NCBI GenBank assembly: GCA_019454985.1
Contig: JACFNF010000012.1
Coordinates: forward strand, 1-64,000
Direction of reading: 5' to 3'
From: Bacteroidales bacterium
GTDB lineage: Bacteria; Bacteroidota; Bacteroidia; Bacteroidales; F082
DNA length: 64,000 nt
Part shown: piece by piece, positions 1-64,000 of the stretch
Position numbering within the stretch: the stretch's first letter is position 1
Layout: every line of letters starts with the position of its first letter
Notes under the pieces: model-generated
Databases searched by the model: none
Told to the model about the DNA's origin: nothing
What the model saw: only the letters and a program-made list of their open reading frames with translations
Position numbers and translations under genes: made by a program

Positions 1-17
1 CATCCCATTGATCTTTG

Positions 18-100
18 GTACTTTCCATCAAGGGAAAGTACAGCAGGAAAGGTTTTTTTTGTATGATAGAACATGGCGGCTTCGGCGTCGCTCAGCCGCC
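18..100. repeat. two adjacent inverted repeats (possible dispersed intergenic repeat or terminator)
   Basis: GTACTTTCC (18-26) pairs with GGAAAGTAC (33-41) around a 6-nt loop. GGCGGCT (75-81) pairs with AGCCGCC (94-100) around a 12-nt loop and is followed by TTT. A T8 run lies between them at about 53-60. The pair could terminate a gene lying left of the window, or be part of a repeated intergenic element. The pairing is seen directly; the role is inferred. Confidence 0.45.
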
Positions 101-380
101 TTTATACGCTCAGCCACCCTTACACGCATTGATAAGGCTTGTTTTCTTGTGCTTTTGAGGGTTCCAAGGCACAGAAAAACTTTCTTTAAAAGCGAGTTTC
201 AACTCAAGAACGAATCAACAAATCAACAACTAAACACATTAACAACTACACTTATAAACTCTCATTTTTTCTATGCTTTTATCTTTCTATGGGAGTAAAA
301 GTTATTTATCAACAACAATGTTTATGAATACATGATTGATAATGCCGGATTTTTTGATGGCCTCAAGTAACGAAACTTTT

Positions 381-388
381 TATCTTCG
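381..388 (+). promoter_or_regulatory. weak -7 box for tex
   Basis: TATCTTCG, one mismatch from the Bacteroidota TAnnTTTG -7 box, 27 nt before the tex ATG. No clear -33 element. Confidence 0.35.
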
Positions 389-415
389 CCACTGCTACAT
401 ACAAATCTCCGCCTC

Positions 416-2557
416 ATGCAGGACATCACTCATTATGCACATTTTCTTTCAAAAGAAACCGGCATCGAATACCAATACATCCGAAACACCCTGACTTTGT
501 TGTCAGAAGGCAGTACCATTCCTTTTATTGCCCGTTACCGCAAAGAAAAGACCAATTCGATGGACGAAACCGTTATCGCCACTATTCAAAAACGATGGCA
601 ACAGTTGGAAGCTTTAGGCAAACGCCGAGAGGTCATCCGGCAGTCAATAGAAGAGCAAGGCGCGTTGACGGCTGCATTGAGCGAGCAGCTTGAGAAAGCG
701 ACCACCATGCAAGAGCTCGAAGACCTTTATCTGCCCTATAAGCCAAAGCGTCGCACCCGTGCCACCATCGCCAGGGAGCGTGGCTTAGAGCCTCTGGCTC
801 AGCTTATACTAAGGCAAGATCATGGCGATCCGCAAAAGGAGGCCAACAGTTTTATCCAACCAGAGAAAGGTGTTCCCGACATTGAAACAGCCATCGAAGG
901 GGCACGCGATATTCTTGCCGAAATGGTGAACGAAGACGTGAGGGTGCGCGAGCGTTTGCGTCAGCTCTATCACCGCACTGCCATGATCGCCAGCACGGTA
1001 GTCAAAGACAAGGAAGACGAAGGGAAAACCTATCGTCAGTATTTCGACTGGTCGGAACCCTTGGCCAAAGCTCCTTCGCATCGAATTTTAGCCTTGCTTC
1101 GCGCTGAATCCGAAGGCATCCTGAAGCTCAAAATTTCTGTTGACGAAGAAAAAGCCATTGAAATGGCATCGCGTTATTGGGTCAGAAACACAACGGCCAA
1201 AGCACATCAGGTATCATTAGCCGTACACGATGCCTTCAGGCGTCTGCTCGCTCCATCGTTGGCCAATGAGATGTCAACTTTCTACAAAGAGAAAGCCGAC
1301 GAGACAGCTATCCGGGTTTTTACCGGAAATTTGCGCCAACTGCTACTAGCCCCGCCGCTCGGGCAGAAACGTGTTTTGGCAATTGACCCCGGATTTCGGA
1401 CGGGTTGCAAAATTGTGATTCTCAACGAACATGGCAATCTTCTCCACAACGATACCATTTTCCCTCATCCCCCGGAACACGAAGTGAAACAATCTGTACA
1501 GAAGCTCAAATCTTTGGTGAACGCCTACAAAGTGGAGGTGATCGCCATCGGCAACGGCACAGCCGGTCGCGAAACCGAAGATTTGGTCCGCGGCATTCCT
1601 TTCGATCGGGAGGTGATGGCCGTGATGGTAAATGAAAGCGGCGCTTCGGTCTATTCGGCCAGCAAAGTGGCACGCGATGAGTTCCCCGATTATGATGTCA
1701 CCGTAAGAGGTGCCGTGAGCATCGGTCGCCGGCTCATGGATCCCTTGGCTGAATTGGTGAAGATCGACCCCAAGTCAATCGGCGTAGGGCAGTATCAGCA
1801 CGACGTCAACCAGAAAGCCCTTCACGAAAGCTTAGTGATGACGGTGGAGAGTTGTGTGAATGCCGTAGGTGTTGACCTGAACACAGCCAGCGAGCAGTTG
1901 CTCTCGTATGTGAGCGGCGTGGGCCCGCAACTTGCAGCTAATATCATTGCCCACCGGACGAAGATTGGCGGCTTTCGCAACCGTCAACAGTTGCTCGAGG
2001 TGAATCGTCTGGGGCAGAAAGCTTTTGAGCAAAGCGCCGGATTTCTCCGCATCCATGGAGGTGATAGCCCATTAGATGCCAGTGCAGTACATCCTGAAAG
2101 CTATGAAGTTGTCAATCAGATAGCCAAACAACTTCACGAGAGTGTGGACGGACTTATTGGCAACAAAAAAGTTCGCCATCTGGTGAATGAAAGCGATTTC
2201 ATTACCCCCGACTGTGGAGCTGCCACCCTCCGCGACATCCTTTTGGAGCTTGAAAAGCCCGGACGTGACCCCCGGCAGCAATTTGAGCAGTTCTCGTTTG
2301 CCGGGAACATTCGCTCTATCTTCGATCTCAAAGAAGGCATGGTGCTCGATGGAGTGATCACCAACATCACTGCGTTTGGAGCTTTTGTTGATATCGGTGT
2401 GCATCAGGACGGGTTGGTACATGTGAGTCAGATGGCCAACCGATATGTGCGCGACCCCAACGAAGTGGTTCGTCTCAACCAAAGGGTAAAGGTAAAAGTA
2501 CTTCAGGTGGATACCGATCGCAAACGTATCAACCTGAGTATGAAGATAGATTCTTAA
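416..2557 (+). CDS. tex: Tex family RNA-binding transcription accessory protein
   Basis: A 713-residue protein with the complete Tex architecture. A helical N-terminal Tex domain comes first. It is followed by a YqgF/RNase H-like fold opening with VLAIDPGFRTG near residue 320, helix-hairpin-helix segments (YVSGVGPQLAANI, about 500-520), and a C-terminal S1 RNA-binding domain from about residue 640 (GMVLDGVITNITAFGAFVDIG). Tex proteins bind nucleic acid and act on transcription; their precise role outside model species is unsettled. Length is normal for the family. The ATG at 416 gives the usual Tex N-terminus. The gene ends 13 bp from the convergent S37 peptidase gene with no hairpin between them, so the two transcripts probably overlap. 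Confidence 0.95.
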   Translation: MQDITHYAHFLSKETGIEYQYIRNTLTLLSEGSTIPFIARYRKEKTNSMDETVIATIQKRWQQLEALGKRREVIRQSIEEQGALTAALSEQLEKATTMQELEDLYLPYKPKRRTRATIARERGLEPLAQLILRQDHGDPQKEANSFIQPEKGVPDIETAIEGARDILAEMVNEDVRVRERLRQLYHRTAMIASTVVKDKEDEGKTYRQYFDWSEPLAKAPSHRILALLRAESEGILKLKISVDEEKAIEMASRYWVRNTTAKAHQVSLAVHDAFRRLLAPSLANEMSTFYKEKADETAIRVFTGNLRQLLLAPPLGQKRVLAIDPGFRTGCKIVILNEHGNLLHNDTIFPHPPEHEVKQSVQKLKSLVNAYKVEVIAIGNGTAGRETEDLVRGIPFDREVMAVMVNESGASVYSASKVARDEFPDYDVTVRGAVSIGRRLMDPLAELVKIDPKSIGVGQYQHDVNQKALHESLVMTVESCVNAVGVDLNTASEQLLSYVSGVGPQLAANIIAHRTKIGGFRNRQQLLEVNRLGQKAFEQSAGFLRIHGGDSPLDASAVHPESYEVVNQIAKQLHESVDGLIGNKKVRHLVNESDFITPDCGAATLRDILLELEKPGRDPRQQFEQFSFAGNIRSIFDLKEGMVLDGVITNITAFGAFVDIGVHQDGLVHVSQMANRYVRDPNEVVRLNQRVKVKVLQVDTDRKRINLSMKIDS

Positions 2558-2570
2558 GAACGAAACGAAC

Positions 2571-3884
2571 TTATGGTGTTGATCCGGCAGGCTCGTAACC
2601 AACCCAGTTTTTGAGGGTTTGCAATGCTTTTTCGCGGGTCTCGCTGTCGAAATGACGTAAACGTGTGGCATGCGAACCACCCTGAAGAACCAGTTTCAGC
2701 GCATTGGTTTTGTGGCCGGGCTGCACCGCCGTTGATGCCCAGGCATCGTACCCACCATAAACATAAAGGATATTGTTTCCAGATTTTTTAAGCCAACGGT
2801 TTACCTTACGGCTTAAAGCCGGATGGTAGTGCGCCTCGACACCTTCGGGTAAGGTATGCCGGAAAGAAGGTTTATCAACGAGGTGAAGCAGTTGTCCGAA
2901 AGGTTTTGTTTCGTATGAATAGAATCCCATTTCGGTGAGCGCCTGATAGAAAAACGGCTGCATGTCATTGATGCTTTCATCCTCAAAGAAATCGTATCCT
3001 GCCGCAGCTATGAAAGCTTTGAAAATCTCATTGGCATCGCCACCCGGCTCAGGAAGATTTTCACAACCCATCGGGAGCCACTGCCAATAGGCAAAGCCCC
3101 ATTCCAGCACATTGTATTCAAAAGCCTTTTCGATGCCGCCAACTTTGTTGAAAGTCATCCCTCTTTTTTGGGTAGAATCGGCAAACATCGGCAAAAAGAT
3201 GTTGCGTCGGCTGAGGACGTCCTTTTGCAAAGCAAGTAGTTTTTGGCGACATGGCGCTGTAGCCACCGTGTCTTTGAAATGATAAACCCTTTTGTCGGCA
3301 ACAGAAAAATTGAGCGGCGCCACATAAGGTACAGATGCGGTCACATCATCGGGATAAAAATAGCGGTAGTACAAGGTCGTTTGTCCGCCTTTGCTGATTC
3401 CGGTACTCACCCAGGCTTTCGGATAGATGGCTTTAAGGGTTTGATTTACGTGATGGAGATCGGCCGTAGCATTTTGCAGATTGAGTTGTTTCCATTGAAG
3501 AGGCTCGGGTTTGCTTTTGCCAAAATAACGATGTTCAACCACCACAAGATTGGCATCTAAGGCCACTGCAATCTCTTCATCATAATTAGGCCAAAAGGCA
3601 TAATCGGCAGCATAGCCCTCGGTCACCATCACCGTTGGCCGGTCATAACCTCTATGACGCAGAATAATGCGTTGTTTGAAATGTTGTCCGGAGGGGTTGG
3701 AGTGATCAACAGCCTGATCGAGTAACAGCTCATAGGCCGCTTCGTAGCGTTGAGATTTGAACTCGATGGGTCGGATACTGTCGAAGCCCAATTGTTTCAA
3801 ATGCTGTTCCAGCTCGGTATTGCTGGCCGTAATATTCCAAAAAGACAGGATAAACAGAAATAGAAATAGAAATTTCGGACGCAT
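2571..3884 (-). CDS. exported S37-family (PS-10 type) serine peptidase
   Basis: A 437-residue alpha/beta-hydrolase-type protein with an N-terminal signal peptide (residues 1-20, LFLFLFILSFW core). The nucleophile elbow G-I-S-K-G-G places the catalytic Ser at residue 164. The preceding VVEHRYFGKS and following YRYFYPDDV segments are typical of the tripeptidyl aminopeptidase families S28/S37, here closest to PS-10/S37. Expected role: release of short peptides from protein N-termini in the periplasm or outside the cell, supporting amino-acid fermentation. No T9SS tail and no lipobox, so a periplasmic location is likely. It lies downstream of the T9SS protein at 3981-5861 but behind a strong terminator hairpin (3920-3960), so it is probably transcribed separately. 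Confidence 0.85.
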   Translation of the reverse strand: MRPKFLFLFLFILSFWNITASNTELEQHLKQLGFDSIRPIEFKSQRYEAAYELLLDQAVDHSNPSGQHFKQRIILRHRGYDRPTVMVTEGYAADYAFWPNYDEEIAVALDANLVVVEHRYFGKSKPEPLQWKQLNLQNATADLHHVNQTLKAIYPKAWVSTGISKGGQTTLYYRYFYPDDVTASVPYVAPLNFSVADKRVYHFKDTVATAPCRQKLLALQKDVLSRRNIFLPMFADSTQKRGMTFNKVGGIEKAFEYNVLEWGFAYWQWLPMGCENLPEPGGDANEIFKAFIAAAGYDFFEDESINDMQPFFYQALTEMGFYSYETKPFGQLLHLVDKPSFRHTLPEGVEAHYHPALSRKVNRWLKKSGNNILYVYGGYDAWASTAVQPGHKTNALKLVLQGGSHATRLRHFDSETREKALQTLKNWVGYEPAGSTP

Positions 3885-3919
3885 AATGTGGATGATTTAA
3901 TGTCGCAAAATAATAAAAA

Positions 3920-3960
3920 AATGCGATAGAACCATTCCTCGCGAACAGTTCTATCGCATT
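3920..3960 (-). terminator. rho-independent terminator after the 3981-5861 gene
   Basis: A perfect 13-bp stem, AATGCGATAGAAC (3920-3932) with GTTCTATCGCATT (3948-3960), and a 15-nt loop. Read on the minus strand it is followed directly by a T-rich run, and it lies 21 bp past the stop of the T9SS gene. Confidence 0.8.
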
Positions 3961-3980
3961 CATTCAGAGCTAAGGTTGAA

Positions 3981-5861
3981 TTATTTTGCAATCATCAGTT
4001 TTTGAACAAACGATTGTCCTTCAGACTGCAATCTGAGCATATAGGTTCCGTTGCGCAGGTTTTCGGTACTCAGTTTCACCAGTTGGGTTCCGCCGAATGA
4101 CTGGCTAACTTCCTTACTGAGAACGGTTTTTCCCATAATGTCAACGAGTTGAAGTTCAACAATACCTTTGGACGGCATATCGAACACCACGTTCACTTCG
4201 TCTTTTGCCGGATTGGGATACAAGCTGAAATTGATTTCGTTTTTCTGCTGTTCGTTCACATTCACATAGTGGCTGATGACATTTGTAGCGTTGAGGATTT
4301 CACCCGTCACGTCATTTCTCAGGAAGCCGATGAAATTCAGTTTCTCAAAACGCCAGGCTTCGGGGATTTCCACGGTATAGGCGTAGGTATGGATTTCATT
4401 GGCAGCGATGGGACTTGGCAAGCTACCTTCGGTGCCGAAAGGAGTGTCGAGAATGGTGCGGGCCACGTGGTCGTAGTGCATCTCAGCGGCAGGGACGGGT
4501 GAAGGCAAGCTTTCGTACCCGCACATCGGGCCATATGCGCCACCAGCGTATGCATTTGCCTGATTCCACTGCGAAGTTGTTCCCCAAAGGCTGTCTTCGG
4601 TGATGATCACGCCAAAACGGAGAAGGTCGCTCGCATCGGCAACGAATTCTGAGCGAAGATCAAAAGTAGCGGTGCGGGTAACAGCATCCCAGTTGAAATT
4701 AACGATATCAATGCTGGCAGGGCTGATGACATTGATTCTTCTGTTATAGGCCTGCTCAAGCTCTAATGGATCGGACTCGCCAGCTGTACGGTCGGAAGTA
4801 CATTGCGGATAACCCATGAAACCGGGGATAATATTTCCCATATTGCTGTCGTAAGGGGCATATACCATGGGGTCGCCATTGTGAACGGCAACGCCAATCC
4901 AGGTGTCCGGGTAAGTTTCGGCCATGATGCCCATGAAGCAGGTTCCTCTGACGCACCACGGACACCAGGTTCCGGTAGCTTCTTCGGCAAGAACACGTTT
5001 GGCGGGAATAAACGGAACAACATAGACTGTTTTTGTAATGGAGTTGTTGTCGGGGTTGAGGTCGTTACCGCCATTCACATTACTGATGGTCGTCTCAATT
5101 GAATATCCTTTGATTTCTGTCAGGGTGAAAGGTACGGAATGGGTGAAATCATAAGTTCCGCCAATGGGAATATTGAGGCCGGTAAATTCGGAAGCGACAG
5201 GGGTACCACCATCAATCGAATACGAAACGGTGAATGAGTTAATCGGCGAGATACCTTCGTTTCCGATCGTTCCTTTCAATGTTGTGGATTCATTTACAGC
5301 AACATATGGACTTACATCCACTTTCATCAAGGCTGCATCAAGTTGGAGTGGAATATAAACCTTTACATCGTCAATGTACCAGTAGTTCACATTGTAGAGG
5401 TTACCAGTGATATAGAGGCAGAACTGAACATTATCCTGTCCGTTGGCTCCGCCCACATCAAGCATTTTTTGTTCCGGCCCAACCGAGTTGTTGGGTGTCA
5501 TTTCCCAAAGCACAGTCCAGTCACCCGTTCCCACGCGGTAAGCAGCACCGATTTTGGGTCCTAAGGTGTAGATATCGTAATAGTGCCTAAAAGAAAAGGT
5601 AACACCTGTCTGTCCGCTGAGGTTAATGGCAGGGGTAATCAGGCGTGAGGTTGTGTTCTGGTTGATCCAGCTAAATTTGGCTTCGGCAGCCAGACCGCCG
5701 GCATTGTTCGACTGGCTTTTCGACCATTGTCCTGGAACACCGTCACGGGTCCAGCCGTCAGGCGGGAACACCCCGTTAAAATCTTCATTCAAGAAGCTTT
5801 GTGCATTGATACCCAATGAGATGATAAGCATCATTGCGGCAAGAAGTAGATTTTTCCTCAT
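3981..5861 (-). CDS. T9SS type A cargo: choice-of-anchor J domain plus Omp28-like thioredoxin-fold domain
   Basis: A 626-residue exported protein. Order: signal peptide (1-20); a choice-of-anchor-J-like beta-sandwich (about 22-170, FNGVFPPDGWTRDG ... INYWYIDDVKVY-like ending); an Ig-like/CARDB-type segment (about 175-285); an Omp28-related domain with the redox motif C300-P-W-C303 (EEATGTWCPWCVRG); and a C-terminal type A sorting domain (NFSLYPNPAKDEVNVVF ... NGTYMLRLQ ... QKLMIAK). The tail targets it for export by the type IX system and surface attachment or release. The CxxC suggests thiol-disulfide or thioredoxin-like chemistry, but this is inferred. It is a tandem paralog of the gene at 6174-8291. 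The start is preceded by GATTGATTTGAA (5868-5879), also found before the sigma gene. Confidence 0.85.
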   Translation of the reverse strand: MRKNLLLAAMMLIISLGINAQSFLNEDFNGVFPPDGWTRDGVPGQWSKSQSNNAGGLAAEAKFSWINQNTTSRLITPAINLSGQTGVTFSFRHYYDIYTLGPKIGAAYRVGTGDWTVLWEMTPNNSVGPEQKMLDVGGANGQDNVQFCLYITGNLYNVNYWYIDDVKVYIPLQLDAALMKVDVSPYVAVNESTTLKGTIGNEGISPINSFTVSYSIDGGTPVASEFTGLNIPIGGTYDFTHSVPFTLTEIKGYSIETTISNVNGGNDLNPDNNSITKTVYVVPFIPAKRVLAEEATGTWCPWCVRGTCFMGIMAETYPDTWIGVAVHNGDPMVYAPYDSNMGNIIPGFMGYPQCTSDRTAGESDPLELEQAYNRRINVISPASIDIVNFNWDAVTRTATFDLRSEFVADASDLLRFGVIITEDSLWGTTSQWNQANAYAGGAYGPMCGYESLPSPVPAAEMHYDHVARTILDTPFGTEGSLPSPIAANEIHTYAYTVEIPEAWRFEKLNFIGFLRNDVTGEILNATNVISHYVNVNEQQKNEINFSLYPNPAKDEVNVVFDMPSKGIVELQLVDIMGKTVLSKEVSQSFGGTQLVKLSTENLRNGTYMLRLQSEGQSFVQKLMIAK

Positions 5862-6173
5862 AATTTAGATTGATTTGAATGGTTAAAAAATGGATATGTA
5901 AAAATAAAAGAAAAACCAACGTTAAACGCAGTTTCCCTTATTTTATCTTCAATATTTTGATAATTTCTGACATGGTTAAATATCTTATTGAGAAAGATTT
6001 GGGCAAAAGCACCCCGAAAACCAATGAGCAAGCTAACAGCGAAAAAAGTATTTTGATTTCTTGTTTATAATTCATGAGATATTATCCAAAAGGAAAATAG
6101 TCGTTTGAAAAACGTGATAAACGAAAGAACCGCCCCTTTCGGGGCGGTCTCAAACAACCAAAACTTATGAAAA
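5862..6173. other. intergenic region between the two T9SS paralogs
   Basis: About 310 bp. It holds a terminator (6129-6148) for the upstream minus-strand gene and the presumed promoter region of the 5861 gene. A 63-codon plus-strand frame at 5879-6070 has no recognisable features and is lysine/AT-driven; I do not call it a gene. I found no clear TAnnTTTG box on the minus strand here. Confidence 0.5.
6129..6148 (-). terminator. terminator after the 6174-8291 gene
   Basis: ACCGCCCC (6129-6136), loop TTTC, GGGGCGGT (6141-6148): an 8-bp GC-rich stem 25 bp past the stop codon. On the minus strand it is followed by TTCTTTCGTTT, a moderate T-rich tail. Confidence 0.75.
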
Positions 6174-8291
6174 CTAATTATTTACAATTAAACGTGAAGT
6201 CTTTACGGTATTTCCTGTTTGCAATTTTACCAAATAGGCGCCGGCAGTAATTCCGGCAGTATTCCAACGGATGGTATGCATGCCATTGGCCATTTCGCCG
6301 TTATGAATCATGCTCACCATGCGGCCGCTCAAGTCGTGGATGCTCAGCGTCACATTTCCGGCATTTGCCTGATAGAATCGGATTTCAAGATTACCATTGG
6401 CTGGGTTAGGGCTGATGCCTGCAAAACCGGTTTCGGTTTCCTGAACGCCAACATGTATTCCGGTTTCAAAGACGACTGAAGAAGCCGGAGTTACAACGCC
6501 GCTTGCATTTTGCACTTCAGCAACAGCCAATTCGTATTGTGTGAAAGAATCCAGCAATCCGTCGGGGTTAACAGTAATAGTGGTTTTGTCATCGCTGATG
6601 GTAGCCACAAACGGATGATCTGCTCCGTTCACCTTTTTCAGTGTAACCAAACTTCCAACGTTGGCATTGGTGATTTCTGCGCCACCAACCATAAATACAG
6701 GCATATTGAAAGTGATATGCAAGTCAACTTCGGTGGTGATGCCGGTGGCTCCATTTACGGGGTCAAAGCTGACGGTTGCCGGCAAGGCAGCACCTTCCGT
6801 ACTATATGCGCTATTGAAAACATATTTGGTAGCATTGTCCTGAACAAACACAACAGCAACCAGATCGTCCATTTCTTCTACGTGGGTGGTGGACATGTTG
6901 TGGGTAAAATTGAATGTAGTTGGAACGCCGCCTTCGAGAGTAGTTGTCGTACCGTTTGCATCGGGCATCATTTTCATCATCACGTGATGGAATGAAGTTT
7001 CGCCATTGCTGGCGACGTTGCCTGTGGTTAACTTTTCAATAAATACAACATGCACCGTAACATTCGAAAGTGTAACATAGGGAGTAATCTGCGCAGAAAC
7101 GCTGAAATTGTCTCCATCCACATTATGAGTTGCAACGATGTTAACGAAGGCAGGGTCGGCCATCGCAGTGTTATAGGCATTGTTAACAGCAGGAGAAGTA
7201 GTTGAAACATTCAGACCTTCAACAAAAAGCATAGGAACAGCATTGACTCCGTAAAACATACGACGAACACCACCTTCAGCAGTATAATAGGGGTCGCCGG
7301 TGCCAGGCCAGTTCATCTGATATTTAATCAATCCGATATTTTCGCCATTATTTGCAATAAATGGGTTAAACACCGAATTGTTGAACGAGGCACAAGGAGC
7401 ACAGGTTGAGCTGGTAAATTCTTCAAACAATGGACGACGTTGCATAGTCTGGGTAGGAATACCAATCGTTTTTTGGATCATGTCATTTGCCGGATTGTCG
7501 TCCTGTGCCACACCATTCACGTTTGAAACCCAAACTTTGAGCGTGTGCATTCCTGGAGGAGGATTCAAAGTCTGGTTGCAGGTATAGGTAAAAGTGTTGT
7601 CGGTGGCAAGATTCAGCCCCGAGTAGTTCGTCGTATTGGTAGTACCGTCATTCAGCGACCAATTTACATCAAATGAATTGATTGCGGTGAGTCCTTCGTT
7701 GATCACCTTACCTGTAACATTCTTCTGTCCATTAAAGTAGCTGGGCACATTTACAGTTTGAAGTCCTGCATCTAAGTTTTTACGTTTGAACACCTTCACA
7801 TTGTCAATGTACAGATAGTCAATATTGTAAAGGTTTCCCGACAGATAAAAACAGAATTGAAAACCAGGCTGTCCAACATTGGTAAGCTCAACAGTTTTCA
7901 GCATGGGTCCCTGGTTGCCGGTGGGAGTTACCGACCAAGCCACTTCCCAGTCGCCAGTACCAAAGCGTTTTGCAACTCCAAAGGTCACACCGTTAGCATA
8001 ATAATCAAAGAAATAATTAAAGGTGAGTGTAACGTTACTTTCGCCCGCAAGATCAACAACAGGTGAAATGAACCGTGTGGTTGTATTTTGATTCACGTAG
8101 GTAAACTTCAGCTCAGGCGAAGTGCCTCCGGCTGTTGCCGTTGCGCTCTTAGCCCATTGGTTTACAACTCCCTCACGCGTCCAGCCTTCCGGAGGGAAAG
8201 TGCTGCCGCTGAAATCTTCAAAAAGGAAAGTTTGCCCAAAAGTGAAATGAGCAAACAACATTGCTGCAATAAAGGTAAAAATCCGTTTCAT
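6174..8291 (-). CDS. T9SS type A cargo: choice-of-anchor J, Omp28-like CxxC domain, SbsA-type Ig-like domain
   Basis: A 705-residue paralog of the downstream gene. Signal peptide 1-19; choice-of-anchor-J-like domain sharing the FPPEGWTREG and YVNQNTTTRFISP words with its neighbour; CARDB/Ig-like segment (about 170-280); Omp28-like domain with C297-A-P-C300 (FEEFTSSTCAPCASFN); an added SbsA-type Ig-like domain (about 520-610, PVNGATGITTEVDLHITF ... LDSFTQYELAV); and a C-terminal type A sorting domain (ISPNPANGNLEIRFY ... AGAYLVKLQ ... SRLIVNN). Likely secreted through T9SS to the cell surface. The CxxC is conserved in position with the paralog although the two middle residues differ (PW against AP). 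It follows the ECF sigma gene by 27 bp and is probably co-transcribed with it. Confidence 0.85.
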   Translation of the reverse strand: MKRIFTFIAAMLFAHFTFGQTFLFEDFSGSTFPPEGWTREGVVNQWAKSATATAGGTSPELKFTYVNQNTTTRFISPVVDLAGESNVTLTFNYFFDYYANGVTFGVAKRFGTGDWEVAWSVTPTGNQGPMLKTVELTNVGQPGFQFCFYLSGNLYNIDYLYIDNVKVFKRKNLDAGLQTVNVPSYFNGQKNVTGKVINEGLTAINSFDVNWSLNDGTTNTTNYSGLNLATDNTFTYTCNQTLNPPPGMHTLKVWVSNVNGVAQDDNPANDMIQKTIGIPTQTMQRRPLFEEFTSSTCAPCASFNNSVFNPFIANNGENIGLIKYQMNWPGTGDPYYTAEGGVRRMFYGVNAVPMLFVEGLNVSTTSPAVNNAYNTAMADPAFVNIVATHNVDGDNFSVSAQITPYVTLSNVTVHVVFIEKLTTGNVASNGETSFHHVMMKMMPDANGTTTTLEGGVPTTFNFTHNMSTTHVEEMDDLVAVVFVQDNATKYVFNSAYSTEGAALPATVSFDPVNGATGITTEVDLHITFNMPVFMVGGAEITNANVGSLVTLKKVNGADHPFVATISDDKTTITVNPDGLLDSFTQYELAVAEVQNASGVVTPASSVVFETGIHVGVQETETGFAGISPNPANGNLEIRFYQANAGNVTLSIHDLSGRMVSMIHNGEMANGMHTIRWNTAGITAGAYLVKLQTGNTVKTSRLIVNN

Positions 8292-8318
8292 AAAATTGAT
8301 TGTGTTTGGTGAATAAAA

Positions 8319-8882
8319 CTATGCTGTTTGTAAAATCTCATGTTTGAAAACACTTGGCTCAAGTTTTCGCTGAAGCTGGTCTTTCGCCCGCATTAATTGC
8401 GACTTGGAGGTATTGACCGATATGGCGAGCATCTGGCCTATTTCCTTATGATTAAAACCCTCGATGGCATTGAGTCTGAAAACCTGATGATAGCCTTTGG
8501 GCAACGTATTCACGATCCCCATCAGATCGTTGTAAAACAAACCGGCTGTCACCGTCATTTCAGGTACCACATCGTCAGGCATATATGACAGTTCACTTTC
8601 GGAGAACGAAATCTTTTTCTTTTTATAAAAGTTAAAGGCAGTCGTAATCATGATACGTCTCAGCCATCCCTCAAACGAGCCATAGTTTCGGAAATCGGCT
8701 AAATATCGAAACGCCTTAATAAAGCCCTCCTGAAGAATATCTTCGGCATCCCATGAGCTGCGTGCATAACGACGGCAAAGTGGAACTAAACGCGGAGCAA
8801 ACAACTCATATAGCCTGAATTGAGCCTGACGGTCATTGTTCAGGCATGCTTCAATCAGGTTTTTTTCCTCCATTATTTCCAT
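8319..8882 (-). CDS. ECF-type RNA polymerase sigma-70 factor
   Basis: A 187-residue sigma factor with region 2 (DAEDILQEGFIKAFRYLADF, then GSFEGWLRRI, about residues 45-80) and region 4 helix-turn-helix (LPKGYHQVFRLNAIEGFNHKEIGQMLAIS, about 125-155). No anti-sigma gene lies beside it. The next gene, 27 bp downstream, encodes a T9SS cargo protein, so the pair probably form one transcript. In Bacteroidota such stand-alone ECF factors can control envelope and T9SS genes; that link is inferred here. An alternative ATG three codons in (8873) would remove MEI. Upstream lie two near-identical GATTGATTT elements and an inverted repeat. Confidence 0.9.
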   Translation of the reverse strand: MEIMEEKNLIEACLNNDRQAQFRLYELFAPRLVPLCRRYARSSWDAEDILQEGFIKAFRYLADFRNYGSFEGWLRRIMITTAFNFYKKKKISFSESELSYMPDDVVPEMTVTAGLFYNDLMGIVNTLPKGYHQVFRLNAIEGFNHKEIGQMLAISVNTSKSQLMRAKDQLQRKLEPSVFKHEILQTA

Positions 8883-8896
8883 TTACCGATTTTTCA

Positions 8897-9016
8897 GATT
8901 GATTTAAAAACTACGATCACAAACAAAACAATCAACACCATATATAATAATATAACGAATTTACTTTTGATTGATTTGAAAGTAAAACGTGTTTGCATAA
9001 CCAAATTTCAAAAATA
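8897..9016 (-). promoter_or_regulatory. putative control region of the ECF sigma gene
   Basis: On the minus strand TATTTTTG (9009-9016) matches TAnnTTTG. Between it and the ATG lie an 8-bp inverted repeat (8960-8986) overlapping GATTGATTTGAA (8969-8980), and a second copy GATTGATTTAAA (8897-8908). The exact 12-mer recurs just before the T9SS gene start at 5868-5879. It could be an autoregulatory element or only an AT-rich leader word. Confidence 0.35.
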
Positions 9017-9516
9017 ACGTGGCGAAAATATTTGAAAAAAAAAAGAAGGCAGGAAAAATTGCTACTACAATAACTTTACATCCATTTATTTATACTGATT
9101 CTATCTTCATTGTTCCTCTACATATAAAATTATATATATCTGATATTATGTTACTTTTGTTTTATATAAGTACTACTTTATATAAGAAATAACTTATATT
9201 TTTATATACTACAATTCTCTAAAATTGCGCTTTAAAGGTGGCCATGTTTTGAGCGCAAAAATGAGTTGAGTCCAAAGAAAATCCGCTAAAAATAGAGCCC
9301 GATTGCATACGTTCCTTTACCCAGAGTTTATCTGATTTTCAATCAGCCTTATAAATTTTCGAACAATTCTGAAAAGGTTTTAAGGTTCCCTGAAAATGAT
9401 TATTTTTATTTAGAGCAACAACAAAGCATATTACCCTCTGTAATACTGCATTTTACAGATTGCGCGACAATGCAACGAAAAAATAATGAACCTTCTGCAT
9501 GATACATTCTCTTTTT

Positions 9517-9524
9517 TATCTTTG
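9517..9524 (+). promoter_or_regulatory. -7 box of the rel gene
   Basis: TATCTTTG, an exact TAnnTTTG match, 34 nt before the ATG at 9559. It rules out the upstream in-frame start at 9499, which would lie before the transcription start. Confidence 0.6.
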
Positions 9525-9558
9525 TAAAGCCAACAATACGGGATTTCAGGTACAGCTT

Positions 9559-11850
9559 ATGACAGCCCTCGACACATACAGTCCGGAAGAAAGAGCGGAA
9601 ATTTTGCGACGTTACCGCAACCTTATAGAGGTGTGGCACACCCGCAAAGATGTGAGAGACCGCTGGATGGTTCGCAAAGCCTTTACCCTTGCCGTGGAAG
9701 CACACAAAGATATGCGGCGCAAAACAGGCGAGCCATATATCTATCATCCGATTGAAGTTGCTACGATTGCTGCCGGTGAAATTGGTCTGGGGCGCACTTC
9801 AATCATTTGCGCCCTGCTTCACGATGTGGTGGAAGATACCGAATATAAGATTGCTGATATTACGGCCATGTTTGGCGAGCATATCGGCCGTATTATTGAC
9901 GGCCTTACCAAACTCGACATCATGGTCGAAGGTTCGGATGTGCCGAGTATGCAGGCAGAAAATTTCCGTAAAGTGTTGCTCACTTTGTCTTACGATGTGC
10001 GTGTGATTCTCATCAAATTAGCCGACCGGCTTCACAATATGCGCACTTTGGATGCAATGCCCCAGCACAAACAATTTAAAATTGCTTCCGAAACCCTTTA
10101 TCTTTTTGCACCTTTAGCTTATCGTCTTGGTTTATATGCCATTAAAACCGAGCTTGAAGATTTATCCCTGAAATATACTGAGCCGGCTGTTTACGAATCT
10201 ATCTCGAAAAGCCTGATTGAGAGCCGCCCCGAGCGCAACGCTATGATTGAATCGTTTCTGATTCCGATTCGTGAGGCGCTGAATAAAATGAAAATTAAAT
10301 ATCGTATCAGGGTAGTAGAAAACTCTATTTATTCAATCTGGTCAAAAACCAAAGAAAAGGACATCTCATTCAGCGATTATCATGACACTTTTTTTGTCAG
10401 GTTCATTGTTGATGCACCGCCGGAAACCGAAAAAATTAGTTGCTGGCAAGTTTACGCCGCTGTCACCAACCTTTACAAGCCAAACAATCAATTGCTACGC
10501 GATTGGATTTCGCTCCCCAAAGCAAATGGTTACGAGTCGCTCCATTGTACCGTGATGAGTAAAGCCGGAAGATGGGTCAATCTTCAGATTCGTTCCGAAC
10601 GCATGGATGCCATTGCGGAGAAAGGCTATGCTGCTTACTGGAAATATAAAGACACCTCACATATTGAAGGTGAGAGTGAGAGTGAGAGTGAAAGCGAAAG
10701 CGGGCTAGATGAATGGCTCAACAAGGTGCGCGAGCTCCTTTCGTCGGACGAAGCCTCAGCACTTGAGTTTATGGATAATTTCCGGCTCAATTTATTTTCT
10801 GACGAAATCTTTGTCTTTACACCCAAAGGCGAGATGATTTCAATGCCAAAAGGCTCAACGGCACTTGATTTTGCTTTTAATATCCACACCAATCTCGGCA
10901 GTAAGTGCATTGGTGCAAATGTGAATCACAAACTTGTGCAGCTTAATCACGAGCTGAAAAGTGGTGATCAGGTTGAGATTATTACCTCAAAAGTACAATT
11001 TCCTAAAGAAGAATGGTTTAGTATTTTGGTTACAGCCCGGGCCAAAACCCGATTGCAGGATGCCATACGCGAATACCGAAAAACTTTTAGAGAAGAAGGA
11101 CGAAAAAAACTTGAAGACATTCTGCAACAGCTCAATTTAGATCCCGGAAAACCCACCATCACACGGTTGATCGAAGCTGAGGGTCTATCGGGATTAGTTG
11201 ACCTTTATTATTATACAGCTACCGACAAAATCAACCTTGCAAAGGTAAAAGAGGCATTTCGCGATAAATCGGGCTCAGCAAGTTCAGGTTTCTTCAAATA
11301 CCTGATCAGCCCTTTTATGCGACACAAACCCATTGAAGAGGCTGCCAGTCAGGAACAAGGAAAGACTGCAAACCACACGATGAAGGCTGACGTCATAGGT
11401 GAAGAAACTACCGACTTGGGCTATACCGTGGCCACCTGTTGTAATCCCATCCCCGGCGATGATGTGGTGGCTCTGGCATTTCCGGGCGAACCTATGCAGA
11501 TTCATCGTGTCAATTGCCCCACTGCCATTGACTTGATGTCGAAATATGGGAACAACATTATCAAAGCCAAATGGAAACAGGAAGAAAATGTGACTTTTCT
11601 GGCCGGGCTCAAAATCACGGCTATTGATTCCATCGGCTTCATTCATAACCTCACCGAAATCATTTCAATCCAATTGAAAATCAATATCCGAAATTTGCAG
11701 ATCGAAAGCAGCAATGGTGTTGTTGTGGCGTATCTCACCATTTATGTCCAAAACCTGCAAAGTCTTCAGGAGGTCATTACGCGTTTGAAAAAAATGGAGG
11801 GAATACGTTTTGTGAAACGCTTGGAACGCATTTCGGAGATGAAGAACTAA
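9559..11850 (+). CDS. Rel/SpoT-family (p)ppGpp hydrolase with degenerate synthetase domain
   Basis: A 763-residue long Rel homolog. Order: HD hydrolase domain (about 25-200) with YHPIEVA, ALLHDVVEDT (H88-D89) and KLADRLHNMRT intact; synthetase domain (about 230-370); an acidic (ES)5 stretch at 372-381; TGS domain (about 400-470); zinc-finger/CC region (ATCCNPIPGDD); and C-terminal ACT domain. The hydrolase motifs look functional. In the synthetase domain the GRxK-type motif reads VVENSIYSIW (V253, N255 where Arg and Lys are expected) and the catalytic Glu of ExQIR is Asn341 (VNLQIRS), while the GY-SLH and YD-x3-R regions persist. I infer a SpoT-like enzyme that degrades but does not make (p)ppGpp. 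Start chosen from the promoter at 9517. Confidence 0.9.
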   Translation: MTALDTYSPEERAEILRRYRNLIEVWHTRKDVRDRWMVRKAFTLAVEAHKDMRRKTGEPYIYHPIEVATIAAGEIGLGRTSIICALLHDVVEDTEYKIADITAMFGEHIGRIIDGLTKLDIMVEGSDVPSMQAENFRKVLLTLSYDVRVILIKLADRLHNMRTLDAMPQHKQFKIASETLYLFAPLAYRLGLYAIKTELEDLSLKYTEPAVYESISKSLIESRPERNAMIESFLIPIREALNKMKIKYRIRVVENSIYSIWSKTKEKDISFSDYHDTFFVRFIVDAPPETEKISCWQVYAAVTNLYKPNNQLLRDWISLPKANGYESLHCTVMSKAGRWVNLQIRSERMDAIAEKGYAAYWKYKDTSHIEGESESESESESGLDEWLNKVRELLSSDEASALEFMDNFRLNLFSDEIFVFTPKGEMISMPKGSTALDFAFNIHTNLGSKCIGANVNHKLVQLNHELKSGDQVEIITSKVQFPKEEWFSILVTARAKTRLQDAIREYRKTFREEGRKKLEDILQQLNLDPGKPTITRLIEAEGLSGLVDLYYYTATDKINLAKVKEAFRDKSGSASSGFFKYLISPFMRHKPIEEAASQEQGKTANHTMKADVIGEETTDLGYTVATCCNPIPGDDVVALAFPGEPMQIHRVNCPTAIDLMSKYGNNIIKAKWKQEENVTFLAGLKITAIDSIGFIHNLTEIISIQLKINIRNLQIESSNGVVVAYLTIYVQNLQSLQEVITRLKKMEGIRFVKRLERISEMKN
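10672..10701 (+). repeat. in-frame hexanucleotide repeat in rel encoding (Glu-Ser)5
   Basis: Three GAGAGT units followed by two diverged GAAAGC units, giving alternating Glu-Ser at residues 372-381, between the synthetase and TGS domains. Length change by slippage would stay in frame and alter the linker by two residues per unit. Confidence 0.85.
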
Positions 11851-11889
11851 GTCTGTTTTCTCAAATTCGGAAATTCTGTTTTGCCTTTT

Positions 11890-13656
11890 CTATTTCCCGA
11901 AAAGGAGGATACAATCCCTTTCTTTACCGGCTTTCCAGTAATTCTCAGGCACTACCTTCCAATTGTTAATAATCTGAGGGTGAACGGTTTGTTGCTGGTC
12001 GAGCCATTGCATCAAATAGAAACGTAAATCTTTTTCTGAGGCCGTAATCACTCTGTTTTTCAACTGTTCGCGTGGGATTCCGGCTCCATAGATCAGATGG
12101 CCTCCCCCACCATTGGCACGATAAGAATTGATTGCTACCGAATAGCGTTCATCCATATGAAAAGGCCTCCCGTCAGATAAGCCGTGTATCGTGATGCGTT
12201 GCCCAACAGGTTTTGTCACATCTACCTCATAATCAATGCCTGCTGCCGATTCATAATTGTAATAACGCTCTTCAAGTTCAGGCGACCTTGTCCGTTCGTT
12301 AAAAACAATTCCGCCTTGTTCATCTAATCTGAACTTGAGCAAGTGATCGTTCTCACTTTTCATCTGATTGAACCAGCTTCCATAAGAAAACTCTAAGTAA
12401 TTTTTAATCTCATTTCCAGTTAACCAAATTGTGTAAAGCTGGTTTTCAAAACTATACAGGTCAAACAAGTCACGAACCCTTATTATTCCTTCATTCACCT
12501 TTGCATTGAATGAAAGCGGCGAAGTCATAGAGAGATCTGCATGGGTCAAATCCAATTGAACGCGGTGGATGAGATCAGTAAATTCAGATGGACCAAAAAG
12601 TGCATCGCGCGAAAAAATAGTTTCATCAAAACGAGCGACCGGCCGTTCGACATATTTCCTGACTACGTTGAAACTTCCGGCATAATGCGCCACAAAAACA
12701 GAATCAGGAACAACATCTTTCATATCAATCAAATGTCCACTGGCACTTGTTTTAATAAAACTATGGCTTGCAGCATCGAATTGCAAATCAAGTTCTGCGA
12801 CGGCAATATTGCGTGCTCCGGAGCTTGTGCCAAGGATCAGGACTTCACGACCATCGGGGTCGTTTACTGTATAATTCCAACCTTTGTGATCGTGACCCAC
12901 AAAAACAACATCAAATCCGGCAACACGTTTGGCAACTAAACTGGCGGCATTTTCGTTGCGATACGTATTCGCATCCGTGCCTCCATAAGTATAATCAACG
13001 CCAGAGTGAAATAAACCAATCAACAGGTCGGGGTGTTCTTTTTCGCGAATAATTTGCACCCACTTTCGGGCGGCATCCACCATATCGTCAAACTCAATTC
13101 CTGAATACAATTTGTCCGGAAGCCATTCAGGAATGAGTGGTGTAATCAATCCTAAAACGGCAATACGGATCTCTCCTTTTTGTAAAACACAATAGGGCGT
13201 AAAATAAGGTTCATCGCTGCCTTGGTGCAGGGCATTGGCAGCCATCCACGAAAAGTTCAGTTCTTCACGAAATTTGTCATAAACGGCATGACCCGTTTCA
13301 ACATCGTGATTTCCGACAGTGCCTGCATCATATTGCATACGATTCATGGCATCGGCAAAAAGATGTATGGTGTCGGACTTGATATAATTGAAATAGTACA
13401 CCGCAGGAGTGCCCTGAAGCATATCCCCATTATCCAATAAAACAACGTATTGATTTGTATCAGCCCGCTGTTGATTCACATAAGTAAGCACCTGAGCCAA
13501 AGAGCCATTTGACGGATGGTCAGTTACAAAATTGAAAGGGAAAAGTGCGCCATGAACATCGGACGTTTCGATGATTTTAATCTTAAATTCCTGGGCATAA
13601 ATCAGTTGTTGCACAAAAAGCAACAAAATCAGCAAAAAAGCCTTAGTCTTAATCAC
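11890..13656 (-). CDS. exported 5'-nucleotidase / 2',3'-cyclic phosphodiesterase family metallophosphatase
   Basis: A 588-residue protein with signal peptide (1-21, ending IYAQE). It has the N-terminal metallophosphoesterase domain with the dimetal motifs ETSDVHG, LLDNGDMLQG, VGNHDVETGH and VGHDHKG, and the C-terminal 5'-nucleotidase substrate-binding domain including NGGGGHLIYG (about residues 505-515). It probably releases nucleosides and phosphate from nucleotides or cyclic nucleotides in the periplasm. The start is a GTG at 13656, with no in-frame ATG that keeps the signal peptide. A minus-strand TAAATTTG box lies 32 nt upstream. It converges with rel, 39 bp apart. Confidence 0.9.
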   Translation of the reverse strand: MIKTKAFLLILLLFVQQLIYAQEFKIKIIETSDVHGALFPFNFVTDHPSNGSLAQVLTYVNQQRADTNQYVVLLDNGDMLQGTPAVYYFNYIKSDTIHLFADAMNRMQYDAGTVGNHDVETGHAVYDKFREELNFSWMAANALHQGSDEPYFTPYCVLQKGEIRIAVLGLITPLIPEWLPDKLYSGIEFDDMVDAARKWVQIIREKEHPDLLIGLFHSGVDYTYGGTDANTYRNENAASLVAKRVAGFDVVFVGHDHKGWNYTVNDPDGREVLILGTSSGARNIAVAELDLQFDAASHSFIKTSASGHLIDMKDVVPDSVFVAHYAGSFNVVRKYVERPVARFDETIFSRDALFGPSEFTDLIHRVQLDLTHADLSMTSPLSFNAKVNEGIIRVRDLFDLYSFENQLYTIWLTGNEIKNYLEFSYGSWFNQMKSENDHLLKFRLDEQGGIVFNERTRSPELEERYYNYESAAGIDYEVDVTKPVGQRITIHGLSDGRPFHMDERYSVAINSYRANGGGGHLIYGAGIPREQLKNRVITASEKDLRFYLMQWLDQQQTVHPQIINNWKVVPENYWKAGKERDCILLFGK

Positions 13657-13687
13657 AATAATCCAATTTGTTTACATTCGTTGCGGA

Positions 13688-13695
13688 CAAATTTA
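13688..13695 (-). promoter_or_regulatory. -7 box of the 5'-nucleotidase gene
   Basis: Minus-strand TAAATTTG, exact TAnnTTTG, giving a leader of about 27 nt to the GTG start. Confidence 0.5.
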
Positions 13696-13835
13696 CACAA
13701 AACAATGACTTACAGAAGAAGAAATGAAAACACGAGAAAAACCCCAGTTTTTATGAAACATTGGCTCAATGCCTGAAAAGCTTTTTTCGGGCTTGTTTTC
13801 GGTTATTTTCTTGTTTTAACGGTACAAAAAAGCCC

Positions 13836-13843
13836 TATCTTTG
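13836..13843 (+). promoter_or_regulatory. -7 box of the sugar transporter gene
   Basis: TATCTTTG 20 nt before the ATG, with TTG at 13811-13813 as a possible -33 element (22-nt spacer). Confidence 0.55.
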
Positions 13844-13863
13844 CCGCTTAAAACCTCAGAATC

Positions 13864-15216
13864 ATGAAATCACAAGCCACTGCAGCCCCCAAAAACAACC
13901 TCGTTCCATTGATCATCATTGGCGTTCTTTTTTTCGTTTTTGGTTTTGTCACCTGGATCAATGGTGCCCTCATACCAATTTTGAAAACGGCCTGTCAGCT
14001 CAACGATTTCATGTCGTATTTTGTCACTTTTGCCTTTTATATCTCTTATTTTGTGATGGCTCTCCCCTCGTCGTGGATTCTTCAAAAAACAGGTTTTCGC
14101 AACGGCATGGTCATCGGGCTGCTGGTGATGATGGCTGGAGCTCTTATTTTTATCCCGGCAGCGCTCGACCGCTCTTACGTGATTTTTCTGCTTGGATTAT
14201 TCACAATTGGGACAGGCCTTGCATTGCTGCAAACAGCCGTGAATCCGTATGTTACCATTCTGGGTCCAATTGAGAGCGCTGCCAAACGCATCAGCATCAT
14301 GGGAATTGCCAATAAATTTGCCGGAGTTCTTGCGCCGGTTATGTTGGCTTCGGTGGTACTGAAAAATGCGGAGGAGCTTAACGAAAAACTTGCAGCAACA
14401 ACCGACCCGGCGATGCACGCCCAACTACTTGATCAGCTTTCGCACCGTTTAATATTTCCTTATCTGTTGATGGCAGGTTTCCTGGCAGCATTGGCCATCT
14501 TTATCCGCTTCACACATCTTCCCGAAATTGAAGCTACTGACGACGAGGTAGTTGCCGACGACGCGAAAAATGACAAAAGGACTGTCTTTTCCTTTCCCCA
14601 CCTTATCTTTGGGGTGGTTGCCCTATTCTTTTATGTTGGCGTAGAAGTCATAGCGGGTGACACCATTATCCGCTATGGCCAATCACTCGGCGTGGCAATG
14701 GAATCGGCAAAATTTTACACCTCACTCATGCTAGTCTTTATGGTGATGGGCTATTTCGTTGGCGTAGCATTAATTCCCAAATATCTAAGTCAGAAAGGCG
14801 CCTTGTTCATCTGCTCTCTTTCAGGAATTGCTTTTGCTTTGCTCGCTTTATTTATTCCCGCACATCACCAATTTACCCTTCCTTTTCTTGATTTTACAAC
14901 ATTTCAGACCATCAGCCTGACGCTACCCTATACCGTGCTTTTTGTAGCTTTGCTAGGTTTATCCAATAGTCTGATCTGGCCTGCCATTTGGCCTCTGGCA
15001 CTTCAGGGCATTGGACGATTCACAAAAACTGCCTCAGCGATGCTGATTATGGCTATTGCCGGCGGGGCAACCATCCCATTGCTTTATGGTTATCTGGCCG
15101 GGAAAAGCTCTACACAGGCAGCCTATTGGATTGTAATCCCCTGCTATTTGATCATATTTGCCTTTGCATCATTAGTAGACCGTTTGCGTCGCCAAAACAG
15201 CTCAAAAGCGATTTAG
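13864..15216 (+). CDS. FucP/GluP-type sugar:proton MFS transporter
   Basis: A 450-residue, 12-helix major facilitator. The N-terminal half carries FGFVTWINGALIPILKTACQL and the QTAVNPYVTILG word in helix 4-5, both characteristic of the fucose/glucose-galactose permease group (FucP, GluP). A charged central loop (about residues 215-240) separates the halves. It is expected in the inner membrane importing a hexose with protons; the exact sugar cannot be told. The DMT permease gene starts 6 bp after the stop and probably shares the transcript. It has its own TAnnTTTG promoter with a leader of about 16 nt. Confidence 0.9.
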   Translation: MKSQATAAPKNNLVPLIIIGVLFFVFGFVTWINGALIPILKTACQLNDFMSYFVTFAFYISYFVMALPSSWILQKTGFRNGMVIGLLVMMAGALIFIPAALDRSYVIFLLGLFTIGTGLALLQTAVNPYVTILGPIESAAKRISIMGIANKFAGVLAPVMLASVVLKNAEELNEKLAATTDPAMHAQLLDQLSHRLIFPYLLMAGFLAALAIFIRFTHLPEIEATDDEVVADDAKNDKRTVFSFPHLIFGVVALFFYVGVEVIAGDTIIRYGQSLGVAMESAKFYTSLMLVFMVMGYFVGVALIPKYLSQKGALFICSLSGIAFALLALFIPAHHQFTLPFLDFTTFQTISLTLPYTVLFVALLGLSNSLIWPAIWPLALQGIGRFTKTASAMLIMAIAGGATIPLLYGYLAGKSSTQAAYWIVIPCYLIIFAFASLVDRLRRQNSSKAI

Positions 15217-15222
15217 CTGCAT

Positions 15223-16107
15223 ATGGGCAACCGGGCGAAAGGGAATTTGCTACTGTTGTCGGCAGCAGCCATTTGGGGTTTTGCCTTTGTGGCTCAACGC
15301 GATGGGATGAATCATCTTGGCCCATTGATATTCAATGGGATACGGTTTATCCTTGGAGCGCTTACGGTATTATTCCTTCTCGCTTTTGACCGAAAGACAG
15401 GATATCAGGAACTATTCTCATCAAAAACATTATTGTTGCATGGATTGATGGCCGGTCTTGCTCTGTTTTTCGCGTCGGGCTTTCAGCAAATCGGTATCAA
15501 ATACACCACCGCAGGAAATGCCGGTTTCATCACCAGTCTTTACATCTTTTTTGTACCTATCATTGGTTTGTTTCGCCGTTTGCGTTATAGCTGGAAAACC
15601 TGGGCCGGTGCACTGATTGCCATTCCCGGTCTGTATTTGCTTTCGGGGAGCAAAGGGGGGCTCCATCTTGAATTCGGAGATTTATTGGTAATGATCAGTG
15701 CAGTTTTTTGGGCTTTTCATTTGATCATCCTCGATTTGGTGGCACCCCGTCACGATTACCGTCATCTCGCTTTTTTACAATTTTTCGTTGCAGGAATACT
15801 GAGCCTTATCCCGGGGATTCTTTTTGAGCTACCCCAAACAGGGCAATTGTCAGCCGCCTGGCTTACCCTGATCTATACCGGGATCTTTTCAGCCGGCCTG
15901 GGCTTCACCTTTCAGGTGGCGGGGCAACGTCATCTTCCGGCCAATCATGCGGCACTCATTCTTAGTCTGGAAGCCGTGTTTGCGCTTATTGGCGGTTTTC
16001 TCATCCTTCACGAAAGTATGACCATCAGGCAAATGGCCGGGGCTGCGCTGATGCTTACCGGAGTGATGTTTTCGCAAATGGCTCCGGTTCAAAGAAGAAA
16101 TGAATAA
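15223..16107 (+). CDS. EamA/DMT-superfamily permease
   Basis: A 294-residue protein of ten predicted membrane helices made of two EamA repeats (about 5-140 and 150-285), each starting with a WG-F or FWAFH-type helix (AAAIWGFAFVAQRDGM; MISAVFWAFHLIILD). Drug/metabolite transporters of this type export or import small metabolites; the substrate cannot be predicted. The ATG lies 6 bp after the sugar transporter stop, so the two are likely translated from one mRNA. It converges with the YitT gene, 18 bp apart. Confidence 0.85.
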   Translation: MGNRAKGNLLLLSAAAIWGFAFVAQRDGMNHLGPLIFNGIRFILGALTVLFLLAFDRKTGYQELFSSKTLLLHGLMAGLALFFASGFQQIGIKYTTAGNAGFITSLYIFFVPIIGLFRRLRYSWKTWAGALIAIPGLYLLSGSKGGLHLEFGDLLVMISAVFWAFHLIILDLVAPRHDYRHLAFLQFFVAGILSLIPGILFELPQTGQLSAAWLTLIYTGIFSAGLGFTFQVAGQRHLPANHAALILSLEAVFALIGGFLILHESMTIRQMAGAALMLTGVMFSQMAPVQRRNE

Positions 16108-16125
16108 ATCGTGTGAGCCGATTGG

Positions 16126-16989
16126 CTAACGCATGGTGTCGAAGCCTTTTCCGAAAACGCCCATGACCGAAGAAAGCGAAACAAAAGCATCCGGATCTTC
16201 TTGTTTCACAATCCTGAAAACTTCCTGATACTCCATCCGTTTGACGATAATCATCAGGATATCATTTTCCGATTTGGTGTACCAGCCAACGCCTTTAATG
16301 AAAGTAACCCCACGACCGGTTTCGTTCCCAATCCGATCGGCAATGGCCGAAGCTTTTTTCGAAAAAATAAAAAGCTGAACCGATTGTTTGTTACCGGTGA
16401 TAATCAAATCAATCACATAACTTGCCACCGCCATCACAACGAAACCATAAACCAGGGTTTCGATATGAATATCCGGTAAAAGATAGGAGCTTGAAATTAT
16501 GAAAACATCCAAAAACAGGATAATTTTTCCCGGGCTGATATTCCTGTACTTGTTTACAATCATGGCAATAATGTCAGTGCCACCCGTGCTGCCTCCCTGA
16601 GTAAAAATCAAACCCATGCTGCTTCCTGACATTACTGCCCCCACTACCGAAGCCATAAAACGATCGGTGACAAATGGTTCGCGAATATAATATTGAAGCA
16701 AAGCAAAAAAGCCTGATAAAACAAAAATGGAATAGATCGTTTTCATCCCAAAACCAGTCCCCAAAATTTTCAACGCAAACAATATAAGAACTGCATTGAT
16801 GGCAAAAACCGAAACACCAACCGGAAGGCCTGTACCCCAGAATATTACCGTAGCAATACCGCTGACTCCCCCTCCCAGAATTTTGTTTGGAATTAGAAAA
16901 GCCGTCCATCCCAATGCCATCACAAACAAACCAAATGTGATGATGGTATATTCTTTTAAAATTTTCAATAAAGAGTTGTTTTTTATCAT
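16126..16989 (-). CDS. YitT family membrane protein (DUF2179 C-terminus)
   Basis: A 287-residue protein with about five N-terminal membrane helices (GLFVMALGWTAFLIPNKILGGGVSGIATV) and a soluble DUF2179 domain (about 220-285, ENDILMIIVKRMEYQEVFRIVKQEDPDAFVS). The glycine-rich GGGVSGIA and GGSTGGTDI segments are family hallmarks. Function is unknown for most members; some are proposed transporters. I chose the ATG at 16989 (MIKNNSLL) over one at 17010 because the upstream codon falls inside a TATTTTTG -7 box. Confidence 0.85.
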   Translation of the reverse strand: MIKNNSLLKILKEYTIITFGLFVMALGWTAFLIPNKILGGGVSGIATVIFWGTGLPVGVSVFAINAVLILFALKILGTGFGMKTIYSIFVLSGFFALLQYYIREPFVTDRFMASVVGAVMSGSSMGLIFTQGGSTGGTDIIAMIVNKYRNISPGKIILFLDVFIISSSYLLPDIHIETLVYGFVVMAVASYVIDLIITGNKQSVQLFIFSKKASAIADRIGNETGRGVTFIKGVGWYTKSENDILMIIVKRMEYQEVFRIVKQEDPDAFVSLSSVMGVFGKGFDTMR

Positions 16990-17007
16990 ACCCACGAAAT
17001 TGAGCCG

Positions 17008-17015
17008 CAAAAATA
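17008..17015 (-). promoter_or_regulatory. -7 box of the YitT gene
   Basis: Minus-strand TATTTTTG, 18 nt before the ATG at 16989. Confidence 0.5.
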
Positions 17016-17157
17016 GCTAAAAATATGGCTTCAATGACATGGTTTTTCAAGCCTCAGAAACCTTATTCATAAGGCTGAATCAGTATCTTTTTGCCATTCA
17101 AATAAGGTTGAAATTGTCAAAATTTGTTAATATTTCTGAAATCGAATAAAATGGCAA

Positions 17158-17165
17158 TAAATTTG
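17158..17165 (+). promoter_or_regulatory. -7 box of the zinc metallopeptidase gene
   Basis: TAAATTTG, 28 nt before the ATG. Confidence 0.5.
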
Positions 17166-17193
17166 CGGCCTCAAAACCAAAAATCAAAACATC

Positions 17194-17868
17194 ATGATCT
17201 GGATTATTTTTGGGGTATTTATGCTTCTGAGCTGGCTCGTTGGATACCAGTTAAAGAGCAAGTTCAGGGAATTTAGTAAGGTGCCCGTAAATTATGGCAT
17301 GAGCGGTCGCGATGTGGCACAAAAAATGCTCAACGACAACGGGATATTTGACGTGAAGATCCAATCAGTTGAAGGTGAATTGACTGATCATTACAACCCG
17401 GTGACAAAAACTGTCAACCTGAGCCCTGATGTTTACCATGGCAACAGCGTGGCCGCTGCCGCCGTTGCAGCTCACGAATGTGGTCATGCGGTTCAGCATG
17501 CTACTGCTTATCACTGGCTTACAATGCGCAGTCAGCTTGTCCCCATCGTCAGTTTCTCAAGTAAGTGGGTTCAATGGGTTCTTTTGGCCGGTATCCTGAT
17601 GATCAACACCTTTCCTCAATTGCTTTTGATTGGCATTCTGATGTTTGCTGTAACCACCCTCTTCAGCTTCATCACCCTTCCGGTAGAGATAGACGCCAGT
17701 CGCCGGGCACTTGTCTGGCTTGGAAACAGTGGAATTACCACTTCGTCCACCCAACCCAAGGCACAGGAAGCACTTCGCTGGGCTGCTTATACTTATGTTG
17801 TGGCGGCACTCTCGTCGCTTGCAACCTTGTTATACTATCTTGCCATCTATATGGGTCGAAGAGATTAA
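17194..17868 (+). CDS. membrane zinc metallopeptidase (Zn_peptidase_2, YugP-like)
   Basis: A 224-residue membrane protein. An N-terminal helix (1-17) precedes a cytosolic or periplasmic segment with the zincin motif H94-E-C-G-H98 (AAHECGHAVQHA); three further hydrophobic segments follow (about 110-150 and 195-218). The IDASRRAL word after the second pair of helices is typical of the family and may supply the third metal ligand region. Such proteins are presumed membrane proteases with unknown substrates. A lipoprotein gene follows after 59 bp and may be co-transcribed. Confidence 0.9.
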   Translation: MIWIIFGVFMLLSWLVGYQLKSKFREFSKVPVNYGMSGRDVAQKMLNDNGIFDVKIQSVEGELTDHYNPVTKTVNLSPDVYHGNSVAAAAVAAHECGHAVQHATAYHWLTMRSQLVPIVSFSSKWVQWVLLAGILMINTFPQLLLIGILMFAVTTLFSFITLPVEIDASRRALVWLGNSGITTSSTQPKAQEALRWAAYTYVVAALSSLATLLYYLAIYMGRRD

Positions 17869-17927
17869 ATACTGAAAGAAATCAAATCTCAATTATTCAT
17901 TATTCATTTTATCAAATTCAATTTTCC

Positions 17928-18818
17928 ATGAAAAAAAACCTGCTTATTTTATTTATGGCTGTTATCGGAATGGCTGCCACAATGACATCCTGCGAGAAAG
18001 ATGACGTTATCCTTGATCCAAAACCGACCATCAATTTCAAAGGCGGCGGAAATTATGTTTCTTCCGACGTAACCGTTACTGAAGGTGAAAATTTCACCGT
18101 TGGTGTTAATGCTGCTGCCAACGTTGAAACCAATGCCAAACTCAAAAGCTTTACCATCGTCTTCACCAGCAACAATGTCCCTACTACTTTGATTGACGAG
18201 CAGCTTGAAAAAGCTCAGGAAAACAATTATTCCAAAGATTTTCAGATTACCCTGAACGGTGTTGGCGAAGGCATCCTGAAAGCCAAAATCACCGATGAAA
18301 AAGGCGAATATGCAGAAGTTAGTTTCAAAGTAACGGTAAAACAAGCCGGTGTTGAAGTAAAGAAAAAGACCAATGTTGAATTTGGCTCTTTCAACGATGC
18401 CATTGGCAGTTTCTACGGAACTTCAAACGAAACCGTTTATACCATTTCGCAGGCTTTCCAGAATCAGGCATTGGTTGACATCATCTTCTTTGATGGAGCA
18501 ACCAACCACAATACTTTGGCAGCTCCCGACGATGCTGATGCCAATAGCATTAACGATTTCAACTTGGTGAACTGGACCAAAAAGAACAAAACCCGTTTTA
18601 TCCTCACCACCATGACAGCCGCCGAATTCGATGCGATTGGCGAAATTTATCAATTCCCTGAATTTGTTGAAGCCAACGCCTCAACCAAGGCAAACAACTT
18701 AGCCGCCGGCAACGTTGTTTACTTCAAAACTGAAGCCGGAAAACATGGTTATGCCAAAATCGTTGACCTCTATACCAAAGGCAGTAAAGCCAAGGTTGAT
18801 TTCATCGTTGAACAATAA
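17928..18818 (+). CDS. predicted lipoprotein of unknown function
   Basis: A 296-residue protein starting MKKNLLILFM with a lipobox ending MTSC (Cys22), so probably anchored in the outer membrane or periplasm. After the Cys lie Ig-like beta-strand repeats (about 35-140, VTEGENFTVGVNAAANVETNAKLKSF), then a domain of about 150 residues with a repeated small/polar pattern (FFDGATNHNTLAAPDDADANS). I do not recognise the family with certainty. An in-frame extension back to 17565 lies inside the upstream peptidase gene and is rejected. A strong hairpin terminator follows the stop. Confidence 0.75.
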   Translation: MKKNLLILFMAVIGMAATMTSCEKDDVILDPKPTINFKGGGNYVSSDVTVTEGENFTVGVNAAANVETNAKLKSFTIVFTSNNVPTTLIDEQLEKAQENNYSKDFQITLNGVGEGILKAKITDEKGEYAEVSFKVTVKQAGVEVKKKTNVEFGSFNDAIGSFYGTSNETVYTISQAFQNQALVDIIFFDGATNHNTLAAPDDADANSINDFNLVNWTKKNKTRFILTTMTAAEFDAIGEIYQFPEFVEANASTKANNLAAGNVVYFKTEAGKHGYAKIVDLYTKGSKAKVDFIVEQ

Positions 18819-18840
18819 TCACAAATAAACAAACTTCAAA

Positions 18841-18876
18841 AGCCTTCTCCCGGATTCGCGAGAAGGCTTTTTTTTT
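18841..18876. terminator. bidirectional terminator between the lipoprotein and the hydrogenase operon
   Basis: AGCCTTCTC (18841-18849) pairs with GAGAAGGCT (18860-18868), followed by a T8-9 run on the plus strand. On the minus strand the stem is followed by TTTTG, so it may also end the operon terminating at 18954. Confidence 0.8.
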
Positions 18877-18953
18877 ATTCATTAAAAAAGTTCGGGTTTC
18901 GTAAGCTAAAAATATCAGGCTAATCAACTTGGCTTATGCAGCAAATAAAACCG

Positions 18954-20099
18954 TCATTTTGTGACCACTACCACGAGCTTGCCTTGTTCTTCGAGGCGGC
19001 TGACGATACGTTCAGCAATTTTCCATCGGCTGAGCAAGCCCTGTTGTCTGAACTCAATGCTGCCACTATTCAGATTTTTCGATTGTCCAAGCCAAACATT
19101 GATTCGATCGGCCATTTTAAGGTAACCGGCCATATTGGCAGCTACCGAATCAGCCGGATAATCCGATGGGTCTTCATCAAGCAAATGATACACCTGATTG
19201 AGGGTGACCAAACCCTCGGTTACCAACTCAAAACCATCCAGTTGATAAGCAGGAGGAGTTATCGGGTCAATAGTTTCGGCCACCTGGATTCGTTTTTTCA
19301 ATACTCTGGCCGTCATCATGGCAGTAGAGCCCCCAGAAATCAGATGAATTCCTTCAGTTTCAACAAAACTGCTGACCCATTCTTCGTCAGACGATTTTTC
19401 CAATGGTGTACCGGTGAGCAAGTTTACAATCACGCCGCGACGGTTGACTGCCATCAACACCGAACAATCATCGCCAGTGCCCTTTGGCCAATATTCACGT
19501 GCCTGATCATGTACTTTGCGGGCAAGCATTTCGCCGTCTAGGCGTTCGACAGGGAGTTGCGACTGGATAAAACTGCGCACTCCATCAGTTTCCCAGCCCA
19601 ACGGAAATATTTTTCCGATACCAGCCTGGGTAATTCCGTCAGACATCAGTAACAATCCATCGCCACGGCCTATGGTGGTTTCCGCTTCGTGAATAATGGC
19701 CTTTTCGAGGGTATAAACCCTGTTAATCAATGGCTGACAATAGGTTTTATTGACTATCAGCGGCGCAGGCATTTCGTAACTCAACACCGTTGTATTGCCA
19801 TTGTTCAATATTCTGGCAATGGTAAACACCGCGAATGGATCGCCTTTTCCCCATACATCATTCATCGTTTTTGCCACTAAGGCAAAAGCCTCGCGTACGG
19901 AGAGTCCCATCCGAATAAGGCCTTCTAAACGAGAAATACACATATTGGCAGCGATATGCGCCTTGATGCCCGACCCAAGCCCATCGGCCAAAAGGATGGT
20001 AGTTGCAGCTTCATCGCGAAACACGGCGTAGGCATCGCCACATGGAGCTCCAGGCTTTTTCGGTGTTTGAACGGCAAAAAGATCGGTGTGGATATACAT
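18954..20099 (-). CDS. SpoIIE/PP2C-type protein phosphatase linked to the sensory hydrogenase
   Basis: A 381-residue protein. The N-terminal about 220 residues form a PP2C-like phosphatase with the metal-binding motifs CGDAYAV, LLADGLGSG, LLMSDGI and GTGDDCSVLMAV. The remaining about 150 residues are a separate domain of unknown function opening with HLISGGSTAMMTARVL. The start lies 2 bp after the hydS stop, so translation is coupled. Serine phosphatases are the hallmark neighbour of one subgroup of group C (putative sensory) [FeFe] hydrogenases, so I infer that it carries the output of HydS. No partner kinase or anti-sigma pair is visible in the window. Confidence 0.85.
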   Translation of the reverse strand: MYIHTDLFAVQTPKKPGAPCGDAYAVFRDEAATTILLADGLGSGIKAHIAANMCISRLEGLIRMGLSVREAFALVAKTMNDVWGKGDPFAVFTIARILNNGNTTVLSYEMPAPLIVNKTYCQPLINRVYTLEKAIIHEAETTIGRGDGLLLMSDGITQAGIGKIFPLGWETDGVRSFIQSQLPVERLDGEMLARKVHDQAREYWPKGTGDDCSVLMAVNRRGVIVNLLTGTPLEKSSDEEWVSSFVETEGIHLISGGSTAMMTARVLKKRIQVAETIDPITPPAYQLDGFELVTEGLVTLNQVYHLLDEDPSDYPADSVAANMAGYLKMADRINVWLGQSKNLNSGSIEFRQQGLLSRWKIAERIVSRLEEQGKLVVVVTK

Positions 20100-20101
20100 G
20101 G

Positions 20102-21826
20102 CTATTTCTTGATGGAGTCAATCAATGTCTTCATCAACACTTCGCCTTTGGCAGTATGTTCGCCGAGAAACTTAGCCAAGTCCTGAGCCATTTTGATTTG
20201 ATGATCAATGAGTTCCTGAGCTTTTAGTGCGGTCTCAGTTTTGATCTCATCAAGTTGGAATTTGCTCTCCTGGCTAACTGTCACATCAATGAAAATGCCG
20301 GCATACTGATCCTCATCGGGCAATGCATAAGCCACCAAATGACAAATGAGGTTGTATGCCTTATATTGAATGGTCTGCCGAATGACAGATTCGGATGTGG
20401 TTGCCAATTTTTCAAACGGATCAGGATCAATGAGATAACTGATGTTCCGGCCTAAAAGCAAATCAGAGCAGTTAAACATGTTTTTAAAGGCCGGATTCAT
20501 ATGCAGAATTTTCAGTTCTTTACTCAGCAGGATTAGGCCATTGGGGTCGTGCTCGATCATGGTGTCGAATTTTTTTTCTGCCATAGAGCGCATATATGGC
20601 ACACACATCTCGGGTTCGGCCATACCTTCGAGGACGGCAATGGCTTTTTCGCGGCAGCCCGGATAGCCGCAGGCCGTGCAGTTGAGTTCATCTTCGGGGC
20701 TATATTTTCCCGTCATAGCCAATACTTGTCTGATTTGTTCTTCAGTAAAGGAACCTCGCTTTTTATTTTGATCCAAAGGAAATAGCGTTTCAATTCTTTT
20801 GTTTACTGCCAATCCCTCGTCATTTTGACCCGGATTAGTCTGGTTGTACGCAAGAATTCTTTTTCGATCTAAAAGTACATTTCCTGATTTTGAAGCAAAA
20901 GGTCCGCCGATACAGCCGTTTTTGCAGAACATCGGTTCGATGATCATTGCCTGTTTCGGTTGTTCCATGAGGGCTTCCAAAGCCGAATTTACCTCGCGGT
21001 AGCCGCTCACGGCAACAATGGAAGGGTCTAAGAGGTCGGTGTTGATTCCGGCAGTACGTAAAAGTCCGCCTTCGAGTGGAAACAAACGGGCATCGCCGGG
21101 TACGGGCTGATCGAAATTGCTTTCCTCGCATTGTTTGATATTGATTCCGCGTTGTTCGAAAATCTCATCAAACTCCTCGAAGGTGAGCACTACGTCAACC
21201 ATTTTTTCATTTTCGAGCCATTGCGCTTCGTCCTTTTTGGCAACACAAGGCCCCACGAAGACCACTTTGCGTTTGGGCTGTTCGGCCTTGAGCATGCGTG
21301 CGTGTGCAATCATGGGTGAGGCAACACCAATGAGAAAAGGAGCCAGAGCGGGTGTTTTACGTAAGGTGAAACTCACAGCGGCTGGGCAGGCAGTACACAA
21401 ATGCGCCCGGGAAGGGTTTTTTCGGATTGTTTCGGCAGAAGCCTGAGCCACGTGCCAGGCTCCCACAGATGTTTCGGCAACGAAACTGAAACCGAGCATA
21501 CGTGCAGCCGACGGGATACGTTTTTGCTCCCATTCATCATAATATACTACAAACGAAGGGGCAAGGCTCAGCGCAAGCGGAGCTCCTTCATCAAGCATTT
21601 GAAGCACCTTGCTCACATCAGTACGGTAGTTTTTCGCGTTTTGAGGGCAGGCTTTGATACAGGTTCCGCAAGCGATGCACAACTCAGGGATAACCTCGGC
21701 CTGGCCGTTTTTCATTTTGATGGCCTGCACCGGGCAAACCCTCACGCAACGATAACAGTCGCGACATTTGGCTTTGGTGGTATAAACCACAGGCAGTTTC
21801 TCTTTTGGGCGATGGTACTGGCTCAT
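20102..21826 (-). CDS. hydS: PAS-linked sensory-type (group C) [FeFe] hydrogenase
   Basis: 574 residues. Order: two [4Fe-4S] ferredoxin motifs (CRDCYRCVRVCP and CIACGTCIKACP, about 20-65); the H-cluster domain (about 80-340); a four-Cys Fe-S motif (CTACGYPGC then a distant C, about 375-405); a PAS domain (about 410-525); and a coiled-coil tail. H-cluster ligands are present: C147, C194, C301 and C305. The catalytic surroundings differ from HydA: L1 reads C144-T-A146-C-P rather than TSCCP, so the proton-relay Cys is Ala, and L2 reads GPC rather than MPC. This combination plus the phosphatase neighbour fits a low-turnover H2 sensor rather than a bulk catalyst. It lies 125 bp behind hydA, with a hairpin between. 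Confidence 0.9.
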   Translation of the reverse strand: MSQYHRPKEKLPVVYTTKAKCRDCYRCVRVCPVQAIKMKNGQAEVIPELCIACGTCIKACPQNAKNYRTDVSKVLQMLDEGAPLALSLAPSFVVYYDEWEQKRIPSAARMLGFSFVAETSVGAWHVAQASAETIRKNPSRAHLCTACPAAVSFTLRKTPALAPFLIGVASPMIAHARMLKAEQPKRKVVFVGPCVAKKDEAQWLENEKMVDVVLTFEEFDEIFEQRGINIKQCEESNFDQPVPGDARLFPLEGGLLRTAGINTDLLDPSIVAVSGYREVNSALEALMEQPKQAMIIEPMFCKNGCIGGPFASKSGNVLLDRKRILAYNQTNPGQNDEGLAVNKRIETLFPLDQNKKRGSFTEEQIRQVLAMTGKYSPEDELNCTACGYPGCREKAIAVLEGMAEPEMCVPYMRSMAEKKFDTMIEHDPNGLILLSKELKILHMNPAFKNMFNCSDLLLGRNISYLIDPDPFEKLATTSESVIRQTIQYKAYNLICHLVAYALPDEDQYAGIFIDVTVSQESKFQLDEIKTETALKAQELIDHQIKMAQDLAKFLGEHTAKGEVLMKTLIDSIKK

Positions 21827-21871
21827 ACGATAAACATTTAACTCGTTACTAAAAAATCTTTAAGGCAAGAA

Positions 21872-21913
21872 CCTCACTACCTGAGTGGCCAAACGGCCAG
21901 TCGGGCAGTGAGG
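21872..21913 (-). terminator. intercistronic hairpin between hydA and hydS (attenuator or leaky terminator)
   Basis: Three stacked stems of 7, 5 and 5 bp (CCTCACT/AGTGAGG, CCTGA/TCGGG, TGGCC/GGCCA) with single mismatches between them and an AAAC loop. On the minus strand the stem is followed by TTCTTGCC and then a T6 run about 20 nt later, so it is not a textbook terminator. It could reduce hydS transcription or protect the hydA end. Confidence 0.6.
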
Positions 21914-21951
21914 ATTCCCTTTTTTAACCAATTCTAACCAAAATCTCTATC

Positions 21952-24009
21952 TTAGACTTTTACTTTGTTCATTTGTGCTCCTATTCGTTGAATTTCGCTA
22001 TCTAACAAAGCTTTTGCTTTTTCAAAGGTCGCATGTTCAAGGATGGTACCGTTCACACGCATCACAGGACCTCTTTCGCAACGTTCAAAGCAGAAAGTTG
22101 CTTTTACGTCAACCATATCTTCCTGACCTTCAAAGCCAACGATATCGGAGAGTTTGTTTTCGGTGACGTATTTCGAAAGTTTCTTAAGCAAATCCTGTGC
22201 ACCGCGCATATAGCAGTTGGTTCCCACGCACACATACACTTCAATTTGTGGCTCGTTGGTGTTGCGGATATTGATCACCTGGTCAGTGATACGCTTGCGA
22301 CCGCCGTAATGTGTATGAAGCAGCTCGTGTGCTTTGTGGCCGCCAATCTCGCCCAACGTAGTGGCATAAAGCTCTTTTACATAAGGGTTGTCTTGCGATT
22401 TGCGCAACTGCATTTGTTTATCCACATTGTAGATTCCCTGAATACGTTTTTGTCTCACGTCGGGGTCGAAGCTCACAGGTTGTCCGCCACCGGCGATGCA
22501 CCCGCCCGGGCAGGCCATCACTTCAATCAGATCGTATTGTTCCTTGCCAGCAAGCACACGGTCGCAAATCAAACGGGCGTTGGAAAGGGTGTGGGCAATA
22601 CCAAGGCGCAAATCTAATGAGCCAAGCTTCATCTCCAGTGTACGGATACCTTCGAGGCTACGTGTTTGCTTGATCTCAGACTCGATGAGTGTCTCGCCGG
22701 TAATTTTCTCATAAGCAAAACGTAATACGGCTTCGGTAACACCGCCTGTCCCGCCAAAAAGAACACCGGCACCTGTTTTAAAGCCAAGCGGCTGGTCAAA
22801 CGATTCGGGTTTGAGCTTGGCAAAGTTCAATCCGGTTTCGTGAATCATCCTGCCTAATCCTTCGGTGGTCAGCACATGGTCAACGTCGGCCAGTCCATCG
22901 TGGATAAATTCTTCACGTTTGGCTTCAAATTTCTTGGCCGTACAAGGCATGATGGAAACCACAACAAGGTTTTCGGGCTTGATATTGAGCAGCTTAGGGA
23001 GTACTTCGCGGGCAACGCTGCCAAACATCTGTTGGGGCGATTTGCACGAGGAAAGGTTGGGCAGCAGCTCAGGATAATATTGCTCGGCAAACTTCACCCA
23101 GCTTGGGCAGCAGGAAGTGAACTGAGGCAATCGTTCGTTGTTGAGTTTACGTTGGATAAACTCAGTTGCCTCTTCGAATACCGTAAGGTCAGCAGCAAAA
23201 CTGGTATCGTAAACCTGATCGAAGCCCATGCGTTTGAGGGCTGCGACAATCTGTCCGGTACTTACAGCGCCAGGCTCCATGCCAAAGCCTTCTCCCAATG
23301 CCACACGTACGGCTGGAGCTAGCTGAGCAACAACATATTTCTCAGGATTATGGATAGCTTTCCAAACTTCTTCCGTTTCGGGCTTGGGAACAAGCGCTCC
23401 GACCGGGCAAACCGAAACGCACTGGCCGCAATAAACACATTCTACGTCTTTAAGGCTTTTGCTGAAAGCTGGCCCGACAATGGTACGTGCACCGCGGTTG
23501 ACAAAGTCAATTGCGCCAACACTCTGCATTTCTTTACATACCCTGACACAGTCGCCACACAGAACACATTTGTTTGGATCGTGGATGAGCGACCATGAGT
23601 GGTTGTCAATCGGGGCTTCTTTTACAGTCTTTTTAAACCTTACTTTGGTTACCCCTAATCTACGTGCAAGGTCCTGCAATTTACAGTTGTTGGAGCGGGC
23701 GCAACTTGGGCAGCTGATGTCATGATTTGCAAGTAACAACTCTAAGTTCACTTTGCGAATCTGCCTCACCTCATTGGTGTTGGTTCTTACCACCATGCCA
23801 GGAGCGGGTTTGATCGTACAGGTGGTTTGCATGCCCATTCCTTCAATTTCGCAGATACAAAGGCGGCAGGCGCCAAAAGTGCTCAAATGGGAGTGGTAAC
23901 AAAAAGTTGGCAGCTCAATGTCAGCCTTGCGAATCAGTTCCAGCAGGTTTCTTTCCCCTTCAATCGGGACCATGATTCCGTCTATATTGACCATTTCTCG
24001 TGTTTCCAT
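21952..24009 (-). CDS. hydA: electron-bifurcating [FeFe] hydrogenase, catalytic subunit HydA
   Basis: 685 residues. Order: plant-type [2Fe-2S] domain (C37, C48, C51 and a later Cys); His-Cys [4Fe-4S] region (CPSCARSNNCKLQ); two [4Fe-4S] motifs (CVLCGDCVRVC, CVYCGQCVSVCP); the H-cluster domain with complete motifs T-S-C300-C301-P, M-P-C356-T-A-K-K and M498-A-C500-P-G-G-C504; and a C-terminal thioredoxin-like [2Fe-2S] domain (CVGTNCYMRGA ... CFERCERGP, about 590-650). This is the catalytic subunit of trimeric HydABC, which makes H2 from NADH and reduced ferredoxin together, or the reverse. Slightly longer than the Thermotoga protein. It follows hydB after 85 bp. The maturases HydEFG are not in this window. 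Confidence 0.95.
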   Translation of the reverse strand: METREMVNIDGIMVPIEGERNLLELIRKADIELPTFCYHSHLSTFGACRLCICEIEGMGMQTTCTIKPAPGMVVRTNTNEVRQIRKVNLELLLANHDISCPSCARSNNCKLQDLARRLGVTKVRFKKTVKEAPIDNHSWSLIHDPNKCVLCGDCVRVCKEMQSVGAIDFVNRGARTIVGPAFSKSLKDVECVYCGQCVSVCPVGALVPKPETEEVWKAIHNPEKYVVAQLAPAVRVALGEGFGMEPGAVSTGQIVAALKRMGFDQVYDTSFAADLTVFEEATEFIQRKLNNERLPQFTSCCPSWVKFAEQYYPELLPNLSSCKSPQQMFGSVAREVLPKLLNIKPENLVVVSIMPCTAKKFEAKREEFIHDGLADVDHVLTTEGLGRMIHETGLNFAKLKPESFDQPLGFKTGAGVLFGGTGGVTEAVLRFAYEKITGETLIESEIKQTRSLEGIRTLEMKLGSLDLRLGIAHTLSNARLICDRVLAGKEQYDLIEVMACPGGCIAGGGQPVSFDPDVRQKRIQGIYNVDKQMQLRKSQDNPYVKELYATTLGEIGGHKAHELLHTHYGGRKRITDQVINIRNTNEPQIEVYVCVGTNCYMRGAQDLLKKLSKYVTENKLSDIVGFEGQEDMVDVKATFCFERCERGPVMRVNGTILEHATFEKAKALLDSEIQRIGAQMNKVKV

Positions 24010-24094
24010 GGGTAGTATTTCGTTATTTGTTGAAAATCAGCGAAGCCTGAGCTTCATTTCCTGTTCTTATTTGATCGTTTGTTACTGAACTTTC

Positions 24095-26002
24095 TTAGTT
24101 AAATCCGAGAACTGCTTCGAATTTGCACACCTCGAAACATACGCCGCACTTGGTGCAGATTTCGGGATCAATCACATGAGGCTGTTTGCGTTCGCCGCTG
24201 ATGGCCTGTACCGGACATTTGCGGGCGCAAATGGTACAACCTGTACATTTCTCAACGTCAATGGTAATAGTCCGAAGGGCTTTGCAGTTGTTTGTACGGC
24301 AACGCTTGTTGTGGATATGTTCCAGGTATTCATCTTTAAACTTCAACAGGGTTGAAAGAACCGGACTGGGAGCGGTTTTGCCAAGTCCGCACAAGGAGGC
24401 CAGCTTTACCACTTTACCGACTTCTTCAAGCATTTCGAAAGTTTCGTGAGTAGCGTTTCCTTCGATGATATCGTCGAGCAAAGCCAGCAATTGTTTTGTT
24501 CCTTCACGACAGGGCACACATTTTCCGCAACTTTCGCTTTGGGTGAAGTTCATAAAGAAACGTGCAATCTGAACCATACACGACTGTTTGTTCATGACGA
24601 CTAATCCGCCCGAACCTACCATTGCGCCTTTGGCCAGCAGGTTGTCATAGTCTAAAGGCATATCAAGGTCCTCTTCAGTAAGGCATCCACCCGAGGGTCC
24701 ACCAATCTGCACGGCTTTGAAACCTTCGCCTGTCACATTGCCATCGTCATCGGTCACACCACCGCCAATGTTATATACAATTTCGCGCAGGGTTGTACCA
24801 AAAGGTACTTCGATCAGGCCTGTATTGGCCACATGGCCGGTAAGAGCAAAAGTTTTGGTACCTTTTGAAGATTTGGTGCCATACTGGTTAAACCATTCCG
24901 GGCCGTTGCGAAGGATGAGTGGCACAGCAGCCAGAGTTTCCACGTTGTTGATGACAGTTGGTTTTCCGAACAAACCTTTTTGAGCCGGGAACGGTGGTTT
25001 GGGCATTGGCATACCACGTTTACCTTCGATAGAGGCGATAAGCGCTGTTTCTTCGCCACAGACGAAAGCTCCGGCGCCTTCCATTATGTGAATTTCCATA
25101 GACTGACCGGTGCCAAAAACGTTGTCGCCAAGAATTCCGGCTTCATGGGCATCTTCGATGGCTTTTCGCATACGTTGCACCGCCAGCGGATACTCGAGGC
25201 GTACATACACATAAGCTTCATCAGCTCCGATGGCTCTTGCTGCAATCATCATACCTTCGAGTACGCGGTGCGGATTGCCTTCCATCAGGCTACGATCCAT
25301 AAATGCGCCCGGGTCGCCTTCGTCGGCATTACAAATCACATATTTTTTAGCACTTTTCTCAACACGGGTGAGGTTCCATTTACGGCCGGTCGGGAAACCG
25401 CCTCCGCCGCGTCCACGCAAACCAGAATCGAGGATTGTTTGGCAGATCTGCTCATCAGTGAGCTCAGTGAAAGCCCGATAAGCTGCCTGATAGCCATTGT
25501 GTGCAATATATTCGCGGATGTTTTGGGGATCCACATGGCCACACTCACCCAGAACCAAACGATTCTGTCGCTTGTAGAAAGGAATGTCGAGCTGTCCTTT
25601 GTTGCGTTCACCGTTGGCCGGATTCACATAAAGCAACCGCTCAATGATTTCGTCGTTGACAACCGACTTTTCGACAATTTCCTGAGCATCTTCGGGTTTC
25701 ACTTTCACGTACATGGTTTCGTCGGGTAAAATATTGACTAAAGGTCCCTGAGCACAGAATCCCTGACAACCGCTTCCGGTAAGTTGTACCGGGTCGCATT
25801 CATGACGATCCAGTTCGAGTTCGGCAAACAATTCTAATCCTGCATCGGCGATGGCTTTTTCAATGGCCTCATAAACACGAAGGGATCCATTGGCCACACA
25901 ACCGGTTCCGGCACAAACGATGATGCGCTTTTTAATGTGCGAAGCAGCTTTGTTATAAGCTTCTTTTACTTCAGATAGATCGGTAATAATCATGGTTTCC
26001 AT
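24095..26002 (-). CDS. hydB: electron-bifurcating hydrogenase, NuoF-like flavoprotein subunit HydB
   Basis: 635 residues. N-terminal thioredoxin-like [2Fe-2S] domain (CAGTGC ... CQGFCAQGP, about 30-110); NuoF core with the NADH- and FMN-binding words GRGGGGFPTGRKW and CNADEGDPGAFMDR (about 195-245); SLBB domain; [4Fe-4S] site ESCGKCVPCREG (about 500); and a C-terminal two-cluster ferredoxin domain (CTGCTICARKCP, CTKCGVCFEVCK). It carries the flavin where electron bifurcation is thought to occur and docks NAD(H). The N- and C-terminal Fe-S additions are what distinguish HydB from respiratory NuoF. It starts 14 bp after hydC; a second ATG three codons in is possible. Confidence 0.95.
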   Translation of the reverse strand: METMIITDLSEVKEAYNKAASHIKKRIIVCAGTGCVANGSLRVYEAIEKAIADAGLELFAELELDRHECDPVQLTGSGCQGFCAQGPLVNILPDETMYVKVKPEDAQEIVEKSVVNDEIIERLLYVNPANGERNKGQLDIPFYKRQNRLVLGECGHVDPQNIREYIAHNGYQAAYRAFTELTDEQICQTILDSGLRGRGGGGFPTGRKWNLTRVEKSAKKYVICNADEGDPGAFMDRSLMEGNPHRVLEGMMIAARAIGADEAYVYVRLEYPLAVQRMRKAIEDAHEAGILGDNVFGTGQSMEIHIMEGAGAFVCGEETALIASIEGKRGMPMPKPPFPAQKGLFGKPTVINNVETLAAVPLILRNGPEWFNQYGTKSSKGTKTFALTGHVANTGLIEVPFGTTLREIVYNIGGGVTDDDGNVTGEGFKAVQIGGPSGGCLTEEDLDMPLDYDNLLAKGAMVGSGGLVVMNKQSCMVQIARFFMNFTQSESCGKCVPCREGTKQLLALLDDIIEGNATHETFEMLEEVGKVVKLASLCGLGKTAPSPVLSTLLKFKDEYLEHIHNKRCRTNNCKALRTITIDVEKCTGCTICARKCPVQAISGERKQPHVIDPEICTKCGVCFEVCKFEAVLGFN

Positions 26003-26016
26003 TGTTCCTTCATTTT

Positions 26017-26559
26017 TTAGTTAGAGGCTACTGCCTGATTCTCGTACTCAACGATTCCGTCAATAATTTCATCGCAACGCTTATTGTTCACCTGACCGTA
26101 AACTTTTTCGTTAACGACCATTACAGGCGCTAATCCACAGGCGCCCAGGCAACTGACCGGCTCGATGGTGAACATCATATCGTCGGTGGTATGTTTGTCA
26201 GGCGACAGTTTCAATTTTTTATAAAGTAGGTCGAGCAGTTTTGTACTGCCTTTGACGTGACATGCAGTCCCATCGCATACCTTAATAATATATTTACCTT
26301 TTGCTTCGAGCGAGAAATGGGCATAAAAGGTAGCCACACCGTAAACCTCTGCAACCGGCATATCCAATGCGGTGGCAACATAGGTGAGTACCTGGGGCGG
26401 CAGATAACGATAGGCTTCCTGAACCTGTTGCAGGATCGGAATCAGTCGGTCTTTGCTGTGGTTGTTTCGTTCGATGATTTCAATCACCTGATGAAACTGT
26501 CTTAGATTTTTGTTCGGTTCTGTTTTCACGATATTAAGAGTTGGGTTTAAACAGTTCAA
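26017..26559 (-). CDS. hydC: electron-bifurcating hydrogenase, NuoE-like [2Fe-2S] subunit HydC
   Basis: A 180-residue NuoE-type protein: helical N-terminal part (RLIPILQQVQEAYRYLPPQVLTYVA) and a thioredoxin-fold [2Fe-2S] domain with CDGTAC and CLGAC providing the four cysteines (about 95-145). It is the small electron-transfer subunit of HydABC. The reading frame opens with TTG at 26559, overlapping the rex stop as TTGA; an in-frame GTG at 26529 is the alternative. Either way translation is probably coupled to rex. The first 25 residues are not conserved in NuoE, so the start is uncertain. Confidence 0.93.
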   Translation of the reverse strand: MNCLNPTLNIVKTEPNKNLRQFHQVIEIIERNNHSKDRLIPILQQVQEAYRYLPPQVLTYVATALDMPVAEVYGVATFYAHFSLEAKGKYIIKVCDGTACHVKGSTKLLDLLYKKLKLSPDKHTTDDMMFTIEPVSCLGACGLAPVMVVNEKVYGQVNNKRCDEIIDGIVEYENQAVASN

Positions 26560-27230
26560 CGATTATTTGATTGTCCTAACTTGTTGATAATCACTGCGAG
26601 ATTGGAATAAATGTGAGTATCCTGCACGATGATGTTTTCAGGGACTGAGATGGCAACCGGCGCAAAATTCCAGATGGCTTTGATACCCCAAACCACCATG
26701 AGGTCGGCTATTGACTGTGCAACACCGGCCGGGGTGGTGATGATTCCTATATTGATATGCAACCTGGAAGCCAGATCCCGGAATTTTTCGAGGCTGAAAA
26801 CCGGGACACCATGTATCTCAGTACCGATTTTTTTCTTATCGGTATCGAAAGCAGCCACAATTTTGAAGCCTGAATCGCGAAACCCGTTGTATTGGATAAG
26901 CGCACTGCCCAGATAGCCGGCTCCGACTAAAAAAGCTTCGTGTTTGCGGTTGTATCCCAAAAAATTCTCAATGGCATGAAGCAATTCTTCTGTCGAAAAG
27001 CCCACACGTGTACGCCCGGTGATACCCGTATAAGACATATCCTTCACCACCTGAGTTGAGTCCAGACGCAACATTCGGGCAATGGTGGTGGACGAAACAA
27101 AAGGTTCACCCTGTTCATGCAAGGCCTTCACAAAATGAAGATACTGCGGCATTCGCCTGATTGTTGGCTCAGGTACCGCTACACTTTTCGGCCGTTCAAG
27201 CTGTTCTATCTTTTCCATATCTTCTTTCAT
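26556..27230 (-). CDS. rex: redox-sensing transcriptional repressor Rex (operon copy)
   Basis: A 224-residue Rex: winged-helix DNA-binding domain (about 25-85, PFVSSTTIARMLRLDSTQVVKDMSYTGITGRTRVGF) and Rossmann NAD(H)-binding domain with GAGYLG (about 105-200), ending in a domain-swapped helix. Rex senses NADH/NAD+ and usually represses fermentative genes when NADH is low. Placed first in the hydCBA operon, it probably regulates its own transcription and that of the hydrogenase. I start it at ATG 27230, not the TTG at 27263, because TACTTTTG (27239-27246) leaves a leader of only a few nucleotides. A second Rex lies at 31676. Confidence 0.93.
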   Translation of the reverse strand: MKEDMEKIEQLERPKSVAVPEPTIRRMPQYLHFVKALHEQGEPFVSSTTIARMLRLDSTQVVKDMSYTGITGRTRVGFSTEELLHAIENFLGYNRKHEAFLVGAGYLGSALIQYNGFRDSGFKIVAAFDTDKKKIGTEIHGVPVFSLEKFRDLASRLHINIGIITTPAGVAQSIADLMVVWGIKAIWNFAPVAISVPENIIVQDTHIYSNLAVIINKLGQSNNR

Positions 27231-27238
27231 TTTTTTTG

Positions 27239-27246
27239 CAAAAGTA
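27239..27246 (-). promoter_or_regulatory. -7 box of the rex-hyd operon
   Basis: Minus-strand TACTTTTG 9 nt before the rex ATG, implying a nearly leaderless mRNA. A weak palindrome TTATCAATTAA (27258-27268) just upstream is a candidate Rex operator, but it is a poor match to the usual Rex site. Confidence 0.55.
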
Positions 27247-27556
27247 TAAAGATTTTTTATCAATTAACTCTTTTTTTCTTTATTTAAGTAAATTAAAATC
27301 TTTCTAAATTAGCTATAATTGAATTTTTGCAAAATGAATTATATGACTATTTAGCTGATTATCTGTTTTTTAAATTTTTATTTACCTGTTATTTTATTCA
27401 CATTTGTTTATTAAATAACATATCTTTATACAGAATTTATTCGTTATTTTAAATGATTCTATTTAGCAAAGCGGCTGGTTTCAACAATTCCAACAAAGTT
27501 TTTCCAATGGTCACAGGTTGATTTCCGATGGGTGGCCTATCTTTGCAATAGAAAAA
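27247..27556. other. AT-rich divergent intergenic region between rex and the T9SS type-B gene
   Basis: About 300 bp, strongly AT-rich from 27264 to 27460, carrying the rex promoter on the minus strand and TATCTTTG (27538-27545) on the plus strand. No gene, RNA or strong palindrome found. Confidence 0.5.
27538..27545 (+). promoter_or_regulatory. -7 box of the T9SS type-B protein gene
   Basis: TATCTTTG, with TTG at 27518-27520 as a possible -33 element (17-nt spacer). It excludes the in-frame TTG start at 27518. Confidence 0.55.
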
Positions 27557-27580
27557 ATGGTATTACCGAATTTAGTATTC

Positions 27581-30166
27581 ATGCTTTCCAAGCGTTTACT
27601 CGCCTTTATTCTGGTTTTGCTGCCTGTTGCCCGGCTGATGGCCACCCACCAACGTGCAGCCGAAATCACCTATAAATGGATGCATGGCCTAACCTATGAG
27701 ATCACGGTGACGATGTACACCTATACACCCAGTCCGGCCGACGATTCACGCACCACCTTACCGATATTGTGGGGGGACAACAGCAGCAGTGATATCCCCC
27801 GCATTGTATTTGATGCATTGCCCGACAACTATACCCTCAACATTTACCGGATGGAGCATACTTTTCCGGGTTCGGGAACTTACACCATCTCTGTTGAAGA
27901 CCCCAACCGCAATTTTGGTGTCGTGAACATTCCAAACTCGGTAAATGTCCCAATGTATGTTGAAAGTCAGTTAGTTATTAATTCCTTTCTTGCACCAAAC
28001 AACTCGGTTCAATTACTCAATGCTCCTATTGACCAGGGATGCGTCAACCGGTTGTTTGTTCACAATGCTTCGGCTTTTGATCCTGATGGCGACAGCCTGA
28101 GTTTCATGCTTGTGAATTGCCGTGGCGCACAGGGGCTCGAAATTCCAGGTTACACCCTGCCATTGGCATCTACCGAGTTCACGATTGATCCTGTGAGCGG
28201 CGACCTGATATGGAACACGCCCGTTTTGCAAGGCGAATACAATGTTGCCTTTAGGGTAGAGGAATGGCGACAAGGTATCTTCATGGGAGCAGTGGTGCGC
28301 GATATGCAAATCCTGATTGGGGCGTGCAACAACAATCCGCCTGTGATCAGCCTCGAAAACAGCCATTGTGTGATTGCCGGCCAAAGTCTGAATTTTGACG
28401 TAACGGCAACAGACCCTGATAACAATAAGGTAACGCTTACGGCAAGCGGAGCACCGCTCGAGGTACAAAGCCCAGCCAGTGTGTTGCCCAACCCTGCCAC
28501 CGGGACGCCAACAGCAAGTGCAACTTTCAACTGGAATACCGATTGTCGGCATATTCAAAAAGGGCTCTATTCACTCCTGTTCAAAGCAAAGGATAATCAT
28601 CCGGAGGTTAGCCTGACATCATTTGCCGTCACCAGCATCAAGGTTGTCGGGCCGCCGGTCGAAGATTTAACAGCACAAGCTTTGGGGAATGGGATCAACC
28701 TTAACTGGACTTATCAAAGCTGCCAAAATCTCATTGGTTTCCGTGTTTACCGAAAAACGGGGACATCATCTTTTGTCCCCGGTGAATGTGAATCCGGACT
28801 TCCGGCTTCGAGTGGATTTGAATTTCTTGCACAGACAAACGGCCCTTCGACCATGAGTTTCAGAGACGACAATCAAAACAACGGTCTTAGTCCCGGAATC
28901 AATTATTGTTATATTGTGACTGCGATTTTTGAAGGCGAAACCGAAGGTATGGCCTGTTTGCCGGCCTGCGCCAGCCTGCGCCGCGATCTGCCCGTGATGA
29001 CTCATGTGAGCAACGACAGCCTTAACCTCATGGCCGGAAAGGTATTGCTGGCATGGGCTCCCCCATCCGAGTTGGACGAAAACCAACATCCCGGGCCATA
29101 TCGTTATGAAGTTTACCGTAATGCTCCCGGGCAATCTTCTTTGGTTTATACCGGGTTTGGCCTGAACGACACCCTCTGCCGTGACGAAACACTGAATCTC
29201 AACGAGCTTACAACTGATGCCATTTATCAGGTAAGGCTTCTCAACAACGATGGCGAGATTGGACGAAGTCGTCAAGCTTCATCCGTAAAGCTCACTGCCA
29301 CGCCTTCCGACCGCTCAGTCGTCTTGCACTGGGAAGCCGATGTCCCCTGGACAAATTACAATACACAAATATTCCGTAAAAACGACAACGGGTTCACCCT
29401 TATCGGCAACAGCACAACCAATAGTTTTACCGATTTTCAGCTGATCAACGGGCAACAATACACCTATTATATTATGACGATCGGGAAGTTTGATGGAGAT
29501 GGTTTTGTTCAGCCCATTCACAATTACTCACCCATTGTAAGCGCTGTCCCTGTTGACAATGTTCCACCCTGCCCGCCATCGCTCAGTGTCGAGACCGATT
29601 GTACCGACATCAGCAATACGCTTCTAATTACTCATCCTGCCGATTCATGTTTTAGCGATGCAACCACATTGATGATTTACTTCAGCCCCGGAAGCAGAAC
29701 CAACTTTAGTCTGCTGAGCAGCATTCCGGCTACAGAAGGCCAATACCTGCATCAAGGGCTCGAAAACGTTTTGGGCTGCTATTATGTCAAAGCAGTGGAC
29801 GCAGAAGGCAATATTTCTGAAGCCTCAGAAACCGTTTGCATTGACTGGGATGCCTGTCCGGCATACGAATTACCCAATGTGTTTACGCCCAACGGAGATT
29901 ATATCAACGACACATTTATTCCGTTCGGTTACCCATCTTCAAATCCAAAATCAAATGTTGACCGTGTTGAGTTTCATGTTATTAATCGTTGGGGAAATAT
30001 CGTTTTCAAAACCAATGATCCACTTATTAACTGGGATGGAAAAGATATGCGAAGCGGTATTGACTGTGCCGAAGGCACCTATTTTTATGTATGCAAAGTA
30101 GTGGTTCCCTCGCTCGACGGCCTGCGCGAACAGCGACTCCAAGGCAGCATCACAATTATCCGTTAA
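27581..30166 (+). CDS. large secreted protein with T9SS type B (gliding-motility CHU_C) sorting domain
   Basis: An 861-residue exported protein from ATG 27581, with signal peptide MLSKRLLAFILVLLPVARLMA; ATG 27557 would add eight residues. The N-terminal half has Ig/cadherin-like beta-sandwiches (AFDPDGDSLSF near 175; ATDPDNNKVTL near 285). The middle has fibronectin-III-like repeats (about 370-460, 490-580 and 585-670). The C-terminus is the CHU_C/type B sorting domain (NVFTPNGDYINDTF, INRWGNIVFKT, NWDGKD, GTYFYVCKV). It is probably a surface adhesin or structural protein exported by T9SS; substrate or partner unknown. It stands alone between the divergent rex operon and hypA. Confidence 0.85.
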   Translation: MLSKRLLAFILVLLPVARLMATHQRAAEITYKWMHGLTYEITVTMYTYTPSPADDSRTTLPILWGDNSSSDIPRIVFDALPDNYTLNIYRMEHTFPGSGTYTISVEDPNRNFGVVNIPNSVNVPMYVESQLVINSFLAPNNSVQLLNAPIDQGCVNRLFVHNASAFDPDGDSLSFMLVNCRGAQGLEIPGYTLPLASTEFTIDPVSGDLIWNTPVLQGEYNVAFRVEEWRQGIFMGAVVRDMQILIGACNNNPPVISLENSHCVIAGQSLNFDVTATDPDNNKVTLTASGAPLEVQSPASVLPNPATGTPTASATFNWNTDCRHIQKGLYSLLFKAKDNHPEVSLTSFAVTSIKVVGPPVEDLTAQALGNGINLNWTYQSCQNLIGFRVYRKTGTSSFVPGECESGLPASSGFEFLAQTNGPSTMSFRDDNQNNGLSPGINYCYIVTAIFEGETEGMACLPACASLRRDLPVMTHVSNDSLNLMAGKVLLAWAPPSELDENQHPGPYRYEVYRNAPGQSSLVYTGFGLNDTLCRDETLNLNELTTDAIYQVRLLNNDGEIGRSRQASSVKLTATPSDRSVVLHWEADVPWTNYNTQIFRKNDNGFTLIGNSTTNSFTDFQLINGQQYTYYIMTIGKFDGDGFVQPIHNYSPIVSAVPVDNVPPCPPSLSVETDCTDISNTLLITHPADSCFSDATTLMIYFSPGSRTNFSLLSSIPATEGQYLHQGLENVLGCYYVKAVDAEGNISEASETVCIDWDACPAYELPNVFTPNGDYINDTFIPFGYPSSNPKSNVDRVEFHVINRWGNIVFKTNDPLINWDGKDMRSGIDCAEGTYFYVCKVVVPSLDGLREQRLQGSITIIR

Positions 30167-30261
30167 ACATTTCATTAAAAACTGTTTCATCATCAATTGT
30201 TTTGGGAGTACCGCAACGATACTGGCCGAATTGAAAGGTTCCTACTGCGAAAAGATTTTCC

Positions 30262-30269
30262 TATTTTTG
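30262..30269 (+). promoter_or_regulatory. -7 box of hypAB
   Basis: TATTTTTG, exact TAnnTTTG, 23 nt before the hypA ATG. It excludes the longer frame beginning at 30197. Confidence 0.5.
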
Positions 30270-30292
30270 TCATCGAGCTCAATATTAACACC

Positions 30293-30640
30293 ATGCACGA
30301 GTTGTCTATTGCGATTCATATAGCCGATATTATTGAAAATGAGGCTATTCAGGCGCAAGCCGAGAAAGTAACGAAAGTGGAACTCGAAATCGGAAGCATG
30401 TCGGGTGTTGAACCGGCAGCTTTGGAATTGGCTGTGCCAGAAGCTTTTAGAGGCACAATGATGGAGAAGGCAGAATTGGTTTATCACTATATTCCGGCAT
30501 CAGCCGTTTGTCAAAGCTGCTGCCATGAATTTGACCCGACCTGGCATTTTAGCATTTGCCCTCATTGCAACAGTAGCGACACCTATTTTCTGAGAGGTAA
30601 AGAGCTCAATATCAAATCGTTCGACATCATTAAATCTTAA
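30293..30640 (+). CDS. hypA: hydrogenase/urease nickel incorporation protein HypA
   Basis: A 115-residue protein, the normal HypA length, starting MHELSIA, where His2 is the nickel ligand. The zinc site is formed by the CxxC pairs CQSC (residues 74-77) and CPHC (about 90-95). HypA hands nickel to [NiFe]-hydrogenase precursors together with HypB, whose gene starts 10 bp downstream. No hypCDEF and no [NiFe] hydrogenase genes occur here. Start fixed by MHE and by the promoter at 30262. Confidence 0.93.
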   Translation: MHELSIAIHIADIIENEAIQAQAEKVTKVELEIGSMSGVEPAALELAVPEAFRGTMMEKAELVYHYIPASAVCQSCCHEFDPTWHFSICPHCNSSDTYFLRGKELNIKSFDIIKS

Positions 30641-30650
30641 TCTTTTTATT

Positions 30651-31502
30651 ATGTGCGGAACTTGCGGTTGTGGTGAAGACGACCACATCACTTATCGAAA
30701 ACCTTCTGACGAAGGACAAAATACCGGTCATGCTCCATTGATTCACCATCACACACATCCAACTGATAAGCAACATCTTACGCTTTATCATTCGCATGAT
30801 TCGTCTCACGACCATCATCATCACCATCATCATCCACACGAGCAAAAATCCATTGCTATACAACGCAACATCCTATCAAAGAACGATTTGGATGCGAACC
30901 GTAACCGTGGCTATTTCGATGCCTTAAACGTGACAAGTTTCAATTTAGTGAGTTCGCCCGGCTCAGGAAAAACGAGCATTTTGGAACGCACCATTCGCGA
31001 AAAAGGGGATGAACTCAACTGTTTCGTCATCGAAGGTGACCAACAGACTCTGAACGATGCCCGTCGCATTGAAAAGGCCGGAGCACCGGTGATTCAGGTG
31101 AACACAGGCAACGGCTGTCATTTGGATGCGGTGATGGTTGGTAAGGCAGTAAAACAATTAGAGTTACCTCAAAACAGTACTCTTTTCATTGAAAATGTCG
31201 GCAATTTAGTGTGCCCCGCCCTTTTCGACCTTGGCGAAAAAATCCGGGTTGTGATTGTCAGCGTGACCGAAGGTGAAGACAAGCCGGCCAAATATCCAAA
31301 TATGTTTGAAACTTCGCAGCTTTGTCTCATCAACAAGGCCGACCTCCTACCGTATTTGGATTTTGATTTGGATCTTTTTCTGGCTACCGCCCGAAAAGTT
31401 AATCCGCGCCTACAGTTTATCAGAATGAGCGCCAAAACCGGCGAAGGATTCGACGAATGGTATTCCTGGCTCAGCGAACAGCGAAAACCGACTATAGACT
31501 GA
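30651..31502 (+). CDS. hypB: hydrogenase nickel incorporation GTPase HypB
   Basis: A 283-residue GTPase. The N-terminus begins MCGTCGCG, the high-affinity nickel-binding CxxCGC motif, followed by a His-rich nickel-storage stretch (about 30-65, including a run of seven His). The GTPase domain has a P-loop SSPGSGKTS (about 100-108), GDQQT, the metal-binding CH of NGCHLDA (about 146), and the guanine-specificity motif NKADL. It inserts nickel with HypA. The His-rich region is encoded by CAT/CAC runs and could vary in length. Confidence 0.95.
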   Translation: MCGTCGCGEDDHITYRKPSDEGQNTGHAPLIHHHTHPTDKQHLTLYHSHDSSHDHHHHHHHPHEQKSIAIQRNILSKNDLDANRNRGYFDALNVTSFNLVSSPGSGKTSILERTIREKGDELNCFVIEGDQQTLNDARRIEKAGAPVIQVNTGNGCHLDAVMVGKAVKQLELPQNSTLFIENVGNLVCPALFDLGEKIRVVIVSVTEGEDKPAKYPNMFETSQLCLINKADLLPYLDFDLDLFLATARKVNPRLQFIRMSAKTGEGFDEWYSWLSEQRKPTID

Positions 31503-31636
31503 TTTTTTCGTCAAAAGGCTACCGAGAAACTTGCTTTATTGAAATTTCACAAGTCGGGAAAGAGGTTTTTTCATGAACTTTCTTAACAATGTGAAAATAA
31601 TAACAAAAAAACTTGCATTTGTTGTATTTGAGAGAG

Positions 31637-31644
31637 TAATTTTG
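31637..31644 (+). promoter_or_regulatory. promoter of the second rex gene
   Basis: TAATTTTG with TTG at 31613-31615 (21-nt spacer), a good Bacteroidota -33/-7 pair, 32 nt before ATG 31676. A lone TTAACAA (31583-31589) resembles half a Rex site but lacks the other half. Confidence 0.55.
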
Positions 31645-31675
31645 TCTTTTGAGAATTTTCCCCAAACCAAAACAA

Positions 31676-32317
31676 ATGCTTGAGTTAAAAAATTTACCCC
31701 ACAAAACCATTGAGCGCCTCAGCCAATACCGCCGGGCATTACTGATTTGTCTCGAAAAAGGTCAGACACATATTTATTCGCACGAAATTGCACGCATTCA
31801 ACACATTACGGCTGTTCAGGTGCGGCGCGATCTGATGCTTATCGGCTATACCGGCACCCTTCGTAAAGGTTACAATGTAAAAGAATTGATTGACCTTATC
31901 GGCGAAATCATTGATTCACAGGAAGGCATCAATGTAGCCATTATTGGCATGGGGAACCTCGGAAGAGCGCTGATCAACTATTTTTCAGGCAAACGTTCGC
32001 ATTTGAAAATCGTTGCCAGTTTCGACATCAATCCAGATAAGATTGGCAATACTATGTCGGGTGTTCCGTGTTTTTCGACCGAGGACATGGAAAAAGTGAT
32101 TCGCGAAAAGAATATCAGGGTTGGGATCATGACCGTTCCGGCCGATTTTGCCACTCAAACAGCTGAAGCGTTGGTACAAGCCGGAATCAGAGGTATTCTC
32201 AATTACACACCCAAACCGGTGAACGTCCCAAAAGAGGTGTATCTGGAAGAATATGACATGATTACTTCTCTTGAAAAAGTGGCGTTCTACGTGAAAATCA
32301 ATGAAGATAAGAAATAA
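31676..32317 (+). CDS. rex: redox-sensing transcriptional repressor Rex (second copy)
   Basis: A 213-residue Rex homolog. Winged-helix domain (about 10-70, YSHEIARIQHITAVQVRRDLMLIGYTGTLRKGYNV) and Rossmann domain with GMGNLG (about 90-96), then SFDINPDKIG and NYTPKPVNVP motifs of the NAD(H)-binding core. It differs clearly from the Rex at 26556-27230 (GAGYLG), so it is an old paralog rather than a recent copy. It is downstream of hypB but has its own promoter. ATG 31676 is preferred over TTG 31649, which would leave almost no leader. It ends in a strong terminator shared with arcC. Confidence 0.92.
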   Translation: MLELKNLPHKTIERLSQYRRALLICLEKGQTHIYSHEIARIQHITAVQVRRDLMLIGYTGTLRKGYNVKELIDLIGEIIDSQEGINVAIIGMGNLGRALINYFSGKRSHLKIVASFDINPDKIGNTMSGVPCFSTEDMEKVIREKNIRVGIMTVPADFATQTAEALVQAGIRGILNYTPKPVNVPKEVYLEEYDMITSLEKVAFYVKINEDKK

Positions 32318-32342
32318 AAAAGAGGCTTTCGCCTCTTTTTTT
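32316..32342. terminator. bidirectional terminator between the second rex and arcC
   Basis: A6GAGGC (32316-32326), loop TTTC, GCCTCT7 (32331-32342): an 11-bp stem with A and T tracts on both sides, serving both convergent genes. Confidence 0.9.
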
Positions 32343-32347
32343 AGTTT

Positions 32348-33292
32348 TTAGATGATGGTGATCCGTGTCCCGGCTCCCTCAATTCCAAGCTGTGTGGATT
32401 CGGTGATAATGGCATCTTTGCCGCTTCGTTCCACAAAATTGATGGCTGCCTTGATTTTTGGAGCCATGCTACCTTCGCCAAACTGGCCTTCTTCAAGATA
32501 ACGTTTGGCATCGGCAATGGTGAGTTTGTCCAGTGCTTTTTCCTGCGGTGTGTTGAAATTGATACACACTTTTGGTACATCAGTCAGGATAAAAAACTTG
32601 TCGGCGCGGATTTGCGAGGCCAGTAACGAGCTGGCTAAGTCCTTATCAATCACTGCATCAATTCCCTGAAGCTTGTTTTGTTCAATATAGAAGCAAGGGA
32701 TTCCGCCACCACCGACAGCGATGACGATATGTCCTTCGCGGGCAATTTTTTCAATGGTTTGGCGGTTGAAAATCACCAAAGGAGTGGGCGATGCCACCAC
32801 TTTGCGCCAGCCACGTCCCCGGGCATCTTCTTTAAACACGGCTTTGGTCTCATTGCTGATTGCAGCTGCTTCGTCAGCCGTATAAAAAGGCCCGATAGGT
32901 TTGGTCGGATTCTGAAATGCCGGGTCGTCTTTATTCACCAATACCTGCGTGATGATTGAAATGATATCGCGATCCATATCCTTGGCCATCAATACATTGC
33001 GAAGCTGTTGTTCAATCACATACGCAATAAATCCCTGCGAATAAGCCACACTGATATCCAAAGGCATATCGGGCAAACCATATAATTTGTGACCTGCTGT
33101 GTTGGCCAACAGAATATTGCCAACCTGCGGTCCATTGCCGTGCGTCACCACAAGGTTGTAATTCTGATCAATCAGGCTGATCAGATTCGTACAGGCGGCA
33201 TAGGCATTGGCTTCCTGTTCGTCAATCGTACCCTTTTCGTTGGCACGCAAAAGGGCATTGCCCCCAAAAGCTACTACTGCTAACTTCTTCAT
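32348..33292 (-). CDS. arcC: carbamate kinase
   Basis: A 314-residue amino-acid-kinase-fold protein with AFGGNALL (residues 8-15), THGNGPQVG (about 50), AVGGGGIPC (about 205) and DKDLASSLLA (about 227), all carbamate kinase signatures. It makes ATP from ADP and carbamoyl phosphate, giving carbamate, usually the last step of arginine, agmatine or purine/allantoin fermentation. No ornithine carbamoyltransferase or deiminase gene adjoins it, so the source of carbamoyl phosphate is encoded elsewhere. Normal length; ATG start; promoter at 33334-33341. Confidence 0.95.
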   Translation of the reverse strand: MKKLAVVAFGGNALLRANEKGTIDEQEANAYAACTNLISLIDQNYNLVVTHGNGPQVGNILLANTAGHKLYGLPDMPLDISVAYSQGFIAYVIEQQLRNVLMAKDMDRDIISIITQVLVNKDDPAFQNPTKPIGPFYTADEAAAISNETKAVFKEDARGRGWRKVVASPTPLVIFNRQTIEKIAREGHIVIAVGGGGIPCFYIEQNKLQGIDAVIDKDLASSLLASQIRADKFFILTDVPKVCINFNTPQEKALDKLTIADAKRYLEEGQFGEGSMAPKIKAAINFVERSGKDAIITESTQLGIEGAGTRITII

Positions 33293-33333
33293 TTATTTAT
33301 CGTTTAAAAAATAATCTCTTATAAATTCCGAAA

Positions 33334-33341
33334 CAAATTTA
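33334..33341 (-). promoter_or_regulatory. -7 box of arcC
   Basis: Minus-strand TAAATTTG, 41 nt before the arcC ATG. Confidence 0.5.
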
Positions 33342-33528
33342 GACAAAAAACAAATCCCTAACGCATGACGTGTTAAAATAATCACAATGAAAAAAACAGC
33401 CAGGCAATTCAGAATACAGAACGGAATGTAAGTTACTTTGTGGTGAAAGGCTGTCACTCGGACATAAATTATATGTTTGACGCATTTTTGATGTATTATG
33501 ATTCGCGCTTTTGCTCGTATTCTTCCAG

Positions 33529-33536
33529 TAAATTTG
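33529..33536 (+). promoter_or_regulatory. -7 box of the GH5 gene
   Basis: TAAATTTG 31 nt before ATG 33568; it argues against the TTG at 33541, which would follow the transcription start by at most a few bases. Confidence 0.5.
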
Positions 33537-33567
33537 AAACTTGAACAAATTAAAACACGAAAGCGAT

Positions 33568-36297
33568 ATGTGGAATATTTGTACTGCTTTACGCCGAATA
33601 TTATACAGCACCGTACTGATCAGCGGAATTCTTTTCGCCGGCTTGTTACAAGCTCAGGGATTTTTGCATCAAAACGGGAAAATGATTCTCGATGGCAATG
33701 GGAACGAAATGATTCTCAGAGGTATAGGAACCGGGAATTGGTTGCTTCAGGAAGGTTATATGATGAAAACTGCCGATATCGCCGGCACACAAACCCAGTT
33801 TCGCAATAAACTCATTGCTACCATAGGCGTTGAAAAAACGAATATTTTCTATCAGCATTGGCTCGACAACCATTTCACCCGGCGCGATGTGGATTCGATG
33901 AAGGTGTGGGGATTCAACAGCGTCCGTGTGGCCATGCATTACAAGTGGTTTACTCTACCCATTGAAGATGAACCCGTTGCAGGTCAGGATACCTGGCTCG
34001 AATCTGGGTTTGTGCGCATTGACAGCCTGCTTCGCTGGTGTGCCGACAACCAGATGTATTTGATTCTTGACCTTCATGGAGCTCCCGGCGGCCAGGGACA
34101 TGATGCCAACATCTCTGACTACGACCCGACAAAACCATCGCTTTGGGAGAGTGCCGAAAACCAACGCAAAACCATTGCCCTGTGGAAAAAACTTGCCCAA
34201 CGCTATGCCAACGAACAATGGATTGGCGGCTACGACCTCATCAACGAGCCTAACTGGGAGCTTCCCAACGGCAGTCAGCTTCGTCAGCTCTATGTCAGCA
34301 TCACACAAGCAATCCGACAGGTGGACAACCATCACCTGATCATTATCGAAGGCAACTGGTTTGCCAACGACTATACCGGACTTACTCCGCCATGGGACAA
34401 CAATATGGTTTATAGTTTTCACAAGTATTGGAATTACAACACTTTGGAATCTATTCAATGGATGATAAACATCCGCGACACCCATTCTGTACCCATTTGG
34501 TTGGGCGAATCGGGCGAAAATTCAAATTCATGGTTCACGAGCCTCATTGCACTTTGTGAATCTCAAAAAATCGGATGGTCGTGGTGGCCGGTAAAGAAAG
34601 CCGGCATTAACAATGTGCTCATGGTCAACGAAAGTCCTGCCTACAACAATCTGCTCTCTTTTTGGAAGACCGGCCAGCCCCAGATGACCGTACAACAAGC
34701 GTTTGACGCTGTTCTTGACTGGGCCGACCGGCATCGCATCGAAAACTGCATGATACAGCGCGATGTGATTGACGCCATGATTCGCCAACCTCACGACAAC
34801 AGCTCCAGCCCTTTCCGCTTTCATACTACGGCCAATGCCATCAATCTGAGCGACTACGATCTTGGAAAATGTTCGGTAAGCTATTGGGATACCGACACAG
34901 CCAATTATCACCTGAACACCGCCTCTTTCACCAATTGGAATCAAGGCTGGAGCTATCGCAACGATGGTGTGGACATCGAAGAAAGCAGTGATACCTTTCC
35001 GGGCAGCAATGGTTACAATATCGGCTGGACCGAAGCCGGCGAATGGTTGCAATTTACGGTACATAGCGACAGTGCAGCGGCATATCCTTTGTTGGTTCGC
35101 TCGGCCTCGGCATCCATCCCTGCCATCGTACGTTTTGAATGCAACGAAATGGAGATCACACCCAATACAACACTTCCGAATACCGGAGGGTGGCAAAGCT
35201 GGGTAGGAAGCCTATTGGAGCCCGTTATCCTGCCGGCAGGCGAAAATAAAATCCGTATCCACTTTGAAAGAGGGGGTTCAAATCTGAGTCTTTTCCGTTT
35301 TCTCGACCCTGTGCCTATTGCCAGTGTTGACTTCCATTTCGTTTACGGAAAAACGTTCAACAACAATACCATCCTGCTTACCTTGAATAAAGCCATCACC
35401 AATATGGCTTCCAACCCATCCGATTTCGCCCTGAAAATCAATGGTCAACCGGCTCAAATCAATGGCGTTTTTGTGTATCAGGGCAATTCCCACCAGTTGT
35501 TATTGAGCATTAATTCCCAATTAAAATATGGCGATCAGATCAGTCTGAGTTATCAGGGCGAAAACATTCTATCGGATAGTCAGGAATTAGAGAGTTTTTC
35601 CAATCAGACTATTCAAAATCGTCTTCCAAGGCGGTTTGTGATTCCCACACGCATCGAGGCCGAAGATTTTGACGAAAACAATGGTTTTCAACTTGAAGAC
35701 TGCACCGATATCGGAGGTGGAAAAAACATTGCTTACGCCAACAATGGCGATTATCTTGATTATCTCATCACGGTTCCCGTTGCAGGTGAATACACTCTTA
35801 CTTTCCGGCTTGCTTCACTTTATTCAAACGGTCGCATCTCGCTGCGCATTGGCGAAGGCAACCAGTTCACCCCATTAGCCACTCTGAATGTGGCAGCCAC
35901 AGGCGGTTGGCAAATCTGGAAAAACCAGACCATCAAAGTGCAACTTCCGGCCGGGAACACCACATTCAGGCTTTACTCGCTTGCCGGTGAATACAACATC
36001 AACTGGTTTGAATTCAATGGGTTATCAGGAATGAACGACTTTCACGGACTGAAGAATTTAGACATTTACCCCAATCCTACCGAAGGAAATTTCTGGTTGC
36101 GTGCCCGGCTCGAGCCTCCCACTGAGCTGACGCTGCGTCTCACCGATCTTCACGGCCGTGAAATAAGCAGCCACATCTTGTCGGAAAACGGTCAGTTTCA
36201 GGAGAATATCCGATGCAAACATTGCGCTCCCGGCATTTATTTGCTTCATCTGAGTTCGACACAAGGGAGCACCACGCGAAAGATCGTTTTCCGCTAA
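33568..36297 (+). CDS. secreted GH5 glycoside hydrolase with two CBM6-like modules and T9SS tail
   Basis: 909 residues. Signal peptide (1-30, ending LLQAQG); GH5 (beta/alpha)8 domain (about 35-385) with acid/base E227 in DLINEPN and nucleophile E314 in WLGESGEN, plus the ILDLHGAPGGQ motif; a CBM6-like beta-sandwich (about 420-590, YNIGWTEAGEWLQF); a linker Ig-like segment (about 595-690); a second CBM6 (about 695-820, RIEAEDFDENNGFQLEDC ... NGDYLDY); and a type A sorting domain (NLDIYPNPTEGNFWLRA ... RKIVFR). It likely cleaves beta-glucans or related plant or algal glycans at the cell surface. The exact substrate is not readable from motifs. It stands alone, not in a SusCD locus. Confidence 0.9.
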   Translation: MWNICTALRRILYSTVLISGILFAGLLQAQGFLHQNGKMILDGNGNEMILRGIGTGNWLLQEGYMMKTADIAGTQTQFRNKLIATIGVEKTNIFYQHWLDNHFTRRDVDSMKVWGFNSVRVAMHYKWFTLPIEDEPVAGQDTWLESGFVRIDSLLRWCADNQMYLILDLHGAPGGQGHDANISDYDPTKPSLWESAENQRKTIALWKKLAQRYANEQWIGGYDLINEPNWELPNGSQLRQLYVSITQAIRQVDNHHLIIIEGNWFANDYTGLTPPWDNNMVYSFHKYWNYNTLESIQWMINIRDTHSVPIWLGESGENSNSWFTSLIALCESQKIGWSWWPVKKAGINNVLMVNESPAYNNLLSFWKTGQPQMTVQQAFDAVLDWADRHRIENCMIQRDVIDAMIRQPHDNSSSPFRFHTTANAINLSDYDLGKCSVSYWDTDTANYHLNTASFTNWNQGWSYRNDGVDIEESSDTFPGSNGYNIGWTEAGEWLQFTVHSDSAAAYPLLVRSASASIPAIVRFECNEMEITPNTTLPNTGGWQSWVGSLLEPVILPAGENKIRIHFERGGSNLSLFRFLDPVPIASVDFHFVYGKTFNNNTILLTLNKAITNMASNPSDFALKINGQPAQINGVFVYQGNSHQLLLSINSQLKYGDQISLSYQGENILSDSQELESFSNQTIQNRLPRRFVIPTRIEAEDFDENNGFQLEDCTDIGGGKNIAYANNGDYLDYLITVPVAGEYTLTFRLASLYSNGRISLRIGEGNQFTPLATLNVAATGGWQIWKNQTIKVQLPAGNTTFRLYSLAGEYNINWFEFNGLSGMNDFHGLKNLDIYPNPTEGNFWLRARLEPPTELTLRLTDLHGREISSHILSENGQFQENIRCKHCAPGIYLLHLSSTQGSTTRKIVFR

Positions 36298-36309
36298 ACA
36301 GTGTTAAGT

Positions 36310-37827
36310 TTAACCTCTCAATGCGGTAAAAGCTTTTCCGAGATTTTTCACAATATCGCTTGCCAACAAACTTTCGGGCGATTGCTGTTTCAGCGTGAGA
36401 TCGCCGGCCAATCCATGCAGATAAACACCAATAAATGCGGCATCAGCAGGTGTATAACCTTGAGCCATCAAGCTGAGAATCACTCCGGTAAGCACGTCTC
36501 CACTTCCTGCGGTAGCCATCCCCGGGTTGCCCGTTGGATTGAAAAACACTCTCCCATCGGGGAGGCTGACACTGGAAAAACCACCTTTCAACACAATGAT
36601 CAGGTGAAACCGTTGCGAGAGTTCGCGCTGTTTTCGAATCCGTTCAAAACCATTTGATGAACTTCCGGCAAGTCGTTCAAACTCACGATGATGTGGCGTG
36701 AGGATGCTGTTCTTCGGCAAAAAAGAAAGCCAGGTAGGATTTTCCGAAAGCAGGTTGAGGGCATCAGCATCTAAAACCAAAGGTACTTTTGCTTCCTGAA
36801 TCAACAATTTGAGCAAACGCGCTGTCGGCTCCTCCTTTCCAATACCCGGCCCAATGGCAATGGCATCAAAATCCGTAAGTTGAGGCAAAATGCTCAGATG
36901 GTCGTCATCAGGATCGAGGCTGACCATCGCCTCGGGCAACACACATTGAAGAGGCAATGCCGCTTTGTGTGGAAGATGCACATGGAGCAGGCCGGCACCG
37001 CTACGCAGACAAGCGGAGGCAGCCAGAATGGCCGCTCCCGTTTTGTCGGAAGCTCCCGCCAACAACAAGGCATGACCAAAATTGCCTTTGTGGGCAAAAC
37101 GTGAGCGCGAATGCAACTTTCGGCTGATGTCGCTATGTTCGGTCAAAAACACATTTTGCCCGTCAGGTTGGTGCATGTCAGGATGTAGTCCAATCGGGAT
37201 CACGCTCCAATCACCTACAAAAGCTTCATTTTCAGGGAAGAAAAAAGCCATCTTTGGCCACTCGAAAGTAAAGGTGTAATCAGCACGGATAACATCAGCG
37301 TTACGGTAATCCGTTGGCTTATCCGCAAATAAACCCGATGGGACATCCACCGAAACCACAACATTTTCCAGCGTATTGATCAAACAGATAAGTCTGGCAG
37401 CCAAGCCTGTAACCTCTTTGTTCAGCCCCGATCCAAAAAGTGCATCGAGTATAACAGCATTCTTCGGCAATGAAGCTGGTAAGTCGCCTTCGGCGGTTAT
37501 CTCAAACAATTTCACCTCCGAAAAACCACACAGACGTTCCAGATTAAGTTCAAAATCGGGGCTTCCCTTTTCCGACAATTTCAGGATAAATACTTCCACT
37601 TTTACGGCCTGTTGAGCCAAAAGACGCGCAACCACCAATCCATCTCCGCCATTGTTACCCATCCCGGCAAACACGACCACAGGCTGATCGGGGAGTAGTT
37701 TTGGAAAAATTTTATGAAAAACAGCCGTTGCTGCCCTTTCCATCAGTCTTTCGGACAAAATAGGCTCGTGTTCAATGGTGTAAGCATCCGCCCGGCGAAC
37801 GTGGGCAATATCGGGAACTGGGATCAT
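36310..37827 (-). CDS. nnr: bifunctional NAD(P)H-hydrate epimerase / ADP-dependent dehydratase
   Basis: A 505-residue fusion. YjeF N-terminal epimerase domain (about 1-215, AGMGNNGGDGLVVARLL near 52 and LDALFGSGLN near 125) joined to the C-terminal ribokinase-like dehydratase domain (about 225-500, GNFGHALLLAG, AIGPGIG, VLDADALN, TAGSGDVLTG). It repairs hydrated NADH and NADPH, which matters in an organism with a high NADH flux to hydrogenase. Converges with the GH5 gene 12 bp away. ATG start gives the usual N-terminus. Confidence 0.95.
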   Translation of the reverse strand: MIPVPDIAHVRRADAYTIEHEPILSERLMERAATAVFHKIFPKLLPDQPVVVFAGMGNNGGDGLVVARLLAQQAVKVEVFILKLSEKGSPDFELNLERLCGFSEVKLFEITAEGDLPASLPKNAVILDALFGSGLNKEVTGLAARLICLINTLENVVVSVDVPSGLFADKPTDYRNADVIRADYTFTFEWPKMAFFFPENEAFVGDWSVIPIGLHPDMHQPDGQNVFLTEHSDISRKLHSRSRFAHKGNFGHALLLAGASDKTGAAILAASACLRSGAGLLHVHLPHKAALPLQCVLPEAMVSLDPDDDHLSILPQLTDFDAIAIGPGIGKEEPTARLLKLLIQEAKVPLVLDADALNLLSENPTWLSFLPKNSILTPHHREFERLAGSSSNGFERIRKQRELSQRFHLIIVLKGGFSSVSLPDGRVFFNPTGNPGMATAGSGDVLTGVILSLMAQGYTPADAAFIGVYLHGLAGDLTLKQQSPESLLASDIVKNLGKAFTALRG

Positions 37828-37951
37828 ATAATGTCAAATTAAATAACATTTCAAAATTAAATCTTTTTTACTCCGACTACTGATGAGGTTTTTTCAGGCA
37901 AGAAACAGCCGCCATTAGGCATAGAGATTTTGGTATATATTCCCGAATCTG

Positions 37952-37959
37952 TACTTTTG
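37952..37959 (+). promoter_or_regulatory. promoter of the di-heme peroxidase gene
   Basis: TACTTTTG with TTTG at 37929-37932, a 19-nt spacer: the best -33/-7 match in the window, 32 nt before the ATG. Confidence 0.65.
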
Positions 37960-37991
37960 CAATCAAATCATCCAAATTAACATTTCAGAAA

Positions 37992-39008
37992 ATGAGAAAA
38001 CCCATTTTATCTGTCATTGCAGCCCTTTCATTGCTGACAGCCTGTCACAGTGGAGGGTCAAAAACCGAAACACAACGGCTTTCCGAGGCCGATCAGAAAC
38101 TGATTCAATCGGCAAAAACGTTTTTCAGCACGCTTCCCGAAGCCAAAGACCCATCCACTCCTTTGGCTCTTTTAGGGAAAAAGTTGTATTACGATGAATC
38201 ATTTTCAGCCAACGGCAAGATGAGTTGCAACACCTGTCATCCGATTTACAATTATGGGGTTGACAATGAGCCTACCTCGCCAGGGCACGATGGCACTCGC
38301 GGCACCCGCAACAGCCCGACTACCTTAAACGCTTATGTTCATTCCGTACAGTTTTGGGATGGTCGCTCGCCCGATCTGGCCGATCAGGCTAAAGGGCCGG
38401 TACTCAACCCTGTAGAGATGGGTCTGAAAACCGGTGATGATGTGGTAGCCATCCTGAAAAAATCTGACGAATACCAGGAAATGTTCAAAAAAGCCTTTCC
38501 GGATGAGGCCAATCCTCTCACCTTCGATCACTTTGCACAGGCCATCGCCGAATTTGAAGGTACTTTGGCCACCCCTGCTGCTTTCGACGATTTCCTGAAC
38601 GGCGCCATCGGGTCGCTCAACGACGAGCAAAAACAAGGATTGGGATTGTTCATCGAAACGGGCTGCATTGCCTGCCACACCGGCCCCGGATTGGGCGGAA
38701 CCATGATGCAGCGTTTTGGACTTGTTCATGGCCCATATTGGGAACTAACCGGTTCGCAACTTCACGATGAAGGGAAATTTACCGTTTCGGGTGACGAAAA
38801 TGATAAAAACGTCTTTAAGTCGCCCTCGCTGCGGAACATTGCCAAAACCGGACCCTATTTCCACGACGGGAGTGTGAAAAGCCTTGAAGAAGCCATCCGC
38901 ATTATGGCTTACACCCAGCTTGGGAAAGAACTTAAGCCCGAGGAAATCGAAAAGATTGCTGCATTTTTCCAAAGCCTGACCGGTAAAATCCCGGAACATG
39001 CGCTCTAA
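37992..39008 (+). CDS. di-heme cytochrome c peroxidase (MauG/CCP family) lipoprotein
   Basis: 338 residues. The N-terminus has a lipobox (SLLTACHSG, Cys near 18), so it is membrane-anchored outside the cytoplasm. Two c-type heme sites: C79-N-T-C-H83 and C225-I-A-C-H229. The NSPTTLNA and QFWDGRS words between them and PSLRNIAKTGPYFHDGS after the second are typical of bacterial CCP. It reduces H2O2 using an electron-donor cytochrome or quinol route. This suggests at least some periplasmic electron transport and oxidative-stress defence in an otherwise hydrogen-metabolising anaerobe. Monocistronic with its own promoter and terminator. Confidence 0.92.
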   Translation: MRKPILSVIAALSLLTACHSGGSKTETQRLSEADQKLIQSAKTFFSTLPEAKDPSTPLALLGKKLYYDESFSANGKMSCNTCHPIYNYGVDNEPTSPGHDGTRGTRNSPTTLNAYVHSVQFWDGRSPDLADQAKGPVLNPVEMGLKTGDDVVAILKKSDEYQEMFKKAFPDEANPLTFDHFAQAIAEFEGTLATPAAFDDFLNGAIGSLNDEQKQGLGLFIETGCIACHTGPGLGGTMMQRFGLVHGPYWELTGSQLHDEGKFTVSGDENDKNVFKSPSLRNIAKTGPYFHDGSVKSLEEAIRIMAYTQLGKELKPEEIEKIAAFFQSLTGKIPEHAL

Positions 39009-39030
39009 AAATGAGCTTAATCCCACAAAT

Positions 39031-39062
39031 ACGGCTGCCCAATCAAAAGGCAGCCGTTTTTG
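39031..39062 (+). terminator. terminator after the di-heme peroxidase gene
   Basis: ACGGCTGCC (39031-39039) pairs with GGCAGCCGT (39049-39057), followed by a T5 run. Confidence 0.8.
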
Positions 39063-39081
39063 TTTCCAAATCAGCCAACCA

Positions 39082-40077
39082 TCATTGCATGATGGGGCAA
39101 AAAACTTCAGTAATCCATTGGCTGGTGTCGGCAGTGTTGAGTGGGCCAACTTCATATCGTTCTAAGAAGACATTCCCGGCAGGGTGAAGTCCGAAATCGG
39201 CCATATATTCGAGAATATCGTGTTCAATATGTTCCAGATACTTATGACCGCCGGAATAGCGCGCCATCGCCATCTTTCCTCCCGCAAAGGGGAAAAGTGA
39301 GACCCCTTCCTGTTCTTTTGCTTCTTCGGCAATAGGGAAAACCACACGGAAAAAGGTATTAGCAGCTTTTTCATCTCTTCTGATCAGGGCAAAAGGAGAT
39401 CCTTCAGCAGATATTCTGCTTGTTTTCATTGCGTTTGTCAATATTTTCCAAGCCTGATCCATCGCCTGGGGGATAGAGTCGGCAGAAGCCTGAGCCTGAC
39501 GGCTTAAACCCAAAACCGGCGCATAGTCAACAATGGAAACTTCGGCGGCGTACGGCATGTTTTCGGTTAGTTCGCGCAACTTCTCTAAGCCCCTTTTCTG
39601 GAGGGGTTCCATCGTACTTTTCAAGAAATAGCCAAAATAGCGGTGAAAAGGATAACTCAGATGGCTCAACCGAAGTGTCCAGGTCACTTTTACTCCGCCC
39701 ACCGTATCATCAAAACGCCATTCATCCATGGCATCGGCAAAACGTCCCATATCCAACCTGCACTGGATGAGGTGATAAGGTTCGCTACGAATGATCTCTT
39801 GCTCTCCGCTATTGGCGCTTCCCTGCCAGCGATGTTTGTTGCCCACACCGCGATCCGGGCCTGAAAAAACCGAATGCAGATCGTTTTCACCTTCATAAAA
39901 AGGGCTCCATTGCTCCCAATTTTGCAGACTGTTGACCATCCGAAAAACAGTTTGTGCATTCGTTTTGATTACCACCGACTGCGAAGTTTCAGCCTCATCT
40001 TTCATGAACAAAGCCAGAAGCAACAAAAAGATGAGGAGAGCCAGCCCTGCACCGCCAAAAAACTTAAGGAATCTCAT
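39082..40077 (-). CDS. membrane-anchored SRPBCC domain - GyrI-like domain protein
   Basis: 331 residues. One N-terminal membrane helix (about 6-25, GGAGLALLIFLLLLALFM); an SRPBCC/polyketide-cyclase-like domain (about 33-170, VFRMVNSLQNWEQWSPFYEG) that usually binds a hydrophobic ligand; and a GyrI-like effector-binding domain (about 185-330, FAGGKMAMARYSGGHKYLEHIE). Both ligand-binding modules face the same side of the membrane. No enzyme motif is visible; the function is unknown. It lies 35 bp downstream of the PatB-like gene and is probably co-transcribed with it. Confidence 0.8.
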   Translation of the reverse strand: MRFLKFFGGAGLALLIFLLLLALFMKDEAETSQSVVIKTNAQTVFRMVNSLQNWEQWSPFYEGENDLHSVFSGPDRGVGNKHRWQGSANSGEQEIIRSEPYHLIQCRLDMGRFADAMDEWRFDDTVGGVKVTWTLRLSHLSYPFHRYFGYFLKSTMEPLQKRGLEKLRELTENMPYAAEVSIVDYAPVLGLSRQAQASADSIPQAMDQAWKILTNAMKTSRISAEGSPFALIRRDEKAANTFFRVVFPIAEEAKEQEGVSLFPFAGGKMAMARYSGGHKYLEHIEHDILEYMADFGLHPAGNVFLERYEVGPLNTADTSQWITEVFCPIMQ

Positions 40078-40112
40078 ATTCTACTTTGATTGAGGTAGTT
40101 AGAATTGACCGT

Positions 40113-41273
40113 TCACGCGAATACCTTCGCCATTTTTTGGAGAGCTTCCAAGAGTGTCGCTCTGGGGCAAGCTAAGTTAAGTCGGAGATGATTCTCGCCT
40201 CCCGGTCCAAAATCAATTCCCGGATTAAGCCCAAGTCCGGCTTCCTGTATCATCTTATGACGCAGGTTTTCATCCGACAGGCCAAGCCAGCCAAAATCGA
40301 GCCACATCAGATAAGTGGCCTCAAGTGGCGACACAACCATCGAAGGGAGATGCTGCATAAAAAAACCGCGTGCTGTTTTGTAATTTTGATCAATATAGGT
40401 AATCAACTCATCCAGCCAGATATCGCCATGAAGGAAAGCAGCCTTTGTGGCTTCAATCCCAAAAAGATTGCCCATGTCAAGGTGAAAATGCTGGATAACA
40501 GTTGTGATTTTCTGCCGCAGTTCGACATTATCCACAATAAGTGAAGCAGTAGCTAAGCCTGCAAGGTTAAATGTTTTACTTGCAGCGTGAGCCGTGATGC
40601 TGATTTGTGCCACCTCGGGCGAGATGTTGGCAAACACCTGATGACGAAAGCCGGGCATCACTAAATCGTTATGAATCTCGTCGGACAATACCAGTACCTT
40701 GTGTCTCAGACAGATATCGGCAATTTTTTGGAGCTCATCGCGCGTCCAGGAACGACCTACCGGGTTGTGGGGATTACACAGAATCAACATTTTGGCTGTT
40801 CTAGCCTGTTGTTCAAGCTGATCAAAATCAATGCGATAACTTCCTCTTTCTTCGATAAGCTGATTGTTGACCATCACACGTCCATGATCTTTGACAGCTC
40901 CAAAAAAAGGAAAATAAACCGGCGACTGGATGATGATTTCATCGCCCGGGTTTGTCAATGCCATGACGATGAGGTTAAGTGCAGGCACCACACCCGGCAC
41001 AAAAAGCAGCGACTCGCGCTGCACCTTCCAGTTGTGTCGTCGCCAAAGCCATTGAGCTATTGCTTCATAATATGATTCGTCGCGAAAAGTGTATCCATAA
41101 ACCGGGTGCATGGCACGTTGAACGACGGCCTGCCTCACGAAGTCGGGCGTTTCGAAATCCATATCGGCCACCCATAATGGGATCACATCTTCCTTTCCGA
41201 AGATTTTTTCGGTAAGGTCGTGTTTAACACTGGAGGTTTGGCGGCGGTCGGGGGCAAAGTCGAATTGAGTCAT
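40113..41273 (-). CDS. PatB/MalY-family PLP-dependent C-S lyase
   Basis: A 386-residue fold-type I aminotransferase-like enzyme. Words typical of PatB/MalY: VIPLWVADMDFETPDFV near 30, HNPVGRSW near 165, SDEIHNDLV near 195, and the PLP lysine in HAASKTFNLAGL (about 235). These enzymes cleave cystathionine, cysteine or related C-S substrates to pyruvate, ammonia and a thiol. The specific substrate is uncertain. I chose ATG 41273 (MTQFDFAPDRR); the frame extends back to 41309, but the extra residues are not family-like. A near-match -7 box (TTAATTTG) sits in that extension. Confidence 0.9.
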   Translation of the reverse strand: MTQFDFAPDRRQTSSVKHDLTEKIFGKEDVIPLWVADMDFETPDFVRQAVVQRAMHPVYGYTFRDESYYEAIAQWLWRRHNWKVQRESLLFVPGVVPALNLIVMALTNPGDEIIIQSPVYFPFFGAVKDHGRVMVNNQLIEERGSYRIDFDQLEQQARTAKMLILCNPHNPVGRSWTRDELQKIADICLRHKVLVLSDEIHNDLVMPGFRHQVFANISPEVAQISITAHAASKTFNLAGLATASLIVDNVELRQKITTVIQHFHLDMGNLFGIEATKAAFLHGDIWLDELITYIDQNYKTARGFFMQHLPSMVVSPLEATYLMWLDFGWLGLSDENLRHKMIQEAGLGLNPGIDFGPGGENHLRLNLACPRATLLEALQKMAKVFA

Positions 41274-41347
41274 AATCGCAATTTTTACGCAAATTAACGA
41301 AAAATGCATCGAACGAATCCGCCCTCACTTCAAAAGGCCGTTTTTTG

Positions 41348-41355
41348 TAGTTTTG
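41348..41355 (+). promoter_or_regulatory. -7 box of the MazG-like gene
   Basis: TAGTTTTG, 19 nt before the ATG. Confidence 0.5.
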
Positions 41356-41374
41356 CATCCTCAACCGAACGAAT

Positions 41375-41704
41375 ATGACTCTTTCCGAAGCCCAACATCT
41401 TGTGGATGAATGGATAAAAAAAGTTGGCGTTCGTTACTTCAGCGAACTCACCAATACTGCCCTTTTAATGGAGGAAGTGGGCGAGCTTGCCCGCATCATG
41501 GCCCGGCAATATGGCGAACAATCAGCTAAGGCGAGTGATAAACCCGGCAGTCTGGCCGATGAAATGGCCGATGTGCTTTTCGTACTGATCTGTCTGGCAA
41601 ATCAAACAGGCGTTGATTTGACCGAGGCCTTTGAGAAAAATCTTCGGAAAAAAACCAACCGTGATGCGGAGCGGCATAAAAACAACCCAAAACTTCAAAC
41701 TTGA
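41375..41704 (+). CDS. MazG-like nucleotide pyrophosphohydrolase
   Basis: A 109-residue all-alpha NTP pyrophosphatase. The metal-binding pattern is intact: LLMEEVGELARIM (ExxE, about 30-37) and LADEMADVLFVLICLA (ExxD, about 62-66). It is close to the single-domain MazG-related proteins that hydrolyse (d)NTPs to monophosphates, house-cleaning damaged nucleotides. Own promoter, short leader; the AI-2E permease gene follows after 88 bp. Confidence 0.9.
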   Translation: MTLSEAQHLVDEWIKKVGVRYFSELTNTALLMEEVGELARIMARQYGEQSAKASDKPGSLADEMADVLFVLICLANQTGVDLTEAFEKNLRKKTNRDAERHKNNPKLQT

Positions 41705-41792
41705 GGTTTTGGTTTGAAAAAATCTGCTGAAAAAGCACTCTGTCAGTGATCTCATCCAAAAAATCGTCTATTTTCGTCTAAAATTTCCGATC

Positions 41793-42869
41793 ATGGATTC
41801 CTTTCTAAAAAACATCCGATCCATTGCAGGTCTTCTGCTTCTGGGTCTTTTCGCCTGGTTTTTCACTGATCTGTTTATTTATATCTGTGTTGCCGTGGTC
41901 ATCTCTATCATGGGGCGCCCCTTAGTACACCTCTTAAGCAGGGTTCGCATCCGCAACATTCAGCTTGGCACAACCGGCGGCGCATTGATAACCATGGCGC
42001 TTATGCTCGTACTGCTTTCTTTTTTCATTCTCTTTCTCGGCCCTTTGATTGCCGACCAGGCCTATATGGTCACGACCATTGATTCTCAGGAGATCAGCTT
42101 TTATTATAAAGACTTTCTTCACGACCTGAACGATTATCTGGCCAACTACGGTTTTCTTCAATCGGGGCAGGATGTTTTGGAAGTAGCACAAAAAGAGTTG
42201 AAAGACTTGGTTAGTTTCTCCTACGTTTCGCAGGCTTTTGGCTCGGTGGTCAGTATCACCGGCTCATTTTTTATGGCTTTTTCGATTGTTTTGTTTCTCA
42301 GCTTCTTCTTTTTGAAAGAGCCAGAATTAGTACGCAATTTCATCCTTTGGATTACGCCCAAAGCACACCAGCCTGCCGCACGCAACATTCTGATAGAATC
42401 GCGCAAAATCCTCAGCCGCTACTTTATCGGGCTGCTGCTCGACCTCTTCAGCATGATGATTATCATTTCCACCATTCTGAGCATTTTTGGCATCAACAAT
42501 GCCATCCTCATTGGTTTCATTGGAGGCATGATGAATATCATCCCTTATCTGGGCCCCCTCATCGGATCAGTGGCAGGAACTTTACTTGGAGTGATTTATG
42601 TGTTAGCCAATGGAGCTTTCGACAAGCTCGCATACACGGCTACCGTTATCATTGGTGCTTTTATTTTTGCCAATTTAGTGGACAATTTCGTGCTGCAGCC
42701 GGTGATTTATTCCAAAAGTGTAAAAGCCCATCCCATTGAGATTTTTTTAGTGATTATCATCGGTGGAAATATTGGTGGCATCATGGGAATGGTGGCAGCC
42801 GTACCTGTTTATACGGTAGCTAAAGTCATTTTCAATCAATATGCAAAATCTGTTGAAACAACACTTTAA
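41793..42869 (+). CDS. AI-2E family transporter-like membrane protein
   Basis: A 358-residue protein with about seven to eight membrane helices, a soluble segment in the middle (about 85-145) and the GFIGGMMNIIPYLGPLIGSVAGTLLG motif near residue 245-270 that defines the AI-2E/YdiK/TqsA superfamily. Members export small molecules or exchange ions; actual autoinducer transport is shown for few. Substrate unknown here. Confidence 0.88.
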   Translation: MDSFLKNIRSIAGLLLLGLFAWFFTDLFIYICVAVVISIMGRPLVHLLSRVRIRNIQLGTTGGALITMALMLVLLSFFILFLGPLIADQAYMVTTIDSQEISFYYKDFLHDLNDYLANYGFLQSGQDVLEVAQKELKDLVSFSYVSQAFGSVVSITGSFFMAFSIVLFLSFFFLKEPELVRNFILWITPKAHQPAARNILIESRKILSRYFIGLLLDLFSMMIIISTILSIFGINNAILIGFIGGMMNIIPYLGPLIGSVAGTLLGVIYVLANGAFDKLAYTATVIIGAFIFANLVDNFVLQPVIYSKSVKAHPIEIFLVIIIGGNIGGIMGMVAAVPVYTVAKVIFNQYAKSVETTL

Positions 42870-42903
42870 CGGCATTGCCCACGATTTTTGTATAGAAAAT
42901 TGG

Positions 42904-42911
42904 TACTTTTG
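42904..42911 (+). promoter_or_regulatory. -7 box of the YtxH gene
   Basis: TACTTTTG, 29 nt before the ATG. Confidence 0.5.
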
Positions 42912-42940
42912 ATCTCATACATCACATAAACTTACAACCA

Positions 42941-43135
42941 ATGAAAAGAGAAACTTTTTCGTTTTTTGGAGGGCTTCTTTTAGGAGCTGCACTTGGCGCA
43001 GCTGCCGTCTATCTTTTAGACGAAGAAAACCGTCAGGAGCTGAAAGATAAAGCCGGCGACCTGAGCGACAAGGTGGCACAAGACCTGGCTGCCAAATTAG
43101 AAGATTTTAAAAAGAAACTCGAAGAAAGACTTTAG
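42941..43135 (+). CDS. YtxH domain-containing small membrane protein
   Basis: 64 residues: one glycine/alanine-rich membrane helix (about 8-27, FGGLLLGAALGAAAVYLL) followed by a charged amphipathic helix (DEENRQELKDKAGDLSDKVAQ). This matches the YtxH (general-stress small protein) pattern. It sits 28 bp upstream of the holin-like membrane protein gene, a pairing suggestive of an envelope-stress module. The function is unknown. Confidence 0.8.
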   Translation: MKRETFSFFGGLLLGAALGAAAVYLLDEENRQELKDKAGDLSDKVAQDLAAKLEDFKKKLEERL

Positions 43136-43163
43136 AAGTCACTTTATTATAAAATTTATTTTT

Positions 43164-43790
43164 ATGACCAACCCGTTGAATGAGGCGGCTGCACGGCTCA
43201 CTACCGAGCTAAAAGCCTATCTGAACATCAGATTGAGCCTCGTGGGGCTACACCTAAGCAAACGTATTGCCACCCTCACCTCAGCCATTCTGACGTTTAT
43301 CATCCTGCTGTTTATTGCCGCTATGTTTGTGGCCATGCTTTCCTTTGCACTTGTTTATTGGCTCGGCGAAATTCTGGAGAGCTTCCCACTTGCTTTTCTC
43401 ATTGTTGCAGGGCTTTATGCACTTTTGGGCATCGTTGTTTATCTGGGGCGTCGTAGGTTTTTCATGGATCCGCTCATTCGCCGGTTTAACAATACCATGG
43501 CCAACAGTGAGATTCCGGGCGTAGGACTACCTCCCACGGTGAGATTCTCGTCCATCGGGGATCAGATTGTGTTTATGGAACAGGAAGCCGAAAAACACGA
43601 GATAGCTCTCCAGGAAAGCTACGAAGATCTGACCGAGCAATTGCAGCCGGCCAACCTGACACGCAATCTTCTTGCACAGATTTTTGGCAGCCCTGCCATC
43701 GCTGTTTCGCTGCTCGAGATGGCAATCAAACTACTCCGCAACCGTCGGAAAATCCGCAAAAAAGGTTCTGACAACGAATCAGACAGTTAG
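43164..43790 (+). CDS. phage-holin-family-like integral membrane protein (not phage)
   Basis: A 208-residue protein with an N-terminal amphipathic helix, two close membrane helices (about 35-65 and 70-100) and a long charged C-terminal tail ending in basic residues (NRRKIRKKGSDNESDS). The membrane part resembles the putative Actinobacteria-type holin-X/DUF1469 group. No phage genes surround it; such proteins are common next to YtxH genes. Its last 12 bp overlap the end of the convergent frr gene. Confidence 0.65.
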   Translation: MTNPLNEAAARLTTELKAYLNIRLSLVGLHLSKRIATLTSAILTFIILLFIAAMFVAMLSFALVYWLGEILESFPLAFLIVAGLYALLGIVVYLGRRRFFMDPLIRRFNNTMANSEIPGVGLPPTVRFSSIGDQIVFMEQEAEKHEIALQESYEDLTEQLQPANLTRNLLAQIFGSPAIAVSLLEMAIKLLRNRRKIRKKGSDNESDS

Positions 43791-44342
43791 AATATCCTTT
43801 TCTTTGATCTCGAGGATTTTATCAACTTTGGCAATAAAGCCATCGGTTACCTCCTGAATCTTTTCGAGCAGCCGCTTCACTTCGTCTTCCGGCACACCCT
43901 CTTTTTCGAGGTTTTTGGCATCAATATTGGCCTGACGGCGGGCATTGCGGATGCTCACTTTTGACTCTTCAGCCTGATTTTTGGCCCTTTTCACCAACTC
44001 GCGCCGACGTTCTTCGGTGAGCGGCGGCACATTGATGCGCAGCAGTTCGCCATCATTCATCGGATTGAAGCCGAGGTTGGCAGCCATGATGGCCTTTTCA
44101 ATAGCGTGGAGTGATGATTTGTCGAAAGGCTGCACAATGATCTGCCTGGGGTCGGGCGTGTTGATATTCGACAAGCGCTCGATAGGTGTCATCGCACCGT
44201 AATACTCCACCATAACGCCGCTCAGCATAGCAGGATTGGCTTTGCTGGCCCGGATTTTCTGCAACTCCCGTTCAAAATGCCCGATAGCTTGCTCCATACT
44301 CTCTTTTGTAGTCTCCAGTACAAATTGGGATTCTTCTGTCAT
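43779..44342 (-). CDS. frr: ribosome recycling factor
   Basis: A 187-residue RRF. Family words include LQKIRASKANPAMLSGVMVEYYG (about 28-50), NINTPDPRQIIVQPFD (about 58-75), NDGELLRINVPPLTEERRRELVKRAK (about 95-120) and a C-terminal coiled region. With EF-G it splits the ribosome after termination. Start at ATG 44342; the frame back to 44363 runs into the TAAATTTG promoter. pyrH, its usual neighbour, is 3 kb upstream on the same strand with two genes between. It overlaps the convergent membrane-protein gene by 12 bp. Confidence 0.95.
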   Translation of the reverse strand: MTEESQFVLETTKESMEQAIGHFERELQKIRASKANPAMLSGVMVEYYGAMTPIERLSNINTPDPRQIIVQPFDKSSLHAIEKAIMAANLGFNPMNDGELLRINVPPLTEERRRELVKRAKNQAEESKVSIRNARRQANIDAKNLEKEGVPEDEVKRLLEKIQEVTDGFIAKVDKILEIKEKDILTV

Positions 44343-44360
44343 AACGCTGAATTTGGTGTA

Positions 44361-44368
44361 CAAATTTA
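44361..44368 (-). promoter_or_regulatory. -7 box of frr
   Basis: Minus-strand TAAATTTG, 18 nt before the ATG. Confidence 0.55.
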
Positions 44369-44688
44369 AGGTAAAAAATCATTTTGACGAAACTGTTTGT
44401 AAAGCCGTTACGAAGACATGGCGAAATTTTTGGAGATTTCTTGATTCTTTCTGTTTATCTATCAAGTAAAATTCCTTCCGATTGTTTTGAGGTCATTTTT
44501 TTCGTTTACCGCTACCAATCCTTTCTGCATAAGCCAATGAAAATTTGAAACGTACCTTTTTTGTACTGAATTTAAACCGTTTTTAGCTTATCTCTGAGTT
44601 GCCTCACTTTTATAAAGTTAAAGAACAACAAAACCCTGAGTTTGCACAGTACAACTCAGGGCTTTTAAAAATCAGTTTTGATTCACTC
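44369..44688. other. intergenic region between frr and the DUF937 gene
   Basis: About 320 bp. Apart from the frr promoter at its left end and the terminator at 44634-44665 I see no feature; short frames here are not gene-like. Confidence 0.5.
44634..44665 (-). terminator. terminator after the DUF937 gene
   Basis: CCCTGAGTT (44634-44642) pairs with AACTCAGGG (44653-44661), a 9-bp stem; on the minus strand it is followed by TTTTGTTGTT. Confidence 0.8.
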
Positions 44689-45285
44689 TTATTTCAGCAG
44701 TCCGCCTAAAATATCATCAATTAAGCCACCACTGCTTTTTTTGGAGCCGCCACCTAAAAGTCCGCCAACTGCATCGAGCAGGCCACCGCTGACTTTTTTG
44801 GAGGGAGCGCCAGCGCTGAGCAGTCCTCCCAGCAAATCGCCCAACCCGCCTGAAGCAGTTTTCGACTGGCGTTTTTGTTTTCCGACATAGGCCATCACAA
44901 TTGGTGCAAGGATTGCAAGCAAGGGCTTGACTTTATCTAAGCTCAAGCCCGACTGTTGGGCAACGCCTTTTTCGACTGCCGCCCTGTTTGAACCAAAAAT
45001 ATGCTCTAAGATACTGTTACCGTCCTGCTGAAGTGCACCGCTTTGCGACTGAAAAAGGCCGGCGAGATTGTCTAACAGTGAACCATCATGTTTCGACTCG
45101 AGGGCTTTGTTCAGGCTTTCGGCTCCTTGGCTGGTCCGGGCGTTTTTCATCAAACCGGCCAGAATGGCAGGCACTGCCACATTCACTGCCGAAGAAGCCT
45201 GCTTTTGGTTCATTCCGAGTTGCGACGATACTGTCTGAATCACTCCCTGCCCAATCGGGCTACTCAACAAACTTGTTAAATCCAT
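44689..45285 (-). CDS. DUF937 domain protein with glycine-leucine-rich C-terminal repeats
   Basis: 198 residues. The N-terminal about 130 residues are a helical DUF937 domain (MDLTSLLSSPIGQGVIQTVS, AVNVAVPAILAGLMKNA). The tail has three imperfect repeats of the GGL(L/I)D-x-x-GGLL type, separated by Ser-Lys-Lys (about 145-198). No signal peptide, so probably cytoplasmic. Function unknown; such tails could aid self-assembly. Own promoter at 45311-45318; sits between frr and the GT39-type gene on the same strand. Confidence 0.8.
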   Translation of the reverse strand: MDLTSLLSSPIGQGVIQTVSSQLGMNQKQASSAVNVAVPAILAGLMKNARTSQGAESLNKALESKHDGSLLDNLAGLFQSQSGALQQDGNSILEHIFGSNRAAVEKGVAQQSGLSLDKVKPLLAILAPIVMAYVGKQKRQSKTASGGLGDLLGGLLSAGAPSKKVSGGLLDAVGGLLGGGSKKSSGGLIDDILGGLLK

Positions 45286-45310
45286 TGCTGTAGATATTTT
45301 GTTAAAAGTG

Positions 45311-45318
45311 CAAATTTA
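45311..45318 (-). promoter_or_regulatory. -7 box of the DUF937 gene
   Basis: Minus-strand TAAATTTG, 25 nt before the ATG. Confidence 0.5.
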
Positions 45319-45438
45319 AAAGAGTTGAGATAATTTCAATAAAACCGCTTCGTTTTCAGGGAGATTTATTTAAAATTTTGCACCATGTCAATTAATCGGA
45401 ACATCATCTTATAAAATATCAACGACTTCCTTATATCG

Positions 45439-47319
45439 CTACAAAGGCTTGTAAAGTCCAAAGAGAACAGGTTCATATTTGCGGGTATAAAACCAGCGTT
45501 TGGTAACGCTAAAATTCTCGTGCCCGCTGTTCCAGATGTAAAATCGCAATACACTTCCCGATTTCATAGCGGGGCCTGAATCAAGATGATAGGCAACAAC
45601 GATACGGCTTGTGTCGCCGGGCATCAACTGGCGGCCACTCAGGTTGCCGGAGCGCCATAATAGAGGTTGTGGCAAAGAATCCTTTTTCACTTCCATCACG
45701 ATGGAGGCGTTTTGCATCGTTGAATGAGCAATGAATTCGACACCGGCCACCCAGATGCCGTCAAAAGGCGTCAAAACCGTGTCAACCGGGATTTCCCACA
45801 GTAACCCAAATTCGTCGTCTTCAGAAAATTTCTTAATACCCTGTATGTTTCGCTCTAACAGATACACCTTTTCTGTTTTTTGATTCAGCTCACCTGTCAG
45901 GGTATCGCGCTGAAAAAGATAATAACCCGAATTGAACCAGTTTTCGTGTTCAACCTGTCGTGGAAAGCGTGAACGCACATATTCCACCCATTCAAATGAG
46001 GCATAGTCGGTCCAGCCAACAGCAAACCAAGGCGTTGAACAATGATCTACCCAGCTCTCGAAGTCAGCCATTGCGTGATCTTTGTTGAAAAGCCGAACGC
46101 TATCCACCCCAAAACGCTGCTGATAAAAATTGAGCATCCGCTCCGAACCACCCACGGCAGCAAGGCTCACACTATCGGCCAAAGTTTTCCGGTTTTGAGC
46201 AAAACGGCTGGCGATCTGTTCGTAACCCTGATGTTGCATCATCCAGAAATGTTTGCGTTCCAATGTAAGTGTGAATAGCGACACGCCCAATATAAGTACG
46301 GTCATCACCACATTGAATGTTGGTTTCATCGGTCGCATCAAACCGGCAAGCCCCAATACAAAAAACGGAAAACTAAAAAACAAAGTGCTATATTGAATGA
46401 CCGGGGTTCGTAAAAATGAGTATGCCATCCCAACGGCAAACGAAAGCACAAAGGATGCTGTAAAAAGAATGATCCACTGTTTGCCAATCGGTTTTTCGGC
46501 ATATTTTGTCCGTAGTCCAAGAAAAAAGAAAGTTGCCAAAACTAAGGCCAAAGCCCATGAAAAATGCACGCTATAAGCCAAAAATTCAGGGAGAAAATAC
46601 CAGGTGGGACGTCCAAGCCAGTCGCCTATACCTCCCGCCGAGAGCTGGCTCCACATCACCGGAAAATTTGGTGCGTAAATGACAACAGCAGCCAAACCCA
46701 GCAATGCTGTGCGTTTCCAGTGTTGTCGTCCTACAATGCAGGCAAATCCAAGAAAGAGAAAACCTGCCATCAGCATGGCGAAATAGTGCATCATGGACGA
46801 TGCAACAAGCGCGGTCACAAATATTGGAATCCAAAGCGTTTGTCTTTTGTCAGAACGAACAAATTCCACCGCAGCCAATGTGGCAAGCAACAGAAAAAAC
46901 AATCCTGAGCTATAAGGGCGTGCAATCTGGCTATAAAACACAAAAAATTGTGTCGCAGCCACATACGAAGCAACAAACAATGCCGAAGTTTTGTTGAACA
47001 CCTTTCGGCTAATGCCGTAAACCAGTACAACCGAGCCCAAACCCATTAAGGCAAAAGGTAGTTTCACCCAAAACTCGTCCCATCCGGCCAATGCCGTTGT
47101 GGCAGCAAGAATGAGTTGCGCACCGGCAGGGTGTGCATCAGGAGTGACACCTTTGGTGATAAGTTGTCCAAAACTATTGTATCCGGTACGAAAAAGCGCA
47201 CTGAACTCATCGTGCATAAAGGGGATGGAGCCAAGGCAACAAAGTCTGACGACTGCCGCCACTGCCACAATGCCCCAAAACAAAGTCCGCGACCAAAATT
47301 TTCCAGCCGGATTTTCCAT
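45439..47319 (-). CDS. GT39/PMT-type membrane glycosyltransferase
   Basis: 626 residues: about ten to twelve membrane helices (residues 10-385) and a C-terminal soluble domain (about 390-626). The first periplasmic loop carries the acidic motif FMHDEFSALFRTGY (about 35-48) typical of ArnT/PMT-like enzymes that use polyprenyl-phosphate sugars. It probably transfers a sugar to a lipid, protein or polysaccharide outside the inner membrane. Start at ATG 47319, 11 bp after the pyrH stop; the open frame back to 47436 lies inside pyrH. Likely last gene of the secA-pyrH transcript. Confidence 0.8.
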   Translation of the reverse strand: MENPAGKFWSRTLFWGIVAVAAVVRLCCLGSIPFMHDEFSALFRTGYNSFGQLITKGVTPDAHPAGAQLILAATTALAGWDEFWVKLPFALMGLGSVVLVYGISRKVFNKTSALFVASYVAATQFFVFYSQIARPYSSGLFFLLLATLAAVEFVRSDKRQTLWIPIFVTALVASSMMHYFAMLMAGFLFLGFACIVGRQHWKRTALLGLAAVVIYAPNFPVMWSQLSAGGIGDWLGRPTWYFLPEFLAYSVHFSWALALVLATFFFLGLRTKYAEKPIGKQWIILFTASFVLSFAVGMAYSFLRTPVIQYSTLFFSFPFFVLGLAGLMRPMKPTFNVVMTVLILGVSLFTLTLERKHFWMMQHQGYEQIASRFAQNRKTLADSVSLAAVGGSERMLNFYQQRFGVDSVRLFNKDHAMADFESWVDHCSTPWFAVGWTDYASFEWVEYVRSRFPRQVEHENWFNSGYYLFQRDTLTGELNQKTEKVYLLERNIQGIKKFSEDDEFGLLWEIPVDTVLTPFDGIWVAGVEFIAHSTMQNASIVMEVKKDSLPQPLLWRSGNLSGRQLMPGDTSRIVVAYHLDSGPAMKSGSVLRFYIWNSGHENFSVTKRWFYTRKYEPVLFGLYKPL

Positions 47320-47330
47320 CACAACATCAC

Positions 47331-48038
47331 TCAACGGGTTACGATGGTTCCCACATCTTCTCCACGAAGCACATTGAACAGATTGCCTTGTTTGTTCATG
47401 TCGAAGACAAGGATAGGCATGTTGTTCTCCATACACAAAGTGAAGGCAGTGAGATCCATCACTTTAAGTTGTTTTTCGTAAGCTGTTTCAAAAGTCAGTT
47501 GATGATATTTCACGGCATCAGGTACTTTTTCCGGGTCGGCATTATAGATTCCGTCCACTCGTGTACCTTTCAGAATCACGTCGGCATTGATTTCGATAGC
47601 GCGGAGAGCAGCAGCCGTATCGGTCGTAAAAAAGGGGTTACCTGTTCCGCCGGCAATCACCACCATATTTCCTTCTTCGAGCAAGGCAATGGCTTTAGGC
47701 CCACTCATCGAATCGGCAACTCTGTCAATAAAAACTCCTGAGAGCAGAGCCGTTTTCATTCCGAGTGTCTGCAATGCTGATTGGATGGCCATGCTGTTGA
47801 TCACGGTGGCCATCATCCCCATATAGTCGCCCTGCACCCGATCCATACCTTGACTGGCTCCTTGTAATCCCCTGAAAATGTTGCCGCCGCCAATGACGAT
47901 GGCAATTTGGGTGCCTGTTTCGGCAGCTTTTTTAATTTCATCGGCATATTCGTTCAATCGCACCGGATCAATGCCATATTGTTGGTTGCCCATCAGGGCT
48001 TCGCCACTCAACTTGAGTAAAACTCTTTTGTATTTCAT
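47331..48038 (-). CDS. pyrH: uridylate (UMP) kinase
   Basis: A 235-residue amino-acid-kinase-fold UMP kinase with KLSGEALMG (about 8-17), VIGGGNIFRG (about 48-57), the DxxAA segment DTAAALRAIEINAD (about 145) and GTRVDGIYNADP (about 165). It makes UDP from UMP and ATP. It lies 13 bp downstream of the patatin-barrel gene and 11 bp upstream of the GT39 gene, so is probably in a polycistronic unit; frr does not follow directly. Confidence 0.97.
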   Translation of the reverse strand: MKYKRVLLKLSGEALMGNQQYGIDPVRLNEYADEIKKAAETGTQIAIVIGGGNIFRGLQGASQGMDRVQGDYMGMMATVINSMAIQSALQTLGMKTALLSGVFIDRVADSMSGPKAIALLEEGNMVVIAGGTGNPFFTTDTAAALRAIEINADVILKGTRVDGIYNADPEKVPDAVKYHQLTFETAYEKQLKVMDLTAFTLCMENNMPILVFDMNKQGNLFNVLRGEDVGTIVTR

Positions 48039-48051
48039 AAGATGTTATTCG

Positions 48052-50259
48052 TTAAAACCAATATCCAATATTAATAAAAAACTGCAATTCTTTGGTATGA
48101 TTTCCTCCCATCAGGCTCAGCTCAATAGGCCCCACAAAGCTGTCGTATGAAAAAGTGGCGCCATATCCGGCCATCACTCCAGATGATACAAACAGGTCGG
48201 CAAAATTTTCCGAAATAGTACCCACATCAATCATCGGACTGAAATAGAACTTATTGGAAAATTTATATTGCCAGGCAAAATGAAAAGTAGCCTGATTCAT
48301 TCCGGCTTTCTCCACAAAACGATGTCCTGCAAAAGGGATAAAACCGTCGAAATAGCTAAAATTCGATTGTCCGCCAAGCATAAACCAATGCGTAATGGGC
48401 AATGGGTTATCGCGGAAACTCACCCCGGCTGTCAAGCCGGCTTTCAGTGTATTTTTTTTGTTTACCGGAAAATTTTTATGGTAGTCGAGCATCACCACTA
48501 ACCCTTCCCCATTGTAATGATCCGCACTATCGGGAGTAATGGGCATCACATATTTGATAAGAAGGTTCATTTTTTGGCCGGTGGTCGAGAAATAGTTTTT
48601 GTCATAAGAATCAATGGCCCAGCTTGCATCGGCAACAAAGGTCTGGTTGAAGCTGTCATCGAAAACAGGATTTCCGAAACCACTTTTCAGGCCGGTGCTT
48701 TCTAGGCGTGCACCGATACGGAATCGCATGGTGTTGCGAAATGTCCATTGGCCGAAAGCTCCCAGATTGTATTGGTTGAAGCTAGCTACATCCTCAATGA
48801 GGTCTTTAGTATAAAAGTTCATCCTTAGGTTTAGGCCGGAAGCATGAAATCCAAACCCAGGTTTATGGCCGCGGTCAACTATGAAAAGTGCCTTTAGCCT
48901 TGGGTTTTCGCCAAGATTCAAATCCGTAAAAAGCTTCGACCCTTTGATCCAGACGTTTTTAAAAGTGGCATTCAAAAGCAGCCCGACTTTGTAATCCGAG
49001 TCGTAATGCAGCCCCATCCCGAACATCCCGCTACTGGCCTCGTTCACTTCAAAAACCAGGCAAGCGCCATCGCCGTCAGGCTCGAAATAGAAATTTAGTT
49101 GATCGAAAAAACCACTTCCGTAAGCACGTTTCACCGATACCAACACCTCATCGAGGTGAATCCATGATTTAGGACGAATCTCTAACACGCCTTCGAGAAA
49201 CTCATTTGACACCTTTTTCAGTCCTTCATAGCGTATCTGTGAGATGAACAAAGAGTCTAATGGACTGGCATTCAATGAACGGTTTATTTTAGGGCGGATT
49301 TGGTTGAGCGAATCGGCCAGATGTTTCAGAGCCGGCAATTGTGCGCGTGCTGCTTCCTCGCCTTTGGTGATAATTGCTTCATAATCGTTGAAACTCATCA
49401 TATCGTAGCCCGCAAGATCGGGTTTAATGTAATAATCGGTAAGCAGCACCGCCTTTTCGTTTGCCTTGTTGCGGTAAAAAGCGGTCACCTGATCGAGCAC
49501 CCGAATGGCTGAATTCAACTTCTCGATCCCAAGCAGGCCGGTTTGCACATCAACCCCGATGATGATATCGGCACCGCGCTTTTTGATCTCTTCAACCGGA
49601 AAATTGTTGATTACACCGCCATCCACCAACAGACGACCATCGCGGGTCACTGGGGTAAAATAACCCGGTATTGACATGCTGGCCCGGATGGCTTTATGCA
49701 ACACTCCCTTGTCGAGAACCACGTTTGAACCATCAGATAGGTCGGTTGCAATGCACAAAAAAGGTACGGGCAGCTTATTGAAATCATTGATTCTGTAGGC
49801 CGGACTGAGATATTTTGACAAAAGCAAATCCACCATTTGCCCGGTATAAAGCCCTGTTTTGAGTTTCACTTTTTTTTCCTCTACCGGAAAGGTCATAATG
49901 AAACGGTCGGCATTTTGTTTTTCCTCGATGGGGATATAACGGCGTTCAACTTTGTCGCTCATCAAAAAATCCCAGTTTTGCTGCCTAACGATCTTTTGCA
50001 TGGTATCCGGATGATAGCCAAGGGCATACAAACTCCCAAATATACTTCCCATGCTGGTTCCGCCGATATAATCAAACTGGAGTCCGGCTTCCTCGAACAC
50101 CCTGATTGCGCCAATATGTGCAAAACCTTTAGCCCCTCCCCCACTCAAAACCAATCCTGTTTTAGGTTGATGGATACGCGTGGCTCGCTGTCCAAAAACA
50201 GGAATAGCCACAATGAGCAACATGCCGGCGAACAGAGCATGAAATGAAATCCGTGACAT
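48052..50259 (-). CDS. patatin-like phospholipase fused to POTRA and outer-membrane beta-barrel
   Basis: 735 residues. Signal peptide (about 1-22); patatin domain (about 30-260) with oxyanion GGGAKGFAHIG, nucleophile Ser69 in G-T-S-M-G and Asp213 in V-D-G-G; a POTRA-like segment (about 320-395); and a C-terminal BamA/TamA-like barrel (about 400-735) ending in aromatic Phe (INIGYWF). This is the arrangement of PlpD-type (type Vd) autotransported lipases. It may cleave phospholipids at the outer membrane or be secreted. ATG 50259 gives a 10-bp gap to the upstream lipoprotein; the frame back to 50295 overlaps it and is rejected. Confidence 0.88.
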   Translation of the reverse strand: MSRISFHALFAGMLLIVAIPVFGQRATRIHQPKTGLVLSGGGAKGFAHIGAIRVFEEAGLQFDYIGGTSMGSIFGSLYALGYHPDTMQKIVRQQNWDFLMSDKVERRYIPIEEKQNADRFIMTFPVEEKKVKLKTGLYTGQMVDLLLSKYLSPAYRINDFNKLPVPFLCIATDLSDGSNVVLDKGVLHKAIRASMSIPGYFTPVTRDGRLLVDGGVINNFPVEEIKKRGADIIIGVDVQTGLLGIEKLNSAIRVLDQVTAFYRNKANEKAVLLTDYYIKPDLAGYDMMSFNDYEAIITKGEEAARAQLPALKHLADSLNQIRPKINRSLNASPLDSLFISQIRYEGLKKVSNEFLEGVLEIRPKSWIHLDEVLVSVKRAYGSGFFDQLNFYFEPDGDGACLVFEVNEASSGMFGMGLHYDSDYKVGLLLNATFKNVWIKGSKLFTDLNLGENPRLKALFIVDRGHKPGFGFHASGLNLRMNFYTKDLIEDVASFNQYNLGAFGQWTFRNTMRFRIGARLESTGLKSGFGNPVFDDSFNQTFVADASWAIDSYDKNYFSTTGQKMNLLIKYVMPITPDSADHYNGEGLVVMLDYHKNFPVNKKNTLKAGLTAGVSFRDNPLPITHWFMLGGQSNFSYFDGFIPFAGHRFVEKAGMNQATFHFAWQYKFSNKFYFSPMIDVGTISENFADLFVSSGVMAGYGATFSYDSFVGPIELSLMGGNHTKELQFFINIGYWF

Positions 50260-50269
50260 CAATCGGGAA

Positions 50270-50728
50270 CTAAAATTTAGGCTCGAAGGAACCAAAATCC
50301 GAATTCAGCTTTTTGAAGCCCACATATACATCCTGCGATTCGCCGTAAGGGACATTGCTGAGCACAACTTCGTACTGAAAGCCGCCATATAATCCTAAAG
50401 TATCGGACATATTCAAATTATGATAATTTAGGTTTTTCTTGATCGTTACCGTACCACGCAAATCGCCGATGCGCTCAAGATGCCAAACGGCATCGCTGTT
50501 GAATGTGATTTTTGCAATTTTCTGGCCAACAGGCTGGTTATTAAACAGAATAAGGAAATCATCGGGTGGATTGGCGATTTCCTCCATATAAGAATAGGTA
50601 AAACGCTTCTCGTAGTCAGGTGTTTCGGGCTTACAGGCTACAAAAAGTATAATAAGCAGGAGAGTTATAAATCGGATTGTTTGTGACCGAAACATCCTTT
50701 TCTTAAAACGACGAAAGCTGGGTTTCAT
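50270..50728 (-). CDS. predicted small lipoprotein of unknown function
   Basis: 152 residues with a basic N-terminus, a hydrophobic stretch and a lipobox ending LFVAC (Cys near 32). The mature part of about 120 residues is predicted to be beta-rich; no family recognised. ATG 50695 (MFRSQTIRF) would give a shorter, more typical signal peptide. It sits between secA and the patatin gene, 40 and 10 bp from them, with a near-match -7 box TATCTTAG (50753-50760, minus strand). Lipoproteins beside outer-membrane barrels sometimes assist assembly; that is only a guess. Confidence 0.7.
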   Translation of the reverse strand: MKPSFRRFKKRMFRSQTIRFITLLLIILFVACKPETPDYEKRFTYSYMEEIANPPDDFLILFNNQPVGQKIAKITFNSDAVWHLERIGDLRGTVTIKKNLNYHNLNMSDTLGLYGGFQYEVVLSNVPYGESQDVYVGFKKLNSDFGSFEPKF

Positions 50729-50768
50729 TTCTCCGGGCTTTGATTCATTGTGCTAAGATACGACAAAA

Positions 50769-53700
50769 TCAGTTCTCGTTCAACATTTTCCCATGACAAT
50801 TTTTGAATTTCTTTCCGCTACCGCAGGGGCATGGCTCATTACGTCCGACTTTTTTCTCAGCTACGATGGGTTGTGTCACCTCATTATGTTGGGTGTTGCT
50901 GTGAGCCTGTGATAAAAGATCGTTGCGTTCTTCTTTCATCCGGCTTCGGTCGAGGCCTCTCGGGCGATGTGCTTCCCGCACATTAGATGGGTCTTGCATT
51001 GGAATATCGGCGCGCATCAGAAACGAAATGACTTCCTTATTGATCCGGTGAATCATGGTTTTAAACAACTCGAACGACTCAAATTTGTAGATCAGCAACG
51101 GGTCTTTCTGTTCGTAAGTGGCGTTTTGAACTGACTGTTTGAGTTCGTCGAGTTCGCGAAGATGTTCCTTCCAGCTTTCGTCAATCAGAGCCAATGAGAT
51201 GCTCTTTTCAATGGACAGAGCCACTTCGCGTGCGCCATTTTCAACGGCCTTTTTCAGGTTGACAATCACCTGCATACCTTTGTGGCCATCGGTGATGGGA
51301 ATGGCAATGTTTTCATACATCTTTTGGCGCTCAAATACATCCCGAATCACCGGCATGGTTTTTTCGCCGATACGTCGTGTCTTTTCCTTGTAGTTAGCCG
51401 TGGCTTTGGCAAACAAGGCTTCGGCCATATCGTCCACCTTCGATTGCACAAAGTCTTTTTCACTAAAAGGGGGTTCTATACCCATAGATTTGATGACTGC
51501 AATACGAAGCCCCTCATAATCATGCTGTTGTTGGTATTCGGCAATCAGGTTTTCACCCAGATCATATAGCATATTCGAAATATCCACCGAAAGGCGTTCG
51601 CCGAAAAGGGCATGGTGTCGTTTTTTGTAAATCACCTCACGTTGGGCATTCATCACGTCGTCGTATTCGAGCAGTCGTTTACGGGTGCCAAAGTTGTTTT
51701 CCTCCACTTTTTTCTGAGCCCTCTCGATGGATTTGGTAATCATCGAATGTTGAATCACTTCTCCCTCTTTCAGTCCGAGGCGGTCCATCAGTCCTGCGAT
51801 ACGCCCCGATCCGAACATACGCATGAGGTCGTCTTCGAGCGACACGAAAAACTGTGAGCTCCCGGGATCACCTTGTCGTCCGGAACGTCCGCGAAGCTGG
51901 CGGTCAACGCGCCGCGACTCGTGTCGTTCTGTACCGATGATGGCCAAGCCGCCGGCTTCTTTCACTCTGGGACCCAGCTTGATATCGGTACCACGACCGG
52001 CCATATTGGTGGCAATGGTGACAACTCCTGGTTGCCCGGCTTCTTTCACAATGAGGGCCTCGCGTTGGTGGAGCTTGGCATTCAGCACATTATGCTGAAT
52101 GTTTTTACGCTGAAGCATACGGCTCAACAGCTCTGACGTTTCGACCGAGGTGGTACCAACCAGTACCGGCCGATGCTGCTCGACCAACTTTTGAATTTCG
52201 TCAATTACTGCATTAAACTTCTCGCGTTTGGTTTTGTACACCAAATCCTCGCGGTCGTCACGCAAAATGGGTTTGTTAGTCGGAATTACCACAACATCTA
52301 ACTTATAGATATCCCAAAACTCACCTGCTTCAGTTTCAGCTGTACCGGTCATCCCGGCCAGTTTTTTGTACATCCTGAAGTAGTTCTGCAAGGTAATGGT
52401 GGCGTAGGTCTGGGTGGCAGCTTCAACTTTAACGTTTTCTTTGGCTTCGATGGCCTGATGCAAACCGTCGGAATAGCGACGGCCTTCCATGATACGCCCT
52501 GTTTGTTCATCGACAATTTTGATCTTGTTTTCGATGATGACGTATTCAACATCTTTTTCGAACAGGGTATAAGCCTTCAAAAGCTGATGGACGGTGTGCA
52601 GACGTTCACTTTTTATGCCGAAATTTTGAATCAGCTCGCTTTTCTTATCAAGTTTTTTCTCCTCGTCGAGCTCCTGGCGTTCGATCTCAGCAATTTCAGC
52701 GCCTACATCAGGCAAAATAAAAAAGTTAGGGTCGTTATAGGATGCCGTCAGGAGGTCAATACCTTTTTCGGTAAGCTCGACAGAATTAAGCTTTTCGTCA
52801 ATTACAAAATAAAGCTCGTCATCAATGATATGCATGTTTTTTGCCTGCTCTTGAAGATAGAAACCTTCGGTTTTCTGCATCAGGCTGCGCATACCTTCTT
52901 CACTCAAAAATTTGATCAGGGCATTGTTTTTGGGAAGTCCGCGATGGGCCCGCAACAACAATTCGCCTCCACGTTTCTCGTCTGTTGGGGCTGGTCCCTG
53001 TAAGAGTTTTTTGGCTTCGGCAAGGATACTGGTTACCAATGTCTTTTGGGCGTTATACAGCTTCATCACGTCAGGCTTCAAAGTATCGAATTCCTGATTC
53101 TCGCCTTTTGGTGTTGGGCCACTGATAATCAATGGCGTACGGGCATCATCAATCAACACTGAGTCCACTTCGTCCACAATGGCATAATGATGTTTGCGCT
53201 GCACCAGCTCGTCCGGGTTACCAGTCATATTGTCACGCAAATAGTCGAAACCAAACTCATTGTTTGTTCCGTAGGTAATATCGGCCAGATAAGCATTGCG
53301 TCGTGCGACGGAATTGGGTTCGTGTTTGTCAATACAATCCACAGTAAGACCGAGGAAGTTGTAAATTACCCCCATCCATTCCGAGTCACGTTTTGCCAGA
53401 TAATCGTTCACGGTCACCACATGCACTCCTTTTCCGGCTAAGGCATTCAGATACACAGGCAAAGTTGCGACCAAAGTTTTTCCTTCACCTGTAGCCATTT
53501 CCGAGATTTTACCCTGATGCAACACGATACCACCGATAAACTGAACGTCGTAATGCACCATATCCCAGGTGATGAGGTTTCCTCCGGCCATCCAACTGTT
53601 TTTGTAAACAGACAAATCGCCTTCAATCTCCACAAAATCATGCTGTGCAGCCAGATTGCGGTCCAAATCGGTGGCCCGGGCAATGATGCGTTCATTATTT

Positions 53701-54068
53701 TTGAACAAATCGGCAGCCGCTTTGATCACTGCAAAAGCTTCAGGTAATATCTGATTGAGTACCTCTTCCGTCTTTTCGTATTGTTGCTTCTCAAGCTTAT
53801 CTATCTGATTATAAATCTTTTCCTTGATATCAGCAGCAAGATCGTACTCGTTTTCCAATTGCTGCTTCAGTTGATTGATTTCTTTTTCTTCGGTAGCAAT
53901 CGCTTTCTCAATCGTATCCTTAAACTCTATGGTTTTATGGCGGAGGTCATCTACACTCAGATTGCTGATATGTTTGTATGCTTTGAGGATTTCGTCCAAA
54001 ATGGGCTGAATGGCTTTAAGGTCGCGACTGGCTTTGTCGCCAAAAAGTTTCTTAAAAAAAGTAAGCAT
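50769..54068 (-). CDS. secA: preprotein translocase ATPase SecA
   Basis: 1099 residues, the long Bacteroidota form. Nucleotide-binding domain 1 with Walker [14 protein letters not shown] (about 190) and [12 protein letters not shown] (about 295); an insertion rich in charged residues (about 330-480); NBD2 with [13 protein letters not shown] (about 680) and [10 protein letters not shown] (about 725); and a C-terminal zinc motif [13 protein letters not shown] (about 1080). It drives proteins through SecYEG. The leader of about 55 nt has no obvious secretion-monitor peptide. First gene of a likely secA - lipoprotein - patatin - pyrH - GT39 run. Confidence 0.97.
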
Positions 54069-54515
54069 GGTCTATAATGTTTCTTCGTGCTGAAATGGCA
54101 ATAATTATTCCAAAAAACGGATTGGCTGCAAAATTACGCCATTTTCCGCAGCTTTTTACTGCCTAATCCTGAACAACACACGAAATAATTCGGGCTTTTC
54201 AATGGGTTTGTGGTTCTATCAGCTTAGTACAAAACATTTTGTTTACTCAGAATTGCTTATTCTTAAGCAGCAGGATTACGAACTGATCTGTTAATCATAT
54301 TTTCTGGTTCAATACCATTAAACCCTATGTGTTTGTATTTTCAATGAATATGGAGTAAAAGTTCGAAACGTATTGATAAAAATCATTTTCCAGAATTTCC
54401 GGATTAGAAGCATTTGAACCCACAAAATCAGATTCATGAATACTCATTCTTATAATGGGAAGCCACAAAAATCAATTATAAACAAAAGGACAAGCCCATC
54501 ACAGCATGCCGTTGT
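54069..54515. other. intergenic region between secA and the thioredoxin-like gene
   Basis: About 450 bp. It carries the secA promoter (54129-54136) and otherwise nothing I can support: no tRNA-like fold, no strong hairpin, no gene-like frame. Confidence 0.5.
54129..54136 (-). promoter_or_regulatory. -7 box of secA
   Basis: Minus-strand TAATTTTG, 60 nt before the ATG. Confidence 0.5.
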
Positions 54516-55877
54516 TTATCTCAGAAAACGACCAATATGATAATCAATATTTTCGGAAGGCGCCGGCGACATGGCAATACGTCGGTCAGGGAACAGCAGA
54601 ACGATCTCCGGAAAAACTTTGATATTATATCTTTCGTATGCCAAAATATCGTCGCCAGTATGCACCACTTCCAATCCAGATTCCCTTTTTTCCATTTCAG
54701 CTTTGACCGCCGCAAAGCCCGATTTTGTGGAAACCACCAACATCTTCACCTGATCTGCGTACTTCTCGTTGATGGGCGACAGTTGTTCCAACAGGCGAAG
54801 ACATACTTCGCAATTTTCTTTCACGAAAACCAGCGCCAAAAGCTTGGCTGACAATTTGTCGGGCAGGGCATCGTTTCCGGCTGCATCGAGAAGCCGGATG
54901 GGCGGCGCAGGGCTTCCAAAGGTCAGATGTTCACGTGTTACAATTATATTTTCGGCAATCCGGCGATGATCAAGGTAACGCGACGAAGATGATACCTCAT
55001 TAAGTATCTGACGAATAGCTCCTTTAGCAAATGCCGGATGATGAAATAACCGATCGAGGTGCATGAGCATCACCAACTCACGAAGAGCAGGCTCCCCTTC
55101 AAAAAGCGGATCCTCAGAAAGATATTTTGTCAAACTTTTAAATCCTTGGCTGCTGGCCAAAATAAAGCCGTCAAAACTGGTTTCTTTGGAAGTGGACAAA
55201 AAATAATCCCCGAAATACTGGTCGAGCATGGCCATATATTCCGGATTTCTAAGCTGTTTGGGTTTGTTTTTAAAGAAGACAGAAAATATCTGATGTGGGA
55301 TCATTTTTTTGATTGGTACGGCAATCGAAGCAAGTTTGTAGAAGCGATATGATTCCAGAAACGAATCGTTGCTTGCCGGGACTTCGGTTTGCATAGCAAG
55401 ACGCAGGCTATCGTAAAGGTCGGCCCGGCCATAGCGTTGGGCAATTGCAAATCGTTGAACAACAAAAGTATTATAGATGAAATTCAGCTTACCAAACTGT
55501 TCCTGTAATCCTTGGTCGGTTGCGCTTTTAACACTGACTTCAAGGGGCTGAGGATCGAAATAGGCTGCCGGAGATGTTCCCTGATTGAAAAGGAAAGACA
55601 GCTCGTAAGCGGATCCGGGCTTGAGCAAAAGCTGGCAACGATGCAGCCCTATTGCAATCTGGCTTACCTCGGTCGCTTCTAAAGGAAAAGTCAAGTCAAA
55701 TGAACCTTTGAAATCGGTTTTGGCAGAGGCAATCAGGCTATCAGCTCCGCTGATGTAATCTTTAACCACAATCACCCGCACAAGCTGGCCAGGCAGTGCC
55801 GTAGAGCCTTTGATTTTCACAGGCAAAGCACTCAGCGATAAAGGGATACAAAGCAAAAACAGAAAAATCCGGCACAT
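54516..55877 (-). CDS. exported thioredoxin-like (TlpA-type) protein
   Basis: 453 residues. Signal peptide MCRIFLFLLCIPLSLSALP; an N-terminal DUF4369-like beta domain (about 20-115); a helical middle (about 120-310); and a C-terminal thioredoxin-like domain (about 325-453) with the redox motif C-E-V-C in FVKENCEVCLRLL and the cis-Pro region KVFPEIVLLFP. It probably performs thiol-disulfide chemistry in the periplasm. The CEVC motif is unusual compared with CPxC. I start at ATG 55877; the frame begins with TTG 55892, which adds five residues. Follows coaD by 35 bp on the same strand. Confidence 0.82.
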   Translation of the reverse strand: MCRIFLFLLCIPLSLSALPVKIKGSTALPGQLVRVIVVKDYISGADSLIASAKTDFKGSFDLTFPLEATEVSQIAIGLHRCQLLLKPGSAYELSFLFNQGTSPAAYFDPQPLEVSVKSATDQGLQEQFGKLNFIYNTFVVQRFAIAQRYGRADLYDSLRLAMQTEVPASNDSFLESYRFYKLASIAVPIKKMIPHQIFSVFFKNKPKQLRNPEYMAMLDQYFGDYFLSTSKETSFDGFILASSQGFKSLTKYLSEDPLFEGEPALRELVMLMHLDRLFHHPAFAKGAIRQILNEVSSSSRYLDHRRIAENIIVTREHLTFGSPAPPIRLLDAAGNDALPDKLSAKLLALVFVKENCEVCLRLLEQLSPINEKYADQVKMLVVSTKSGFAAVKAEMEKRESGLEVVHTGDDILAYERYNIKVFPEIVLLFPDRRIAMSPAPSENIDYHIGRFLR

Positions 55878-55912
55878 GAAAATCGTTTGCAACAGAACGT
55901 TGGGTTGCGCTT

Positions 55913-56374
55913 TTATATTGTTAGCCGGATGCCTTTAGGGATAAAGGGCGTGGTATCGCCTCCGTTTCGAAAGATGTCGCGGATGATACTTGAAGTTACC
56001 GGCGTAAGTCCGGGAGCGGTGAGCATGAAAACTGTCTCAATATCGGGCGTCATCATTTGATTCATTTGCCCAATTCCACGTTCAAACTCAAAATCGGCCG
56101 AGGTACGTAAGCCACGCAAAATGAATCCTGCATCCATCTTGCGACAAAATTCTACCGTAAGCCCTTCATACTCCATCACTTTTACCTGAGGGTGCGCACG
56201 AAAGACCTGTTCGATCCATTGCCGGCGTCGATCAATAGGAAAAAAGCCTTGTTTGAGCTGATTTTTTCCAATGGCAACGATGATTTCGTCGAAAATTTTC
56301 AGCGCCCTTAGCACAAGGGCTTCATGGCCTAAAGTGATCGGGTCGAACGATCCGGGGAAAACGGCACGTTTCAT
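55913..56374 (-). CDS. coaD: phosphopantetheine adenylyltransferase
   Basis: A 153-residue nucleotidyltransferase with the T/HxGH-type motif FPGSFDPITLGHEALVLRA (about 6-24), ILRGLRTSADFEFE (about 88) and TPVTSSIIRDI (about 123). It is the penultimate step of coenzyme A synthesis. It lies 21 bp after the nudix gene stop on the same strand, so is probably co-transcribed. Confidence 0.97.
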   Translation of the reverse strand: MKRAVFPGSFDPITLGHEALVLRALKIFDEIIVAIGKNQLKQGFFPIDRRRQWIEQVFRAHPQVKVMEYEGLTVEFCRKMDAGFILRGLRTSADFEFERGIGQMNQMMTPDIETVFMLTAPGLTPVTSSIIRDIFRNGGDTTPFIPKGIRLTI

Positions 56375-56395
56375 TCTGAGGTGATTAAGATTGTT

Positions 56396-57013
56396 TCAGG
56401 TTAAAATTTGGCTGCCCAACACTTCCTGTACCGAGCGATAACATTGCTGCAAAACGTCTGGCAATCGTTCAGGGTCTATCCACTCTGCTTTTTCAATACC
56501 TTCCGATCGTTGAGGAATAAGGTTTTCATTCCCTTCGTAACGCATGGCAAACCAGCAGGTATGTTTCAGATGCCAGCGACCTTTCAACATATAACAATGC
56601 CATGTGTCGGGCAGTTGCTCCAAAAGAATCAGCTTCGACAGGCCGGTTTCTTCGGCAATCTCACGCAAGGCGGTTTCCCGATGTGTTTCTCCGGGATCAA
56701 CATGGCCTTTGGGTAAATCCCAGTGATGATTGCGAAAGATAAACAAAACAGCGCCAGCCGGGTTGGTGACAACGCCTCCCGCTGCTTCAACCTGAATCAT
56801 TTGTGGCATCCATATTTTGAAGAAAGTATCGGGCGAGTTGTTGCTTAAGATATAATGATTCAACGAGTTGCCTCCCTTGAGCCAGGTCGTAATAATTTCA
56901 TGTGCAGACTGCTCGGGCAAAATGGAGCCGAAGCCGTCAGCAGCAGTGTTTTCTGTAAGGTTTATCAGGGAGATACACCTGTTTTCACAAAATATTTTAT
57001 AGTTTTGCCGCAT
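56396..57013 (-). CDS. NUDIX hydrolase
   Basis: 205 residues with a variable N-terminal segment (1-70, MRQNYKIFCENRCISL) and a NUDIX fold (about 72-200) with the box GHVDPGETHRETALREIAEETGL (about 102-124), complete for metal binding. The substrate cannot be predicted. The N-terminus resembles that of related Bacteroidota proteins, supporting the ATG at 57013. That start overlaps the pyrE start in the palindrome CATG, so the two genes diverge from the same four bases. Followed by coaD. Confidence 0.88.
   Translation of the reverse strand: MRQNYKIFCENRCISLINLTENTAADGFGSILPEQSAHEIITTWLKGGNSLNHYILSNNSPDTFFKIWMPQMIQVEAAGGVVTNPAGAVLFIFRNHHWDLPKGHVDPGETHRETALREIAEETGLSKLILLEQLPDTWHCYMLKGRWHLKHTCWFAMRYEGNENLIPQRSEGIEKAEWIDPERLPDVLQQCYRSVQEVLGSQILT
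57000..57007 (+). promoter_or_regulatory. -7 box of pyrE (leaderless transcript predicted)
   Basis: TAGTTTTG ending 4 nt before the pyrE ATG, so transcription should begin at or within a few bases of the start codon. Confidence 0.6.
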
Positions 57014-57662
57014 GAAAAATGATCAATCAACACTGGCACTCGCAGGTTTTCTTCTGCAAATTAAAGCAATAAAACTGAATCCCACCAAACCATTTACCTG
57101 GGCTTCGGGTATAAAAAGTCCGATTTATTGCGACAACCGCATCACCTTGTCTTATCCGCACATCCGCACCCATATCCGTCAGGAATTTGTGAATCTGATT
57201 TTAGAGAGATATGGCCGCCCCGACCTCATTGCCGGCGTGGCAACTGGCGCCATAGCTCAAGGCGCCCTTGTGGCTCAGGAAATGGGATTGCCCTTTGCAT
57301 ATGTACGAAGCGAAAAAAAATCACACGGTCTCACCAACCTCATCGAGGGCGTTGTTGAAGCCGGACAATCGGTGGTTGTGATTGAAGACTTAGTCTCGAC
57401 CGGAGGAAGTAGCTTGAAAGCCGTAGAAGCTCTTCGCGAACAAGGCGCAAACGTCAAGGGGCTGATTGCCATCTTTACTTATGGTATGAAAACCAGTGTG
57501 GAAGCTTTCAAAAAAGCCAACTGCGAGTTGATTACCCTCACCGACTACGATGCACTGATCCGTAAAGCCGTTGAAGAGAGTTATATCAACACCGAAGAGC
57601 ATGCCTCGCTGCTCGAATGGAAAGCCGACCCAAAAGCCTGGAGCGACAATCACTCATCCTAA
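57012..57662 (+). CDS. pyrE: orotate phosphoribosyltransferase
   Basis: A 216-residue type I phosphoribosyltransferase. Family words: FTWASGIKSPIYCDNR (about 28-43), PDLIAGVATGAIAQGALVA (about 73), YVRSEKKSHGLTNLIEG (about 97) and the PRPP-binding loop VVVIEDLVSTGGSSLKAVE (about 120-138). It joins orotate to PRPP in pyrimidine synthesis. The ATG is shared with the divergent nudix gene through CATG; the promoter box implies a leaderless mRNA. A SRPBCC gene follows 12 bp after its stop. Confidence 0.97.
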   Translation: MKNDQSTLALAGFLLQIKAIKLNPTKPFTWASGIKSPIYCDNRITLSYPHIRTHIRQEFVNLILERYGRPDLIAGVATGAIAQGALVAQEMGLPFAYVRSEKKSHGLTNLIEGVVEAGQSVVVIEDLVSTGGSSLKAVEALREQGANVKGLIAIFTYGMKTSVEAFKKANCELITLTDYDALIRKAVEESYINTEEHASLLEWKADPKAWSDNHSS

Positions 57663-57674
57663 AAAAAAGACTCT

Positions 57675-58073
57675 ATGAATATCTCAAGCCAATGGAAAGA
57701 AACGGGCAAAAGTGCCGGAGAGGTTTATGCTTTTGTGAGTGATCTCCGAAACATGAACGGTTTGATGCCTGAACAGGTAAGCAACTGGCAAGCCGAAAAA
57801 GACCGGTGTTCGTTCGACATCAAAGGGATGGCCAGTTTTAACCTGAAGCTCGACGAACAGGTGCCGGGCAAGCGCATTCGGCTGATCCCCGACGGAAAAT
57901 CGCCATTTGGCTTCGAACTGATTCTGCACCTGCGCGAAAAAACTGAAATGAATTCCGAGGCAATGGTTGAAATTACCGCCGACTTAAATCCAATGATGGC
58001 CATGATGGTAAAAAACCCTCTGCAAAATATCGTCAACATCATTGCCGGCAAGCTCAGCGCTCATTTCGGCTGA
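57675..58073 (+). CDS. SRPBCC family protein
   Basis: A 132-residue START/SRPBCC-like protein (VYAFVSDLRNMNGLMPEQVSNW near 15, FELILHLREKTEMNSEAMVEITADLNPMM near 80) with a hydrophobic ligand cavity expected. No signal peptide. Ligand unknown. Co-transcribed with pyrE by position. Its last 13 bp overlap the end of the convergent birA gene. Confidence 0.8.
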   Translation: MNISSQWKETGKSAGEVYAFVSDLRNMNGLMPEQVSNWQAEKDRCSFDIKGMASFNLKLDEQVPGKRIRLIPDGKSPFGFELILHLREKTEMNSEAMVEITADLNPMMAMMVKNPLQNIVNIIAGKLSAHFG

Positions 58074-58825
58074 GGGCAAGCTCGGTGCAGAAAATTCAAC
58101 CCTTTCAGATCAAATAGTTGTTCACCACGGCCATCAATGTCTAATCGCAGATGACCATAAGGGCTGATGCCCCGAATAATGCCGCAAACGTTTTCAGACC
58201 CAATCTGATACAACATCGGTTGATCGAAATAAAGTAAATTGGTCAGATAATCAGCCTCCGTCGTCTTTGGGTCAGCAAAATACTGTCGCGTTTCACGATC
58301 GAAATTTTCCAGAAAAGATTCCATCAACAGCAACGGACTCAACTCTTCGCCTCCTATTTGAACCAATGAAACAGGGTTTGGCAACGAAGCCGGAAAAGCG
58401 TTTTCGTTCACATTCAGTCCAATACCTATAACAGAATATTCAATTTCGCGACCCTGAATGATATTGGAAATCAGGATACCGGCCAGTTTTTTCTGATTCC
58501 AGTAAAGATCGTTTGGCCATTTAATGGCGAAGCCGTCATTGGGGAAATGCGTCCGAACGGTGTGAAGCAACGCCAGAGAAACGATTTTGGTGATATCAAA
58601 TTGATTTTCAGCTTTGATAGGACCCAATTTTAAACCAATGCTCATCAAAAGGTTTTTTCCGGCAGTGCTGTGCCAGGTGTTTTGGCCGATACCTCTCCCA
58701 TTATCCTGATATCCGGCACGGATACACAATGGAACCGCCTCAGCGCCACTTTTATATGCTTCCATGACAAGGCTGTTCGTAGAGCCGGTTCGTTCTAAGT
58801 AGATCCGTTGAAATTCCATGAACAT
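58061..58825 (-). CDS. birA: biotin-[acetyl-CoA-carboxylase] ligase
   Basis: A 254-residue BirA without an N-terminal DNA-binding domain. Catalytic words: GSTNSLV (about 13-19), YQDNGRGIGQNTWHSTAGKNLLMS (about 38-62, the GRGR-type biotinyl-AMP loop here as GRGIGQ), IKWPNDLYWNQKKLAGILIS (about 100-119) and GIGLNVN (about 133). It attaches biotin to carboxylase subunits. Either ATG 58825 or 58819 (two residues shorter) is possible. A minus-strand TAGCTTTG box (58836-58843) lies upstream. Confidence 0.95.
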   Translation of the reverse strand: MFMEFQRIYLERTGSTNSLVMEAYKSGAEAVPLCIRAGYQDNGRGIGQNTWHSTAGKNLLMSIGLKLGPIKAENQFDITKIVSLALLHTVRTHFPNDGFAIKWPNDLYWNQKKLAGILISNIIQGREIEYSVIGIGLNVNENAFPASLPNPVSLVQIGGEELSPLLLMESFLENFDRETRQYFADPKTTEADYLTNLLYFDQPMLYQIGSENVCGIIRGISPYGHLRLDIDGRGEQLFDLKGLNFLHRACPQPK

Positions 58826-58835
58826 TCTTTTGCGG

Positions 58836-58843
58836 CAAAGCTA
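58836..58843 (-). promoter_or_regulatory. -7 box of birA
   Basis: Minus-strand TAGCTTTG, exact TAnnTTTG, 10 nt before ATG 58825. Confidence 0.55.
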
Positions 58844-58911
58844 TAAAAAGTGCCGGGAAGCTGACCTTTTGTCATGAAAAAACCAGATGCCGGCACTGAA
58901 CTAAAAAACAG

Positions 58912-58919
58912 TAATTTTG
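58912..58919 (+). promoter_or_regulatory. -7 box of the rsfS-ftsH-LUD unit
   Basis: TAATTTTG, 22 nt before the rsfS ATG. Confidence 0.55.
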
Positions 58920-58941
58920 TTGATTGATTTAATGCCAAAAC

Positions 58942-59319
58942 ATGCGGAAACGACATCAGAGCCCAAACAGCGAAATTTTACTGCAAACCATTGTGCATAC
59001 AATGCAAGAAAAGAAAGGCAAAGGCATCGTAAGCCTGAACCTGAAAAAAATCAATTCGGCCATCACCGATTATTTTGTCATTTGTCATGCCACATCACGT
59101 GCACAAGTGGACTCCATTGCCCAGCACATTGTTAACGAAGTATCGGTCAAATGCGGGCAAAAACCATACAACAAGGAGGGGTTTGAAAATGCGGAATGGA
59201 TTTTGATTGACTATATTGATGTAGTCGTTCACGTTTTCCTCGACCTTGCACGCAACTATTACCAGCTCGAACAACTTTGGGCCGATGCCGAGAAAACCGC
59301 ATACGACGATCAGGATTGA
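58942..59319 (+). CDS. rsfS: ribosomal silencing factor RsfS
   Basis: 125 residues with the RsfS core ITDYFVICHATSRAQVDSIA (about 42-61), WILIDYIDVVVHVFL (about 91-105) and ARNYYQLEQLWADA. It binds ribosomal protein L14 and blocks subunit joining when nutrients are short. The ATG at 58942 gives the usual N-terminal helix. First gene of the rsfS-ftsH-LUD run; ftsH starts 23 bp later. Confidence 0.95.
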   Translation: MRKRHQSPNSEILLQTIVHTMQEKKGKGIVSLNLKKINSAITDYFVICHATSRAQVDSIAQHIVNEVSVKCGQKPYNKEGFENAEWILIDYIDVVVHVFLDLARNYYQLEQLWADAEKTAYDDQD

Positions 59320-59342
59320 ATAATTAATGTTGGAAAAAATAC

Positions 59343-61391
59343 ATGAAGCCTAAAGAAAAAAACAGAAAGCCGACTGTCCCAAAATTGTCAAAAGACGAAA
59401 ACCCAAAACAAGGATTCAATTTTTACTGGATTTACGGTCTGCTTGCGCTTGTTTTCCTCGCACTCCAGATTTATAATTGGGGGTCGGGACCTAAACGCAT
59501 TGAAAAAGGTGAGCTGATCAAAATGCTCAAAGAACAGGACATCGAACGTATTGACTTGATCAACAGGGAGATGGCCGAAATCTTTTTGAAGCCCGATCGT
59601 TTGGCCAAATACACCGAAAAAGGCGAGACTCCCAAACCATCGAACAATGCCTTTTCGGAACGTCTTCCTGATTTTGTATATCAGATCGGCGAAGTCAGCA
59701 CTTTTGAGGAAGACCTTGCCAAAGCACAGGAATCGGTTGAAAATCCGATCTATGCCAATAATAAGACGCGTCGCAACTGGGGTTCTGATATCTTCAACTG
59801 GATTTTTCCGGTGATTATTCTCATTGGCATCTGGCTATTCATCATGCGAATGATGAGTCGTGGCGCCGGTGGGGCCGGCGGACAGATTTTCAACATCGGG
59901 AAATCAAAGGCACAGCTTTTCGACAAAAACACTGATGTAAATGTTACGTTTAAAGACGTAGCAGGCCTCGAAGAAGCCAAATTGGAGGTAATGGAAATCG
60001 TTGATTTCCTGAAAAATCCGGATAAATACACCAAACTTGGAGGTAAAATACCGAAAGGCGTATTGCTTGTTGGCCCTCCCGGCACCGGAAAGACTTTATT
60101 GGCCAAATCGGTTGCCGGTGAAGCTCACGTGCCGTTTTTCTCGATCTCGGGTTCCGACTTTGTTGAAATGTTTGTTGGTGTGGGCGCTTCACGCGTTCGC
60201 GACCTTTTCAAACAAGCCAAAGAAAAGTCGCCCTGCATCATCTTCATTGACGAGATTGACGCCATCGGCCGCGCCAGAGGAAAGAATCCGGCCACCGGTG
60301 CAAACGATGAACGCGAGAACACACTGAATCAGCTTCTTACTGAGATGGATGGCTTTGGAACCAATTCGGGCGTCATCGTGCTAGCCGCTACCAACCGCGC
60401 CGATATTTTAGACCGTGCGCTGATGCGTGCCGGACGGTTTGACCGTCAAATCTATGTAGAACTGCCTGACCTTGAAGGCCGTAAAGAAATTTTTGAAGTT
60501 CATATGCGCCCCCTCAAATTAGATGGCAGTGTGGACAAGGATTTTCTGGCAAAACAAACTCCCGGATTCTCAGGCGCCGACATTGCCAATGTGTGCAACG
60601 AATCGGCATTAATTGCAGCCCGGCACAACCACGAAACCATCACGAAACAGGATTTCATGGATGCCATTGACCGCATCATCGGCGGATTAGAAAAGAAAAA
60701 TAAGATTATCTCGGCCAGCGAGAAAAAAGTGGTGGCCTATCACGAGTCAGGCCATGCCACAGTGAGCTGGCTGCTTGAGCATGCTCATCCCTTGGTAAAA
60801 GTAACCATCGTACCTCGCGGCAAGTCACTGGGCGCCGCCTGGTATCTGCCCGAAGAACGCAGTATCACCACTTATGAACAAATGTTTGATGAGTTGGTGG
60901 CCACCCTTGGAGGTCGCGCTGCCGAACAGGTGATATTTGGCAAAATCTCTACCGGAGCGCTCAACGACCTCGAAAAAGTGACCAAACAAGCCTATGCAAT
61001 GGTCACTTATTATGGCCTAAGTAAAAAAGTGGGAAACCTGAGTTTTTACGACTCCACCGGTCAGCAGGAATTTTCGTTTAACAAACCTTTCAGTGAAAAA
61101 ACCAACGAAATCATTGATCAGGAAATCAGCGAAATTGTGGAATCTGCCTATGCCAAAGCAGTGGAAATCCTTACCCAAAACAAGGATGGGTTGATTCAAT
61201 TAGCCGAGAAATTACTTGAAAAAGAGGTGATTTTTGGAGAAGATTTGGAGAATATTTTCGGAAAGCGGCCCTGGACAAAGGAAGAACCTGTAGCAAAACC
61301 CCTTGTGACAGCCGATACCGACAATCAGTTTACGGAAAAAGAATTAACCGAAACTGCCAAAACCGATATCCGGGAAGGTAGTGAAGTTTAA
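59343..61391 (+). CDS. ftsH: ATP-dependent zinc metalloprotease FtsH
   Basis: 682 residues. Two membrane helices (about 27-45 and 143-163) flank a periplasmic domain; the AAA+ domain has Walker A GPPGTGKT (244-251), Walker [12 protein letters not shown] (about 300) and the second region of homology near [19 protein letters not shown]; the protease domain has H467-E-S-G-H471 and a downstream Asp in [14 protein letters not shown]. It removes misassembled membrane proteins and some regulators. Full length with an acidic tail. Conserved between rsfS and the LUD gene. Confidence 0.97.
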
Positions 61392-61412
61392 CCCGACAAA
61401 ACATTTACAAGG

Positions 61413-62063
61413 ATGAAAGATGCAACTCCTAAAGAGCAGATTTTAAGTAAGATAAGGAATGCACTGACCGAAAAAACTGTTAATCCCTACCAGGATAACG
61501 AAGTGATGATGGATGTCATCCGGTCGGTTGATTCGGAGGAAGATCCCGGAATCCTCTTCGCACAGGAGTTGATTGCGTTGGGAGGTCAATTTATCTATTG
61601 CGAGAATGAGCATGATTTTTTGGATAATCTTGCTGGGCTGATGCAGGAATTTAACTGGAGGTCGGTATGGTGCGAAGCACCACATATACTGAATTTACTT
61701 CGGATGGCCGAAATTCCCCACTTCTCATCTTTGCCGGATGAGTTGCCCGTGCCCTTGGTTTCCATCACTGCCTGCGAAAAACTCATCTCCTCATCGGGGA
61801 CCATCGTTGTGTCGGATGCCGGTAATGTCAGTCGCGCTTCGTATGCCTTTCCCGACATTCACCTTGTTGCAGCCTACAGTTCGCAGGTCACCGCCACCAT
61901 CAAAACCGCGCTTGAGGCAATCCGGAAGAAAAACAATGGGAACTTACCGCCACAATTGACTTTCATTTCCGGGCCGAGTCGTACAGCCGATATCGAAAAA
62001 ACGCTGGTTGTCGGCGCTCATGGCCCAACCCAGCTATTTGTTTTCCTCATTGATGATTTATAG
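61413..62063 (+). CDS. LUD-domain (LutC/YkgG-like) protein
   Basis: A 216-residue protein with the LUD fold (SRTADIEKTLVVGAHGPTQLFVFLIDD near the C-terminus, ISSSGTIVVSDAGNVSRASYAFPDIHLVAA near 125). LutC-like proteins act with LutA/LutB in lactate oxidation in other phyla, but no lutAB is present here, and this stand-alone version after ftsH is common in Bacteroidota with unknown function. It starts 21 bp after ftsH. Confidence 0.85.
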   Translation: MKDATPKEQILSKIRNALTEKTVNPYQDNEVMMDVIRSVDSEEDPGILFAQELIALGGQFIYCENEHDFLDNLAGLMQEFNWRSVWCEAPHILNLLRMAEIPHFSSLPDELPVPLVSITACEKLISSSGTIVVSDAGNVSRASYAFPDIHLVAAYSSQVTATIKTALEAIRKKNNGNLPPQLTFISGPSRTADIEKTLVVGAHGPTQLFVFLIDDL

Positions 62064-62087
62064 GCGGTTGCAGCGCGTTCTTTTTTG

Positions 62088-62095
62088 TATTTTTG
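62088..62095 (+). promoter_or_regulatory. -7 box of cdsA-psd
   Basis: TATTTTTG with TTG at 62068-62070 (17-nt spacer), 23 nt before the cdsA ATG. Confidence 0.5.
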
Positions 62096-62118
62096 CCTAC
62101 TTTTAATGGCCTAATTGC

Positions 62119-62949
62119 ATGAGTAGGATGAGAACTTTGCTGAAACGCACCTTTTACGGACTTATTTTTGCCCTTCTGATGATTGGCGCCATCCTTGGCG
62201 GCATGCGCGTTCTGATGATTTTCATGCTTATCGTAGCTATTCTGGGCACAGAAGAAAGTCTGAAACTTTTTTCTTCACTGAAACTCAGACCGTCCGACAA
62301 GAATATCGTTCGTTTTATCTCTTTCCTTTTTTTCCTCATTGCCTCTTTTGTAGCTACCCAAATGCTGCCTTTAAAAGCACTTTCGTTGCTTCCACTTTTG
62401 CTTCTCATGCCAATGGTTCACGCCTTATTCTCTAAGCGGCATCCACTTAACGAGCTGGGCACTGTTCATTGGTTTAACCTGTTATTTGTAGTTTTTCCCT
62501 CCGTGCTGATGTTGTTTTTCTACGATGAAACCATTGTTGGCCCCATGGCGGGCGGCCCCTTGCTGCTAGGCATTATTGTGGCCATCTGGGTAAACGACAC
62601 TTTTGCCTATTTGGTAGGAACCCAATTTGGCCGACATCGTCTTTTCAAACGTGTTTCACCTAAAAAAAGCTGGGAAGGTAGCATTGGCGGACTCTTCTTC
62701 ACATTGCTGGGCGCCGGATTGTTTGCGCATTTCTCGCAGCACATTGAACTTCATCACGCATTGATCATGGCTTTTATCATCGTGTTGAGTGGCAGCATCG
62801 GCGATTTGATTGAATCAGCCATGAAACGACAAGCCCATATGAAAGATTCGGGGAAAGTCATCCCTGGTCACGGAGGCATTTTAGATCGCTTTGATGCCAC
62901 CTTTTTCGCAATACCCTTTGTGTTTGTTTACCTGTTTTTAATCTACTAA
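62119..62949 (+). CDS. cdsA: phosphatidate cytidylyltransferase
   Basis: A 276-residue protein with about eight membrane helices and the C-terminal CDP-alcohol signature, SGSIGDLIESAMKRQAHMKDSGKVIPGHGGILDRFDA (about 225-262). It makes CDP-diacylglycerol, the precursor of phosphatidylserine and phosphatidylglycerol. psd starts 2 bp after its stop, so the two steps are co-expressed. Confidence 0.96.
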   Translation: MSRMRTLLKRTFYGLIFALLMIGAILGGMRVLMIFMLIVAILGTEESLKLFSSLKLRPSDKNIVRFISFLFFLIASFVATQMLPLKALSLLPLLLLMPMVHALFSKRHPLNELGTVHWFNLLFVVFPSVLMLFFYDETIVGPMAGGPLLLGIIVAIWVNDTFAYLVGTQFGRHRLFKRVSPKKSWEGSIGGLFFTLLGAGLFAHFSQHIELHHALIMAFIIVLSGSIGDLIESAMKRQAHMKDSGKVIPGHGGILDRFDATFFAIPFVFVYLFLIY

Positions 62950-62951
62950 CT

Positions 62952-63623
62952 ATGCATATTCACCGCAAAGGGCTGTTGCCGATCTTTATCGTTCTGATGC
63001 TGACAATCCTTGTCGCCCTGCTGATTGACTCCTTGTTGGGCAACAGTTTTCCGGTGTTGGCCAAAGTGCTGTACGGTTTTCTTTTTCTCAAAATCGTCTG
63101 GACTGTCAGTTTTTTTCGTGTGCCCCACCGCAAAGCAGTAACAGGCGACAATTTGGTTGTTTCTTCGGCTGACGGCACCGTGGTTGTGGTTGAGGAAGTG
63201 TTTGAACCGGAATATTTCAAGGATAGAAGGATTCAGATCTCGGTATTTATGTCGCCTTTCAATGTTCATGTAAATTGGTTCCCAATGAACGGACGGGTGA
63301 GTTATATGAAATACCATCCGGGCAAATTTCTCTTTGCCAACAACCCGAAGTCATCCATTTTAAACGAGCGCCACAGCCTTGTGGTGTGTGATGGCCAAAA
63401 CCGTGAAGTATTGGTACGACAAATTGCGGGGATGATGGCTCGGCGTATTGTTTGGTTTTGCAAGACAGGCGATGAGGCACGTTTTGGACAGGAGTTCGGG
63501 CTCATACGCTTTGGTTCAAGGGTTGATTTTTTTCTGCCGTTGGATGCCGGGATAAAGGTAAAACTTGGCGAAAAAGTGAAAGCAACTCAAACCATCATCG
63601 CTGAGCTGCCATCGAAAAAATAA
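62952..63623 (+). CDS. psd: phosphatidylserine decarboxylase proenzyme (short type)
   Basis: A 223-residue enzyme. Two N-terminal membrane helices (about 8-45), then the catalytic domain with SADGTVVVVEEVF (about 75), FMSPFNVHVNWFPMNG (about 100) and the self-cleavage motif F-G-S-R near 190, where the Ser becomes the pyruvoyl group. It converts phosphatidylserine to phosphatidylethanolamine. A phosphatidylserine synthase gene is not within the window. Confidence 0.95.
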   Translation: MHIHRKGLLPIFIVLMLTILVALLIDSLLGNSFPVLAKVLYGFLFLKIVWTVSFFRVPHRKAVTGDNLVVSSADGTVVVVEEVFEPEYFKDRRIQISVFMSPFNVHVNWFPMNGRVSYMKYHPGKFLFANNPKSSILNERHSLVVCDGQNREVLVRQIAGMMARRIVWFCKTGDEARFGQEFGLIRFGSRVDFFLPLDAGIKVKLGEKVKATQTIIAELPSKK

Positions 63624-63675
63624 TAATCAGTTGCGGCGTATTTTCCTTTTTGACAATTACACGTTATTAAAGGCG

Positions 63676-64000
63676 TTATTTCTCTTGTTTCACCCCCAAT
63701 AATTCGCATAAATCAGAAAGCTGACGTATTTCTCTGGCCTCGCTTTTCCATCCATTCAACTGATTGGGATTGAAAAAAACAGCATCCATCCCGGCCATGA
63801 TAGCGCCCTCAACATCCACCACTAAATCGTCGCCCACCATCAGGCTTTCGTTGGCCTTAGCTCCTGTCTTTTCAAGGGCAAATGAAAAAATCCCCGGATC
63901 CGGTTTTTTTACCCCAGCTGCTTCGGAAGTAATCACTTGATCGAAAAAGCGACCCATCCCGCTGGTTTCAAGCTTGATATGCTGCACTTCCTCAAAACCG
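63676..64000 (-). CDS. HAD-superfamily nucleotidase (YjjG-like), truncated by window edge
   Basis: C-terminal part only; the frame stays open to the right edge (GFEEVQHIKLETSGM), so the true start lies beyond the window and the GTG at 63987 is internal. Visible are HAD motif III (VKKPDPGIFSFALEKTGA) and motif IV (MVGDDLVVDVEGAIMAGMDAVFF). The wording is that of YjjG-type noncanonical pyrimidine nucleotidases, which clean up modified nucleotides. The N-terminal DxD nucleophile motif is outside the window. Confidence 0.85.
   Translation of the reverse strand, partial: GFEEVQHIKLETSGMGRFFDQVITSEAAGVKKPDPGIFSFALEKTGAKANESLMVGDDLVVDVEGAIMAGMDAVFFNPNQLNGWKSEAREIRQLSDLCELLGVKQEK

Follow-up and report, generated by a model that had tools for sequence, protein, structure and literature searches.

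A conserved Rex-headed [FeFe] hydrogenase cassette with a sensory-type hydrogenase and a PP2C phosphatase in a Bacteroidales bacterium

Introduction

Several parts of the locus described here have published counterparts, namely HydDB group C3, hfsAB, the rex-hydCBA operon of Caldithrix and the A3 plus C3 gene sets of Hydrogenedentota. Group C3 comprises phosphatase-linked [FeFe] hydrogenases, in which a sensory-type enzyme is encoded beside a Ser/Thr phosphatase, and its role is listed in HydDB as undetermined (PMC5037454). The hfsABCD operon of Thermoanaerobacterium saccharolyticum unites the phosphatase gene hfsA and the PAS hydrogenase gene hfsB with another hydrogenase (PMC5707799), and a Rex site has been predicted upstream of it (PMC5886521). 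In Caldithrix abyssi, a rex-hydCBA operon is preceded by a near-canonical Rex box at a distance of 38 bp (PMC5317091). Group C3 genes adjacent to group A3 genes (bfuABC plus bfuT) occur in Hydrogenedentota, Bacteroidota and also Calditrichota, the main text of that report naming neither rex nor the phosphatase; in three of its Bacteroidota, a second bfuT precedes bfuC (PMC11406978).

The phosphatases of the RsbP, RsbU and SpoIIE type share the PP2C fold and the metal-binding Asp pattern with the phosphatase of our locus. In RsbP, a PAS domain together with a helix is the likely switch. Here we analyse a stretch of 64,000 nucleotides from a Bacteroidales draft genome (the window). A search of an open-access literature library turned up no description of the complete cassette, of its operator or of the C-terminal domain of its phosphatase.

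Results

Six uninterrupted open reading frames on the minus strand (18954-27263) encode, in this order, rex, hydC, hydB, hydA, hydS and a SpoIIE/PP2C phosphatase (Table 1). The original prediction had the genes, their order and their strand right, as well as the gaps of 14, 85, 125 and 2 bp; only the first gap had to be corrected, from -3 to -4 bp. Domains were called with Pfam and NCBIfam profiles at their own cut-offs. That a Rex gene heads the unit was borne out by model NF003994 (284 bits, cut-off 130), and profile searches recovered both the DNA-binding N-terminus and the Rossmann domain of Rex1. The ATG at 27230 is likely its start rather than the TTG at 27263, because TACTTTTG, which we take to be a Bacteroidetes-type -7 box, sits at 27246-27239.

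Table 1. Features of the cassette and its flanks in the window
Feature	Position	Strand	Remarks
rex1, predicted Rex-family NADH-responsive repressor	26556..27230	-	ORF extendable to TTG 27263; NF003994
hydC, NuoE-like subunit	26017..26559	-	ORF and Pfam
hydB, NuoF-like FMN/NADH subunit	24095..26002	-	ORF and Pfam
hydA, catalytic [FeFe] subunit, group A type	21952..24009	-	extra C-terminal 2Fe-2S thioredoxin-like domain
Strong hairpin in the hydA-hydS gap	21850..21925	-	-35.1 kcal/mol, z -5.75
hydS, sensory-type [FeFe] hydrogenase	20102..21826	-	PAS domain; conserved tail helix aa 528-572
SpoIIE/PP2C phosphatase	18954..20099	-	PP2C aa 1-223; unnamed, possibly NuoG/FwdB-like C-terminal domain aa 224-381
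Terminator-like hairpin 3' of the phosphatase	18830..18880	-	preceded by an A run and followed by four T; -22.5 kcal/mol, z -5.57
Bacteroidales box AATAAAGA-N6-TCTTTATT, degenerate, uncertain	27427..27448	.	3 mismatches; P 0.05
Possible -7 promoter box TACTTTTG	27239..27246	-	Bacteroidetes-type motif

The NuoE-like HydC, the NuoF-like HydB and the catalytic HydA occur together in the window. HydA contains Fe_hyd_lg_C and Fe_hyd_SSU domains and scored just below the cut-off of the NCBIfam A6 model NF040763 (760.1 bits versus 765) and above that of the wider group A model TIGR02512 (492.8 bits versus 405.95). From these subunits HydABC is predicted to be an NADH-linked, H2-producing enzyme. The hairpin between hydA and hydS, which the original prediction did not mention, is possibly an attenuator or an mRNA processing element. 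By eye, stems of differing sequence are present at several relatives. A scan for sigma-70 promoters and terminators gave matches no more frequent than in its shuffles. The same genome harbours a second hydABC-type operon with a HydS fused to a histidine kinase; this operon, too, was absent from the earlier account.

Among the phosphatase loci, 45 have 6.9 kb or more of upstream sequence, and 32 of these contain all six genes in this order. As it recurs in so many of the loci able to show it, the order is above chance, and the 32 full cassettes, 30 of which fell within the length limits for protein distances, carry eight or nine phylum-level labels. The proposal that the genes form one unit is supported, and their arrangement extends well outside this genome. 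HydS is encoded directly upstream of the phosphatase in 63 of 70 loci, the gap in the window being 2 bp. At the other seven, including termite-gut Planctomycetaceae, it is not found within 400 bp (L014, L052, L064, L066, L075, L082 and also L053, where the gap is wider). Clustering of the neighbouring genes revealed no recurring target gene beside the cassette, and neither adhE nor another dehydrogenase recurred; the largest set (12 loci) chained together dissimilar ORFs at varying distances, and all others comprised at most four loci.

Unlike the C. abyssi operon, the window has no clear operator in front of rex, as judged by scans for both box types. The best match to the textbook Rex box in its rex promoter was 11/14 (P 0.31), and a significant copy is absent from most module promoters. 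Among 36 promoters scanned, five reached a nominal P <= 0.05 (L021, L030, L035, L038 and L047), with about two expected, and the box is clear only in L035 and L047. Many module promoters instead contain TATCGATA palindromes or the Bacteroidales box, which precedes rex in relatives; both motifs were spotted in the very promoters used for counting, so that the resampling figures are not independent tests. In the split modules G396, G404 and L030, the same palindrome is found at both separated parts. At L085 it is present at rex and hydC and absent near hydS. In front of hydS at the split Bacteroidales locus L020, the Bacteroidales box is missing (best match, 5 mismatches). A search of the window's own genome with the Bacteroidales box was uninformative (58 matches versus 45 for the reversed control); a regulon cannot be assigned in this genome.

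HydS is composed of two 4Fe-4S domains, Fe_hyd_lg_C, an FeS domain (PF04060) and PAS_8 (25.4 bits, cut-off 21.8). With its H-domain bearing the H-cluster cysteines, the C-terminal 4Fe-4S and PAS domains and the adjacent phosphatase gene, it shares these features with group C3, membership being judged here by domain architecture and gene context. For column counts, those 72 of the 85 HydS proteins that are 500-720 aa long were taken; ten came from unnamed loci, six of these repeating named ones, and all figures refer to the 62 named relatives. In 62 of 62, the proton-shuttle cysteine is lost, uniformly replaced by Ala or Ser, and the tail helix is conserved. The retained H-cluster ligands combined with the lost cysteine suggest that HydS likely binds H2 and turns it over slowly. 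Together with the PAS domain, these features agree with the sensory type assigned to HydS originally. Compared with HydDB group C3, the loci studied here differ in the uniform exchange, the conserved tail helix and the fixed position behind rex-hydCBA.

The phosphatase was recognized by the SpoIIE profile (42.4 bits, cut-off 25) and keeps every metal-binding Asp; its set comprised 94 rows, of which 87 were distinct and one was the window's own copy. The PP2C fold and intact catalytic residues support its designation as a phosphatase. A fold search with the model placed the PP2C domain nearest to SpoIIE and to the RsbU domain in Rv1364c. It begins near residue 1, leaving the protein with no sensor domain of its own. 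The C-terminal domain was modelled alone, because the PP2C domain filled the fold-search list of the whole model, and the resulting model bears a tentative resemblance to NuoG/FwdB. A likeness of this domain to eIF2-alpha was confined to one stretch of 40 residues (i-Evalue 0.06-0.19 per copy) and taken as convergence; a value of 6e-7 was due to a chain holding that stretch twice.

The original prediction had noted the lack of STAS, anti-sigma and kinase genes nearby and proposed a genome search for the former two. The absence of a STAS partner, of RsbW, DRTGG and a Hanks kinase extends to the whole draft genome. Its sole STAS domain belongs to a SulP-like frame of 578 aa, and STAS_2 is missing from the draft. 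HATPase_c_2 matched only frames of 247-748 aa, two of them (720 and 737 aa) above the Pfam cut-off; the shortest (247 aa) and one of 374 aa are histidine kinases, and no short RsbW-type anti-sigma kinase emerged from this search. As no kinase able to phosphorylate a target was found in the genome, the phosphatase is without a known opponent. At a completeness of 96.7%, the assembly leaves room for an overlooked gene.

Discussion

We lean towards the view that Rex, HydABC, HydS and the phosphatase constitute one conserved cassette in which HydS likely reads H2 and switches the phosphatase. At high NADH, Rex1 would likely leave its operator and permit expression of rex-hydCBA-hydS-PP2C, as its family and position imply. 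HydABC would then generate H2 from NADH and reduced ferredoxin. The PAS domain and tail helix of HydS, which likely binds this H2, would engage the PP2C domain in trans, and the phosphatase would dephosphorylate a Ser/Thr target other than a STAS protein. That the pair works in this manner, like a split RsbP-type PAS-phosphatase, we regard as an evenly balanced proposition. In contrast to RsbP, RsbU and SpoIIE, sensor and phosphatase are separate proteins here, and the latter carries an additional, possibly NuoG-like domain. How the signal might travel within HydS is constrained by TamHydS, a group D enzyme whose C-terminal cluster is not reduced by H2 (PMC13104023); by analogy, this disfavours a plain redox relay reaching the PAS side.

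The kinship of the PP2C domain with SpoIIE and RsbU would suggest classical partner switching, in which a STAS anti-anti-sigma factor, once dephosphorylated, makes an RsbW-type kinase release a sigma factor. With the only STAS domain of the draft genome in a SulP-like frame, STAS_2 and DRTGG missing and the HATPase_c_2 matches confined to long frames, the two inspected being histidine kinases, we consider this scheme very improbable. The originally proposed circuit finds partial support: the unit, its Rex head, the sensor-type HydS and the intact phosphatase stand, and the usual circuit is missing as far as the draft genome shows, since neither partner-switch genes nor a Hanks kinase were found in it. 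The adjacency of hydS and the phosphatase gene is by itself no proof of signalling, and group C enzymes retain some activity, as exemplified by the low but present activity of TmHydS (PMC10055695). HydS might thus be a low-rate or auxiliary hydrogenase rather than a sensor, and the phosphatase a passenger. Their joint occurrence in 63 of 70 loci and the conservation of the PAS domain, tail helix and cysteine loss across phyla make this improbable.

The target is the most tentative part of our proposal. With low confidence, we place HydABC or another cassette protein first, reached via the NuoG-like domain, and a fermentation enzyme such as AdhE second. The phosphatase might also act mainly outside the operon, on AdhE or a regulator of fermentation, its link to HydABC being co-expression only. 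Ethanol yield and NADH-ADH activity both go up when hfsA or hfsB is deleted, with adhE proposed as a direct or indirect target (PMC5707799). Likewise, an adjacent alcohol/aldehyde dehydrogenase of R. albus falls with the sensory hydrogenase cluster (PMC6776011). However, such genes do not recur beside the cassette, and we find a purely external role doubtful. Our own reading has points against it as well: the hfsA phenotype is not clean, since its deletion also lowered the hfsB, hfsC and hfsD transcripts (PMC5707799), neither an opposing kinase nor a recurring target gene was found, seven phosphatase loci have no HydS within 400 bp, and the promoters of the window, L020 and L085 do not fit a shared operator well. 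Compared by gene content, hfsABCD differs in gene order and partner hydrogenase, with no rex in the operon name. The second bfuT of the three Bacteroidota (PMC11406978) was not seen in the window. A more far-reaching version of the H2-switched phosphatase, in our estimate unlikely, is that HydABC carries its own H2-gated phosphatase, docked via the NuoG/FwdB-like domain, gated by the tail helix and combined with a Rex clade of altered operator, no sigma factor or STAS protein being involved. H2 would then set phosphorylation and activity of the hydrogenase, and the Rex clade its amount.

In summary, the cassette ties the question of H2 sensing in fermenters, and of the targets of phosphatase-linked sensory hydrogenases, to named parts: a six-gene arrangement across phyla, a conserved sensor tail, a domain possibly resembling a complex I scaffold and a genome in which partner-switch genes were not found. 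Bacteria with this cassette probably possess a built-in hydrogen feedback control. If H2 indeed gates the hydrogenase via the phosphatase, the H2 output of anaerobic communities, for example in digesters, sediments and guts, would be under direct feedback.

Results

Contig C60, which carries the window, belongs to a draft genome of 3.03 Mb (96.7% complete). Six consecutive ORFs on its minus strand encode, by Pfam and NCBIfam domains, Rex, HydC, HydB, HydA, HydS and a SpoIIE/PP2C phosphatase, confirming the gene order on one strand in the original prediction. Its gap sizes also held with the exception of rex/hydC, which overlap by 4 bp. The nearest phosphatase in a protein search (96% identical) came from a Bacteroidales bacterium. 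Hairpins were found 3′ of the phosphatase gene and between hydA and hydS. By eye and without shuffle control, stems of differing sequence occupy the latter interval in several Bacteroidota relatives, and none of note was seen in L013, L017 and L024. The hydA-hydS hairpin may lower hydS and phosphatase levels relative to hydA. Near the operon lie hypA, hypB and rex2, a further rex gene; in the relative locus L015, hypB and rex2 (89% identical) directly follow the phosphatase gene. A single large subunit of a NiFe hydrogenase is encoded in the genome, in a 486-aa frame on contig C12.

Positions of features in the window and in the second hydrogenase locus
Feature	Position	Strand	Remarks
Terminator-like hairpin, 3′ of phosphatase	18830-18880		−22.5 kcal/mol, z −5.57
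Hairpin, hydA-hydS interval	21850-21925		−35.1 kcal/mol, z −5.75
Best copy of the Bacteroidota inverted repeat	27427-27448		
hypA, hypB, rex2	30197-32317	plus	
Second hydABC-type operon	L007:1173-12803		contig C100 of the same genome

To assess conservation, a 48-row phosphatase alignment was scanned against a genome collection of 84,980 species, the best 80 of 215 relatives were retained, and gene content was counted after tblastn with the window's genes. Of these, 70 loci extend 1.7 kb or more upstream, and in 63 of them a HydS gene lies no further than 400 bp ahead of the phosphatase gene. All six genes occurred in the same order in 32 of the 45 loci whose upstream sequence reaches 6.9 kb or more. 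Judged by record title, 10 of the full cassettes come from Bacteroidetes/Bacteroidales, 7 from Ignavibacteria/Melioribacteraceae, 5 from Planctomycetota or its classes, 3 from Omnitrophica and 2 from Riflebacteria; Hydrogenedentota, Armatimonadetes, Mcinerneyibacterium, Myxococcota and an unplaced bacterium contribute one each. Treated as part of Bacteroidota, Ignavibacteria leave eight phylum-level labels; counted apart, they bring the number to nine. Among the 13 exceptions, rex alone is missing in L037, L046 and L072; the others are partial or split (L020, L030, L042, L043, L051, L057, L058, L077, L084, L085). Closer to the window, the phosphatase is present in 8 of 9 genomes of the genus, own genome counted. 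Of 61 relatives, 11 have a strong match (E ≤ 1e-170) and 9 a weaker one, and 17 of 395 sampled genomes of the phylum have one at E ≤ 1e-60. Over 30 modules, Rex, HydA, HydS and phosphatase co-vary in their pairwise distances (r 0.81-0.87, against at most 0.32 after shuffling); as the comparison has no species-tree control, shared ancestry of the organisms can account for this.

Riflebacteria-type loci (L040, L043, L051) carry two consecutive hydS-phosphatase pairs, one of them divergent (25-31% identity), with a hydrogenase-like piece in between. Planctomycetaceae loci (L052, L063, L064, L066, L067, L068, L075, L081, L082) encode phosphatases about 420 aa long that contain an insert, and had no HydS match; several of these contigs are short.

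All 62 HydS proteins from the named loci keep the H-cluster ligand cysteines and the four C-terminal-cluster cysteines. None of them has Cys at the proton-shuttle position (CpI C299): 59 carry Ala and 3 carry Ser, against Cys in HydA. A published survey of sensory hydrogenases gives Cys 17%, Ala about 43% and Ser about 10% (PMC10055695); thus, these 62 HydS vary less here than sensory enzymes in general. As restoring Cys in TmHydS, which has Ala here, is reported to have reduced activity (PMC10055695), this residue alone does not explain slowness. Beyond the PAS domain lies a tail (aa 528-572 in the window) with Q543 and A559 invariant in 62/62 HydS. Its strict pattern occurs in 88 of the 120 homologues listed (3979 over threshold), and by eye the other 32 have the same tail with single changes. 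After a variable linker, a C-terminal W-D-[TI]-[YF]-T-S-K peptide matched in 28/45 non-Bacteroidota HydS (e.g. L030, L035, L038, L047, L060) and in 0/17 Bacteroidota loci; it is possibly a docking or phosphorylation motif.

The second operon (L007) reads hydC2-hydB2-hydA2-hydS/kinase-response regulator-kinase-hydG-hydF-hydE, subunit and hydEFG names being read from ORFs; the kinase downstream of the response regulator is a receiver-kinase hybrid. Its HydS carries fused HisKA and HATPase domains, lacks PAS domain and tail, and has Asp at the proton-Cys position. Thus, two H2-sensor types exist side by side in one genome. Being conserved in cassette HydS and absent from the kinase-fused protein, the tail is, judged from sequence, a good candidate docking element.

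Discussion

An inverted repeat, AATAAAGA-N6-TCTTTATT, precedes rex with at most 2 mismatches in 10/10 Bacteroidota relatives (0.07 expected in resamples of 11 promoters; 8/10 with a slightly different promoter cut). Other spacings tried gave two hits at N2, one at N5 and otherwise none. As the window's best copy has 3 mismatches (P 0.05), its operator is uncertain. No box was found (at least 5 mismatches) at the split L020, the L018 hydS promoter, the lone phosphatase L014 or L007. Outside Bacteroidota, the palindrome TATCGATA, which differs from the textbook Rex box, was the top scorer of all palindromic 6- and 8-mers, lying within 200 bp before rex in 9/34 promoters against 0.2 expected (11/36 with minus-strand loci added). 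It precedes rex or split hydS operons in L030, L049, L050, L057, L058, L059, L070, L078, L083, L085, L162 and L163, with copies exactly 14 bp apart in L049, L059 (mostly past the aligned rex start), L070, L078 and L083. In 12 genomes picked for having such sites, five contained the exact tandem, always at the promoter of the module; copies with 2 mismatches were present elsewhere too (reversed control up to 4).

In the split modules of G396 and G404, TATCGATA stands at both parts, i.e. at rex-hydC-hydB (extending to hydA in G404) and at hydS-PP2C on another contig. The split L030 has it at rex-hydC-hydB and at hydG-hydF-hydS-PP2C. Because G396 and G404 are related, these are two independent split cases for hydS. 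L085 has the palindrome before rex and before hydC, and none near hydS. Where the palindrome stands at both split parts, it links sensor and phosphatase with the hydrogenase independently of adjacency.

As the sole DNA-binding protein of the module, Rex1 is the presumed binder of these putative operators. Its recognition region varies with operator group, reading QVVKD in Bacteroidota rows (QVTKD in L025) and RKD in the other rows that aligned (two did not). Near-canonical Rex boxes in L035 and L047 (13 of 14) and the one reported in Caldithrix (PMC5317091) count against Rex1 as the binder.

Searched as a whole, the draft genome contained one STAS domain, within a 578-aa frame reading like a SulP transporter, and no STAS_2 or DRTGG. 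HATPase_c_2 gave eight matches, the frames ranging from 247 to 748 aa; two (720 and 737 aa) exceeded the Pfam cut-off, and those of 247 and 374 aa are histidine kinases. The draft genome also yielded no Pkinase match, so no Hanks kinase was found opposing the phosphatase. Of the 14 control genomes used for each search, between 6 and 12 gave matches. With no partner-switch genes found in the draft genome, classical partner switching is unlikely.

Related systems have been described. In T. saccharolyticum, strains deleted for hfsA or hfsB had a higher ethanol yield and more NADH-ADH activity, and deleting hfs A, B or AB cut H2 more than the four-gene deletion, from which the authors infer regulation (PMC5707799); a Rex site is predicted at hfsABCD (PMC5886521). 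In Caldicellulosiruptor bescii the bifurcating hydrogenase is repressed by Rex (PMC8579813), and in R. albus an ethanol gene cluster under H2 control is linked to a group C hydrogenase and a putative phosphatase (PMC6776011). A3+C3 clusters are described in Hydrogenedentota, Calditrichota and Bacteroidota in a paper whose main text lacks the words Rex and phosphatase (PMC11406978). We found no description of the whole cassette in the open-access literature searched; nor did these searches, which were not aimed at the operator or at the phosphatase's C-terminal domain as such, bring up an account of either.

The original observation is confirmed, and its interpretation is supported in part. HydDB defines group C3 as phosphatase-linked and gives its role as undetermined (PMC5037454); here, probable sensing of this type sits within a fixed Rex-HydABC cassette.
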